NCBI GenBank assembly: GCA_936450465.1
Contig: OW388300.1
Coordinates: 20,275,232-20,339,231 of the forward strand
Direction of reading: 5' to 3'
Source: Gibbula magus
Taxonomy: Eukaryota; Mollusca; Gastropoda; Trochida; Trochidae
Length of the DNA stretch: 64,000 nt
Part shown: piece after piece, positions 1-64,000 of the stretch
How positions within the stretch are numbered: the stretch's first letter is position 1
Layout of the letters: every line of letters starts with the position of its first letter
Notes under the pieces: model-generated
Database searches by the model: none
What the model was told of the DNA's origin: nothing
What the model saw: only the letters and a program-made list of their open reading frames with translations
Position numbers and translations under genes: made by a program

Positions 1-1239
1 GACTATGTGCAAAGAAATCTACCTGTCCATTACTATTTATTATAAAGAAATATTTATTGAATATGAACAAATTAATTTATTAGAATGAATGAGTGAGTCT
101 TTTTGAAGAAATCATTGATACTTAAAAGAAATAAAAATCATTATGACAGATATCTGTTTTTGCTCGATTTTTTTTTCAAATTCCAGCCCATTATGCTGCT
201 GTTCAAATTGATAAATGCAGAAGGATACCAATGATATCAATACTGTTTTTTCAATATCATTAATCCAAGATCACTTTAGACTCTCAAACAGAGAGGTTCA
301 GCATTGTTTTGGGCTGCCTATTACAGTATGTGGCTTATTACTTGCCTTGGGTGACCTTGCGGGTAAAATTGATCAATATAAACATTACGAGGTTGAGCCT
401 GGGGCCCTTTGTATGGGTAATATGGATGTTTAGCAAACAGATTCATGAGTTTAAATGGCTCATGATGACTGTCAACGATACACTAATGTTTAATTTATGT
501 AAATATATATATATAATAGTCTTCAACGAAGGCAATCATTACTAAACTTGTAATTAGTGAAAATGTTTTATATGAATTAATGTTGAAATGTACATGTACA
601 TGTATATTGGCCCAAGACCTAAAATCATGAATAAACCAACTTGACTAGATTCATGAGTATGTATGCCAACAATTTCATTCAGTTCATTGAAATTACAATT
701 TCGGAAAATAACGTCAGAGAATAGTTGAAAATATTTTTTTTTATCACATGTTGGCTTGAGATTATTGAAGATCGTTATGTGAAAAGTTATGATTTCACTT
801 CTTGATAGCAGAAAGCTGTTCGACCTCACCGTTGAAGACATTACTTCTGAATCAAAACGTTATGCTTTTTCAGTGTATTTGAAAAGTGAAATTGTGTATA
901 ACTCTATATAACACTATGAAATCCTGTATTTTACAAACCATAGCCAAATATGGGCATATTAAATAGAAATTTCAAAATTGGGTTAAACTCCATATAAATA
1001 ATGAAAAAATGAAAGTGTAAAAGTAGGACGTTTAACTTATTCGGCAAAATGTTAACTGAGATTTGAACACTATTGAATTCAGACACAAATGCATAGTATA
1101 AAACATGCCAAATGTATATTAAAAAAAAAAATACTGACAAAGTCCAAACTTTGATAAAAAAAAAAGAGAAGGTGAATTCATAAATTATTTGCATAATAAG
1201 TTGACACTACCAAAATTCCAATGTTGTTGATACCGATGA
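1..1239. other. AT-rich stretch, nothing recognised
   Basis: No open frame here looks like a protein family, and no inverted repeat or splice-bounded exon stood out. Only short A/T runs are visible. It is probably intergenic or intronic. Confidence 0.5.
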
Positions 1240-1800
1240 TGATGTGATAGAGGTATGGGATACATTTGTTAATGCGTACCTTTAATTGTCATCTACACAG
1301 AGGGGCCAGACGAAATGATACCAAATTTTCAACACAGTCAAACATTCGATTTTGAACATCTGTGATGAAGATATATGTTGTAAAGAGGTATTAACAATTG
1401 CATTCATGACACTGTGTTATTTGTTTAACCACACATGGGGTGCCGAAGCTTTTATTTATTTATCTTATTGCATTTTCAAAAGGTTTTCTTGTTACATAAT
1501 GTTTGGTATTAAAGTTAAAATTGTATGAAACATTGAAATCATGTTAGTACAATATGTTGTCATCATAATGTTTCTTCTTGGACTTTAAAATCAACGACCA
1601 TTATTGCTTATGATGTCATAAAACTAGCTAAAAAGCCATATTTCATGCAATCTCCTTTCTCTCCGGATTAAAGAGATTTCAAAACAACATTTCCAATTAT
1701 TTAGTCGGCTTTAATTATCCCTTGGATTAAAATATCCTGCATTTTTGGTATATAGTTTCTTTGTCCCTGGGTGTAGAATTGTCAGTTGTAGTTTTGTTCC
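1240..1800 (+). repeat. Old interspersed repeat R1, copy 1
   Basis: This stretch aligns by eye, with many mismatches, to 19050-19610. Shared landmarks in order are a TCGATTTTGAA-type segment, a TTATGTTTGGTATT segment, an AAAAAGCCAT segment and a segment ending in TGCCCCTGG or TGTCCCTGG. It has no coding potential and no clear ends. The heavy divergence suggests an old dispersed copy. The partner lies in intron 3 of gene 1. Confidence 0.5.
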
Positions 1801-2228
1801 ATGTTTATAAACCGCGTCTTGAAAAGCACGTATGTAATTCAGATGACTTTTAAAAATTATCCGTAGAAAGGTGATCGTATTATAACGATGTGCACATGTG
1901 CATTATTTTATGTTCATGGTAACAAATTGATTTTGCTCTGTGGTGTTGGATCTACTGTTTAAAAGAAATTAATATTCCCTGTGTATAAAAATAAATTTGT
2001 TTTAAAGATATCTCGGCTATCCTAGTGGGTCTTTTTTTATATATATATTGTGAAAATATAGGTATTTTATAAAATGCTGTGACTATGAATAAGAATGAAT
2101 ATTTTTGAATTGTTTAAAAACATAAACTTAGTGTGTGAATGAATATCTACAGTTATTATTTCTACTTTATATTACATCATCTTTTTCAACACAGATCTAG
2201 ACTGACTTACAATAGGAAACATGTTACT

Positions 2229-2593
2229 TTAAAGGGGCAGTAGCACGTTTTTTCGCTCAAATAAGTAGATGAAATGCATTTGAAAAATAATTTTACCAAT
2301 AGTAAAACACCCTTATCACTTGTGAAACTCAAGTTTTAAATGAGTGAACATGGCTCAGTAATGCCATGGGAATCGTTTTTGTAATTCAAAATAACAATAT
2401 TTTGTTTACAATAAAATGGCCGCCATGCATTTTTTGCTTTATACGCAACAACTTGTCTACCACTACGGATAATTGGTTTGTGTAATAAGATGTTTTATCC
2501 TCTAAAGTAAATTTAAATGACACAAACTATCATATAAATAGGAAATTTGAAAAAATATTTTTTGCAAAAAAAAACGTGCTACAGCCCCTTTAA
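2229..2593 (+). mobile_element. TTAA-1 short inverted-repeat transposon, copy 1
   Basis: A 365-bp non-coding element flanked by TTAA at both ends. Its terminal inverted repeats begin AGGGGCAGTAGCACG and end with the complement, with one mismatch near the right end. The inner part carries an AATGGCCGCCATG block common to the family. Four other full copies lie at 8497, 15455, 19611 and 37598. TTAA duplication with AGGG termini fits a Kolobok-like or piggyBac-like non-autonomous element. The superfamily is inference. Confidence 0.85.
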
Positions 2594-3811
2594 TGAGGAC
2601 TTACGTTATATAGACGCAATGCGTTCACACGCGGTGTCATAGGGGGGTGCCGATTGTTGAACAAATACTGAGGTGAACTGCTATTGAATGACTTAATTAG
2701 ATTCGAGATAAATCTTTCTACCAAATAATATCAAATCGAGCAATTTCCTGAAATGTTGTTTGTGTTGTATATCTTCAAGTCAAGCATATATGGATTACAA
2801 TAACTGTTGCCTTATGCAACATACTATGCAGCAATAAAACAAGCTGGAATGGACGGCATTTCCATCTATGTAGAAATTGTAATTGCCGTGAAAATAACAT
2901 TGCCAGTCAGTTTTGTTCCGATGCAGTAAAATTTCATCAAATCAGGCCACGAGATTTTCCAATGAAGAAAAGCTTCTTCTTCCAGAAACAGGTTCAGGGA
3001 AACATCTTTATCCTATTCGTAGATGAAATTGAACGAATCAAGCCAATTAACTTTCATTTTGTGATTTGAAATAATTTGTGATAATGAACAAATTGTTCGT
3101 TACATGCATAGTGTAATCGTCAATTTTATGTGAGGCATTGGAAAATTTCAAGGTAATTGACACCTACGTTTTTTACCGATATAACGCCGAATGTTTTATG
3201 ATTAAAGACGAGGAACCCAAATCGGAACAACATGCATCGTTTATACCATTGCTTATGCACACGTTACTTACAATATACCGATAATTTATGAGAAACTATT
3301 AATTTTGTGGCGATTTCTGGCTTTACGACATCATCGATCAGTGGTTATTTGGTCATCATAAATTTAAATGTCACTTATGGATAAATGTGTTAACTATACT
3401 GTTACTTCAATTTTGTGAACGTCTTGTATATCTGCAACCAATTCATCGCTCCTTACCCTTGACCTACCGACCGATGCTAAAATCACAATGACTCTGTTAC
3501 ATATTATGATTTCGATAAAATAAATGATCGCCTTCCTCGAACAACCGCCGGCCATGAATAATGGCCGTGTCAAATTTGTGTTTGAAATTAATAATCGCGA
3601 TGCGGTTATGAAGGATTTACGATAGTTATGCATGCCAGAAATGAATACCGTGTCTGCTTATCGTGTGTAAACAGTCAAACAAATTGTCAGTACCTACACC
3701 TAATACTGACGTCAAACCAGTTGCCGTGGGCAACGCAGAAGTAACAGTTGCGTTAAATTGCGTCACATCACGCGTTTACCATTGATTTCCATCATGTGAA
3801 ATGTGACACTT
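2594..3811. other. No recognised feature
   Basis: AT-rich sequence without a recognisable gene, exon pair or repeat boundary. A short antisense frame at 3394-3633 has no family signature and was not called. Confidence 0.45.
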
Positions 3812-4043
3812 GGGCTCCGTTCCATAACAACGAACGCTTATAATAGCTCATTGATCACTCATTGATCGCTCATGTAGCGCTCAAGTAGCGCTCAAGTAGC
3901 GCTCAAGTAGCGCACATTCTCTCTTGAACGAAGTTTGCTCGCCTTGCTACGTAGCGCTACATTGAGCAATCGCATTCAAGATAGGTTTAAAAGTAAACGC
4001 TCATTGAGCGATTACTTTGAAACCTCTCTTGAACATGTCCCTG
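3812..4043 (-). mobile_element. CAGGG-1 short transposon, copy 1
   Basis: About 230 bp, reverse complement of copies at 9381-9600 and 42167-42398. It starts GGGCTCCGTTCCAT and ends near CATGTCCCTG. Inside it holds a GAGCGATTACTTT palindrome and a local triplication of TCAAGTAGCGC not seen in the other copies. CAGGG-like ends suggest a hAT-type non-autonomous element, but I could not find a convincing 8-bp target duplication. It lies about 150 bp past the polyadenylation signals of the secreted-protein gene. Confidence 0.75.
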
Positions 4044-4115
4044 GGAGATTCAATTTCATTCTGTTATCTCTATTTAAAGTAATGAATGCATGCTTCCAAA
4101 TTATATACTCCTGAT

Positions 4116-4196
4116 TTTATTTGCTATGTATAAACAAGATGCCATGACAAGGAAACAAACACAAATTGAAGGTTTTTGTGTAACTATGCATTTAAT
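4116..4196 (-). promoter_or_regulatory. Candidate polyadenylation signals of the 4356-5306 gene
   Basis: On the minus strand there is an ATTAAA at 4196-4191, about 160 nt past the stop codon, and a canonical AATAAA at 4121-4116, about 235 nt past it. Either could serve as the cleavage signal. Their spacing gives a short 3' UTR and supports a single terminal exon. Confidence 0.5.
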
Positions 4197-4355
4197 AAAA
4201 CCCACTCTTCCAGTTTCAATATTATTTCAAATCTTATTAACAGGTTTTTGCTTGCGGTAAATAACAGTCAAACAATGGGAGAAAAGAACCATGTCGCTAG
4301 AAAGATTTGTCATTATTTGAAAACATCCTCCGCCCTTATGTCATATACAAAACAT

Positions 4356-5306
4356 CTATTTCTTGAAGGCGAGACCGCCCTGACCTTGACCTTGAGACGC
4401 AACTCCCTGGTTCATTCCCCCGAAACCTGGAGCGTTCAGTCCTTGGTCCAATCCGCCTTGTCCGCCCATACCCATGCCTTGGTTAAGTCCCTGGTCGAAT
4501 CCAGATTGAGCGAACCCTTGGTTGAATCCTCCTGCGTTCATGTCGCTTCCGAAGCCCCCATTCTGCATGCCGAATCCGCCCGACTGTTGGAACATCTGGC
4601 CGACGGGTGTGAACGGGTTGGTAGCTCGCTGAGAGTCGTAACCGATCTTGCAGCACAGCGGGATGGTGTCCCTACAAGTGGTTCCGGAGATCTGGTGAGA
4701 CGGACACAGAGCCATGCCAAGTCCAGCCAGTTCATCGAATCGCAGATTGTCCACGGTCTCGGAGGAAGTGGCGGTCTGACCGCTCATGATCCGGAAGGGC
4801 GTTCCCACAATGCCACGTGGCCTCTGGTTGCGCTGTCCCCACCAGGACGGCGTGTTGTCGGACAGGATATCGCCAAGCGCGCGACTCAGACAAACTTCCT
4901 CGGAGCGGGAGAAGCTTGTCACCACGATTTGGTACTGGCCTTGAAGCTGCGATCCCGGACCGGAAGTGATGCTTGCCTCAAGGCGCAGACGCCCTGTGTT
5001 AGCGAACCTGTTTCCCATCATGCCGAAGCGACCCCAGGGGTTGTTGCTGCTACTTCCGGTGCTGAAAGTTATGCGCATGTCGTCGTTGTTTGAGTTTGCG
5101 GCGATGCATGTGAGAAACTCGGGGTCTTGCTGCTGTTGTTGTCCGCCAAACTGTCCGGCCCCCCAGGATGAGCCCCCACCCCAGGCCCCTCCAGGCTGAG
5201 TCTGCCCTCCTTGGAGCTGGGCTCCCATCCACTGGGCGGGCACGAGAGTCGGGCATATGAGGCCCAGGACGGCGAGCACGGCTACTACTGATCGACTGGT
5301 AGACAT
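4356..5306 (-). CDS. Secreted protein with cysteine-bearing core and Gly/Gln/Asn-rich tail
   Basis: A single-exon ORF of 316 residues. Residues 1-24 form a clear signal peptide, with a VLAVLGLI core and likely cleavage after LVPA. A short Gly/Gln-rich linker with a QQQQQ run follows. A folded core (about residues 62-225) carries six cysteines, in LTC, EEVC, ALC, TTC and LCC. The tail is built of imperfect GGF and NQG units and ends FKK. The core's order of beta-strand-like segments loosely recalls a Cu/Zn superoxide dismutase fold without the metal-binding histidines. That is a weak hypothesis. The low-complexity tail suggests an extracellular matrix, byssal, shell or mucus role. The first ATG is chosen because it starts the signal peptide and lies 130 nt below a TATA box. 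The coding region is much richer in GC than its surroundings, which explains the long antisense frame opposite it. Confidence 0.85.
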   Translation of the reverse strand: MSTSRSVVAVLAVLGLICPTLVPAQWMGAQLQGGQTQPGGAWGGGSSWGAGQFGGQQQQQDPEFLTCIAANSNNDDMRITFSTGSSSNNPWGRFGMMGNRFANTGRLRLEASITSGPGSQLQGQYQIVVTSFSRSEEVCLSRALGDILSDNTPSWWGQRNQRPRGIVGTPFRIMSGQTATSSETVDNLRFDELAGLGMALCPSHQISGTTCRDTIPLCCKIGYDSQRATNPFTPVGQMFQQSGGFGMQNGGFGSDMNAGGFNQGFAQSGFDQGLNQGMGMGGQGGLDQGLNAPGFGGMNQGVASQGQGQGGLAFKK

Positions 5307-5435
5307 TGCTGGTGAAGTGATCTCTTTGATGATGGATGGAAATGAGTTATCTCGGAGAGTTAATGCTCTACATACACGAGATGCAGTGTGGGATTGTTCA
5401 CTGTTGGTTGTGACTCAAGATTTCTTGTCTCTAGC

Positions 5436-5442
5436 TTATATA
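5436..5442 (-). promoter_or_regulatory. TATA box of the secreted-protein gene
   Basis: On the minus strand the motif TATATAAG lies 130 nt upstream of the ATG at 5306. A start site about 30 nt downstream would give a 5' UTR of about 100 nt. It is a canonical TATA context, so strong tissue-restricted expression is plausible. Confidence 0.6.
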
Positions 5443-5499
5443 CCTCACCAAGAAGGTGTGCAAGTCATTAAGGGTTATTAGGGGATAACCAGGTCATTA

Positions 5500-5962
5500 T
5501 AGGGGACCATAAACAAGTGCGCCTCGAGTAACGTCACTTCCTATTGCGAAGAGTTGCAGTTAATTAATTAGGGTAGAGGCGATTATCATTAGATCAACTC
5601 ACATCGAATGGGATGGGTTTTTCTTTGCATTGATATGGGCACTGATTATTACTAATTAAGTTCAACGGGTTGTCGACTTTCTAATGTAGAAAGAATAAGA
5701 AAGAAGAAAATATTTTATTTCTGTGTCACAATATCCATTAAAAAACACTAAATACATTCAATAAAAAGCGTACCACCCACCCATACGGCCTATGGGACTC
5801 ATACATGTCTAAAATATACATAAATAGAAATAATAGTACACTTTAAAACACAAACATGTACAAGCATGCATCACATTTTCATAGAAGAAGAAGAAGAAGA
5901 AGGCTGGGCATTGTATTGTGATTTAATTCTTAACTCATTAAATAATTATATATATTTAGTAA
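5500..5962. other. No gene; short GAA run
   Basis: Upstream DNA of the secreted-protein gene. A short (GAA)n run lies at about 5885-5901. Nothing else is supported. Confidence 0.45.
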
Positions 5963-6416
5963 GGCTGTGCAATATTATTGCAATACCAATATATTGCAAT
6001 ACAGACTAGTTCAATACACGTATTGCAATACGATTTTCATATCGCAATATATTGCACCAACAAATATTAAGTCAAATGTAATCATTTATCTTGTAAAAGG
6101 CACATTTACTGGCTTAAGTTGTACTAAGAATAATATTATGAAGTGCTAGATTGTGTGCTGGACTGTATTACAAATGATCTTTTTAAAGATCTGAAAGCCA
6201 TTTTATCAAGTGGGTCATGTTTAAACTGCAAAAAGAAGTATAAAGTTTAATTCAGAGTTCATTTAGCATGTTGCAATATCATTGGCACTAGTTAAAATGG
6301 TTTCTAGAGAAATATCTCATTGTCAGAGGACCTTGCAATATGTTGTGGTACGTATTACAATACATTACAGTTCAGCAATACGTATCGCAATACAACATTT
6401 GAGGCAAAACACAGCC
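5963..6416. mobile_element. GGCTGTG-terminated AT-rich element
   Basis: About 450 bp bounded by GGCTGTG and its complement CACAGCC. Both ends are rich in TTGCAATAC and TATTGCAATA iterations that pair across the element. No coding capacity. The terminal motif and AT-rich iterated ends resemble hAT-like miniature elements of animals. Only one copy is in the window, so the boundaries are tentative. Confidence 0.5.
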
Positions 6417-6520
6417 CAAATAGTTAGCTACTTTTAACAACGTAGGTTTGTTTGAAATTTTAAATAACCATGTAAACGTTAAAAAAAAAGTAGTTGAACC
6501 ACCTGAACCCAAACTTGTCC

Positions 6521-6577
6521 CATATATCATATATCATATATCATATATCATATATCATATATCATATATCATATATC
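6521..6577. repeat. (CATATAT)n microsatellite, about eight units
   Basis: An uninterrupted 7-bp tandem repeat, read directly. Confidence 0.95.
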
Positions 6578-7870
6578 TATCAGAAAAACAATAGTATAAG
6601 CATTGAATATTGCAGCCAACGTGACAAGTTGGTGTTTAGATACTGATTAAAAAAAACCCCATTCCTCAATCTCCCAAGAATATTTTTTTTGTTGCTTAAG
6701 AAAACAAAGATATAGTACGTTACAGTGTGATTTAACCAAAGTTGATGGTTATGCAAATGTTATTGAGAGCAATTTAGAACTAAGTAAGAGGCAAACACTA
6801 CCCGATCCTGAAGTGAATATCACAACGTATACAGCTGCATCCCGAAATAATTTTCACATACTTGTGTATTTTCGTGCAAATACCATGTAATTTGGGATGT
6901 CTTAAAAGCATATATCTAAGCGAAACCTAAAGGGACCACTTTGCATTTTTCTTAATACAGTTAAATGTCCCATAACAATGTTCAATTTGATACCTCAACA
7001 GTTAGAGTTTTGACAGCTTTTTGAAGTGAGAACTAAAGTTTTTATGTTTTATTCTGTTAGGTTGTGATCAACTGGGTCAAACATTCATCATGCATTTCCT
7101 CTCATACTTGTTCAATGTATTTGTGAATAGAATTTGACCCCTATGGCACAGTTCGAAAACATACACCACTGACGTGACGATCACAGGATACGTTTAATAA
7201 TGATTATTTTACTCAGTGACATTGGATTATTCATTGGCATTTTATTTGATGAGTGCAATTGTATTGATGCTATATATATATTATGTATATATATTGCTGA
7301 TCTAATGAACGAGTCAGTATATACTCCGTAACGTCGTATATTTTAGTATAAGTATAATATAAGTTGTTATCCAGAAAATCTTCCTGTTCTTATGTATATA
7401 ATATTAATGCCTTTCAAAGTCCATTTTGATGATGTACAAAATTGTTTTTTTTATTATGTCTAATTCTGATATTGATAATTTTACTGCCAAATTTATTCTC
7501 AATGCGCGCAATCATTTGCTATTCAATCAATAATTATTTTACCACTTTATATGTATATACTGTTTACTATTTCGTATATTTAATAACCTTATTATATTTT
7601 ATATGTGCTGTATTCTATAGTCTTTATAAGTCTTTGTGTAATTTCTAGTAACCCTGTTTGAGTAGCTCACGTTTTATATTTTACCTTTATATGTATATAC
7701 TTATTCCTGTATTATACACGTGAGGTAAGACTTAAATACATAATCTGCGTGTCTATCTGTCTATAACGCAATTATAGCAGTTTGTTTGTTGAACGGGTGA
7801 CCGATCTGGCTCACACACGCATTGCGTCTCTGTAGGTTGTAGTCAACAATCAGTGAAATTCAGCAACAAC
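6578..7870. other. AT-rich, no gene seen
   Basis: Very AT-rich sequence with several TATA-like runs around 7270-7720. A hydrophobic frame at 7442-7648 reflects T-rich composition and is not supported as a gene. Confidence 0.45.
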
Positions 7871-8190
7871 GGGCGCGGCTCACTGGATGGGTGGTCACCC
7901 GCTGCTGGATGAAACTGAGAGTTTCAAAGGTTGATTCCCTGCTTCACACTGAGACATAGGTTGAGAGAGTTACTGTGTTACCCTGGGTAAGTGATTTATT
8001 CAAAATGTGCCTCTGTTCACCCAGCAGCAAGTGGGTACCTGGTATTGGTTGTGGAGGTGACCTTCTAGCGACAACTATGTCAGCTTGGGTTAGACCAGGG
8101 TAATAATACTCATATAGCGCCTTGAGCAACGAGGAAGTGAATGGATAAGTGCGCTCTATAAATGGACATTTTATTATTTTATTATTTATT
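7871..8190 (+). mobile_element. SINE-1, tRNA-headed, copy 1
   Basis: The head has a box-A-like GGCTCACTGG near 7877 and a shortened box B, GGTTGATTCCC, at 7929. A unique body follows, then a tail with ATAGCGCCTTGAGC, GCGCTCTATAAATG and a TTATTATTT-rich end. This is the layout of a tRNA-derived SINE transcribed by RNA polymerase III, and the tail resembles SINE tails widespread in marine invertebrates. A much older copy lies reversed at 56500-56745. Confidence 0.75.
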
Positions 8191-8496
8191 GTTCTTAGTT
8201 TACACACCGAGGCAAAATACGTCAATATCATATACCAAAAGACATTTAAACAAACATGTACTTAAACCGATTGACGGTTTCTGCAAACACTCGGGTTCAT
8301 GCTAATGTGGAGTTTCATATAAAGTACTCTTCTGAATCAATGAATAGATAAATGAACACTGATCAATCGATGGCTACAAGAAATCAATCGTTACAGCTTC
8401 ACAAGCAGTGGTACAAAGCTTCCAATAACCGTGATGGTGAGTAAGCATTATCCATTATCTTGAATGTCCTTTTCCAGCGATATACGTCAAACTATG

Positions 8497-8862
8497 TTAA
8501 AGGGACAGTAGCACGTTTTTTCGCTCAAATAGGTCGATGATATGTATTTAAAAAATAATGTCACTAATAGTAAAGCACCATTCTCTTACTTCGGAAAATC
8601 AAGTTAGAAAATGAGTGTACATAGTTCCATAAAGACATTGGAATCATTTTTGTTATTCGAAATAATAAAATGTGTTCACGATAAAATGGCCGCCATGCAA
8701 TTTTGGCTTTATATGCAACACCGTTATGACCATTACGGATAATTTGTTTGTGTAATAAGATGTTTTACCCTCTAATGTAAATATAAATGACATAAACTAT
8801 CATTATAAATGGGAACTTTTAACAAATAAAATTTGAAAAAAAAAGTGATACTGCCCCTTTAA
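8497..8862 (+). mobile_element. TTAA-1 element, copy 2
   Basis: A 366-bp element flanked by TTAA, same orientation as copy 1. Termini are AGGGACAGTAGCACG and the complement of AGGGGCAGTATCAC. The central AATGGCCGCCATG block is kept. Mismatches between the arms show it is not a recent insertion. Confidence 0.85.
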
Positions 8863-9380
8863 AGGATTTGAACTGAAGTAAAGTATATGAAAATCAAGAC
8901 TCGTATCGTCAAAGGAGAACATTTAACTTGAGTTCACTTAAAACTTAAATAGGTAGACTTTATTAAAATATTGTTTTCATAGTGTTAAACAATGAATGGC
9001 GTTGTTTGATATGTTTTAAAATGTATACAGTTAAATATCATTCAAAGTTGATACTTGACTCGTATTTGTTTCAGTAAATTAATAGAAGCACAGTACAGCT
9101 GAAGCATAGTACAGCTGAAACACAGTACAGTACAGCTGCGTACCGAAAGTTTGTTCATCTACATTTGTATCTAAGTATAATATCATGCAAATTGACGTTC
9201 ATTGTAACGTCAATATAATTACACCACAAATAATGACAATGAATCATCATTTTTCCTGACATTAATATTGTTCTTGGCCAAGTTTGTTAAAGCAGAAGCC
9301 AAAGTTAGTAAATATGTTCCGCAAAAGAGGTGAACGACCGGGACGAGCTCATTACATGTACGTTCGCGCATAGTCGTGAC
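8863..9380. other. No gene; small CAGTACAGCTGAA repeat
   Basis: Around 9089-9140 three imperfect units of about 16 bp built on AGTACAGCTGAA are visible. Nothing else is supported. Confidence 0.5.
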
Positions 9381-9600
9381 CAGGGCCATGTTCAAGAGAG
9401 GTTTCAAAGTAATCGCTCAATGAGCGATTACTTTTAAACCTCTATTGAACGCGATTCCTCAATGTAGCACTACGTAGCAAGGCGAGCGAACTTCGAGGAA
9501 TTTGCACTGTGTCGTTCAAGAGAGAATGTGCGCTACTTGAGCGCTACATTGAGCGATCAATGATAATTTTAAGCGCTTGCTGTAATGGAACGGAGCCCTG
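9381..9600 (+). mobile_element. CAGGG-1 short transposon, copy 2
   Basis: A 220-bp element that starts CAGGGCCATGTTCAAG and ends GGAACGGAGCCCTG, so CAGGGC is repeated in inverted form at the two ends. The inner AATCGCTCAATGAGCGATT palindrome and the ACTACGTAGCAAGGCGAGC block match the copies at 3812 and 42167. Confidence 0.8.
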
Positions 9601-10386
9601 TTGCGTCAACTATTTTCAAATATAATTTCTGCCCTCAAACAACCATCCAAGTTCATTAGAATTGTTTGTAATCAATTTGAATGGATATCTGATACACACC
9701 GTTATCGTGTTGTACATTCAATAAATATTTCATTATTTATTGATGTACATTCAATGTTAATACATATTAATAGTAATACACGAGTGATGATGTCAATAAG
9801 ATGTGTATAATCTTTTATGCATCATTCTTTATGTTCATATCTCTATGTGAGTTTAGAATCAGACGTGACAAGTTCAAAACTTACGTGATTTGTTTCTCTT
9901 TGCTTTTCTCGATTACTCGACCCTAATATGGCATGGTATGTACAATGTCTCTCACCTGAGATCGTTGTTGTTTCAGGTGTCAAATACTTACCATGTATGT
10001 ATTGTGTGCAAAGGAGACTCCATGAACGATTTTTGTGTATATTTGTGTGCAGTAGATTTTTTTAAATGCAAATTTTTATTATTTATTAGAACCAAAATGA
10101 GAACACTCGAACACTGTAACACTGTACCAATGCCAAGATCTCAAGACACAAGGAATGAACTCTTTTGAATAAATTTCATTTTTCTTATGTTCCTCTTTCT
10201 TTGGTTTTTTAAAGTACAAGTGCAGAAGTAGCAAATGCTCAAGGACGCTATTCACAAGAAGACTTCCAGTAGTAACATGTTTTACCAAAAGCATATTCGA
10301 AACTGACACGTTACGTTGTTTATATAACATTTCATTCCTATAACTATTAGGGGGTGTCAACCATTATTACCCTGAGTTTATGTAGA
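9601..10386. other. No recognised feature
   Basis: AT-rich flank of the LINE insertion. No frame here matches a known family and no repeat boundary was seen. Confidence 0.45.
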
Positions 10387-10477
10387 AAATCCAATCCAAT
10401 CTTTATTTCAGTACTGAAAAGTCCACAGGCCTGTAGTACATTTACACTTCATATGAGTAGTAAGTCATAACAAGTTC

Positions 10478-10798
10478 TTATCTATTACAATGTGTTTTCT
10501 TGAATCCGTTGCGAAATATATGTACATTGCAAGGTTCTGTAGTGTAAGTATCTGTTAACAGTGATATTAATTTTCTTTCGCTTGGGTATTTATAAAAGTA
10601 TGGTTTTAGGTACTTAGTTCGTAAAGTGTTATACACAGGGCAGATGAGAAGGAAATGTAATTCATTTTCTATAGAATTATGGTCACATAATTGACATATT
10701 CTCTGTTTTCTTAGTATACCTAGGTATCTGCCAGTTTCAATAAATAATTCATGGGAAGAGCAACGAAATCGGGTGAGAGATATACGAAACCTTTTCAT
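10478..10798 (-). pseudogene. LINE-alpha C-terminal cysteine domain
   Basis: About 106 residues that form the tail of the LINE-alpha ORF2. It shows the LTRFRCSSH, IETGRY and CQLC motifs followed by a downstream histidine and ICP, the CxxC-H-C arrangement typical of LINE C-termini. It is out of frame with the reverse transcriptase upstream, so it is a remnant. Confidence 0.75.
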
Positions 10799-11248
10799 GT
10801 CAACTTTTGCTAGATACTCTTCGAAACATATACCCGATTTCCATTGCTTGTAAAATGTTTATTTAGTTGTTAGGAGTAGAGATTCCGACCATGATTGTAA
10901 ATACATATCTTTCATTTTTTGTGTAAATGATGTGATGAAATTAGCATAGCATGGAATTTTCTGATCCAACCAACATAACCGTAGCCAATTTTGTACAACA
11001 GTTCTCTAATATCAGTCACCCAATTTCTTTTCCCATTTTGGTCATACAGTACATCATTTCATAACTTTTTTTTCGAAAATCTGTGGCATGGCATATTTAA
11101 TAACTTTATCCAATACTTTATCGCATTAATGGCTGAATATTTAAATAACGGGAACCAACCTACTTCTCCATAAACCATAGTAATACATGTGCTTGATTTT
11201 ACACCAAGATACCTTTTGCATGCATATAGGTGAACTCGTTAAATGCTT

Positions 11249-12461
11249 TCATACTTTCAAGGCTTGAAATGACGCTTGTTTCGTGTGTTTAGACCATGAT
11301 AAGCTACCAGAGAAATATACGCCGAGATATTTATAAACATTGGTTGTTTGAAGTAAGTTCCCTTTATGATACTTTAGAAAGTTTTCCACCCTTCTTAAAA
11401 ACAACAATTTTGGTTTTGTCTCTATCAACACTTAAATTGTATTGGTCTGAAAATTTGTCTAATTCGTATATTTGTTTTTGTAAACCACAAACCGTGCTAG
11501 AAAATAAAACAATATCGTTCGCAAAGAGTAACAGAAAAAGTTGAATAGTGTCCGGATGTAGTTGGATCCCATTTGTGCATATATCACATATTTGCATTGC
11601 CAGTTCATTAATAAAACAGGAACAAAAAAACGGGCTTAAAATACAGCCTTGTCTAACACCTAATTCACTGATAAAAGGTTCAGATAACTCGTGCTTATTT
11701 CTAACAGTCACTTTAACATTTTCATATATACTCTGTAGCATTTTGTTCATTTTACTACTTAGACCATGCGATTGCGAAGTCCCCATAGTTTCCCCATGTT
11801 GTACAAAATCAAAGGCCTTTGAAAAATCTACAAACAATGCATAAAACTTTCCTCCTTTTGAATGTAGATATCTTTGTATCAAACGGTGCAATATAAAAAT
11901 ATTATCTGTAGTTGTATATCCCTCTCTAAGGCCCACTTGACCCTCGTATATTTTATCCATAACATGAGCCCATTTAACTAGTTTCTTGTTGATGATATAG
12001 GTGAATAGTTTGCCAAATATACTGAGTATGGTTATTCCACGGCAATTATTAGTATCATTCGGATCACCCTGTTTAAAGATTGGTACAAGGATACCCATTG
12101 ACCAAGATTCGGGGAAGTTTCCTGTGTCGAGGATAATGTTGAATATAAGCTCAACATACGGGAGTAAAAGATCAGATGAATGTCTAAAACATTCCGGTAG
12201 GGCGCTGTCTATACCTGGTGATTTATTACACTTTATGTGAAGTATACTGTTTAAGATTTCATCGATAGTTATTGGGGCATCCAGTATGTCGGAGGTAATA
12301 TCTGAAATGGGGAGAGACATATTTTCGTTACGATTATCCTGTCTAGGTCTATCAAGGATATCATCAGAGGTAGAATATAACAATTTAAAGTAATCGTGCC
12401 ACTCGTCAGTTTCGATATTGTGGTTTTGTCTATTTTCTAGGACTGAGCGTTTTAAGCCCAT
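11249..12461 (-). pseudogene. LINE-alpha reverse transcriptase remnant
   Basis: The domain shows the usual landmarks: KSPGIDSALPECF (fingers), FVDFSKAFD with the first catalytic aspartate, GVRQGCILSP, and then FANDIVLFSS where FADD is expected. The N replaces one of the paired catalytic aspartates. A frameshift near 11395 moves the thumb, with YKYLGVYFSGSLSW, into another frame (11431-11249). Just upstream of 12461 a stop interrupts the expected linker. The copy cannot make an active enzyme. Confidence 0.85.
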
Positions 12462-12667
12462 ACCGGAATCTTTTTTAATAATTTAGACTATTGTCTATGT
12501 TTTTTTCTTTTCTGTTCCATATATGTTTTTCTTTTCTCATTGTAAGTTCTACTATATCTATTTCTAGATTTGTGATATATCTCCAGGGAATGCAATGTCT
12601 TAGTTTTTCGAAAAAGGTTTAGGAATTTACATCTTTGTTTCTTTAGATGATCACATTCGTTATCATA

Positions 12668-13155
12668 TCAAGCATTTGTATTATATTTTACTTGTGAGGG
12701 GCGTATCCGTCTTTTCATATCTGCAGCCGCTAGACACAATGCCTCTATAATATGATCTACACACTTACTTATGTCTGTGAACGCTACATCAACTGATTTC
12801 TCTAATAGATCTTGTACTTCCTCCGACATCAAGTTATTTCGGAATTGCGACAGCATATTGCTATTAAGTAAACTTTAAAATTTCATTATCAGTATCCATT
12901 TTTGATTTGCTTCTTATAGTCTGTGTCTGTCCTAGAGATGGAAGCGTTCGTAAATTTGGGTTAAAGGTAAATGGGATGAATCTGCACTTGTGGGTATGTT
13001 AAAATCTAATACTTTGTCGAACAAATGTGCGGAAGCTAAAATGTAATCTACTACACTTGTTCCATTTGTACCTATAAATGTAGATTCGATCTTTTTGAAA
13101 TCTCTACCACATCTTCCATTTATAATGTGTAGAAAATCATTTCTTCAGCTTACTC
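12668..13155 (-). pseudogene. LINE-alpha endonuclease end and linker
   Basis: On the minus strand 13155-12930 reads through the last part of an AP-like endonuclease, including NGTSVVDYILAS and a later SSHLPL segment. These are the conserved terminal motifs of LINE endonucleases. The linker continues at 12856-12668. Nothing of the endonuclease N-terminus remains upstream, so the 5' truncation is near 13155. Confidence 0.75.
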
Positions 13156-13823
13156 TGCTATATACGGAAGTGTGTTAGTGTAGGAGATAATACATATCAT
13201 TCTGTCATAGTATCTCCTACCAAGGATATAGGATCTTCTACGTAGGACATCTACTTAGTATGAAAACATTAAGATTCTACCTAGAAAGTGTTATAATGTT
13301 ATGTGTCTCCACTTGATTATCAAAAGATTCATTGTCCAAGGTTTAAATATCTAAAAAAAAACTAAGTTTTCTTTGTAATACAAATGTAAAATTAAATTGT
13401 CCAAGTGCCTTAGAAAAGCTAACACCGCACTATCCTCATCCCCACCATATCACCCCCTTTCAATTCTTAACAAAGTTCGAGGGACAGTTGTCTCCAATCC
13501 CTAACCCCTTCATTAGTTGAAACTATGGCTTATTGTTCATCATTGCACAAATATATGCTTCCGTAGTTATGGACTTCCGTAGTCAATATAGACTAATGAC
13601 ACCATAAACAGCGAAACGTTTTCGAATGAAAACATAAAAGGTTATCCGAAAATCTATCTACACGTCATTTTTAATCAATTTGTTCTTGGCATCGTATGTA
13701 AACTCTTGCTTCGTTCAGGAGCGTTGAATCAATGCTGTTTCCTAATGATTATTTTCTTCAATGAATTAATTGATAACGCAATAATGATTCGTAAATATCA
13801 TAGAATAAAACACGTTCGGTAGA
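13156..13823. other. Upstream flank of gene 1
   Basis: No gene seen. Between about 13155 and 13270 a CGGAAGTGTGTTAGTGTAGG segment followed by GAGATA and TATCTCCTA pieces faintly recalls the palindrome-array element at 33702. The match is too weak to call. Confidence 0.35.
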
Positions 13824-13830
13824 TATATAG
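13824..13830 (+). promoter_or_regulatory. Possible TATA box of gene 1
   Basis: TATATAG lies about 100 nt upstream of the ATG at 13930, a spacing comparable to that of the paralog. In AT-rich DNA this motif is weak evidence. Confidence 0.3.
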
Positions 13831-13929
13831 AAGTTTTATGGAAGTATATGGGTCAATTTACATGTACTTATTGCAAATTAATTATCTTGCCAAATCATAA
13901 TTGTGTTCACATGGCTACAGACCACAGCC

Positions 13930-14244
13930 ATGACAGGTAGCAACGTAGTCATCATCTTGTCCTTATATCTTTACATAAGCGGAACCGTTGGTGAAGAATT
14001 TAAGTTTCGTGGTATACAAGGATGTGAAATCAATTCCAAGTCACCCGGTTACGTAAATGAGACGTCACTGGTTATGACGTCATTTGATTGTGTGAGAGAG
14101 TGCGGAAGGTCACACTGGTGTGAGAGCGTTAATGTGTGTCCCTCCGCGAATCCGGAAATGCTGACGTGTGAAAAGATGACTTTCAAGTCCAACTGGAGTT
14201 GTGAGACATTGAGCCCAACACCAGATTGTTGTTACGTCGAGAAG
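13930..14244 (+). CDS. Gene 1 exon 1: signal peptide and PAN/apple-like domain
   Basis: 105 codons, ending in AAG before the donor GTGAGT, phase 0. Residues 1-20 are hydrophobic (VVIILSLYLYIS core). Ten cysteines follow at 32, 54, 58, 64, 70, 80, 91, 100 and 101 and at none of the sequon sites, counting the pair 100/101 separately; I count nine of these with certainty. The DCVRECG then WCESVNVC pattern is PAN/apple-like. N-glycosylation sequons are NET (43) and NWS (88). The paralog keeps the same length, with one of the CC pair changed to CN. Confidence 0.85.
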
Positions 14245-17200
14245 GTGAGTTGTCTAAAACCTTAAATACCACATATAACAGAAATATTTGTTAAACACTG
14301 TATCAATGCCCCTGGATATAAGTTCGATTGAATTAAACTATCAAAATTGGTACTTATACCCCACGTGAATGAATATGGTAACATGTCATCAAAGTTTTGG
14401 GCAAGATCAAGTTCAAGTAAAAAATTGCCCTTTTCTGAGAGGTTTCATTCCAATGGATGACCTTGTCAAGTACCAAAGACCTCACTGGCCAATGAAAAGT
14501 TATGACCATGGTTAACGTTTTTAAAAAAAAATGGTTCAAGGTCAAGGTCACAAGGTAAACCATGATGACGTCATATGAAAAGTTTCATCACAACAGGTGC
14601 ACATGTGATGCGAATATTACTAAAAAAAAGGTTCCTGCCATGAGGTCAAGGTCGCAAGGCGAGAAATAATGACCTCAACGCACCATTGTCCTTATTGAAG
14701 CTTCAATGGCCATTTTACAATTGTTCACATCCGCCCCTGCGCTTAAAGTTTTATATGACAAATGGACCTTTAACGGTGCATCCATTGTGTTGTTGAGGGT
14801 CACATATATGCCAAACGTTATAAATAGTGTTATTTTATCGAGAAGTGCTGGCTGGCTGCTGAAAATTACCATTTTGATGTGATAGGTGACTCAGTATAGT
14901 GTAAAAGTAAAAATAGCGATTTCTGAACGAAAACCAGACAATGCACCTCGATTGACTCTCGTCAATTAGTCAAACGTATTTTGGAAAAAAAAATTGAAAT
15001 ATAATATAACTACTGTGCATATAAATTGGACGTGTAGTTTCGATTTCTGTAATGATGTTGCTCGATTATCATCGGAAACTAGTATGTATGATATATGTGG
15101 CGATTGTGGATGAATAAGTGGAGTGAAATTATTTGAACTGAAATAAGTACATATAGTATTTTGATACGTATTAAAGCCAAATACAAATTATGAAACAAAA
15201 TGGATGCCAATTTACGTGAAAGGTGGAGACAAACGCCTCGGACGGTCTAAGACAAACTGTCCTACTATTTCCCTAGCGTGGATATGATCACGTTGTTGTA
15301 AAATGTGAACTAAACTGAAACGCAACCACATTTCCAACAAGAAATTTAGTTAATTAAAGATGTTGAAGGTCTAATATACCTCTTTTGAACTTAAATTCGT
15401 TGTCGCATTCGGGCGCCATAAAACAAGCCAACATGTCCCTTTTCACTCTCCTAGTTAAAGGGGCAGTAGCATGTTTTTTGCAAAAATTATTTTTTCAAAT
15501 TTTCCATTTATAATGATAGTTTATGTCATTTAAATCATCTTGTTACACAAACCAATTATCCGTAGTGGTAATAACGATGTTGCGTATAAAGCAAAAAATA
15601 CATGGCGGCCATTTTATTGTGAATACAATTTATTATTTCGAATTACAAAAACGATTCCCAGGGGTTTACAAAACCACGTTAACTCATTTTTTAACTTGAT
15701 TTTCCAAACAGAGTAGGATGTTTAACAATTGGAGACATTATTTTTCAAAAAAATGTCATCAACTTATTCGAGCGGAAAAACGTGCTACTGCCCCTTTAAG
15801 GAATTTTAAAAGGTTTTTTGTTGGTGGCGTTTCTTTTGCAAGTCAGTTTATTTGTTAATAATAATGCCATATGAACAGTGACTAGTTCGGAGGTAAAATA
15901 TCTATTAAAAAGATCAAGTTGACGAAGTTTATTCTGTTCTTCCTCAGGAGGTGCAACAGGAAGTGACGACGTGCTACAATGGTGGGACATACGTCAAGGA
16001 GGACGAGACTTGTCTGTGCATCTTCGGTTTCACCGGGGACTGGTGTGAACGCTACTACTACGGCAAGTTCAATTCAGTAACAATTCTTGCCGTATCAAAT
16101 TCCAAAAATAGACACTACAACTACCTAAAGACACACATCAACGAATTGGTTACACCGGGCAACACCTAAGGATGGGTTGACATTAACACAATAATACCCA
16201 TTATACCCCACTTCCGGTCTCGTTGCTATGGTTTCTATTGTTACAAGTGTAGGTGTATAAGCCGATACACCTACACTTTTTTGATACACCTACACTTTTT
16301 AACAACTGAGATCAATGGAGTTCATTTTCTAAATTTCCAAATCTAAGCGATGATACTTTATTAAATGTCACAGTATATGAACATATAAGAAAGTTACAAA
16401 TGTTTCATTTGAAACCTGGGATCGAGCCTGTGTCCTGTTGCTTTCTGGTCGAACGAACTAACCATTAGACCACGAGGCAAGTTGAAACTGTGTAAATTTT
16501 TCATGACCAAATGAATAAGGTTCTTATAAAGCTTGATATAATATCACAAATTTCTGTATTTCTTTTTATATATGAATGTTATTTATTTTTGGGAGCAAAA
16601 TGTCTTAATATACTAAAACTTGCTTCTGTTTTCTCTAAACTTTGGCCATATTGACATTAGCCATGCAGTTTATGGCGTTAGCTGTACATTTCAGCGAGAT
16701 GCACGTGCGTCTGCGTTGACAATACCGTCATTAGGCCATATCAATTAGATCTCGAGCCCCGAACATGGGTAACCATACAACGCATCACGGGATGAGCATA
16801 CCTGGTTGTCACAGATGAGGCCCCATTTGGGTTGTGCGTTTCATATACAAGCTTGTTTACAGCTGTATTTGTTAAGAAATATTATGAATTAGTATCCGTT
16901 TACACTCGACCGTAAGTGGGGTATAAGACAGATATACCCATACTTTTCCTCGTGTATTGAATTTTACCCTACTGTTTTCCCCGTGGAGTGTTACTCGGCT
17001 GCGCCTCGTAAGGGCCCCACGAGGAAAACTGTAGGGTATCTTTCGATACACTCGAAAAAGTATTGGTATATCTCTCACTAAAATATACGGGAAAAGACAG
17101 TGTAACATGACCCCCTCCTCAAAATTTCCCATTACCCCTCTCTAACTTGACAAACAGATGCATTACAAAGTCAATTATCTGATCTAATAGTTGATAGTGT

Positions 17201-20200
17201 TTGTCGTGCTGAAGTTACCCAACTGATTGAACTCGAGTATAATGATGTGTACACCCTGTATAATTCATTGTTGATACACCATTATGAAAGACACAAACGT
17301 ACATGTTTTAGAGTAAAATTGGATTAAGTGAAGCTTATTCAGCAACTCTCAATTTCTTTTGGTGTTTTTGGACGTCACGAAGAAGGGGGATATACACTGA
17401 TGGGCAAAAGAAAGTATATTACTCAGTTGTATTTATCATTATGTATAATTTTGTGAAAATAAAGTGAAATATCTCGAGTTTTATACGTCGTATTTAAAAA
17501 CTGACTAGTTTGGGAAATTAGTCAAAAACATTAAAACAGTCAAAGAATACCTCTACGCAGTTTAAAAAAAAATAATTTAAATTTCAAATTTAAATTTCAA
17601 AATTCCCCAAAATTAATTTGGATAAAATACAAATGTTCATCGATATAGAACACATACTCTATGTGAAAATCAATAAATGTGCCTCGTCCTGCACACATTT
17701 ACAACATTTTAAACATGGTAGGGATCATGTTGATGTAAATTTAATTTCTTACCCCTGTCCTGTCTACTTTAAATAATGATATTTTAGTTAAAAAATAAAA
17801 CTGTCACGAGTCATTCAAACTACTGCCGGGAGGTGTTATTGTATCATGCCATGAATCAAATGCATCTCATTTCTTTATAATATTGAATTAATCTAAAACA
17901 AGTGAGTGTTATACTTTCTTTGGCCCGTCAGTTTAGGTTTCATCTTCGTCCGTCCGTCATTGCGTTCGTCCGTCCGAGATAAAGGGGACGGCTTTTATCA
18001 GAAACCGTTTAGAAGGGATAAACATTTGATGTGAGGCTTGAGGGTATCGATATCTTGATGGAGTTTGAAAATAAGAAGCGTGATTATTTTTTCTGGAGTT
18101 ATTGCCCTTGATCTGTTTTTAAGATCCGTTCATGGTACTTCCAAATGGGACAGCTCAAAAACGTTTTAAGATAGGATAACCAAATTTGATGTGTGATAGT
18201 ATCATTATCTTGATAGAGAAGCGCTCAATTATATTTTGGAGTTTTAATGAGAACCAATATGGCGGAGGATGTTGATGACCATGTCTTCTTGTTCTTTTAC
18301 ATCCTCGCCGTAATCAATGTCAACAAGAGAGCATTTTGAGAATCCTTCATACACTAAATGAGAATATTATGACTCCGACATTTTAAACGTTTATCGATGT
18401 AATATGTTCACCACAGACTGTTGATATACATTAAACCATATGGCCACGGATGTTGCTCTCTATCTTTGTCTGATATTCTGACTTCATGTTTACAGACTGC
18501 TCAGAAGCCTACCAGACGACCCAGGTTAATGGCGGAGAAAAATGGCTGACAATTCAACCAAAGACGTCCCAGCGTTCTTTCACCGTAATGTGCTTCCTGG
18601 GCTCGGGTGGATATACCTACATAGAATCCAGAAGCGTCCATTGTGACGTCATAATGTTCAACCGCACATGGCAGGAGCTCAGACAGCCAATCATCAACTC
18701 GGACTGCAGCTATTGGCTGGGACTGGAGAATATTTACCTGCTGACGTCACAGGCGGATTACTTTCTGGACATCTACATGGCAGGTAATGCACGCATGCGT
18801 AATGGATCAGTTCGTAATCGTGACGCTATGTGTCGTGTGGTCGGTGTCTGTTGTGTTATGATGGCCTGTAGTGTGAAAGGCTTACCTTGGCTTTTGAAAT
18901 GGTACATTGTTTCAGTCATGGGATCAAATGGTAATACAATACTGTATGAAGTTAAAAACGATCTGGACGAATACGTTATTCTTTCGTGACAGTTTCTGTC
19001 GTCATTGTTTTAAAAGACACCACCTGTCGTTTCTTCTGCCATGATCAATACATCTTTACCAATGTTATCAATCTCGAGTCGAACTATTTCCGCCCGCCGG
19101 ATACAGTCGATTTTGAATGTCTGTAGTGAGGATATATCTCGTAAAGGGATACACACAATTTATTTCATGAGAGTGTGATACTTAAAAGCACTTGGTGTGC
19201 TGAAACTGCTAAGGTACTTTCTGGACATTATGTTTGGTATTTAAGGTAACATTTTATGAACTATGGACATTATGTATAGTATAGTATATTAGTATAAGAT
19301 GTTTACGGCATAATGTGCCTTCTTTGACTTAAAATTGTTGACGCATCATTAGTGTAGGCCGTCATAAGCAACCAAAAAGCCATTTTAGACTCTCCTATCT
19401 CATCTAGTTACAGATATTGCAAACGACGATTTCTTAAAGCGTGTGTTTCTCAGAAATATGAACAGATAATGTTTTGAAGGTTCAAATTTAGTTTAGTTGG
19501 CTTCTGAAGATGTTATGTAACTATTTCAGTCGGATGTATCGCTCCTGGATTGAAATATCTTGTATTTTGTGTGGTATCGTTTCATTTGCCCCTGGCTGTA
19601 TGTTCTTGGCTTAAAGGGGCAGTAGCACGTTTTTTGCAAAATTTATTTTTTCAAATTTCCTATTTATAATGATAGTTTATGTCATTTAAACTAACTTTGA
19701 AGGGTAAACATCTTATTACACAAACCAATTATCTGTAGTGGTAAACTATGTTGCGTATAAGGCAAACATTACATGGCGGCCATTTTATTGTGAACACAAT
19801 TTATTATTTTGTATTACAAAAACGATTCCCATGGCTTTACCGAAACATGTACACTCATTTTAAAGTTTATTTTCCGAAGAGAAAAGGATGTTTTACTATT
19901 GGTGAAATTATTTTTCAAATACATTTCATCAACTTATATGAGCGAAAAAAAATGCTACTGCCCCTTTAAGCATAAATGCAATCAATGTATCAGCATGGAC
20001 GACAAAAGTGATGTACTACTTCTAACGTCAAAGGTCTGAGCCAACACTTTACATTCGGCTGAATCCATAGCGATTACATAGCAAGATATACACGTAGGTG
20101 CCATGTGAATGAGAGTTGAAGGTCACTATTGATGTTGACGTTATTCTTCAACGTAAAGGTCAGTATAGATGACGAGGTTGGATGAGGTATCAGTGTTTGG

Positions 20201-20755
20201 ATATGTTTGTCGTATCGTAGTTGCTGCCGCCCTCAACTCTTGATAAAAGTTCTGATTTTAAGTTGACGTTGATGGCGCCAGTGTCATTGGCAGTGACATC
20301 ACCTTTGACATCAAATATCAACGAAGCTTTATTCTTGCACTCATCGTGAGTCTGTTATAGGTTTCTAGATGATATATTTTGATATTCTTTCTATAGATGC
20401 TGGTTCCTTCAGGGGGCATCCATTATACAGGAATTTCAAAGTGGGAGACGCTGCAAGCGGACACAGACTAACGCACGGTAACTTCGATACCCACCCCTCG
20501 CCGGCCGACGACGCCTTCGCCGTGGATGGACCAAATGGACCTAACGGACACCCCTTCGCAACAATGGACCGGCCCGATGCTAGTGGCTGTGCGATATCCC
20601 AGAATGCAGCTTGGTGGTACGGACCGGCGTGTCCGGATTACAACCTTCACCTTCCGCTTGGACCCGGAAGCGCACCTAAACCCGCCATCTGGCGGCACCT
20701 TGGAGTGGATTTCGAATTGAAGTCCTTTGCGGCGCAGATAAGCACAACTTGGTAG
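13930..20755 (+). CDS. Gene 1: secreted PAN/EGF/fibrinogen-related protein (four exons)
   Basis: Exons join at 13930-14244, 15960-16062, 18496-18783 and 20397-20755, giving 354 residues plus stop with consistent phases 0, 1 and 1. Order: signal peptide (1 to about 21), PAN/apple-like cysteine domain (about 31-105), EGF-like module (106-139), fibrinogen-related domain (140-354). Fibrinogen-related domains bind acetylated sugars and microbial surfaces, and molluscan members act in immune recognition. A defence-lectin role is inferred. The ATG at 13930 is preferred over one 27 nt upstream because it aligns residue for residue with the paralog's start. AATAAA lies at 20889-20894, 134 nt past the stop. 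The paralog at 36693-42732 faces it. Introns hold at least five repeat-derived insertions. All splice joins are predicted from sequence. Confidence 0.85.
14380..14670 (+). repeat. AAGGTCAAGGTCACAAGG-type dispersed repeat in intron 1
   Basis: Two partial units with TTCAAGGTCAAGGTCACAAGG and GAGGTCAAGGTCGCAAGGC lie near 14533 and 14642. Each is preceded by a similar TGAAAAGT-type block. This looks like decayed mobile DNA. Ends cannot be fixed. Confidence 0.45.
14770..15215 (+). mobile_element. TTAA-2 inverted-repeat element, copy 1
   Basis: It starts at TTAA followed by CGGTGCATCCATTGTGTT and ends near 15215 with a decayed complement. It aligns along its length with the better preserved copy at 53059-53557. 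It has no coding capacity. It sits in intron 1 of gene 1, as a truncated copy does in intron 1 of gene 2, but at a different place and with different flanks. Confidence 0.75.
15455..15799 (-). mobile_element. TTAA-1 element, copy 3
   Basis: A 345-bp element in reverse orientation to copy 1, bounded by TTAA, with AGGGGCAGTAGCATG and the complement of AGGGGCAGTAGCACG at its ends. It ends about 160 bp before exon 2 of gene 1. Confidence 0.85.
15960..16062 (+). CDS. Gene 1 exon 2: four-cysteine EGF-like module, GC donor
   Basis: A 103-nt exon encoding residues 106-139. CYNGGTY, CLC and FTGDWCE give the second half of an EGF pattern, C2, C4, C5 and C6. The partners C1 and C3 are absent. The donor reads CG|GCAAGT, a GC-type donor, where the paralog has CG|GTAAGA. 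Acceptor choice: an AG at 15958-15959 gives the same 103 nt as the paralog. An AG 12 nt upstream (15946-15947), behind a better pyrimidine tract, would add four residues in frame. Confidence 0.8.
16196..16930. repeat. Inverted-repeat-bounded segment in intron 2 of gene 1
   Basis: TATACCCCACTTCCGGTC near 16199 pairs with GACCGTAAGTGGGGTATA near 16907, so about 700 bp is bounded by an imperfect inverted repeat. Inside, GATACACCTACACTTTTT occurs twice near 16263, and a tRNA-like segment lies at 16420-16486. It may be a composite or non-autonomous transposon. Confidence 0.45.
16420..16486 (-). pseudogene. tRNA-like segment, probable SINE head or tRNA pseudogene
   Basis: On the minus strand it has a box A, TGGTCTAATGG, and a box B, GGCTCGATCCC, at tRNA spacing. 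The acceptor and anticodon stems do not pair well, so it is not a functional tRNA gene. It could be the head of a short retroposon. Confidence 0.55.
16925..17080. repeat. Long hairpin with a CGGCTGCGCC loop
   Basis: The left arm, with ATATACCCATACTTTTCCTCG, pairs with the right arm ending in CGAAAAAGTATTGGTATAT. The arms are about 60-70 bp with bulges, around a centre that includes CTCGGCTGCGCCTCG. Hairpins of comparable form lie at 32845, 47666 and 61729. Confidence 0.65.
17395..17933 (-). mobile_element. TA-1 mariner-like miniature element, copy 1
   Basis: Flanked by TA on both sides. The arms are about 30 bp: left CACTGATGGGCAAAAGAAAG, right the complement of AACTGACGGGCCAAAGAAAG. The body, with AATAAATGTGCCTCGTCCTG and a TGATTCAT-type block, is the reverse complement of copies at 33160 and 35930. 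TA duplication and this terminus fit a Tc1/mariner-type non-autonomous element. It sits in intron 2 of gene 1. Confidence 0.8.
17940..18290 (+). repeat. Dispersed repeat R2 (GTCCGTCCGAGATAAAGGGG), copy 1
   Basis: It begins with CGTCCGTCC runs, then two diverged internal units of roughly 170 bp that share GGACGGCTTTTATCAGAAACC, TTTGATGTG and GTTATTGCCCTTG segments. The same repeat, with about three units, is at 43795-44255. It is non-coding and of uncertain class. Confidence 0.6.
18496..18783 (+). CDS. Gene 1 exon 3: first part of the fibrinogen-related domain
   Basis: 288 nt, entered and left in phase 1, with acceptor TTTACAG and donor CAG|GTAATG. It encodes residues 140-235. DCSEAY, FTVMC, GGYTYIESR, FNRTW and YWLGLENI..LTSQADY are the standard fibrinogen-domain landmarks. 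NRT within FNRTW is a glycosylation sequon. The paralog exon is the same length and roughly 80% identical by eye in protein. Confidence 0.9.
19050..19610 (+). repeat. Old interspersed repeat R1, copy 2
   Basis: A diverged match to 1240-1800, within intron 3 of gene 1. Its right end adjoins TTAA-1 copy 4. Confidence 0.5.
19611..19969 (-). mobile_element. TTAA-1 element, copy 4
   Basis: A 359-bp element, TTAA at both ends, in reverse orientation to copy 1. The arms AGGGGCAGTAGCACG and CTACTGCCCCT are intact. It lies in intron 3 of gene 1. Confidence 0.85.
20397..20755 (+). CDS. Gene 1 exon 4: end of the fibrinogen-related domain
   Basis: 359 nt including the TAG stop, entered in phase 1 after TTCTATAG. 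Residues 236-354 include FATMDRPDASGCA and NAAWWYGPACPDYNL. These correspond to the fibrinogen motifs around the calcium site (usually a D-x-D-N-D loop) and the WWY..C..SNLNG segment. The calcium loop here reads DRPDA and NLNG is NLHL. The exon is visibly GC-rich compared with its introns. Confidence 0.9.
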
Positions 20756-20888
20756 ATGGTCGAACCTGCGCTGGATCCAAATGGGAGGTTCAACTCCTAT
20801 TGTGGGAAATAATCCGATTTGATGCCGATTGCTGGATAAATGCAAATTAACATATTGATTGATTTATTGAATAGTACATATGATCGAT

Positions 20889-20894
20889 AATAAA
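20889..20894 (+). promoter_or_regulatory. Polyadenylation signal of gene 1
   Basis: AATAAA lies 134 nt after the stop codon. It ends about 10 bp before the TA-3 element starts. Confidence 0.55.
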
Positions 20895-20903
20895 CTATTA
20901 GTA

Positions 20904-21761
20904 CCGTATTCGCTGTAATAGAAGCCTAGGGCGTTTAAAAAATTGGGAAAAGGGGGCGTTTATAAAGATGACTTTAAAAAATCGTAAAAAGGGGGCGTTT
21001 ATTAAAAATATATATGTTGATGTCCAAAAGAAAAAGAAACATCGATTTTATTTCAGAGTTTTAATCAAAATAAGTGTATCAAATAAATGTAAAGAAGAGT
21101 GAAATGTCGCAGTTTATTATTTGTATAAAATTTCAACCGGTCCTGATACACAATTTGCCATGCAAATTGAAACTAATTAAAACTCACGAAGATACATTGA
21201 GTAATTGAATCCGCCATCTTGTCGCGTCATTACTCTTATCCAATGAAACTTTAGTTTGCTAAGAATCTAAATAAAACCACCAATGAACGGCAGCATAAAC
21301 ACAATCAGGTGATAAGCGCATGGTGCAGAACGATTATGTAAACACTATTTCCGGGTCATGATATTCTTTATTTATATCACATTGACAACTACACGTGAAC
21401 AAAATAACGTTCATGACAAAATCGCGGTCAGTGTGACAATGTCATCTGTACTTGTGGGAAATCTTCCAAGAGAGTTGAGCAAGACATTTTCCTGTTTCTT
21501 AAAACATGGCGGTTGCATAAAATGCGTAGTGACTGATCGTTACAGACATTCGACAGTCGCCGGGGGACTGGAAATACCATGTACCTTACACTTTACTGGA
21601 CATAGGAGGTTGATAGCAAGATTGAAAACTCTTCTTCAATGAAACATCAGTAAGATAATTCGTTACAAAAGAGTGGCGTTTATTAGGGGTCATTTTCGGC
21701 GAGTCAAAAATGGCTTAGGGGGGCGTTTATTAGGAGAGGGTGTTTATTAGGATGAATACGG
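20904..21761 (+). mobile_element. TA-3 transposon with CCGTATTC ends
   Basis: Flanked by TA. It begins CCGTATTC and ends GAATACGG. Subterminal GGGCGTTTAT motifs recur near both ends, at about 20930, 20990, 21675 and 21722. An internal frame at 21358-21642 (94 codons) carries ATGKIPC-like residues GGLEIPCTLHFTG. I do not recognise a family with confidence, and no transposase catalytic motif is present. It is a non-autonomous or decayed DNA transposon just downstream of gene 1. Confidence 0.65.
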
Positions 21762-21763
21762 TA

Positions 21764-22189
21764 TTCATCAGAGACCATAAAATAAAGGGACTGGAATATT
21801 TGTGTGCCTCGCTAGAACAAGATGGCGTCCCGTAAAACTTCAAATATTGCCGATTATGTTTCTCTTATAACTCATTTAATAAAAAAATATTTCCTTGGTT
21901 ACCAGGATGTATGAAATAAAGATATGATAAAGTTTGAATTGGTTTATTGTAAATATTACATGATGTTTCCAGTGTTGACTTTTTGCAATCACATCAGGGC
22001 TTCAAGTCGGGTCGATTACACTTCTGGCTGAGGCACACAAAGTTGATGATAATCTACAGTTGAGTCTAGCCCCTTTATTTTTTATTTCAGTTTCTATCTC
22101 GAAATTGGTGTTCTTCATTTATCATCATCATCATGTATCGGGGATAACACATTAAACGATAAAATCGTCATCAAACATTTGTTCATTAA
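21764..22189. other. No recognised feature
   Basis: AT-rich DNA between TA-3 and the DIRS-type element. A short ATCATCATCATCATG run lies near 22123. Confidence 0.45.
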
Positions 22190-22393
22190 AATAGTACGTT
22201 TTTGATTAAACGTAATTATTTATACTTACCTGTTGACTAGACCTACTTTACCTTACCTCCTATAGGTAATGCTATTTCAACCTTAACACAGACGAACTTG
22301 AAGAGTGGAGAAGGGGTGCGTAAAAATCCCTTATACAAGGGGCGGTAAGTCTAGGTGGTCTCTTGACGTCACTACATGTTCATGTCACTCTCC
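22190..22393. repeat. DIRS inverted terminal repeat, 3' side of element
   Basis: From the ACTAGACCTAC block inward, this matches the complement of 28961-29130 nearly base for base, including GGTAATGCTATTTCAACC and GGGGCGGTAAGTCTAGGTGG. The outermost 39 bp differ from the other end, as is usual for the unequal outer ends of DIRS repeats. Confidence 0.85.
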
Positions 22394-22449
22394 GAAAGTC
22401 CCAAAAGGCAAGACAGACCAAGTGGGAGGATGGGAGGGCCTAGAGCGTA

Positions 22450-22550
22450 GGTCTAGTCAACAGGTAAGTATAAATAATTACGTTTAATCAAAAACGTACT
22501 ATTATTTAAATACCTATCTGTTGACTAGACCTACTTTGCCTAGAATCCCA
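22450..22550. repeat. DIRS internal complementary region
   Basis: Positions 22450-22507 are the reverse complement of 22190-22247. Positions 22502-22545 are the reverse complement of about 29100-29142. The two halves overlap at CTATT, the complement of the AATAG shared by both boundaries. This is the sequence expected of a pre-formed circle junction. Confidence 0.85.
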
Positions 22551-22847
22551 CCGCAAGGAGGCGGGTCAGTAGATACATGGTAGTGACGAGACCAGCGACT
22601 AGCCCTGAGTGTAAGCTAACCTACGAGTCCTCCACCCTTTGGTGAGGACAAGGTAAAGCCCGGGAGATACCATCTCTACCGCTTAGCGGATCGAAGAGAT
22701 AACCCTGCCACTCAATTTCCGATCAACACACTGCCCCCCCAAACCCCAACAGGGAGGGGGGGTGTTAAAGCGAAGTTAAAGAAAAAACCAACAGACACGA
22801 GAGCTAGCAATGTAAACCTTGTTTATTTACAATGAGCCTTAAAGCTC

Positions 22848-24175
22848 CTAAGGGGGTTGACCCCTTCTTGGTCTGGTTGGGGGGACCACCTTCGCCTGAG
22901 CGAAGATCTGTGGACCCAGCCTAGAGATGCCTTCAAGATCTGCTGTTGAGGCATCTCGTAGGTAATGGTTGGCGAAAACCTCTGATGAACGCCAAAAACA
23001 TCCTGCCATGACATCCGAAACCGCGATGTTGCAGTGATACGCCATCGTGGCTGATACTGCGCAGATCTCATGAGGGTTTGAACGCGAAGACGGAGGCAAG
23101 TCAGCGGCCTTGTACGCATCAATGACCGCCGACCTTAGATACACGCCCAATGCTCGCTTATCTAGCTCCTTGGTGCTTCTAGGCAAGTGAGGCAAGAAAA
23201 GACGACGTCTGCCGTCTCTCGGCCTGCGTGTACACCCTCAAGGCCCTCACCGGACACAGAGAGAGGTCCACCTCCCCCGACTCAGAACCCAGAGCCGGGA
23301 TAGAGAACGTACGGTCAGCCTCATCAGCTGCCTGGTTCTTACAGACAAAATCAGGAGCCCACCCGAGAGAGGCCGAACCCCCCTCCCTAACCTCAAAACG
23401 TAGAAGGTCCGCCTGCAACGCATGGATTTCAGCAATCCGCGCTGCCGTCCACAGAGCGGAAGGTTTTAATGAAGGCCCATGAGGACCGACACAACTAACC
23501 CTGGCGACCTCTTACCGAGGTGAGGTGAGTTAGGGTTTAACGCCGCTTACAAGAATATTTCACTTATATCGCGGCTGCTAGTATTACGGCAGGGAGAAAG
23601 CCCGCAACACCATATGGCTATGCATTGCGGTGAAACCTGCGAGCAATGGCTGGACTAGCGAACCATGGGTGATACTGCACTGAAGTTCAGTGTAGCCTGC
23701 ACCCAAAACTTACTGCATTCTCTACTAGAGACAAAAATGCCGTGCCCCTGGCGGGATTCGAACCCTGGACCTCTTGATCCGAAACCGAACGCACTAACCA
23801 CTGCGCTATCCCGCCCCCTCTTCCTGAGAACGGAGAGGATAGCAGACATGTTGGTATTAAGCGATGACGCCTTAAGACGCCTGGTGTAGCGTAGGTATAC
23901 TAATTACTCCGCCACCTGAGGAACTGAGGCCTCTGTCGGGATGAAATCTCTCCGAGCACAGAAGGAGGCGAAGACCTGCCACTGGAAAACATAGAGTTTT
24001 CTAGTGGTCTTCCTATGAGAGGTAGCTTTGGCATTGGCGACGGACCTCGAGTATCCACTGCTCTTTAGCCCTCTTTTAACACAAGCCAAGCGTGAAGGCA
24101 GAAACCCTGAGGGTTCACGTGTAACCTTTCGCTTGGCCTGCTGAGGAGCAGATCTCTCCGCGGCTGAATCGGAAA
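22848..24175 (-). pseudogene. DIRS tyrosine recombinase remnant, interrupted by a SINE
   Basis: On the minus strand, 24089-23904 encodes the N-terminal core-binding part (HRKTTRKLYVFQW, FCARRDFIP). The catalytic part resumes at about 23500 with AARIAEIHAL, which carries the box I arginine. CPVRALRVYTQ follows, then after a frameshift near 23195 KELDKRALGVYLRSAV, NPHEIC and FWRSSEVFANHYLRD. The last contains the nucleophilic tyrosine. HEIC stands where H-x-x-R is expected. TGC for arginine CGC is a CpG-type change that would abolish activity. SINE-2 (23518-23818) splits the frame. The recombinase is therefore broken at least three ways. Confidence 0.8.
23518..23818 (-). mobile_element. SINE-2, tRNA-Arg-headed, inside the DIRS recombinase
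   Basis: On the minus strand it starts GGCGGGATAGCGCAGTGG, which includes box A, followed by TTTCGGA as anticodon loop (TCG, arginine) and a perfect box B, GGTTCGAATCC. The body ends with GATATAAGTGAAATATTCTTG and GGCGTTAAACCCTAACTCAC, which resembles the tail of the V-type SINEs described from molluscs. The anticodon stem no longer pairs, so it is a retroposon and not a tRNA gene. Confidence 0.8.
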
Positions 24176-24198
24176 CAGGTTCCTGACGCCTTGGCTAC

Positions 24199-24384
24199 CT
24201 ACATGGGAGACATAGGTTGGCAATTGCCGAAAGGGAGAAAAAAACCCGACTTGACCCGAAGTAGTGCTGAACTCTTCAAAGACGAAGCAATGGACTTATG
24301 AATGACTGAAACATACGCCCGGAAACCTGAAGACGAAAGAGTGACACACTCGTTACACAGTTCCTTGCACTTCATACAAGGCAA
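24199..24384 (-). other. Cysteine-bearing frame between recombinase and minisatellite
   Basis: A 61-codon frame rich in serine, with CMKCKELC near its start. It could be the end of the element's gag region or unrelated. I do not recognise it. It is listed because it lies in DIRS coding orientation and outside the minisatellite. Confidence 0.3.
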
Positions 24385-24439
24385 GTCCTAGCAGACTTCC
24401 TACCTCTGCAATTACAAAAACGCAGAGTACATAGTGAAG

Positions 24440-25640
24440 CAAAAACGGCGGTAGTAGAGTAACTAGGTGAGTGATAGTCGAGACCTTGACGAGACCATCC
24501 AGTCACTAACAGGTGACTGACAAACGAGCCACTGACGCGTGTAAGCTAGGGGAGGTGAATGACACTCAATTCACTTAACAGGTGAGTGACAGACGAGCCA
24601 CTGAAGCGAGTAAGCTAGACGATGTGAGTGACAGGTGAAAGACAGTCGAGTCACTTAGCAGGTGAGTGACAGACGAACCACTAAAGCGTGTAATCCAGAC
24701 GAGGTGAGTGACACTCAAGTTACTTGACAGGTGAGCGCCAGGCGAGCGTGTAATCTAGACGAGGCGAGTGACAGTCTGGTCACCTAACAGGTGAGTGACA
24801 GCTGAACCCATAACGCGTGTTATCTAGACGAGGTGAGTGACAGGTGAGTGATACCCAAGTCACTCAACAGGTGAGTGACAGACAACAGATGAGTAACAGG
24901 CGAATCACTAACGAGCGTAATCTAGACGACGTGAGCGACAGTCTAACGCATGTAGTCTAGAGGAGGTGAGTGACAGGTGAGTGGCACTCACATCACTAAA
25001 CAAAAAAGTGATCTTGAGGAAGTTTGCATTAAGCAAACGAAACGTAGAAACCTGTAGATAGCTGGTTTTAGAGTAGTACACATCTATGTTATCCTAAACA
25101 GAAGAGTGACCGGCGATTCACTAACTTGCGTCATACAGACGAGGTGAATGACAAACGAGTCACTGATACGAAACACCTAATCAAAGCAGTGTAAGAACTC
25201 AGTTCCGACACTAAGACAACAACCCTTCCAATAGTTAAATACTTCAACAACACCAAGAGTGTAAACTCACAAACGTAGATAACGAGACGCTTAAGTGAAT
25301 AATACGCTTGAGATAATATATAATAATATAATAAGGTTGAGACGAGGCACTCAAGTCGAGTCGAAACTCACCTAACGCGAATGATTAGCGAGTGACAGGT
25401 GAAAAACGAGTGACTGGCGAGGCAAGCCACTGGCGAAGCAAATCACAGGTGAGACGAGGCGCGTCAACGCAGAGTCGAGCCTATATGGCGAGTCGAGTCT
25501 CAATGACTGCCGAGGCGAGTGACTGCCGAACCGAGTCACTGGCGAGATGATGCGAGTCCAAAAGAATCGAGCCTAAGGGTTGGCCAAGCGAGTAACTGGC
25601 GAAGCGAGTAACTGGCAAGGCAAGTCACTGGCGAGGCAAC
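24440..25640. repeat. GAGTGACAGGTGA minisatellite, irregular 60-90 bp units
   Basis: The array is built of GAGGTGAGTGACA, CGAGCCACTAACGCG and GTGTAATCTAGACGAGG blocks. GTAAGCTAG or GTAATCTAG landmarks recur at about 24540, 24609, 24688, 24747, 24817 and 24907, so the period is irregular. A unique segment at about 25003-25100 interrupts it. It lies where a DIRS element should carry reverse transcriptase. Confidence 0.85.
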
Positions 25641-25649
25641 GGGAGTCAA

Positions 25650-26499
25650 GCTGATTCAACTCGAAGGTGAATGACTGGCGAAGCGGATGCTTGGCGAAGC
25701 GGATGCTTGGCAAAGCGAATGCTTGTCGAAGCGAAGCCTACGCGAGAGACTTTTCCTTCCCGCGCGGGAGCTAAGTCCCCTTCAGAACAAAAGGAAGCCT
25801 TCCTGGCTGCCGACGAACGGGGTCCCGACACGCTGACCTGACTGAGTGGTACCTCCGCGAACGAGGCCATCTCCGACAGCCTTGGGACTGAGTCGATAAC
25901 CCCACACCCTCCGCATCCGACACTATATTGATGAACGGAGGGTCCAAGACCTCAACGAAGCGGACGTCACGCTCCGTCGAGTCTAGCGAGGAATCCCGGG
26001 TGGGCGACACCACCGTGACACGACGCATAGGGGTGTGAGAAACCCGCGAGGAGGCAGCGGACCCGGATGCCCTTGAAGACGTGGGACGCGAAATCTGAGA
26101 CACGCAGTCCGCATTGGGTTCCCGATCTAGCGTAGTAGCGGGGATCGTGAGACTAGGCAAAGCCAGCGGACCCAACTGAGCATCCAGCAATGAAGAGACC
26201 CTGTCCTTAACGGACGCAAGAAGGAGGTCCGGATTGACTTGGTCAAACCTATCCTTCTTGGCCTTCTTCTCCTTGCTCTTCGGTGTGGAGGGTCCGCTGA
26301 CCTTAAGTCTCAAAGGCGACATACGCCTGTCTGGCGAAGGGGGAGGCGACGTACAAGTCTGCAGCCGAGAACGCAAACGCGAAGGGGGAGAGAGCGAATC
26401 TCTCAACCCCTAGCGAAGTCGGAAGAACCCGGCGACTCCCTGTCGAAATCATCCGCCCGTTCCCTAAGTACCAAGTCTACCGCCTCCTCGGGAGACTAG
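25650..26499 (-). pseudogene. DIRS gag-like remnant
   Basis: On the minus strand a first segment (about 26499-26405), with AVDLVLRERADDF, runs into a frameshift. A second frame (26406-25771) carries SPPPSPDRRMSPLRLKVSG and a Lys-rich KSKEKKAKKDRF stretch, then serine-rich low complexity. A third frame (25870-25646) continues it. Proline/serine-rich gag-like proteins with such a basic patch occur in metazoan DIRS elements. That match is from memory and approximate. The ORF cannot be translated as one protein. Confidence 0.6.
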
Positions 26500-28640
26500 T
26501 GACGAATGGAAGAGTTGAATAACCGGCGAATCACTGACGCGAAACACCTAAGTTGATCTAATTACACAAAGCGCGAGTCCGCGAATGAGAACGTGAACAC
26601 GAACGGGGAGAGAGCGAATCTTAGAGCGAATGGCTGTGACATCCCTCCGCAATTCGTGCAAAAAGCGGAGTACATGGTGGAGCAGGCGAAACACTAACAC
26701 ACGTGACGTAGACGAAGGTAGTGACAGTCGAGTCACTCACGCAGGAGAGTGAAAGACGAGATACTCGCACGCGTAGCGTAGACGAGGTGAATCACTAACG
26801 CGAGACACTTGAGTAGCGTAGCGTAAGAAAGTTGAAAACAAAGGCTCTTAACTCGAAGAGAACAAAGTCAATATCAAACCCTCCGCAATTCGCGCAAAAA
26901 ACGGAGTACATGTCGGAGCCGGCGTAACACACGTGACGTAGGCGAAAGGTAGTGACAGTCGAGTCACGTACGCAGGAGGGCGAAGGACGAGACACGTAGC
27001 GTAGAAGAGGCGAGTCACTAGACGAGTCGAATCACTAACGCGAGACACTTACGTAGCGTAGCATAAGAACCAACAAACTCCTCCAATAGTTAATCGAGAG
27101 AGTTGAAACAAGGCTCCGAACTTGAAGAGGACAAAGCCAATATCAAGTAATGGTTGGTCAAGATAAGTGACTGGCGAACCAGCTTACACTGATAACCACC
27201 TACGAGACGAGACTAATCAAATATACAAACCAAAGGCGAAAGACTAACGAAACGAATGACAAGCGAAGCGAATGACAGGCGAACCAAGTCACTGGCGAGA
27301 TGATGCAAGTCAAATCGAATCGGGCCTAACGCGAGCGACGAGCCTAAGGCGATAGACTGGCGAAGCAAGTGCCTGGCTTAAGCGAGGCACTGGCGAGACG
27401 ATGCGAGTCTAGTAGAATCAAGCCTATGGCGAATGACTGGCGAAGCGAATGATTGGCGTAGCGAGTCACTTGCCCGACAAAGCGAGTCAAGTTGATTCGA
27501 CCTAAGGCGATAGACTGGCGAAGCGAGTGACTGGCCTAAGCGAGACACTGGCGAGACGATGCGAGTCAAGTAGAATCAAGCCTATGGCGAATGACTGGCG
27601 AAGCGAATGATTGGCGTAGCGAGTCACTTGCGAGACGAAGCGAGTCAAGATGATTCGACCTAAGGCGATAGACTGGCGAAGCGAGGGACTGGCCTAAGCG
27701 AGACACTGGCGGGTAGATGCGAGTCAGTAGAATCGAACCTAAGGCGAAAGACTGGCGAAGCAAGTGACTGGCGAAGCGAATCACTGGCGAGACGAAACGA
27801 ACCCCACAGATTCAACCTTAGGCGATGGACTAGTGAAGCGAGTGACTGGCGTAAGCTAGACACTGGCGGGTAGATGCGAGTCAAGTAGAATCGAACCAAA
27901 GGGGAACCTGTCGAAGGGGGGTCCGCCGCGTAGCGAGTCAAGTTGATTCGACCTAAGGCGATGGACTGGCGAAGCGAGTGACTGGCGTAAGCGAGACACT
28001 GGCGGGTAGATGCGAGTCAAGTAGAATCGAGCCTAAGGCGAAAGACTGGCGAAGCAAGTGACTGGCGAAGCGAATCACTGGCGAGACGAAACGAACCCCA
28101 CAGATTCAACCTAAGGCGATGGACTAGCGAAGCGAGTGACTGGCGTAAGCTAGACACTGGCGAGTAGATGCGAGTCAAGTAGAATCGAGCCAAAGGGGAA
28201 ACTGTCGAATGGGGGTCCGCCGCGTAGCGAGTCAAATTGATTCAACCTAAGGCGATGGACTAGCGAAGCGAGTGACTGGCGTAAGCGAGACACTGGCGAG
28301 TAGATGCTAGTACAGTAGAATAGAGCCAAAGGCGAATGGTAGGCGAAACCAATAACTGGCGAAGCGAATCACTGGCGAGTCGGAGCGAGTCCAGTCGATT
28401 TCAACCAAAGGCGATAGACTAGCGAAGCGAGTGACTGGCGTAAGCGAGACACTGGCGAGACACTGCTAGTACAATAGAATCAAGCCAAAGGGTCCGCTCG
28501 CGTAGTGATAAGCTAGGCGAGTGACTGGAGACGCGTAGGTAGTTGATACGGACCGAAGGCGAATGACTGGCGGACGTGAATGACAAGCGAAGCAAGTCAC
28601 AGGCGTATGGCGAAGCGAGTCAACAACCAACAGTCGAAGG
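26500..28640. repeat. GACTGGCGAAGCGAGT minisatellite with ~290-bp higher-order units
   Basis: Short blocks such as GACTGGCGAAGCGAGTGAC and GAGACACTGGCGAGACGATG alternate. The landmark CCTAAGGCGATGGAC recurs about every 130-165 bp, at about 27508, 27657, 27822, 27950, 28111, 28245 and 28405. Alternate units are more alike, giving a dimer of about 290-295 bp. The left part (26500-27180) has a different AGTCACTAACGCGAGACACTT unit. Frames run open across it by composition only. Confidence 0.85.
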
Positions 28641-28960
28641 TGACTGGCGGAGGGTACGCCTTACAAGGCGTGCGAACCGAAGCAGTCAATGAAGACAGGT
28701 GAGAGAAACACAAAGACTGCACGTGCAAGGCAAGCAGCTACCTCTCGGGCGGCCACACATCAAGCACATGTCAACAAGGCCATTGTACCCCAACACCTAC
28801 TAAAACAGATTGTTAAACAACCTGCTAAAGACGAATTGTAGATATAGTTGAAAATATCCCTCAAAATAGTAAGAGATAGCTAGCAAGTTAGCAACCAAGT
28901 CGCTAAAAATACCCAGTCTCAGAACAAAACAAACATGTCTGTCTTGCTCTGCAACTAATA

Positions 28961-29142
28961 GGAGAGTGACATGAACAGGTAGTGACGTCACGAGACCACC
29001 TAGACTTACCGCCCCTTGGATAAGGGATTTTACGCACCCCTTCTCCACTCTTCAAGTTCGTCTGTGTTAAGGTTGAAATAGCATTACCTATAGGAGGTAA
29101 GGCAAAGTAGGTCTAGTCAACAGATAGGTATTCAAATAATAG
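28961..29142. repeat. DIRS inverted terminal repeat, 5' side of element
   Basis: Reverse complement of 22190-22393 from GGAGAGTGACATGAAC to GTAGGTCTAGTCAACAG. The outer CAGATAGGTATTCAAATAATAG is matched in inverted form by the internal complementary region and not by the opposite terminal repeat. Confidence 0.85.
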
Positions 29143-29761
29143 CATTACAACTTGTCATTGCAAATGGTGATCTTATCAACGGTGTCGCTGATTGCACAAC
29201 TAACTTTAGATACAACCAAGCAGGAATCTCTGTTTCTAGCCAAGAAAACGTTCCATATGCAACTTAAGTTTCTCTGAGAGTATTGTATTTGTATTTATTT
29301 GAGCATTTGTAATCTCTCTTCTGTGAAGGGCATTGTAAACGGTAACAAGATGCGAAAATATAAGTTCTTTACATTTACAACGTCTTCATTGCAATTTTCT
29401 TAACGTTTCTCGTTGCATTAAAGAAGTTGTAAATCCACGGAAATTGTATTTCCCATCTTAGGCCTAAAAACAAAATGTTTCTGGTCTTTACAGGCTGACA
29501 AAAATAATGCGATGATTTTTTTTCTTATTTACGATATTTTGTGTGTTTTATTAAAGAGTTAAACAAACAAAATTTATACAATTAACTATATAAATAAAGC
29601 ACAAATCCTCTTAAATATATGTCACTATTCCAAATAGTCAATAATCTCATCCCTACACTCCATCTCAACAGAAATGACTGACATTTTCTATGTCCAATGT
29701 TTTCTGAGGCTAAAAAGTTAGAGTTATCTGTCCCTTACTTTTGTTAAAACCACAGGAACTC
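29143..29761. other. Flank; possible fragment of the 40294-type element
   Basis: 29160-29240 includes AACGGTGTCGCTGATTGCAC, close to AACGGCGTCGCTGATTGCAC in the 40294-40844 element, so the DIRS may have landed in an old copy of it. The remainder is AT-rich and unremarkable. Confidence 0.4.
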
Positions 29762-31626
29762 GATATCGTAAGTAAAACGTAGGTAAAACGTAGGTAAAAC
29801 AAACCTACCTCCTATATAACATAGAGTAAAGGAGCAAGGGCAGCCATTTTGCCGATCTAAGGGTCCATTCAACATTAGGTCAAAAGTTACTCTAAGAATT
29901 GGTGACATACACAAATGAACGCCCGTACTTATTAATTATACATTTCTACGCAAAACCCGGCTGATTGTCACCCCTAGAATAACTTTAATATTTAATTTGA
30001 CCACAAAAACTTCTCCCATGAACGTTAGTCCGCAGTCGCTCCCCATTCGAACGATCTGATTGGTCTGTTGAGTTGAACTATTAATATAGTATCCGTAAAC
30101 AAACACGACGACTTGGCGAGACGACAGGATATTTCGAAAATTTCTACACTATGAATTCAACACCTGATCAGAGGAAAGCTTTGAAATGTGAGCAACAGAG
30201 CCAGCTCAACGGACCAATCAGATCGTACGAAGTGTTTCGACCTCGGTCTAACGTTCACGGGAGAGGTTTTTGTGGTGGTTTTCGAGTTTGAAGTGCTATT
30301 AAACTTGTCGTAGGGGTGACATATGGTGGAAATCAGCCGGGTTTTGCGGAGAAATGTATAGGTGATAGGTACGTACGTTCATTTGGGAATGTCCCATTTT
30401 TAGCTCATCAGGCCTGAAACTCCAGAGAGCTGAAATTTTATGTACAGACTCCTTGGCCAATGGGGATTCTAAATTGTAGATTTGGTGACCCTGTGACCCC
30501 AAATAAGGGCCTCACAGGCCATTACCTAAAATCCTGTTTTCATCTTTTTCTCCGGAACAAAAAGATCTAGAAGGCTGTGATATTGTATGCAAACTCTTTA
30601 GCCAATGGGGATTCTAACTTGTAAATTTGGTGACCCTTTGGTGACCCCAAATATGGGCCACAGCCTAAAAAACCTTTGAAAATGAATTTTGAACTGATAT
30701 TTTATGTGCACTTCATTCACTTTATTTGAAATGTATGTCGACTTGAGATAACAATCTACATTGTGGACATGTTTGTCAAATTGATGAAATCAATGTGAAA
30801 TGAGAACTATTGAATAGCCTATGAACTGAAAATTGTGACAAGGCATAAAGGACTAAATTGAAGAGGAGTTAAGAATTCTTTTATTTTACATGAGATATGT
30901 GAACTGCATATGACTGGTGATGAAATGATAAGATAAGACTATTTTCATCTTCTTCTCCAGAACGAAAAGACCTAGAAGGTTGTCATGTTGTGTAAAGAGT
31001 CTTTAGCCAATGGAGATTCTAAATTGTAGATTTGGTGACCCTGTGGCCCCAAATAAGGGCCTCGCAGGCCATTACCTAAAATCCTGTTTTCATCCAGAAC
31101 AAACTAGAAGGAATATTTTGTTCAGAATGTTTAGATGTTTGGATGACAAGGCTTATAACCGAGATAGTTTAGCCAAGGTGATTCTAAATTGTACTATGTA
31201 CCATGAGATTCATCACATTGCCTGTTCTCTTTAAGCCTTATACAGTTAGATCAGTGCTGCCAGTGTTTAGTGCAAGCAAGAGTCTATTACATAATTTGGC
31301 GGTAAAACACAAAAAACACAGCTGGCTTGTAACCAGAGCCAAGGGGTCAGAATATATCTCCTGTGTGTTGACCTTGCTGAGTGCTCTCTCTCAATTTCAA
31401 GAATAAGATTTGTCAGGGTTAGGGATCGTACATTATATTGAGACAACATATTTCTGTCTTCATCATCAAACAAAATAAACTCTGATGAGCTACAGAGCCC
31501 ATGGCTCTATTTTTTTAGCTTTACTTTTAACCTAATGTTGAATGGACCCTTAGATCGGCAAAATGGCTGCCCTTGCTCCTTTACTTTATGTTATATAGGG
31601 GGTATGTTTGTTTTACGTACGATATC
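29762..31626. mobile_element. 1.9-kb foldback element with nested inverted repeats
   Basis: The outer arms, about 110 bp, start GATATCGTA and end TACGATATC. They include GGGCAGCCATTTTGCCGATC and its complement near 31555. Inside, a second inverted repeat pairs about 29905-30100 with 30180-30400 (for example CAAAACCCGGCTGATTGTCA against a CAGCCGGGTTTTG copy). The remaining centre has three diverged direct units at about 30410, 30560 and 30955, each with GCCAATGGGGATTCTAA and TTTGGTGACCC. No protein is encoded. It is probably a non-autonomous foldback DNA transposon. Confidence 0.75.
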
Positions 31627-32535
31627 AAGGTTCAAGGTTCAAGGTTTTTATTAACTCAATTCCACCTTCGGTGGTACATGAGCATAATACATTCACATTT
31701 ATATACAGAATAAATTCATCAAGATGGCGTATGCATATACACATATCATGCAGATACAAAATACAAGTAGGGCAATAAATATGTACAATGTGCAAATACT
31801 AACTAAGAGTTTTAGTGATCTTAAGGACATGATTTATAAATAATGACAACTGTTTTAAATACTTAATCTTTTTTGTGGTCAATAATTGTTTCATTGCTAA
31901 AAGGTTAGAAAATTTCATAAGATTGTCTGGGATATACTTGATACGTTGTTGGAGAAGAGCTTCACATCGAAAGAGATAGTGAAACTCGTCTCCTATAGCT
32001 TGTGAATTACATAAGTTACATAAACGTTCATGTTTTGGAATATCTTGCCAGCGTCCGGTTTCAATCGGGAAGTTATGATTACTTGTCCTAAATTTCAAAA
32101 TTGGATAGTATACAGAACGAGGCATGAACAGATAAGTTTCAAAACACGGGGATGTCTTAAAGATTTGATAGTATATACCTTTCGAACTATTTCTAACCGA
32201 ACTTTGCCAGTTTTGTAAGTGTTGATCAGATAGAATCTGTTTAATTTTAGAAGTGAGATCAGACGTGGTATACAGCCATGGTTTGCTAAATACCAAGGAT
32301 AAACCACAATCGTTTAAAATCTTTTTAATAAATGAAATCCATCGTAGATTCTTCACGAAGTTTGAATTTTCTTGCGATATGAATGTATATAATAAACTAG
32401 ATATCTTTAATGTTTCGTTGTTAGTAGCTATCCTATGCCAATAATGTATCGAGTTCCTGTGGTTAAAACCTAGACAAAAGACCTGAGGCGTTGGTTTGAA
32501 ACTGACGCGGGCGGAAACCAGAAACAAATTCTTTT
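31627..32535 (-). mobile_element. LINE-beta, copy 1, 3' fragment
   Basis: A 5'-truncated LINE. Its 3' end carries AATAAAAACCTTGAACCTTG followed by a further CCTTG, a heptamer tail, and directly abuts the foldback element. It matches LINE-beta copy 2 at 50065-50516 almost base for base over the shared part, apart from copy 1 having one more tail unit. Confidence 0.85.
31799..32535 (-). pseudogene. LINE-beta ORF2 C-terminal part
   Basis: An open frame of about 240 residues without its own ATG. It contains the C-terminal cysteine module NFPIETGRWQDIPKHERLC, CNLC, then EFHYLFRCE, which corresponds to the same domain in LINE-alpha but in a different family. An in-frame stop lies just upstream of 32527, near the truncation point. 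It has no separate function. The intact frame suggests recent insertion. Confidence 0.75.
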
Positions 32536-32844
32536 TTTATTTGGGCCTTACTAACTTCTTATATAATAAGATTATAGTTGATGCAATAAAAAGTTATTAC
32601 GATTTATTACTCAACCGTGGTGAGATCACTCATTAGATAACAATGAGCTGGTTACACACATGTGTGATACCACCGCGTGCTGCCGTAACGTCATAATCGG
32701 CGCGTGACGTCATAGTTGGTTTTGGGTGACGTCACAATGTTAGCCACGAGACTGCAATAGCGGGTGACCTATTTGCAAGTAATCGTCACTTAAAACGATT
32801 TTCTTGCAATTCAGCGCTATTTACATCATTGAGTAATAAATAAA

Positions 32845-32985
32845 ATACTAAACTCGGTCCCGTTTGATAACATGTTTATGAAACTCGTGAATGGCATCGG
32901 TATTTAACTCGCTTTCGCTCGTTAAAATACCAAACCATCCACTCGTTTCATAAACATGTTATCAAACGGGACATCGTTTAGTATT
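32845..32985. repeat. Long hairpin with TCGCTTTCGCTCG centre
   Basis: ATACTAAAC and GTCCCGTTTGATAACATG on the left pair with CATGTTATCAAACGGGAC and GTTTAGTAT on the right. The stem is about 65 bp, with an extra block between GGTATTTAACTCG and CGTTAAAATACC. Outside it, TTTATTACTCAA at about 32600 and TTGAGTAATAAA at about 32829 form another inverted pair. Confidence 0.7.
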
Positions 32986-33159
32986 CTATATATCTCAGCT
33001 ATTTAGTCACGATACCGGAGAACCGGAGCAGGAAACGCCGCATTACCATATACCGGTAGCAAAGTCGTTTATTGCGATGTGTTCTAAACGGACACGTTGA
33101 TTTTGAACTCCCTCATGTATGAAGTTGAAATTGAGATGAGAGTTATATGTAACTCAATA

Positions 33160-33631
33160 AACTGCCAGGCAATAGAAAGTACTCACCTCAGTGGGTTTCA
33201 ATTAATTCAATATCAAATGCATGTGACTACGACAGGATACAATACTACTTATCTGCGGTAGTTTGAATGAATTAATTTGTGACTGTGGTTAAATTTTGTT
33301 TAAAATATCTTTGTTTAATGAAGACCGGGGTAAGAAATGAAATTAACACCAACATGACCCCTACCATGTATAAAATATTGTAAATGTGTGCAGAATCAGG
33401 CGCATTTATTAATTTTCACGAAGAATATGTCTTTCGACGAACAGTTGTCTATCCTTAAAAATAATACTTTAAAAAATATCAATTTAAAAATAATAATTAA
33501 CAAAGATGTAGAAGTATTTTTTGACGGCTGACTAAACGCCTGTACTTTTCGAAAACTTAAGATATTTGCAATTGAAAACCATACATATGATAAAATCAAC
33601 TGAGGTGAGTACTTTATTTTGCATGTCAGTT
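33160..33631 (+). mobile_element. TA-1 mariner-like element, copy 2
   Basis: TA-flanked, starts AACTGCCAGGCAATAGAAAG and ends with the complement of AACTGACATGCAAAATAAAG. The body aligns with copy 3 throughout, including ACATGACCCCTACCATGT. It has no transposase. Confidence 0.85.
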
Positions 33632-33701
33632 TAATACCAAATAATATTCGTGGGTGTAGCCGTTTTGGTAATCTCACATTCAGACTCTGAAAGTACGGAT
33701 A

Positions 33702-34307
33702 TGGAAGCACCCTAGTGCCACAGTGAGAATTGTTTGTATCTCCTTATTAGGAGATTCTATCACCTAATTAGGAGATACTATCACCTAATTAGGAGATACT
33801 AACACCTAATTAGGAGATACTATTTCCTAATTAGGAGATACTTTTTCCTAATTAGGACTTAGTTATCTCCTAATTAGGACTTAGTAATCTCCTATTTAGG
33901 ACTTAGTTATCGCTTAATTAAGACATAACTAAGTCCTAATTAGGAAATAACTAAGTCCTTATAATTAGGAGTTATTATCTCCGAATTAGGTGATACTAAC
34001 TCCTAATTAGGAGAAACTTACTCCTAATTAGGAGATACTAACTCTTATTTAGGAGTTACTTATGTCCTAATGAGGTGATAACTTAGTCCTAATTAGGAGA
34101 TAACAAAGTCCTAATTAGGTGATAGTTTTACCTAATTAGGTGATAATCAAGTCCTAATTAGGAGATATGTATGTCCTAATTAGGATATAGTTATGTCCTA
34201 ATTAGGACTTAGTATCTCCTTAGTAGGTTATAACTATGTCCTAATTAGGAGTTAGTATCTCCTAATTATGAGAAAAAAAATCTCACTGTGGCACTAGGAT
34301 GCTTCCG
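33702..34307. mobile_element. TIR-bounded element filled with CCTAATTAGG palindromes
   Basis: A terminal inverted repeat of about 26 bp (GGAAGCACCCTAGTGCCACA to the left, the complement of GGAAGCATCCTAGTGCCACA to the right, one mismatch) encloses only a tandem array, and TA flanks both ends. The array is itemised separately. It has no coding sequence, and no other copy is in the window. Confidence 0.85.
33733..34275. repeat. Array of about 28 CCTAATTAGG palindromes, ~18-20 bp period
   Basis: The core palindrome CCTAATTAGG alternates with 8-10 bp spacers of two kinds: AGATACTA and its variants, and ACTTAGTT or AGATAACTA. The spacer orientation changes along the array, so each unit can pair with its neighbours and the whole can fold into a series of small hairpins. 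Confidence 0.9.
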
Positions 34308-34309
34308 TA

Positions 34310-35040
34310 GACAAGCACTTCTTTTATCAAATATTGAAATGGATTTTCAGAGACTCCATTACAATAATATTATTTTTTCAGTCTGAGTCTACCGTTTTGG
34401 TGTTTTCAGCTTCTGTGTCAGTAATAAGCTGTTTTCTTAATTTCTTGTACAGACAATAAAGACCAACGTTTGCGTCATTTAGCTCATTTTTCATTAGGCT
34501 ACATGCATATCTCTGGTTCACGTGTTAATGCACAATTTTCGTTATAAGTAAAACTATGAAACTAAAACAGCAAAATGAAAGTAACGCAAAGAGGTAAGAG
34601 GAAAACATTGAAGCTCTCGTAAAATCTCCACTTCCGAGTCACACCTCGCCCTGAGGATATTCTTAGTAGTGCGCAAGTTCAATCAATGCAGTTAAATATT
34701 GCACAATGACATATACATACACTTTTATTTTCATACATACAACATTATTATCAATAACAAATAACACAATAACTACGTTCTTGAGAAAAGAAGTTCATTA
34801 GAAAAGAAATGTCAGAATGGAGTGCTAATAGAACATAGAGAGTGCAATCGATAAATGTTGCTTACATTTTATTCTTTTTTCACCATTTTCGTTTGCAAAA
34901 CTTTAGGCGTGAAACAAATAGATTCAGACCTTATTTTGACCTGGAGAAACACTCCATAACAATACAATCTACAGTGTAGAGGTAATGTTATATATACGTC
35001 CCGTAATGACGGACTTAGGGGACGTATAACACTATAGCTA
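34310..35040. other. No recognised feature
   Basis: AT-rich, no exon or repeat boundary seen. Confidence 0.45.
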
Positions 35041-35290
35041 GTTTTAAAGGCGCTGTAGTACGTTTTTTCTCAAATTTTCTTACCTCAATTTTTCCATATA
35101 TTATGACTTTAAACAATATATCGTTACGTAACAGGGTAAAACATGTCTTTACACGACCCGATTGAAACCGTATCCATAGAAAATGGTTATTCGTACTGGA
35201 AAAAAATCGTGCGACGTATTAAGCGCAAGTGGTGTGGAACTCTTCTGTGTGAGAGGTAGATTTGTAGGTCTCAAGCGAATTTGAGAGTTC
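35041..35290 (+). repeat. Diverged TTAA-1-like half element
   Basis: TTTTAAAGGCGCTGTAGTACG at the left resembles the TTAA-1 terminus. The body through about 35290 aligns with 46002-46190, sharing CAGGGTAAAA/AGAGGGTAAAA, GTGTGAGAGGTAGA and TGTAGGTC blocks. No matching right end is visible in either copy. Confidence 0.5.
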
Positions 35291-35929
35291 AGACAGGAAG
35301 ATGAATGACCTTTCCATCATGGTGTTATTATCAAAAGTATTCTGAGTGTTTCGGTATCGCTACAGATCACGTGAACTACCTTCGAGCGGCCATTTTAATT
35401 TGAAAGTATTAATTTCATCAATAGCATCCCCTAAACTTTGTTCTGAACTATCGCGAATAATTCGGTGCCATCTGCATATTGCATACTGCATAATTTTATA
35501 GTTATCAGTTGTGTTTGTAAGCTGTTTTATGTCCATTGATACAGTTTGACACAGGGCGTATGTATTCATAAGAGGTTATGGGGTATTTTCCTATTTCTCA
35601 TGGTTTTCGGTTCAGTGAGTAATTTAGCCAGTTGGCCCCTATGCCCTTAACATAATGATGGAATATTCAAAATAAAAGAACAAGACATAAATGTCATGCC
35701 AAAAATGTTTATTTGATAACAATGGTCCATTTATATAACATATCAAATATATCGTAACGTGTTCCTGGCCCCTTGGACAATAAAAAGATGAAAAGTTTTT
35801 TATGAGGTGTGAAAATGTTCCTTGAATGCCTGAGAGCATTTTCTTAAATAATGATAATCAAGGTTTAAATGACGCCTGACGTGTTGCGATCAATATTTCT
35901 GATAAACTTCCACTGGTAATATCAATCCA

Positions 35930-36428
35930 AACTGCCAGGCAAAAGAAAGTACACACCTCATTTGGTTTCGATTTATTCAATATTTAAAATGATTCATAAA
36001 TAGAGTCATTCAATTATGGCACGATACATCTACACTTATTTACAGTTGTTTGAATGACTTAATTGGTGACTGTGGTTAAATGTTGGTTATTTTGTTGTTT
36101 AACCTGACAGGGGTAAGAAATGAAATCTACACCAAAATGACCCCTACCATGTTTAAAACGTTGTAAATGTGTACAAAACGAGGCACATTTATTGATTTCA
36201 ACAGAGAATATATCTTATATGTCGATGAACAGTTGTCATTTATCCAAATTAATTTTCGAAGGATTTTTAGATTTAAAAAATCCTTTTTTAGTTTTAAAAT
36301 AAATTAAATAAATTGTCCAATGGCTATTCAGTTTAAGTGTACGACGTCGAAAACTCAAGATATCTGTAATTGAAAATCATAATATGATAAAACCATCTTA
36401 GGTGAATACTTTCTTTTGCCTGGTAGTT
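35930..36428 (+). mobile_element. TA-1 mariner-like element, copy 3
   Basis: It starts AACTGCCAGGCAAAAGAAAG and ends with the complement of AACTACCAGGCAAAAGAAAG, so the 20-bp arms differ at one base. TA follows the right end. It ends 265 bp from the stop codon of gene 2 on its downstream side. Confidence 0.85.
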
Positions 36429-36692
36429 TAGATGACGGTATTCTAGCAATAGGCCGAGGTTTTGGAGCGATTATTTTTTGTTATACTGAAATTTGTTTTA
36501 TCTGAAATTCCCGTTATCGACAAAATATGACAAATAGTAAAACAAATACACAATACAAATACAATGCCGAACATGTTTTCTCTGTTAGATTCAATATCAT
36601 AATAATTAACATATATGTACTATTCAATCAACATTTCGACATATTTGGACTTATGCAGCAATCAAACTCAAGATGAGAAGAGATTTGACCAT

Positions 36693-37051
36693 CTACCAAG
36701 TTGTTGTTATCTGCGCAGCAAAGGACTTCAATTCGAAATCAACCCCCTGGTGCCGCCAGATGGCGGGTTGAGATGCACTTCCGGTTCCAAGCGGAAGGTG
36801 AAGATTATAATCCGGACAATCCGGCCCGTACCACCAGGCGGCATTCTGAGAGAGCGCGCAACCACGAGCATCGGGCCGGTCCATTGTTGCGAAGGGGTGC
36901 CCGTCTGGACTATTTGCTCCGTCAACACCGAACGCATCGTCAGCCGGTCGGACGTGAGTTGCGAAGAGACCGTACGTCATTCTGTAACCACCAGCCTCGT
37001 TTCCGATCTTGAAGCGCTGGTAAAGAGCGTGACCGAAATATCCAGAAGGGC
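36693..37051 (-). CDS. Gene 2 exon 4: end of the fibrinogen-related domain
   Basis: 359 nt entered in phase 1 after TTCCTCAG. It begins with SPSGYFGHALYQRFKIG, close to the usual fibrinogen FKIG context, and continues FATMDRPDARGCA and NAAWWYGPDCPDYNL. The last two thirds are very similar to gene 1 in nucleotides. The first 45 codons are much less so. Confidence 0.9.
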
Positions 37052-40000
37052 CTGAGGAAGAGAAGAATTTCTAAAGTTGAGAAATGCTTTGAGTAGTGCA
37101 ATACATTAGCTATCTCGAACTCATTACGGATTTCCACGAAAAAGATACACCATCATGTATCATGTACGAATAGTTTACGATACATTCGTAGATGATCGTG
37201 AGTTATTCGAGGTTAAAACACAAACATGATCAAATACGAATTTCCAACTGTTACAGACTACAAGATTAATAACGAATAGTTTACGTAGGATCTACGATAC
37301 TGCAATTCGTAGATGATTCGTGAACGTTTTTTTGACAAAAACATAATTTGTCACGAATGCCACAATCAGAGGAATTTTGCCGAATCAACTAGGAATCAAT
37401 TACTTATTTCTAGGATTATGGATTAGGATTCATTATCAACCTCACAGATATGCAGTTCACGTCAGCTTGTTGTGAATAGTCTGATTACTATCCACAATGA
37501 TTGTATGAATATTTGTGAGTCACGATTGTAAATATCTACAACTGAAGACTGTCAGCCAACCATCGACATGACTAACGCAATATGCATACTTAGCGTCTTA
37601 AAGGCACAGTAGCACGTTTTTTCACTGAAATAAGTTGATGAAAAAAACACCCTTCCCTCTTCGGAAAATCAAGTTAAAACTTTAATGTACATGGTTCCGT
37701 ACACACATGGAAATCGTTTTTATCATTTGAAATAATAAAATGTGTTCACAATAAAATGGCCGCCATGCAATTTTTGCTTTATACAAATACATGATCCCCC
37801 GCCGCAAATTAATACTTCAAAATTGAAAAATAATGTCAAAATCAGCAAAATCGACTGTCAAACATGTCGGAAAAGTCAATTGAGAATAATGTCATGGTCA
37901 CCAAAATCTAAGCAGCGCTTTGTCTTCCCTAGGAGGTGCTTTGTGTAAAATATGATGGAATTCCTGTCAATGGTTCTTGCATCCCGCTGACAAGATTTAC
38001 ATGAACATTATCATGTCGAAAATAATCACAGTTCCTTTGCGACCTTGAGAATAATGTCAAGGTCACCAAAATCTAATCAACCCTTTGTCTTTCTCTGGAG
38101 AAGCTATGTGTAAGATAGGAAGAGAATCCAGCGAATAGTTCTTGAGATATCCCGCTGGCAAGGGTAAAAAGACAAAGTCTCGTTGTGACCTTTGTGAACA
38201 TTACTCTTCCTATGATGAACCCATATGCAAAATATGAAAAGTATCCAGTGAATAGTATTTGAGTTATTCCATTTCGTACGGACGTACGTACAGACGTACG
38301 GACGGACGGGCGCAGCTTAATACTATATGCCCCGCTTCGCGCTAAACGCGCGGCGGGGGATAATGACATAAACTATCATAATACATGTAAATGGGAAATT
38401 TGCAAACATAAAATTTGCAAAAAAAGTGCTATTGCCTCTTTAATAAGAACAAGCATGTTTGCATTACTTGTCATATAAATATCCAGAAGGTAGTCTGCCT
38501 GTGACGTCAGCTGGTGGATATTCTCAAGCCCCAGCCAATAGCTGCAGTCGGAGTTGATGATTGGCTGTTTGAGTTCCTCCCACGTGCGGTTGAACATTAT
38601 GACGTCACAACCGCCGTGTCTGGACTCTATGTAGGTATATCCGCCCCAGTCTAGATAGCAGAACACATAGAACGGGCGCGGAGATGTCTTGGGTTGAATC
38701 GTCAGCCATGCATGTCCACGTTTTACCAGCGTTTTCTGGTAGGCTTCCGAGCAATCTGTAAGCAAAACGTAAAATCCGAATGTCAGATTTAGGTTTCTAG
38801 GAACTGGTTGGCTGGGTATAGTCTAACTACTGCTTACAACAACTGTTACACCTCAAATACAACAAAACTGCATGTAGTTCTCGCTTTTTTCTCTTCGTGT
38901 TAAAGGGAGGGTGCTATAGGGGTATTTTTTGAGGAAACGAAATATGAGGGGATATCCCAGTGTACACAAATTTGCTACTAATATACATGATTAAAACACA
39001 GTCAAATAAAAGGTATTAATGAAGGTAATATTTTGATGAATTTATATTTCACAACTTGATAAAGACAAGCGCAAATTTGTTGAAAAAGTATGACAACGTA
39101 ACTGAAGCCATCCATCGGCACTGCGAGTCTTTTCATTTCACGTAATGCACAACATCCAAGATGGTGGATTTTGCCGACAGAATGGCCACTTTAAATGGTT
39201 GTAGCGTGATAGGACGTACACTGTCGACCAAAAGAAACGCCTACCAGATATCTTATCGGATTTCGTAAAAACTATAATGAACAGTTTAGCAATATTATAG
39301 CATTACGAAGATGCACCGTTTCTGCAAAATTTATATAAATTTCAGAAGTTGTCATGTCACACAAGCATGGCGAATGCTGAAACGAGACAACCGAATTGTT
39401 CAGTTTTCGATCAGTGCTTGATCAGAAAAAAACATTTGAAACAGATTTTCATACAGCAACGAGCAACAATACAGGCACGCATTCGCATTAACGTGGTGAT
39501 GACGCTACAGATGTACGTGGTTACGGTGCGCAAGTGAATCAACCGGAAATAGCGGTCTTCATTGGACGTGGTTTTCATGAATGTTATTGACTCGAATCAC
39601 AGTTTTTCTACGATTTCAATGGACTTTCATGTTATTTATTGTTTCAGCATAACGTGGAGACCACCATTGATTAAAATTATTTCATCAAGTAGGCGTTTCT
39701 TTTGGTCGACAGTGTAGCGGTAAGCCCCTAGACTCCCAGAATGTTGACCCTGTTCACCCTCTTCACACGAGTCCCCCCGGAAACCAAAGAATGAATCTCA
39801 CAATAGCAGTAGAACCTCCCAAACCACTCGGTGAGTCACAAGCTGAAGGTTTCAGTGAACCTCACAATACTAGTAACCTCCCAAACCACTCGATGAATCC
39901 CAAAATTATCAAACAGGTTTCGGTGAGTCTTACCGTAGTAGTAGCGTTCACACCAGTCCCCGGTGAAACCGAAGATGCACAGACAAGTCTCATTCTCCTT

Positions 40001-42732
40001 GACGTATGTCCCGCCATTGTAGCACGTCGTCACCGCCTTGTGAAAGACAACAGAGCACTTATGATCAAAATCGTCGTTTAGAATTTTTGTCTTCAGAATG
40101 GAGGGTTGATTGATATAAAGTGAACCTCTATGTACACTCACGCAACTCAGAGATGTCACGCTTTCCTTGTGAATTTTCGTATTCTAGAGATATTCATTTG
40201 ATAAAAACACACAGTGTGACAGGCCCTCTCCTTCAAGCAGTGCTGTTTGCATGCAGAAATAAACAGTGTAGAGGCACAGGCATGCTCTTCCCACAGAGGT
40301 TACTCCCTTCGGATTTCCGATTCTAACCTCTGTTCTTTTTCGCTTGAAATCGAGAGCAGAAGCAAACTCCCCTAGCGGTGGAAAGCTGAACTCATACTGT
40401 ATCCCTGTTTCTTAACCAATGAAAACTCACCTTTCAGTGGCCATGTAGACCGAGTCACTTCAAAGATCTAGGCATTTGACTCTTAAGGGTCTTGCTCATT
40501 AGCATATGTCCTTCGAATATATCTGATGTAAATAACACAAATGAACTATTTTTGGTATTTGTCTCTGATTTGGTCTTATTTATTTGCAAGCATGTTTATG
40601 ATCAAGAGTTTTCACAAAATCAAATAGCATATTTCGAGGAAAACAAATTAAACGAGAAAACGTTGGTCTTACGTTTATTTTATCATTATGCCGTGTCATT
40701 GACAAATGTCACTTTTACAACGGCGTCGCTGATTGCACAACCAGATTCAATTGTAACCAATCAGGACACTCCCTTTCTGCCCCCGATTTCAAGCGTAAAA
40801 CAACAGAGGGTAGGATTGGAAATCTTAAGGGAGTAACCTCTCTGGGATAAAGTATTTTCAAACGTTTTGATCTTTGTCGACGATATATATTGACGAAATG
40901 AAGGTAAAAGTAGTGATTTCTGATCGAAAATACGACAATGTACTGTGTGTGGCGCGCGCCAATGAGTCTAACGTAATTTTGGAATCTTAGTTATAACAGA
41001 CAAACTAATAAATTTGGGTTGATCATGTTTAATAGATCATATAACTAATGTGCATGTAAATGGGACGTGCAGTTTCGGTTTCTGCTCATGCATAAAAATG
41101 TTACTCTATTTTAATGGGAAACTAGTAATTATGATATATTTGGTGATTTGGGATGAATATGCAAGCTGAGTGAATTTATTTGCACTGTAAACTTATACAA
41201 TTTTATGAAACACAATGGATGCACTTTTAACTTTTAACTGTAAAAACTGTCAGTCTGAGACAATGTGCACTCCAAGCAACGGAGATTTAGTAAGATTCAT
41301 TCAAAATAAATAAAATAAAATGCCCCAAATGTAACGGAAACAGACGAAAGAATGACTTCTTGGTGTTACTTGCCCCATGTTCCCCGTATTTCAAGTTTTG
41401 TTGTTGACCTAGGATTGGCTTACGTACTTCGTGTCAGAACATGCGAGTATACGGACCTCGTGATCACAATAGATGTCGCTGCTACGTTTCACAGCTGCTT
41501 CTATCGCTGAAGGCAAGGTAAAACACGGGTAGAGTGGTCTCGATACGTTTTCACCTTGCAGTAGGAAGATGCGTGTAGATGCGTTTTAGGGGTTCAATAT
41601 TTCTTTCACTTTATTTTTTCTGTTTGCATGGTAACAATTTGGACTTCTTTTTGACTGATAATAACTCTAAAACATTAATTGTTTTAAAATTCTAAGGTGA
41701 ATTTCGATTAAAACGCCTTCTAGTGATTCAATGTACCATGTGTTCCGACAGATTGAGTGTCAGGACAAGAAGAGCTGCTTCTATCTACTGGAAGTGTGCT
41801 CGTAAGTATTATCGGGATACTGTTTACATATAAAGGCGAATTGGCATCGTTCAGAGACGACCGCAGTCTGTAGACAACAGATTGCAATTGACAAAACTGT
41901 TCCGAATTGAACAAATGGTCCTTCAATAATCGAAGCCTATACCTTCCATTTACCAAGAAGAGTTATCATAGATATCAATACTTATTTCGAATTAATGTCG
42001 AACAATGCTCAAAACATCACATATCAAAAACGTATTACATTTCTTTGTCTATGTAATCAAATGCCATTTGTGTATTTTACTCTTTAATACCATAGATTAA
42101 ATCTGAACAAGTGAGTGACCAAACTTACATTTTTTTCCATTAGTGTACCCTACCTGTCATTGAAATCGGGGCCATGTTCAAGAGAGGTTTCAAAGTAATT
42201 GCTCAATTAGCGATTACTTTTAAACCTCTCTTGAACGCGATTGCTCAATGTAGCGCTATGTAGCAAGGCGAGCAAACTTCGAGGAATTTGCACCATGTCG
42301 TTCAAGAGAGAATGAGCACTACTTAAGCGCTTCTTAAGCGCTACATTGAGCAATCAATGAGCGATTATAAGCGCTCGCTGTTATGGAACGAAACCCTAGT
42401 TTCGCAATTCCACTCACCTTCTCGACATAGTTGCAATCTTGTTCCGAATTCAGAGTCTCACAACTCCAGTTGGACTTGAAAGTCATCTTTTCACACGTCA
42501 GCAACCCCGGATCCGCGGAGGGACACACATTAACGCTCTCACACCAGTGAAACCTTCCGCACTCTCTCACACAATCAAATGACGTCATAACCAGCGACGT
42601 CACAATCACATCATCGGGTGACTTGTAATTTTCTTCACATCCTTGTATGCCACGAAAAATGAAATCTTCGCCTACTGTTCTGCTTATGAACACCATCAAA
42701 GATACCAGTATGACTCTAACCGTGCTCGCCAT
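36693..42732 (-). CDS. Gene 2: secreted PAN/EGF/fibrinogen-related protein (four exons)
   Basis: Exons on the minus strand: 42732-42418, 40036-39934, 38755-38468 and 37051-36693. They splice in phases 0, 1 and 1 to 354 residues plus stop, the same as gene 1, with the same order of signal peptide, PAN/apple-like domain, EGF-like module and fibrinogen-related domain. All three donors are GT. The two genes are convergent, about 16 kb apart, consistent with an inverted duplication of a defence-lectin gene. Most divergence is in the EGF approach and the first third of exon 4. No AATAAA is visible within about 450 nt of the stop, so the 3' end is unresolved. Introns hold TTAA-1, TTAA-2, TA-2, CAGGG-1 and a CAGAG element. 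Confidence 0.85.
37794..38361. mobile_element. Nested element with ATCCCCCGCCGC ends
   Basis: It starts ATCCCCCGCCGC and ends GCGGCGGGGGAT, an inverted repeat of 12 bp. Inside are repeated AATGTCAAGGTCACCAAAAT segments and, near 38275-38312, a TACGGACG tandem run. Elements with GGCGGGGG ends and ACGGACGG runs are familiar in bivalve genomes. That parallel is from general memory. Confidence 0.65.
38275..38312. repeat. GTACGGAC tandem run
   Basis: Four to five imperfect 4-8 bp units of GTAC/GGAC near the right end of the nested element. Confidence 0.7.
38468..38755 (-). CDS. Gene 2 exon 3: first part of the fibrinogen-related domain
   Basis: 288 nt, acceptor GCTTACAG, donor CAA|GTAATG, where gene 1 has CAG|GTAATG. 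It carries DCSEAY, FYVFC, GGYTYIESR, FNRTW and YWLGLENIHQLTSQADY. The donor's last exon base is A in place of G, which slightly weakens the site. Confidence 0.9.
39219..39714. mobile_element. TA-2 inverted-repeat element
   Basis: A 496-bp element flanked by TA. The 26-bp arms, CACTGTCGACCAAAAGAAAC and its complement, continue to GCCTAC without mismatch. A 62-codon internal frame has no transposase motif. It fits a Tc1/mariner-type non-autonomous element and lies in intron 2 of gene 2. Confidence 0.85.
39934..40036 (-). CDS. Gene 2 exon 2: four-cysteine EGF-like module
   Basis: 103 nt, entered in phase 0 after CTTTCACAAG and left in phase 1 at CG|GTAAGA. It encodes AVTTCYNGGTY, ETCLC and FTGDWCERYYY. 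The same two cysteines (C1 and C3 of a canonical EGF) are missing as in gene 1. Confidence 0.85.
40294..40844. mobile_element. CAGAG-terminated element with ~70-bp arms
   Basis: CAGAGGTTACTCCCTT on the left pairs with AAGGGAGTAACCTCTCTG on the right. Pairing continues through CTTGAAATCG against CGATTTCAAG. It is non-coding. CAGAG ends are compatible with a hAT-type element. It lies in intron 1 of gene 2 directly beside a truncated TTAA-2 copy. Confidence 0.75.
40858..41230 (+). mobile_element. TTAA-2 element, copy 2, left end lost
   Basis: It aligns with 53160-53557, including GTGTGGCGCGCGCCAATGAG and GAAACTAGTAATTATGATAT, and ends ATGGATGCACTTTTAA. The left 90 bp are absent where the CAGAG element abuts, so insertion of that element or a linked deletion removed them. 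Confidence 0.75.
41231..42166. other. Intron 1 of gene 2, nothing recognised
   Basis: No repeat boundary or exon-like frame seen. Confidence 0.45.
42167..42398 (+). mobile_element. CAGGG-1 short transposon, copy 3
   Basis: It matches copy 2 from GGGGCCATGTTCAAGAGAGG to GGAACGAAACCCTAG. It contains a local duplication of CTTAAGCGCT. It ends 19 bp from the exon 1 donor of gene 2, so the start of the intron is almost wholly transposon. Confidence 0.8.
42418..42732 (-). CDS. Gene 2 exon 1: signal peptide and PAN/apple-like domain
   Basis: 315 nt, phase 0, donor AAG|GTGAGT. The signal peptide has a VRVILVSLMVFI core. FRGIQGCEE, DCVRECG, WCESVNVC and LTCEKMTFKSNWSCE match gene 1. The end reads DCNYVEK. 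The NWS sequon is kept. The NET sequon of gene 1 is VTS here. Confidence 0.85.
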
Positions 42733-42772
42733 TGCTTCAGCTTCTTATCGTATGATAGACGAATGTTCACCA

Positions 42773-42805
42773 AGCAACCTGACAACCTGACAACCTGACA
42801 ACCTG
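42773..42805. repeat. (GACAACCT)n, three to four units in the gene 2 leader
   Basis: An 8-bp tandem repeat 40-75 bp upstream of the gene 2 ATG. It probably lies in the 5' UTR if the TATA box at 42869 is used. Confidence 0.8.
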
Positions 42806-42868
42806 GATGTTATCAAGTAGGATCTGAGTTATCGACTCTTGTATCTTGAACAAACACAGAGTTGAACG

Positions 42869-42874
42869 TATATA
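42869..42874 (-). promoter_or_regulatory. Possible TATA box of gene 2
   Basis: On the minus strand CTATATAC lies about 137 nt upstream of the ATG, similar in position to the candidate in gene 1. The evidence is weak in AT-rich DNA. Confidence 0.35.
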
Positions 42875-42879
42875 GTTTT

Positions 42880-43599
42880 ATTTTCACAAGCAACGTGTAG
42901 TATCGTGATCAGAAAAATCGTTGTGAAAGTGCTTCAGAAATCTCATGGTTTGCCCTGGTATTGTTCCTTTAAACAGAGTTATGGCTTATTGACTAATGTT
43001 AGAGCGCAACAGTCACAAGAACGTGGACGGATATTTGTGAAGGAGCTTTCACATACTTGTGCACGTATGAAGAACATTTAACATATGATTGGTAAGTGTG
43101 AAGAACCTATGATCTTCGCTCTTTCAATCAATGAAGTAGTTTTCGTCTCCGAGTTGTATATTATGCTAAACGTTTGTCATTGATTATACATACATAGGGA
43201 ATATATATTGGTCGGCGAAATCTTTCCATGTTATTTTCCTTGTTCAAAGAACTTTAGGACATTCATTGGAGGTCTAGAAGCAACACGCTTCAAGTTATAT
43301 ATACGCTGATCTGAATACACTTATCCTGGTATGGATGTTTAGATTGTGACAACAGTAAATACATCTGAAATCGACGGTCGCTACGTACATATTTGTTAAG
43401 GGAATTTTTAATTTTTTTTTTATTATCAAAAGCCGAAGTCTATGTTCGTTTTGTGGGGTTCTAAGAAGATGTTGTTTAATCTACCTGAGAAGCCCAAAAC
43501 AAATATTTTCGAGGCTGTCTTAGTGCTAAAATAGTCATAAGGGAAATATTAATGTATGACACTTACGACTTATCTTAGCGCTAAGAGGGCTTCGAAAAT
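42880..43599. other. Upstream flank of gene 2, nothing recognised
   Basis: AT-rich without a supported feature. Confidence 0.4.
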
Positions 43600-43800
43600 A
43601 TGGGTCCAGATAAGGAAATCTTGGAGCAGAGCATGGAGACAATGTTCGCTGCTGAAAGGACATGGCGTAAAGATGAGCTTAAAGTGCATCGCCGACTCTA
43701 TGTACAAGCCAGGAGTGGTGTCAACAAATTGATGTTCAAACAAGTAAAAGATATTATTACCCCCCATCACGATGTGGAAGGGGTCTATAGGTTTGAGCTC
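43600..43800 (+). pseudogene. Unrecognised protein-like fragment
   Basis: About 65 codons with balanced, soluble composition (SMETMFAAERTWRKDELKVH, VNKLMFKQVKDIITPHHDVE), unlike the AT-driven frames around it. It has no start context and runs directly into dispersed repeat R2. It may be a transposon or exon remnant. The family is unknown. Confidence 0.3.
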
Positions 43801-44255
43801 CGTCCGTCCGAGATAAAGGGGGCAGCGTATCTTAGCAACCGTTTAAGATAGGATAACCACATTTGGTGTGTGGCTTGAGGGTATCACTATCAATTAGATT
43901 TTCGGGAGTTACTGCCCTTGTTCCGTTTTTCAAAGGGGACAGCTTTTCTTAGAAACCGTTTAAGATAGGCTTGAGAGCATCAATGCCTTAAATGAAGTTC
44001 GAAAATTAGAAGCGCGCGATTATTTGTTTTGGACTTATTGACCTTGTTCCGATTTCGTAGACTCTGTTCATGGTATCTCCAAAGGGGACGGCTTTTATCA
44101 GATCTGTTGAAAATAGGAAACAAAATTTGGTGTGTGCCTTTAGGGCTTCTATACCTTAATGGAGAAAGAGAAAGAAAAGCATGCAATAATATTTTCTTGA
44201 GTTATTCCCCTTGTTCCAATTGGGCGGGGATGTTGATTACTATGTCTTCCTGTTT
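43795..44255 (+). repeat. Dispersed repeat R2, copy 2
   Basis: It starts CTCCGTCCGTCCGAGATAAA. Three diverged internal units share GGGGACGGCTTTTATCAGA, GTTTAAGATAGG and GTTACTGCCCTTGTTCCG or its variants. It aligns with 17940-18290. Confidence 0.6.
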
Positions 44256-44623
44256 ATAAACTAATAGTTTAGTTCAATTTTCTAGTGCATTCCATGGAAC
44301 TGTTCACACGACATTTATAGTTGCCGCTTACTTTGGTATGTTGAATCATCTAATGTCAGATATATCAGTGTTCAAAGATGTTAGAATTAATTCTAGATTT
44401 GGTAAGATGGGCTACGCTACATACTTAACAGTCAACGCAGAAATATATCGAAGTTAATACTGACTCGATTTAAAGCAATACACTTCAAATCATGGCGTTA
44501 CAAAACATATTGTGCAATATATCATCACGACATAATCTTAAAAAAAAAGTTCCTTTACCTGTGTTTCTTTGGACGAATTATTTGAGTTATTTGTTTTATT
44601 TATGTGGATAATACACAGTTAAA

Positions 44624-44722
44624 CACTTATTACATTGACAAATGGATTGCAGTGTTCCCTTTCTGAAAGAAAATAGTCGTTTCCGTCGATGGGGTCTTCC
44701 ATGTTAAGGAGCTTGAGATTCC
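44624..44722 (-). CDS. Candidate terminal exon of an unidentified minus-strand gene
   Basis: Preceded by the acceptor-like TTCTTCTTTTAG. Read in the phase left by the candidate exon at 44952-45101, it gives about 31 codons to a stop. A second frame is also open, so the coding evidence is weak. No polyadenylation signal was confirmed. Confidence 0.2.
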
Positions 44723-44951
44723 TAAAAGAAGAATATAAGCATGTAAATAAAGCAAGAAACGTTAGGTCAATTGGGATTTTTCAAGTGTATTTCATTTATA
44801 TCACGAGTAAGTGAAACAGTGACATGCACCATGTGGCCAATATAATATGCTGTTTTATTTTCTGTTTTTATCCCACGATATATAAAGTTAGAATTCAAAA
44901 GTTATAAAGAACGACATAAAAATGAGAAGAAAGTGATATAAAAGTGTTTAC

Positions 44952-45101
44952 CTTTTTGGTGTGTTAGAGGATAGAGGCTGCAGGGTCGTCTCACTGAACC
45001 CCCTATATTGTAACACAGCGTCCGAGTGATGTCCAGTACGACGTTACATACTAAATCCTTTCCCATAGACAGTTTGAGTACAATTTCGTTGCTGCAGTAA
45101 C
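44952..45101 (-). CDS. Candidate internal exon of an unidentified minus-strand gene
   Basis: A 150-nt open stretch between TTTTCCAG and AAAAAG|GTAAAC, phase 1 on both sides. It encodes a cysteine-spaced segment (YCSNEIVLKLSMGKDLVC, then TLCYNIGG and RRPCSLYPL). Four cysteines, soluble composition and good splice sites make it more exon-like than its surroundings. No family is recognised. Confidence 0.35.
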
Positions 45102-46001
45102 CTGGAAAATAAGTTTTATGCAATATAGACGTGATGCACATTAGCATATGCAACAATAGATATTACAACTCGTAAATTGATAAATACAGCTCAACTAACA
45201 AATTAACAGGATGGAAAAATATTTGAAATACAAAAACAATAACTATTATTAAATAAACCAATTTAATGAAAATAAGTATTGATTTTTTAAATACACATTT
45301 AAAAAAGTAAGGAGTAAAAAAGTAAAGTTACTTTTCTGAATAGTGTACTTGTCCTTGGACTGTCTTTGTTAAAGCCATTGTGTGAACTGATTCATTCTAA
45401 AAAAACGCTCAGTCTTTATAGGTAATGAAAACTATTAGAGCTCAATATTCTGAATTAAAACGTGCCTAAATCATGCATGTTCGCGATTCAAGCACGACGC
45501 TTATGCTGTAGCACGACTCGTACGTTTTATATAAAATATACGCCTCATGCATCTCGGATAATTAAGAAAGTCAGTGCTCAGTGCCGATGATGACGTCAAT
45601 GCCCATTTGAATATGGACATGAGAAATGTCACTGTTTTGCATTTTTTTGCATGTTGTGTTCCAGAGAAGGTTTCTCAAAGTTGCTTATATCATGTTAATT
45701 ATAATATAATAATATAATAATATTAATTTACCACAATGATGAATTGTACAACGATAAAGCAATCATGTGACAGGGTAGGCAGAGTTAAATCTTCTGAACA
45801 TGAAGTTATTGTCGCACGGCATGATGTAGGGAAACTGACGTTCTCATTTCTAAACTTTACATATGAAAACCAACATGTCCCAGCTGCTATATATCAATTT
45901 TAAAGTAAACGAGTCAGCTGTAAAATCCCCCAAACTTACCCTGTGTCTAAAACAATACGTCCAAACCATTAAATCCGAGATCCTCTCCCCCCAAAAAAGT
46001 T
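45102..46001. other. AT-rich, no supported feature
   Basis: AT-rich, with a TAATATAATAATATAATAATAT run near 45703-45725. Confidence 0.4.
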
Positions 46002-46190
46002 TTAAAGGTGCTGCAGCACGTGTTTTGCATATTTCATTATCTCAAATTTGTCATTTATTATTAAAGTGTATACACTATATTATAACATTAGAGGGTAAAA
46101 GAAAATGGTGAGACGTATAAAGCAACTCGTCGGTGTGAGAGGTAGACCTGTAGGTCATATGCCCATAATCTACAACAAAGACGAACAGGT
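46002..46190 (+). repeat. Diverged TTAA-1-like half element, second copy
   Basis: TTTAAAGGTGCTGCAGCACG at the left, and a body that aligns with 35041-35290. No right end is visible. Confidence 0.45.
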
Positions 46191-47665
46191 AAATGGTAAC
46201 AGTTTGCATGTTGTTTAACACAGAAATATTCGCGTAACAACCGAAGTCACAGCCGGTTAGGCAGTTAGTGTCACGAGCAGCCAGACATTGTTAAGACGAG
46301 AAGACGTATTTGTACATGTGTTCGTCATTCAAAGTTAAGAGCATGCTTTAGAAACGTACATTTTGAGATGTATAAATGGCACGCTTTGTCCCATTAAATT
46401 CATCGTTTTGACCGAATAAACAAAACCTGATGGAACAATGTTGAGAATAATCAAAGAATATTTATAAATGAAACTTATTTTTCGAAATCACGACAAAAAC
46501 ACACAAAGACAATTCTTTTTGTGAACACTTTTAAAGACGACAAAACACGAAAGCTGAAGCGATGGCGACCAGGCAAATATGATATTAGTACATGTTCTCG
46601 TTACGAAAGTATTAACTCTGTTATTTTCGAACGTATAACCTTCTTATATAAACGGATGCTTTGACTGCTATCACAAACACCATTTGTTTACTTCTAACAG
46701 CAAATGCAGTTTAATTTTCTTTAGCAGATAGGTCGCTTATATTTCCATTTTAAGAAAATCCAAACAGATTTCCGCATTGTTTCACATCAAAACCGCATTT
46801 GAAAAATTCCAAATCTTGTTTCTCCAATAATTAATGGTTGACTCGTTTTTGAACATGTGTTTTACATCATCATCAATATCCATAAATGTTTTAAATATGA
46901 GTTCCAATTACATAACAGACCAAGCCTGACTAAGACGGAGTATCTGATAATATCCTTTAGGTCGATAGAATCATCAGTTATCATCCATATTGGATTAGTT
47001 GTGTCGCATTCATGATCAACTAGTATCACTGTCAAACATCTTGTTGAACTTTTCGTTTTCCTGAATGTGAAATGTGTTAATGGGGTTGGAAATAAAGCAT
47101 GGTGGGTGTTTTTAATCATTCTGCTTTGAATGTTGTAAAATATCCTATTTCAATCATTGTCAATATTCTGCCATACAAATTAAAAATATACACGATGTAT
47201 TTGATATATTAGTCAAGTAATACTTAGCAACATTTAAAAAACCCATTTATAACGCCACAGGACAAGGGTAGCCTTCTTACCTATCTTTTACCAGTAAATA
47301 ATGTCCTCATTAAAATTGTCAAGTATTGAAAGGTTTAAGATATTTAATTATTGCATTTATAAAATGAGAACACATAAATAAACGATTAAACTCATCACCA
47401 ATGTCTTTACACTTGCAAAGTTTGAAAGTTCTATTATGTTTTTCATCTAGCTAGTAGATTTCAACTCCATGATCTGTTCCTAATATTAATTGGTGTGTAT
47501 ACTCAATGTCTTCCTCAATACACCTTAGTTATTAATCTATTGATATACAAATACGTTGATGTCACATAGAACTGCGTATAGTATAATCGTTGACAGGTGT
47601 AATGCAGATATGAACTATTGTCAGTATAAATTACAGATACCATTATAAGTTATAACATCAGTGGA

Positions 47666-47744
47666 GGGTGACATCTTAATTTATCAGACCCGCGTTAGTT
47701 TTTTATAAACACTAACAAGGGTCTGATAAATTACGATGTCACCC
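47666..47744. repeat. 79-bp hairpin
   Basis: GGGTGACATCTTAATTTATC pairs with GATAAATTACGATGTCACCC, and CAGACC with GGTCTG inside, around a TTTTTTATAAACA loop. It lies in the block of the left duplicate that the right duplicate lacks. Confidence 0.75.
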
Positions 47745-48507
47745 GAACAAACTGAATGCTATAAGTATTTATCTTACCACATGTCTCAAAATATCAGTAA
47801 AAACCAAAGAAAGAAACAGCTGATCGATCGACAAACTATGACCTTTAACTAGTGTCACGTGACATGGAATGATTGACGTGGATGCATGCTTTATTCATGT
47901 TGCGGGATACAAAACATTTATCACCCTCGGGAAGATCAGAAGTGTTTATTGATATTCTTTAATGGTCACGTGGACCAATCAGGGATCGACATTCTAACAT
48001 GAGGTAGGATAAAAGGTATTTGTACAGACAAAACGCAATCTCAATGTCACATTCAGACAATTTTATATTGAGATAACATACAATGGAGTTTAGTTTGCAA
48101 CATTAGTTTGCACATATACTTGTAATTAGAGCTTATGCATACCCTAAATAGATGTAATAGATAGAGTTAAGTAATACGGATATAGATAAATAAACAAACA
48201 GCTTCGTTGAATATGCAGTTACACCATCACCATATACACATGTACATAAATATGTACTTGTACATCAGTTCTAAAAAACAGCAACATTTACAAGGGCGTA
48301 ATCTGATCGCCGGGAAAATATAAACAAATCAACACATTAACAAACCATGTCATAGCAACTGATTTATACAATTATACTAAATATACATCTGAAGCTACAC
48401 AGTTAGTAACTATCAATGTATTTATGTTTCAAAATAAATATACTGAGAAAGGGAATTTTATGTTTATTGAATGTAGTCATTGATTATGTAGTCTGGAAAA
48501 AACACTT

Positions 48508-48743
48508 TTAAAGGGACACTACGTCGAGGATAAAAATGAGATAACTTTTACCTACGGTACCTATGCTGATTAACTTGTCTGCTAAAGAGTTACGCTTCGC
48601 TTCAATGTCTACATGCAGTAGTTTTTATTACTAATTACTTCAAATGTTTGAAATTGAAGGTCCGTGACTCATTACCAGACACGTTAATCAGCATAGGTAG
48701 ATAAATCTGATCTCATTTTATCCTCGACGCGGTGTTCCTTTAA
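48508..48743. mobile_element. TTAA-3 inverted-repeat element
   Basis: 236 bp flanked by TTAA. The arms, about 65 bp, pair AGGGACACTACGTCGAGGAT with the complement of AGGAACACCGCGTCGAGGAT, and continue to CCTATGCTGATTAAC. The collinear right duplicate near 59990-60010 lacks it, which confirms insertion after the duplication. Confidence 0.85.
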
Positions 48744-49092
48744 TTTTTTGCCTGTTGCAGGGTGGAGTAGGCCGGTTATATATGTGCGCAGTTTATAGAA
48801 TCAAGAATGTCTATAACAAGTTGGAAATTACATCTCTATCGTCGTCAACAATGTAATTACTATCACAAAGTTGTTTTTGTTGTAACTTTAGAAGTTAAAT
48901 CCATTTGCGAGCCTCCTGGCCCATGCATGCAGATTCTCCGTGAGTTATCACGACTGAAAGATGAGAAGCAGACAGCTAGTTGTTGAAGACAAAATGGTTG
49001 TTGTCACGTAAGAAGACAATGCCACATCTCATAAATATGCAATAACAACAGGAGTGTCCTCTTCATATCGGTTGGATAAACAGGGTTAATAC

Positions 49093-49221
49093 ATGCTTGT
49101 TGCGTCAGTATTGTCTTGTTTCATATTGTCCTGCTTCATATTGGTTTCACATGACGCATACAATTACTACTTTCTGATCGAACCTCAACTTTCCTCCACT
49201 AAGGAAATGCAGCAAGGTTGA
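49093..49221 (+). CDS. Short ORF with signal-peptide-like start, left duplicate
   Basis: 42 codons beginning MLVASVLSCFILSCFILVS, strongly hydrophobic, followed by a polar tail and stop. The right duplicate has MLVASLLSCFILSCFILVS at 60346 with a longer, different tail. It may be a first coding exon, a micropeptide or chance. No splice donor or promoter was identified. Confidence 0.25.
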   Translation: MLVASVLSCFILSCFILVSHDAYNYYFLIEPQLSSTKEMQQG

Positions 49222-49582
49222 ATTAATGGTTTCTGAACAATATTTCACAAGTCAAACATGTGCTTGATGAAAGTGTTGTTGCTAAAAGAAACGGTTCTTG
49301 GAACCTCTTAAGCCTGTTGTTAGTGAGAAGTAGTTAGTGAGAAGATTTTCTCCATCAACACCCCAATAACAACTGAAGGTTACTAACTGTTTATGAATAA
49401 TGAAGCCACAAACGAATTTCTTCTCACCTCTTGATGAGTATGTACTGCAAATAAAAACTATTCAAAGTAAACTTTTGAACTCGATCAGCAATTATCCAAA
49501 CAGATGACGTATCTTGGAACTGGTTACACTCTTTCAAGCTGGACGAACTTCAAATTGGAGCAAGTTATATTTCCAAATCCTG

Positions 49583-49915
49583 CTCCATTTCATTTACAAA
49601 CGTTTTATAAGATGAGATTTAAATTGAAAATGTGTGATTTATTAAGTGCACTATGTTGTGTAGACAAATAACAAATCATATAAAAGCAAGTCCTAGCCGT
49701 AATAAAGCATCTGTCCATGTATAGTACTATCTTGTAGTCTCTATAGAAAATCTCATACAGCAAGTTTTTTTTATAAAGTCAACTCCATTTGATTTTCAAA
49801 CGTTTTATAAGATAAGATTTAAATTGAAAATGTTTGATATATAGGTGCACTGTGTTTTGTAAACAATTACAAATCATATAAGTACTAGTCGTAATAAAGA
49901 ATCTGTCCATGTGTC
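49583..49915 (+). repeat. Tandem duplication of ~199 bp in the left duplicate
   Basis: CTCCATTTCATTTACAAACG at 49583 and CTCCATTTGATTTTCAAACG at 49782 each begin about 140 matching bp, ending near TAATAAAG.ATCTGTCCATG. The right duplicate has one unit near 60950-61070. Confidence 0.75.
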
Positions 49916-50064
49916 TCTAATGATTAAGTCAGTAACAAAAAATCAGTAACACTTGTATAACACTCTAACAGAGGATTATAGTTACTGACAGATGAACTGG
50001 TCATAAACGTGGAGTCTGTGATTTATGATAATTATCTGTTAGCTTATTAATTTAACGCATGAAG

Positions 50065-50516
50065 TTAATCATAACTTCCCGATTGAAACCGGACGCTGGC
50101 AAGATATTCCAAAACATGAACGTTTATGTAACTTATGTAATTCACCAGCTATAGGAGACGAGTTTCACTATCTCTTTCGATGTGAAGCTCTTCTCCAACA
50201 ACGTATCAAGTATATCCCAGACAATCTTATGAAATTTTCTAACCTTTTAGCAATGAAACAATTATTGACCACAACAAAGATTAAGTATTTAAAACAGTTG
50301 TCATTATTTATAAATCATGTCCTTAAGATCACTAAAACTCTTAGTTAGTATTTGCACATTGTACATATTTATTGCCCTACTTGTATTTTGTATCTGCATG
50401 ATATGTGTATATGCATACGCCATCTTGATGAATTTATTCTGTATATAAATGTGAATGTATTATGCTCATGTACCACCGAAGGTGGAATTGAGTTAATAAA
50501 AACCTTGAACCTTGAA
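50065..50516 (+). mobile_element. LINE-beta, copy 2, 3' fragment
   Basis: It starts TTAATCATAACTTCCCG and ends AATAAAAACCTTGAACCTTG plus AA. The frame 50065-50348 encodes the same C-terminal cysteine domain (FPIETGRWQDIPKHERLC) and differs from copy 1 at only two or three residues. The right duplicate near 61189 shows the empty site, TTTAACGCACAAATCGTCAG. Confidence 0.85.
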
Positions 50517-51769
50517 TAGTCAGATGAATATTGTAAGTATACCAACCTCATATTTCTAAAATGAATATCCCTACACGACGCTAGAACAAAGTCAATTTGG
50601 TCCAAAATTCGTTGATTAAAATACAAACATTCCTTCATGAGGTACAACGACATTAAGGATGATATAAAATATGAAACTAAATGCTCATCACTCATGTGTT
50701 AACATCATCAATGTATGAATATTCCTTAGGTGCATCTTGCAGTAATCCGTGCTTGGTGATTTAATAACATTATTAGGATTTGGAAAATCAAAGTAAATGA
50801 AAATCACTCAAGCAGAAATCGTCAAGAATCAGATATCACATTTAATTGTAAATGATGTGTAATGAATGCAAACTGTCATTTATGAGTTACGTGTCCATAT
50901 AACTGACAATATTTAGCTTCTTGTTTTGCTAAGAAAACACACTTAAGAAGAATCCCCAAAGATATTAGGACTTTATCATGTATTTAATTCGACAGGACAG
51001 GAAAACCTTCAACTCAAGGCTTTGGGTTAAGGCTGACATTAGCAGAGGTTGTGCCATGCAAGGGGACCCAAGGTCTCATTTCACACAGTCATTTATAAAA
51101 CATTGTACTGCTTTTCATCACAGGCAGTGGTCATTCAGTAAACTAAATCATAATGAACATACAGTTGGAGTGTCCTGATGTTATGAGTTACTGTTTAGGT
51201 ATTAGGAATTCAACATGTATTTTATTAATTTAATTGGTGTTGATACTTTTTGTCCATTAAACTGACAAACAAAACCATCCAACGTTTACTCTTTTCTCTT
51301 CTCTCACAAAGCTCGAGGTTAATCTAGCCTAGTATTAGGTTTGTGCTACTGACGTTACTGTTGAGGCAGTACCTCCTGGTCAGTAACATTATGAGACATG
51401 ATGCAACAATTCAGTGTAACAGTTGTTAAATCTGGTCGGTGATCATGATACATTGATGGTGCTGAAAAACTCCAGAGAGTGTTAACTTATCGCCAAACAA
51501 ATAAACAATTCTGATTGTGTTCAGAGTTGATGGAGATATTATAAATGCAAACCAGTTATATTGTGGACAGGGACAATGAAGGTTCTTATTGTAATGTTGT
51601 CACCAACAGTGCCTGATGAAGTCGTGTTCTACTCTCATGGGGCGGTCAGATGCAGTAAATCCATAAACTTACTCACTTTAAATAGTACTTCGATTAAGAT
51701 TTTCTAGACAATTCAAGTCTCTAAAGAGATTTCTTCATATTTTTCCGTCATGCATTCGCCCCCTTGGTG

Positions 51770-51937
51770 ACAGGAAGGAATTGACAATTCCTTTCTATTG
51801 TCAAATCTATTGTAATAGTATGATGACACGAAGAAATTGACAAATCCTTTCTATTGGCAGATCTATTGTAATAGTATGGTGACACGAAGAAATTGACAAA
51901 TCCTTTCTATTGTCAGATCTACTTTATATACCATTGG
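51770..51937 (+). repeat. Three 56-bp tandem units
   Basis: Units begin GACACGAAGAAATTGACAAA and share TCTATTGTAATAGTATG. The right duplicate has one decayed unit near 63456-63515. Confidence 0.8.
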
Positions 51938-51960
51938 TCTGATTCTAACATAAGTCTATT

Positions 51961-53058
51961 CCTTTTCTTCGCACTTTCAATTGCTGATTTACAGTTATAT
52001 TGCGTATTGAAACAAATGTTTTGAAAAATTAATTCACACTGAGATCACCAAAAAATGTATATTTGCCTTAGTATTCCTAACAATAATCACAAGGATTATA
52101 AATAGACGTTAATCTATTCTAATATCGTTTATCATTATTGTCTTTGCCTACTCCAGGTATGAATTTACATCATCAGTCTTCAACATTTTTAAACAGTAAA
52201 TTCAAAAAGTCTTTTAAACATATGTACGTGATTAAATTTCTGCTGATAACCGACAATGACAAAGTGCCATTGAAGTCCGAATGGCAATGAATTACTCTTG
52301 TACGTTTTGTCCATATTAGTCTTCTTCAGCTAATGAAGTGAAAAAAGGTCCAAGCGTGTGTTCAATCATCATCGATATTATTCATCTCAACAGCTTCTCA
52401 TTACAACACTAAATCATCAGGGTGAAATACATCAACACACGACATTATGATATTTTTTTTATCTAAATTTGCAAAAGATAAAACAATGATCGCATGCTTT
52501 CTACAAATACAAGCAGGTCGTGTTTGCATTGATTGCAATATCTCTGGTCATCATATGACACGTTTCATTCTGTTAACAGAACCAATATTCACAAACGCAA
52601 AAAGGGGCAAAGTGTCTGCAATCAAAACTCAAATTACATGTAAAGTTAAATATTATTTATTGCATGTGTCCCCCTACTGTTTCCTCGTGATAAGGAAAGC
52701 AAATTTGTTGTCAATAATATTTTGTAGTCCTAATTAAGTTATTAATTTGTTTTTAGTAATAGCTAGTTTCTGTCAATATTCGTAGAAGGATTTAAATTGG
52801 CCTTACAAAGGACAGCTTCTCCAGTTTTAAAGTTGGCGTACATTTTCTAAACAAACTGAAAAAAAAATGTATTTCAGAATTAATTACATCGTTTCTTTTA
52901 CAACGTTTTTCTATGAGGCAGTTACATAGAGGATGCCAAACGACCTTCCATATAATCCCATTATTTTAAAACGAGTTAATGGTTTGGTATTGAAGTTGAG
53001 TTTGATAACAAATCATTTATGAGTTTAATAACAATTATATTAGATGGAAGTGAGTTTA
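51961..53058. other. No recognised feature
   Basis: AT-rich. A 96-codon frame at 52447-52737 has no family signature. Confidence 0.4.
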
Positions 53059-53557
53059 TTAAAGGTACATCCATTGTGTTGTTGGGGGTTAAATACGCCA
53101 AACGTTATAAATTATCCTATTTTATCGAGAAGAACCAACTGTTACGGAAAACTACCATTTTGATGATAATCGACTAAGTATATTGACGATATTAAGGTAA
53201 AAGTATCGACTTCTGATCGAAAACCGGACAATGCACCGCGTGTGGCGCGCGCCAATGAGTCAAACGTAATTTTGGAATCTTATTTAAACCAGACAAACTA
53301 ACAGATTTGGGTTGATAATGTTCAATAGGCCATATAACTACTGTGCATGTAAATAGGACGTGCACTTTCGGTTTCTGCACATGCATTATGATGTTACTCG
53401 ATTTTAATTGGAAACTAGTAATTATGATATGTTTGGCGAATGGGATGAATATGTAAGCTTAGTGTGAATTTTTTTGTATTGTAAACAGCACACATGGTGT
53501 GTTGGAACGTATTAAAGCCAAATAAAATTGTATGAAACACAGTGGATGCACCTTTAA
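53059..53557 (+). mobile_element. TTAA-2 element, copy 3 (best preserved)
   Basis: 499 bp bounded by TTAA. The arms AGGTACATCCATTGTGTT and the complement of AGGTGCATCCACTGTGTT differ at two bases. The inner landmark GTGTGGCGCGCGCCAATGAG includes a GGCGCGCGCC palindrome. This copy defines the family. Confidence 0.85.
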
Positions 53558-56499
53558 TCTGTATATTATCCAAATTGATGAAGTCGAAAAATAATGTCAC
53601 AAACACATATTATTAGAAAGGAAATACAACACTTAACATCTCTGCACCAATCACAGACGTCAGCAGGCTATAGACGTGACGTGTTATTGTTCTGAACCGA
53701 GCAAAGATAGCTCCTCTACATACTGGACACAGTTGAACACCGAGACAAGATATACTGTCTATCGTCACGTCAGATGGATGGTAATGTGAACAGATTCATG
53801 AATAACAACAGCACATGCATAACCATGTACTGTAAGATGTATTTTTTTCAGTCCAAAAATCTTCCTGAATATGGTGAATAGATGTTTTCCTGTCCTGAGT
53901 TCTGTCATGGGTAACGATTGCAGACAGCTGGATAAAATCATCACGTTTAGCCCTCAGTAAGCCAGCTTATTTTTTCAGAATGAAACACAACCTAACATAC
54001 GTTTTGTATTGTAAAGAATATATTCTGCTTCAAGAAGGATTATAATAATAGATAATGTCCAGGTGGAATACATTATATAAAGTGAAAGATATAGTATATA
54101 AAAAAACAACTTTTTTTCGTAAAAATAACAGGTTTTAGCACATCTCTTAATAAGTACATCAATATAAATTCAGACTTTAGAGTTAACGTGATATGCTCTC
54201 TGCTGATTGAATTAAACTAGGTCATTTGACCAGTATACGTTCTCATAAACACAAGATTGACAGCTGAAAAGGATAACCTTCATAACCTGACGTTTACATA
54301 AAATGACCTGGAGTACTACTTTATCACTGTATTATTTCGCAATTATGACACTACTATCACATGCTCTTTTCTTGATTGAAAAACAACATGTTTTAGAACC
54401 AAACAAAATTATGAATATTTCCTGTGAACTACGTTTTGCGCGTGGTGACACTTAAGTGATGCGTCGTTATTGTGGGCGGAGCTTAGCGCCTGATCTAAGA
54501 CAATACTAAACATTTGTTTTATCATACACTGCACATTTTTTTCAGTGCTTTTTTTATTCTCAAAAGTTTATTTACTGATTAGACAATCTCCGGCATTTAT
54601 ACCAGTTTAAATTGCAACTTTCAAACCGTTTATAAGCCAAAAAACAAACACATTATGAAATCTATTTCTTAAATAAGGTCCCAGGATGAAATGATATGAC
54701 TTATTCAACAAAAGCTTAAAAGGAATACCGTAGTTTTCAATATAGGAGCATTAAATAATTCATGTTATGACCAATATACTATACTGGAAAGAACAAGTAA
54801 GGGATATTTAATTGTTTATCATTGATACTTCATGAGTGTGTCAGTGAATATATTGATTTTCATTAATAATTTCATAATTTGCATATTTCTCTAATTAACA
54901 TTGCTATCTAGCAATACAACTTATTAATGTTGGAGTGGTTCTATGACGGTCGTGTTGAGTACGTCATGGTCACATCCTTTCTTCTTAAGAATTTAATTGC
55001 GGCGTTAATCAGTTATACTTCCATGAAAACTTCTGTAACTGGCATCGTATATGTAGGTTCATAGGCCGGAGCTGAGAATACTTTATTGAAAGGGACATTA
55101 TGGATTATTCAACTCATATTTCCAATTGTCATATCATCAACTCGTGTAACAATTCACAATAAATAGGTTTATCCTTAATTGTATTGCTAGTTATAATAGC
55201 TCATTGTAAGTAATATTTATTAGTTCAAGTTGTTTTGAGCTAAAAATACTGACAATAAGCCGCATATAACATAATTATTATAGCTCTAAATTTAAATTTG
55301 AATTTAGTCGAACGCGTAGCTTGAGGCTTTAAATGGATAATTGAGAGCTATAAGAGCAATGGAGCTATCCTGAAATCGTTCAATGAACCTGACATGTGTG
55401 GTGTTGCTTCCGGTAGTCATTTTAATCAAATTTATGTACCTGACATCTGATCTGTAAAGCTCATATGCCGGAGGTACAACGGTGTCATTAGCAATCCTGA
55501 GTTATAAGAACAGGCAGATACCTTATTCGCACTTTATTCCCCAGCAGACTTGAGTTAATTAGAAAAAGGGATTAAAACAATTTTACAAAATGCCTTCAAG
55601 TGCTGGGTTATGAAGTAAAGGTCAGTCCTGATTTGAAAGCAACGATTTTTAAAGGTGAAGTTTCCGTTATTTGTTTTTGGACATTATGGGAAATGAAGTA
55701 TTCCCTCCCGATTTGTGTTCCATCTCCTATAACATCTTCAAAACGACAAATGCTTCAGAGGAAATTCATGACAGTGCAACCTTTCTTTAAAGGTTAACAA
55801 AATAATATCCGGTTTACCCCCAATTAATTACCGAAGAACAAATAGGACTATAAAGGTGATGTTCACCTGCATTGCCAAAACGATTTTTTTACGGTTTGCT
55901 ATCACTTTGATATTGACAAAAGTGTCAGTGGAAGTTTTAGTAATGTGGAGTAATTTTTTCGAGATCTATAATGTCTCTGTTTACCTCAAATATCACAAGA
56001 TAACAGGAAAATACAAATACTTGTTGGGCTTTTATACAAGGTCCACTCTTCTTGTACTTTTGATTAAAAGGACAACACAGAAGGCAGTTTCTATATTTGA
56101 TCTATGTTGCTGAGTTGCCTTTTAACTCGATTTCATGTTTGAGTAAATTGCGACACGAGCTTGGTAACGGTGTTAGTAACGTTGTATCTCATAACGATAA
56201 TGAAGGTCAACTGCAACGTGTATGTTCTCATTAAACCAACTTCTAAAATGCGTCTCAAAGAAAATCTTCAATGGGTTCTAACAAGAGCATCCCCAATCAC
56301 GCTTAAATAATTGGATGACCATAAACATGACACAGAATGTAACTAGACACTACATTCAGAGAGAAGCGACCATTACCAGGAACTAGAATTAAGCTAGGTA
56401 TGTGGATAGAGATACAGGAGTTGCTGTAATGTGTGCAACACATAATAATGGTAATCAAAATCTAAAACGTCGAGTTTCAGCTGTGCTGTTATCAGGGGT
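53558..56499. other. AT-rich, no gene seen
   Basis: Frames at 55600-55797 and 55856-56113 lack splice support or family motifs. No repeat ends were recognised. Confidence 0.4.
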
Positions 56500-56745
56500 T
56501 TACAAGCGATATTTTTACCATGTTCTAACAAAAGCTGACATACATGTTGCTAGAAAGTCACCTCCAACACAATCGTTACCAAGGTACCAAATTTGAACAG
56601 CTTGAAAAATAGAGGCACCTTTTGAATAACGTCACTATCGAAGGGTGCCATCATAAGTCTCTCAAATCATGTCGCAATGTGGAGCAGGAATCACTCTTCA
56701 AAATCTCACTTTATCTCGCATTGAAATGGTCACCCGTCCATGCCA
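56500..56745 (-). mobile_element. SINE-1, copy 2, old and reversed
   Basis: On the minus strand it follows SINE-1 copy 1 from GGGTGACCA through GTGATTCCTGCTCCACA, GAGAGACTTATGATG, CAAAAGGTGCCTCT, GGTACCTTGGTA, GGAGGTGACTTTCTAGCAAC and ATGTCAGCTTTTGTTAGA. The ends are lost and divergence is high. Confidence 0.65.
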
Positions 56746-57504
56746 CGGACCACATAAATTGTTGCTGAACTTCACTGATAGATAACTGTGCACAGGACCA
56801 CGTGCCGCAGCACCATGATATATATTAGTTGTTGTCTTTGTACTAGAGAGAAAGTTTTCTCACTGTCTCAAGGTCGATACATGTTTGCAGGGTACAAGAC
56901 ATAAATTACTTATGTAATTACGAGAATCAAACACGTAATACTTGATATTGAGCACCTCCCTGTATTAACCAGCTGAAGTTGTCTGATAGGCCCTACTAAA
57001 TAATGGAACTTCAGAAGAAGACGTAAATGACCGCATACGTAAGATCAGAACTTTGATGGTTTCTCAAAGTGAACGACCAACAAGGAAACTAAAGGTTACA
57101 TGAATCTGTGTTAAACCACATGTATAGACGTCCGTAAATGGAGCTAATGGGTTTGGTTATAAATGTTGTTTTCAATTAAGGCATAAGGAAGTGGAAGTGA
57201 TTTACATCTCCTTTGGATATGCTTGTCACTGTTATATTTCTTTTCTAATATTTAAAGTTCGGCAAAATCAAATTTTATATATTTTTAAAATATATCTAAA
57301 TATATATTTTATCATTATGTTAATGAATAAATAATTATCACAATCATAATAATAACTCATAATTTCAAAATGTACGTAAATGTCTAATGTTTATGTCAAG
57401 TATAAATCGAGCCAGACATTGGTGGTGTATATTTGTTGATCCGATTAAAGATGAAAATTATAAAATAACATCATGTACTCGACTTACATATCAATCCCAA
57501 ATTG

Positions 57505-57760
57505 CCTAATAAAATAGAAATACTTGTTCAAAATCGAGCAATGGCCTTATACATTGGCAGAAACTTTACACGTCCAGTTAACATGCACATTAGTTATATG
57601 ACCTATTAAACATTACCAACCATTTTTTTAAATTTTCCCCTTATAGATAGTTTCCAAAATTACGTTTGAATTCATAAGCGCCATTCGTCGTACAATGTTC
57701 GGTTTTCGATCAGATATCACTAGTTTCTTCTTTCTTTTGTCACCATACTAAATCTACAGT
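57505..57760 (-). mobile_element. TTAA-2 element, copy 4, decayed
   Basis: On the minus strand it keeps ATCTGATCGAAAACCG, AAACGTAATTTTGGAA, GTTTAATAGGTCATATAACTAATGTGCATGT and GCTCGATTTT-type blocks in the same order as copy 3 (the third of these reads as two adjoining segments). Termini are not preserved. Confidence 0.6.
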
Positions 57761-59454
57761 ATTGACATCGTTTTCACAGACGGATGGAATAACATTTTCG
57801 TTTGACATATGTGACTTCAATCACATGCTGAATGTGACTTTTAGAAGAAGTGAAGAACATTGTTACAGAAAGCAATTGTTGAGGTCTAAAGCTTCGTAGA
57901 GTAACTAGATTTAGTGATATCCCCTCTCTCCTCTCAGTCTGATTGAACAGTATCGACATGGTATCATTTACTGATGACCCAGACTTTCTTTCACCTTCCG
58001 GATATAGAGGGATTTCCCTCTCATGATCAACTCACCAACAGGTCTCGAGTACCCTTGGTAAATTAAAGTATACAGACAATGACTCGTTCACTCATCACAA
58101 CAATTCATACATTTATGTATATTAGTTTCTTCAGATAAAGCACCTTAATGTATTATTTCTTTCAGATTCAAACCATACACACATGGACAGACTGACACGT
58201 CTTGTGGTACCGGATGTTAAAAGTATTACGTCAATAAATGTAAAATGTTTCCCATTAGTCTTTTTCCTTGTCTTCAGTATTTCAGTATTGATAAAAAATA
58301 AAGCGGAAAACCATTCATTGCAATATGTGATAATTCCTAAATTAATTAATAAAGTAAATATTTTACTATGTAGGTTATTTCAATTACATACTTATTTCCA
58401 CTAAGTAATGAATATAAACATGCTTGTAATCAACTGTTAGTTGTTTTTCCATCAAGCACTCTTAGATTCATAGTATATTCAATAATAATTACACAATAGG
58501 CCATCAAAGCTACACTTGAATTGATCAAAACTGCCGTGATGTCACATTTTAATGTTAACATAAGTGATTTAAAAAATGATCTTTAAATGTGATGAAAAAC
58601 GTTCCATGACACCTATCATTATATCTGAATTCATTTGTTTATTCAACTCCGGACATATACATTATAGCTTTAGCATTATCTAAAATATGAATGTCGGTGA
58701 ACAACCCTGTTGAATAACGATGATAAAATGCTGTTGTTATTTAAAAAGGGCTTAATTTATTTGCCTTTACAGTGTCATAACCTTTTTTATGTGATAAAAT
58801 TATATACGAATGGATTCTGAGTTTAATCGTTGAAAGCGGTCAAAATTAACATCATTTAAATACAGGGGGTATTACTATTAATACCGATTACTCTTTAAAT
58901 CATACAGTGACCCCCAGATTTTCTAACATTTTTGGGTAAAAGACATACATGTAATAAACTTGCTGTTTTTTTTAAATAAGCGAATTCTAAAATAGTTAAT
59001 TTTATCGTCCCATCTCTCCTCAAAGCGAATCTTTGTGCAAGAGTCAACCAGCTAGAGATTAATAACAGAGTTTGTCATATGATTTTAGGAAACATGTGTG
59101 AATATGTGTATAGCCTGATCGATTGCAAACGTGACATGTATAGATGTGTTCTTATAAAAAATATCCCATCGGATACGTTCAACTGTATGGGTAATGAAGA
59201 TATGTTATGGTATTTGTTATAACGCATACATTGTGCATGGTATTCTGAATACAATAATTACTTCTTCAATATCTTTTGGTGAAGAATTTATTTGAGGTAT
59301 TTTAATTTTTTTTTACAATTTCGTTAGTAGATTAGGTCACATGTATTGTTTTATGAAAACAAATCCAGATAGAGATATGTATATCTCTTACATCAAAACC
59401 ACAATTGATTTTTTTGGGAAGATTTGTCCCCACTAGCTGTTGATTTATATTATA
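57761..59454. other. No recognised feature
   Basis: AT-rich sequence leading to the right duplicate. Nothing is supported. Confidence 0.4.
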
Positions 59455-60345
59455 TCATGTGTTTTACATCATCATTAAAATCCATAAATGATTTTAATAT
59501 GATTTCCAATTACATAACAGGTCAAACCTGGCTAAGACAGAATATGTGATAATATCAATTAGGTCAATAAAATCATCAATCAACGTCCATGCTGGATTAA
59601 GTGTGTCACATTCATCATCAACTACTTTTACGGTCAAACATCTGTTCAACTTTCGGTTTTCTGAATATGAAATGTGTTTATGGCATTTGAAAGGAAGCAT
59701 GGTGGGTGATTTTTTTAATAGCCGAAAGGAGAGTGAGGGTTATTCACAAGTGAATTACCGCCATAACCAAACCACGAAAGGGGCGCACTCAGACCAGTGG
59801 GCGAATTATAACAAATTAAAAAAAACATAACTTACACTATCATAACTAACTGATTTAATAACACTAAATAGAGATGAAGCTAAACAGTTAGTAACAATAA
59901 TTGTATTTATGTTTCAAAATAAATATACCGAGAAAGGGAATATAATGTTTATTGAATGTAGCCAGTAATTATGTAGTATTGAAAAATCGCCAATACACTT
60001 GTTTCATTTTTGCCTGTTGCAAGGCCTGCAGGCCAGTCACATCGTCATTGTATAAGCCGTTTATAGGAATAGAGCATGTCTGAAATTACATCTCTATCGT
60101 AGTCAACAATGTATATACTATCACAAAGTTGTTTTTGTTGTAACTTTGGAGGTTAAATACATACCTCCTGGCTCATGCAATCCGAAATCACGTCTGAAAG
60201 ATGAGAAACAAGCAGCTAGTTGTTGGGAGACAAACGGGTTGTTGTCACGTCAGAAGAAGATGACACATCTCATGAATATGCAGTTATAACATCAGTGTCG
60301 GTTTCATCCTCCTCTTCACATCAGTTGGATAAACAAGGTTAATAC

Positions 60346-60579
60346 ATGCTTGTTGCGTCACTGTTGTCTTGTTTCATATTGTCATGCTTCATATTGGTTT
60401 CAAATGGCGCATCCTATTGGCGGTTTCTGATCAATACTCAACTTTCCTCTGCAAGGCATAACTTGCACCAATCTCCATTACTGGCAAATTTAAGCATTGC
60501 AGCATGGCCTTTACTTTTCCGTGCTGACATAGCGGAGCGCTGCACCCGAACTCCTTATTGGGCACTGATAAAATGCTAG
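60346..60579 (+). CDS. Short ORF with signal-peptide-like start, right duplicate
   Basis: 77 codons beginning MLVASLLSCFILSCFILVS. After about residue 38 it no longer resembles the left copy. It is listed only because the hydrophobic start is shared by both duplicates. It is not established as a gene. Confidence 0.25.
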   Translation: MLVASLLSCFILSCFILVSNGASYWRFLINTQLSSARHNLHQSPLLANLSIAAWPLLFRADIAERCTRTPYWALIKC

Positions 60580-61562
60580 CACAGAAATGTTGAGCAAATG
60601 CAGCAAGACTTAAGTAGCCAATGATGGAGACTGGCGCGTGTTATGCTCTGCGTAAGAAAGTTGATAACTCGATAAGTTTGACGAAAGTGTTGCTGCATTC
60701 GAAATTTGTTCTTGGAAACTCCTAAGCCTGTTGTTGGTAAGAATTTTCATCCTCAAACACCCCAAAACGTTTATGAATATTGAAAACACTCATTTCTTGA
60801 TAATCATTTACTAGGGATTCAAGATAAAAGTTTAAACTTAATCAGCAAGTATCCTACCAGATCACATTTCTTTGAAACAAGTTCCAAGTTGGATGAACTT
60901 CAAATTGTAGTCTCTATACAATTCTGATACAGCAATGTTTATTTCTCAAGCCTACACAATATCATCTACAAACACTTTATACGATAAGATTTACATTGAA
61001 CATGCTTGGTATATTAAGTGCACTGTGTAGTGTAAACAAATCACAAATCACATGATTCATAAATCTAACACGAATATTAATCTGCATAATAAGTCAGCAA
61101 CACAAGATGATAGTTACTGACAGTAAACATGATCATAGATTTATTGTAATTATCTGATAGCTAATTAATTTAACGCACAAATCGTCAGGTGAATATGGTA
61201 AGTACACCCACCTCACATGTAATAGTTTCTAAAAGGAATATCCTTACACGATGTTTCAACACAATTAATCGGTCAGTAATTTGCGTTATTTGAAACACGA
61301 AATTGTCTACATTAAGGATGATGAAAACTATGAAACTGAATGCCCATCCCTCATGTTGTGAATGTATAATCCTTTATCGCATCTTGCAGTAATCCGTGCT
61401 AATGGAAACATGGGTGATTCATTAGAGAAAGGATATTAAAGTAAATGGAAATCACTCAAGCACGAAACATCAAGAATCAGATATCATATTTAGTTGTAAA
61501 TGCTGTGTAACCGATGCAAACAGACATTTATTAGTTACGTGAAAAAGATAACATATAGAGGA

Positions 61563-61995
61563 TATCTGTCTTTTCTTGACTAATACCATGTTTATAAACA
61601 TGTATTTGTCAACAATTGACAGATACTCTATTTATTATATGAGGTTATCCTTGTAATTACGTCCGAAAAGGGTCGTTTTCTCGCCGAGCAGCCCATCACC
61701 ACAGTAACACTGTGACGTTGTAAGCCAATATCTGTCTTTTCTTGACTAATACCATGTTTATCTCATCGAGTGAGGTAGAAAGGTTACATTTTCACGAGTG
61801 GCGCAGCCACGAGTGAAAATATATAACTTTTCTACCTCACGAGATGAGATAAACATGGTATTTGTCAAGAATTGACGGATAATCTATTTATAATATGATA
61901 TTATCGATGTAATTACGTCCGAAAAGGGTCGTTTTCACGCCAAGCGGGCGCAAGGAACAGCCCGTCACCACAGCAACACTGTGACGTCATAAGCC
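61563..61995 (+). mobile_element. Tandem dimer of a hairpin-plus-tail element
   Basis: Each unit has a hairpin starting TATCTGTCTTTTCTTGAC and a tail with AATTACGTCCGAAAAGGGTCG, then ACACTGTGACGT and TAAGCCA. In unit 2 the hairpin (61729-61882) has arms of about 70 bp around CACGAGTGGCGCAGCCACG. In unit 1 (61563-61625) it has shrunk to a short ATGTTTATAAACATG core. The block is absent from the left duplicate. Confidence 0.75.
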
Positions 61996-63560
61996 AAATT
62001 GCGCGCGAGACCATTGTTTTATGACGTCAAATTATCAGTCACTGGTCGCAGTGAAGGAATAAGTTATTCTCACTGTAGCTTGACAGACAGTTTATTTCAC
62101 TGATGAATCTCAGTATTTCATTGCTCGTCATATTCATATATTACGTCGATTTATTAGTTTATAGTGATGCTAAGGAAACAAACTTCAGAATCTCACCAAA
62201 CATATATTAAGTAATTTAACATGCATATATAATTCGATTGGGAACAGAAATAAATAATCCAACTGTGGCGTTGACACTTTAAACCAATTGAGTTTACTTA
62301 TCTGGTATGTTAGAGAAATTTCACCTCGATATTTCATTTGTGACTGGGCCTTCTTTCAACAAACAGTAGAGTGGTTGTTAGTCACAAAATGAACACACCT
62401 GTAATGTTTAACGATTGCGGTTGAGATAAACTTTAGTAGAGGATGTGTCATGCAAGGGGACCTAGCCTCATTTCACAAAGCTGCAAGTCATTTAGAAAAC
62501 AGCGTAGTTTTTCTTCTACTTCCTGAAATGTAAGTAAATGTTGGTTAATAGGTTTAACATAGATTGATCCAGTCAAACCCATTCGATATTTACTCTTTTA
62601 TCTTTTCTCACATAACTCGAGGTAAATCTAGACTAGCATAAGTTTGTGACTGTGAACATTTGATTGTTGAGATCTGTTTTGCTCTCCGAGAACTTCAATG
62701 ATATTTTATATGCGCTTTATTTCACTTGAATCACCGGAAATGCAGTAAAAACATTTAGACTCGGGGGTTCTAGCAAATAGTTGGCTTTTCCTAGAGGAAG
62801 ACCCTCAGACGCTGTCGCACCCTCGGGTCTTACCTTTTCTAGAACGGCCTCATATTCAGGTGTTATCCATTACTTTGAAGTCTTTAAAAACACTCTAATT
62901 TAATAGCCATTCAAAACAAATTAGCAGCGGAAATTCTTACAAAAAGCACGGGGATTTCCTAAAGAATGCCCGTTAAACTTCTGGTAGAAGTTTATCCAGT
63001 AAAAGAAGACCCTGGCGAGACAATCGAGTGACGTCACTAGAGGATTATAAAAAATACAATTCAGTGTAACTGTTAAATCTGTTTAAAATGGCGAGTGGTA
63101 TATTGGCGTGATGCTGAAGAACTGCTGAGAACAATAACTTATCACGAGACAAATGAACGATTTTGGTGTGTTCAGAGTTTGTAGATATATTACAATGCAT
63201 AACATTTAAACAGTGAAAAGGGGCAGTCACGGTCCCCTTTTGAAAACAATTTCATGTAATGTAGATTTTCGTTCTAATGTTGTTACCAACAATGAATGAC
63301 AAAGCCTTGCCGTACTCTCATGGGCGGTCAGTTGTAGCAAATTCGAATTTCATCTTTTTTCTTCAGTATTCCATTTAAGCAGTACTTCCATTTAGATTTT
63401 CTTGACAAGTCAAGTCTCTAAAGAGATTTCTACAGCTTTCACCGTCATGCAAAAAGAATTGACAAATCCTTCAATTGTCAGATCTATAGTTAATATGGTT
63501 GATTGACTGCAACAGGTCTTCACCACTTCATGACTTCTTTCTATTAAGGGTCATAGAAAC

Positions 63561-64000
63561 ATCACAACTTCTAGTTTTATTTTCACAGGAAATTAAATCA
63601 TGAATTAACAAGCTGCATCAAACATTCTTATAATTGCTTTATAAGATTTAGAAATATCTTTTGTTATAATCACTTTCTTAAAATGTCAAAATATCACGAA
63701 TTATTTCTTAATATTTGTTAAAATATTAGTTAATATTATTACTCGTCGATAACAGGAAGTAACAAGCTGCAAGATGCTAGAAATATGATTGCTTATTAGA
63801 GATCTAAAGAATGAAAGAAATAATTCCACGCAAGCGATCTTCAACTGGTCCGTGAGTAATTACTCCTTGAAATGAATGAAGTTCAAAAACTCTTAATCAA
63901 AACTCGGATTCAAGCAGAATAGAGAAAAATGTATAATACGAAACAGCGTGTAGTGGCGGATCAAAAAGAGACTTGAACAAAATTGCATGTAAATTTGACG
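63561..64000. other. No recognised feature
   Basis: AT-rich end of the window. Confidence 0.4.

What the first reader, a model, noticed from the sequence alone, without database searches (positions are those of the whole stretch)
22190..29142. Complete DIRS termini with an internal complementary region that records the circle junction
The region at 22450-22550 is the complement of the left outer end joined to the complement of the right outer end, with the shared AATAG present once (as CTATT). This is what the DIRS replication model predicts, and here it is preserved although the coding part has decayed. The two outer ends differ, so the internal region must have been templated from both. It also fixes the element's boundaries to within five bases.
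Basis: partly seen in the sequence, partly recalled or inferred. Interest (0 to 1): 0.75.

Follow-up and report, generated by a model that had tools for sequence, protein, structure and literature searches.

The report
Decayed DIRS retrotransposon with circle-junction record
This is a broken copy of a very abundant jumping element of the known DIRS kind, probably from an abalone-like snail, and its sister copies let one ask by inheritance which parts of its ends are rebuilt from an internal backup copy.

Summary
Window 22447-22541, reverse-complemented, is the right outer end (42 of 43 bases) fused to the left outer end (57 of 57), AATAG present once. [quoted passage not shown] The host genome (1.47 Gb; probably abalone-like) holds many copies: 1498 exact hits to a 27-mer of right end/ICR. 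Sister copy L071 encodes RT-RNase H and a tyrosine recombinase with its catalytic residues; the window copy has lost nearly all of pol and its recombinase is broken.

Corrections: the junction core is about four bases, AATA; the G is chance. The published model copies the ends from the ICR, not the reverse.

Sister copies bear on that model. Variant T12G sits in both ICR and left end in 29 pairs and in 7 of 7 readable singles (21 singles unexamined), but in one lineage. Variant T33A is ICR-only in 12 of 14 distinct insertions. A sister family has changed ICR and end together. So ICR and ends evolve in concert; regular copying may reach only the outermost stretch. That rests on few variants. 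Known kind, modest interest.

The parts
22190..22193 (.). left copy of the junction core (AATA); in sister copies its first two bases vary, so it is largely target-derived
   Evidence: 44 distinct left flanks of the C1 sample: -1 A 44, -2 T 42, -3 A 35, -4 A 36
22194..22221 (-). left outer end (3' end in coding sense), extension complementary to the ICR only
   Evidence: outside the repeat arms, inside the ICR match
22222..22393 (-). left inverted terminal repeat (two gap-free arms)
   Evidence: arms I1 and I2, 96-97% complementary to 28961-29131
22447..22541 (.). internal complementary region: complement of the left end (22447-22503) joined to complement of the right end (22499-22541)
22854..23457 (-). 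C-terminal part of a tyrosine recombinase in two frames; HEIC in place of the HxxR motif
   Evidence: tblastn of L071 ORF999: 94% over 116 aa, 88% over 82 aa; frames; motif
23520..23817 (-). tRNA-like SINE-type insertion (read by eye)
   Evidence: absent from L071 at this place, related stretch in L072 at 85%; ARAGORN found no tRNA gene in the window
23787..24173 (-). more N-terminal part of the recombinase frame (131 aa matched), gapped from the C-terminal part
   Evidence: tblastn of L071 ORF999 residues 612-742, 79%
24501..25733 (.). tandem-repeat DNA between recombinase and gag remnants, where L071 has pol
   Evidence: the RT-RNase H frame of L071 matches the window only over 35 aa
25760..26732 (-). 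remnant of the first (gag-like) frame
   Evidence: tblastn of L071 ORF616, 34-66% in pieces
27343..28492 (.). tandem array (periods 79, 158, 294) in the 5' leader in coding sense
28961..29131 (+). right inverted terminal repeat
29132..29137 (+). outermost right end (5' end in coding sense), complementary to the ICR only
29138..29141 (.). right copy of the junction core (AATA); the G at 29142 is flank

Best explanation
A decayed copy, nearly without pol, of a high-copy DIRS1-like tyrosine-recombinase retrotransposon, coding strand minus. Model (published; inferred here): the RNA lacks the outermost bases of both termini; the ICR, which holds both ends in fused form, serves as template and splint so that the cDNA ends are completed and joined into a circle with one AATA core; the recombinase then crosses the circle into an A+T-rich target (about TAWAATA) without target duplication. 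Shown here: the geometry, family membership, common end points of sampled sister copies, target logo, homogenised terminal repeats, and sharing of some ICR variants with outer ends. Inferred: RNA ends, circle, recombination steps.
For: Geometry. Copies: 1498 exact 27-mer hits and 2276 hits to the 53-base end/ICR stretch within 3 mismatches, 0 for the reversed controls. Sister copy L071 has a gag-like frame, RT-RNase H (RVT_1 9.1e-24) and a recombinase; R161, K194, H287, R290, W313, Y323 are invariant in it and 13 relatives. Terminal repeats: 1 difference in 147 within L071 and within L072, 5 in 147 within the window copy, 16-17 between left repeats of window and L071/L072; 18 of the 21 C1 pairs that could be compared (of 23) are identical over 36 bases. 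T12G in both ICR and end: 29 positional pairs (concordant by construction), 6 of 6 fetched singles with a readable partner, and L093. Sister family: 9 of 14 fetched copies have both parts; A20C agrees in 8 of 9, T33C in 8 of 9. Single copies with a variant in both places: L059 (base 10), L225 (20), L227 (44), L206 (33). LINE remnant: rejoined flanks give RVT_1 at 1.4e-15 across the join.
Against: T33A is in the ICR but not the end in 12 of 14 distinct insertions (11 of 13 if L201, partner score 36, is dropped too). A14T is shared by the ICRs of L202 and L206 yet absent from both ends, and it lies in the extension that the model says must come from the ICR. L058 and L201 carry G10T in the ICR only. 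T12G is one lineage, so it shows one transfer, not one per cycle. The 21-to-7 excess of end over ICR variants in the first 40 copies was not reproduced in the C1 sample (13 against 12, first 37 bases). No methyltransferase match in Pfam. No circle or RNA was examined.
Confidence: 0.93

Rival explanations
1. ICR and ends are inherited as plain linear DNA and look alike only because the recombinase and host factors constrain both; no templating.
For: T33A stays ICR-only in 12 of 14 distinct insertions; ends and ICR are much more conserved than the DNA between them in 117 aligned copies.
Against: T12G in both places in 29 pairs and 7 of 7 readable singles; sister family changed at 20 and 33 in both places; four single copies with a shared variant.
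Confidence: 0.05
2. ICR and end are equalised after insertion by gene conversion between the two inverted copies about 250 bp apart.
For: Would explain single-copy sharing (L059, L225, L227, L206) and its patchiness.
Against: Would not by itself explain the fused arrangement of both ends in the ICR, nor near-equal terminal repeats several kb apart. Not excluded for the left end.
Confidence: 0.12
3. The 22447-22541 stretch is a separate small foldback insertion.
For: None found.
Against: 47 of 53 sampled ICRs lie at the usual distance from the same outer end, at 44 distinct flanks.
Confidence: 0.01

Closest known systems
DIRS1-like retrotransposons of molluscs (LgDIRS, AcaDIRS; passages of PMC3266345 incl. 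Table 3)
   Same: Inverted terminal repeats, ICR in two halves overlapping at an A+T junction, right extension, ICR at the 3' end, RT/RH and recombinase, ATT/AAT termini.
   Different: Listed mollusc elements are 4.7-5.8 kb with a 3-bp junction; L071 is about 7.1 kb, the core here is about 4 bp, and long frames overlap in L071, which that paper reports for none of its molluscs.
DIRS-1 of Dictyostelium (passages of PMC5633606)
   Same: ICR complementary to both ends; proposed rebuilding of missing ends from the ICR; circular DNA reported there.
   Different: DIRS-1 is said to prefer its own copies as targets; sampled copies here sit at many different A+T-rich sites.
Haliotis asinina uncharacterised proteins (P0001, P0122)
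   Same: 73% and 70% identical to the RT and recombinase frames of L071 over 73% and 96% of the query.
   Different: Only labelled uncharacterised; element structure not examined.

Membership tests
DIRS1-like | ICR complementary to both ends, overlapping at the junction | tested here: met
DIRS1-like | inverted terminal repeats, matched within an element | tested here: met
DIRS1-like | extension complementary to the ICR only | tested here: met
   22190-22221 lies outside the repeat arms but inside the ICR match
DIRS1-like | reverse transcriptase and RNase H | tested here: met
   in sister copy L071; only 35 aa of that frame left in the window copy
DIRS1-like | tyrosine recombinase with catalytic residues | tested here: met
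   L071 and 13 relatives (catalytic roles recalled); broken in the window copy
DIRS1-like | methyltransferase domain after RNase H | tested here: inconclusive
   no Pfam match; sequence follows RNase H, its likeness to the DIRS domain is recalled only
DIRS1-like | no target-site duplication | tested here: inconclusive
   no repeat beyond the core seen at the flanks of 23 C1 pairs, by eye; one insertion in a LINE remnant rejoins in frame; empty-site search did not complete
PAT / Ngaro | split direct repeats instead of inverted repeats | tested here: not met
   terminal repeats are inverted
Crypton | recombinase without reverse transcriptase (recalled) | tested here: not met
   RT in the family

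The most novel reading that the evidence does not exclude
Natural variants in roughly a thousand sister copies map how far ICR templating reaches: as a rule only the extension (roughly the outer 13-30 bases of the left end) is copied from the ICR, while the adjoining repeat part comes from the RNA's own terminal repeat, with occasional longer copying.
Probability: 0.3. Interest if true: 0.55.

Novelty: new member of a known kind. Interest (0 to 1): 0.36.

Why it matters
The DIRS replication model is described as not fully proven experimentally (passage of PMC5633606). A recent family with roughly a thousand copies in a genome of 140 contigs turns it into a counting problem: which ICR variants pass to the ends and which do not. 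The window copy alone is ordinary.

Tried and rejected
Separate foldback insertion: rejected. AATAG as a five-base core: rejected. Excess of mutations in outer ends as a sign of error-prone end synthesis: suggested (21 against 7), not reproduced (13 against 12), dropped. A20T as an inherited end variant: it recurs in different haplotypes at a level like other substitutions, dropped. Pfam on five fragments of the window copy gave no match at cut-off. The tree-based count of joint changes was used only for T12G, because duplicates and poorly aligned rows weaken the rest. Target logo: the first 40 copies were picked by likeness to the window's own AATAG, so the logo is given from the C1 sample alone, not from the pooled 81. 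Rows dropped before the T33A count: L194 and L196 (partner not readable), duplicates L099-L101 and L193, leaving 14 of 20; 7 of the 33 T33A places were not fetched. Sister family: L216, L218, L219, L221 and L232 have no readable partner, leaving 9 of 14.

Full report
The observation. The repeat finder gave two inverted matches that meet inside the element: 22190-22246 with 22447-22503 (57/57) and 22499-22541 with 29100-29142 (42/43). Reverse-complemented, 22447-22541 reads right end - AATAG - left end, with the five bases present once; 100 shuffles of the interior never matched better than 29/57 and 25/43. Long inverted repeats flank the whole (22222-22393 and 28961-29131).

What it is. The window lies on contig C12 of a 1.47 Gb genome. 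A 27-mer spanning right end and core has 1498 exact hits, the 53-base left end/ICR stretch 2276 hits within three mismatches; reversed controls gave none. I took the 100 listed places of the 27-mer, all on C1: 53 were ICRs and 47 were put down as right ends, one of which (L165) is really a truncated ICR. 47 of the 53 ICRs have the outer end at the usual distance. ICR-to-right-end distances in 23 C1 pairs run from 2.1 to 7.5 kb, four of them exactly 6759.

Coding content. One copy, L071, has three long frames on the minus strand: 616 aa (gag-like by position), 729 aa with RVT_1 (9.1e-24) and RNase H (7.1e-7), and an overlapping 999-aa frame whose C-terminal 360 aa are a tyrosine recombinase. 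In an alignment of L071 and 13 relatives R161, K194, H287, R290, W313 and Y323 are invariant; their catalytic roles are recalled. Four of 50 recombinase relatives found carry the phage-integrase domain PF00589. The three best RT relatives are from Haliotis asinina (64-73%), and an H. asinina protein at 70% is second among recombinase relatives, so the host is probably an abalone or a near relative; this is inference. The window copy keeps recombinase pieces (79-94% identical, frame broken, HEIC for HEIR), gag remnants, and only 35 aa of the pol frame; tandem repeats stand where pol should be. L072 shows no long pol frame but keeps a 616-aa gag-like one, so pol-less copies may move with help in trans; this was not tested.

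Boundaries and target. In 44 distinct left flanks of the C1 sample the bases before GTACG are, going outward, A 44, T 42, A 35, A 36, T or A 44, A 39, T 26; the last four bases are AATA 25, TATA 8, ATTA 6, ACTA 3, AAAA 2. The pooled figures (81 flanks) also hold copies chosen by likeness to the window's AATAG and overstate AATA. The core at the left is therefore largely target DNA, matched to the circle core. After the right-end AATAATA the next base is G 12, T 15, C 5, A 13 of 45 distinct: the G of AATAG in the window is chance. Right cores were required to be AATAATA by that sampling, so their variability is not measured; among the 30 right-end loci two (L031, L032) read AATAATG. One insertion (L002 with L031) lies in a LINE remnant; flanks rejoined with one core read through the reverse transcriptase region, RVT_1 1.4e-15 over residues 14-119 with the join near 62. 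This fits insertion without duplication. The genome search for rejoined flanks did not complete (last try).

Concerted change. Terminal repeats are homogeneous within a copy and different between subfamilies: 1 difference in 147 within L071 and within L072, 5 in the window, 16-17 between left repeats of window and either. Of 23 C1 pairs, 21 could be compared over 36 bases: 18 identical, two with 1 difference, one (L172/L171) with 15. ICR and left end: numbering from the G of GTACG (window 22194 = 0), T12G has 120 hits; of the 100 listed, 58 form 29 ICR-end pairs and 42 are single. Pairs are concordant by construction, so the singles are the test. One single (L093) was already held and is concordant; 20 more were fetched: 6 have a partner aligning with score 40 or more and all 6 carry G12; 14 have no partner or one too damaged, two of them (L189, L190) with an ICR that turns into unrelated sequence outward of about base 15. 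21 singles were not examined. The T12G copies form one subfamily, so this counts as one event. A sister family differs at 20 and 33 and inside the repeat; of 14 such copies fetched (each picked for a variant in one part), 9 have both ICR and end, and in these A20C agrees in 8 (L224 has T in the end) and T33C in 8 (L223 has an altered ICR). Single copies with a variant in both places: L059, L206, L225, L227.

Discordance. T33A has 33 hits and no pair. Six lay in the C1 sample, 20 were fetched, 7 were not. Of 20 copies with it aligned in the ICR (one, L107, outside the 33 exact hits), two were dropped as unreadable and four as duplicates; of the 14 left, 12 have the common base in the end, one (L206) the variant, one (L200) a third base; L201 among the 12 has a damaged partner (score 36). 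T33A in the end only was seen in three rows, two of them duplicates. T33 (window 22227) lies inside the terminal repeat, T12 (22206) in the extension. This is what one expects if the RNA still carries the repeat but not the extension. Against this neat reading, A14T (extension) is shared by the ICRs of L202 and L206 and missing from both ends, and G10T is ICR-only in L058 and L201. Searches of positions 8, 10, 14 and 15 did not complete.

Comparison with print. PMC3266345 (passages) describes ITRs, two ICRs overlapping at a 3-bp circular junction, left and right extensions, and mollusc elements ending in ATT or AAT. PMC5633606 (passages) says that missing terminal sequence would be rebuilt with the ICR as template and that the mechanism is not fully proven; circles were shown in one mutant. 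PMC9210276 (passages) gives the same anatomy in frogs. The searches listed no paper that, by title or shown abstract, uses within-genome variants to test ICR templating; they cover only the open library, and the other listed papers were not opened.

Verdict. A real and correctly read feature, a member of a known kind. The useful part is the family around it.

Noticed in passing
window 29904-30393: Nested inverted repeats (arms of 69, 39, 30 and 25 bp) just right of the element, like a small foldback or MITE-type element.
   Followed up: no
window 23520-23817: tRNA-like SINE-type insertion inside the decayed recombinase region; a relative lies in L072.
   Followed up: partly
G000 C1 23766359-23774285 (L098-L101): Four copies about 2.63 kb apart with the same flank: a tandem array that includes a DIRS end.
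   Followed up: no
L025 and L026; L108, L110, L112: Copies sharing identical flanks at different places, i.e. segmental duplications carrying the element; L208 and L209 look alike too.
   Followed up: no
window 27343-28492 and L071 5716-6586: Tandem arrays with units of 16 to 294 bp in the 5' leader in coding sense; they differ between copies.
   Followed up: partly
L213-L224, L231, L232: A sister DIRS family with a different inner repeat (GTTGATAACTCACC in several) but nearly the same outermost end.
   Followed up: partly
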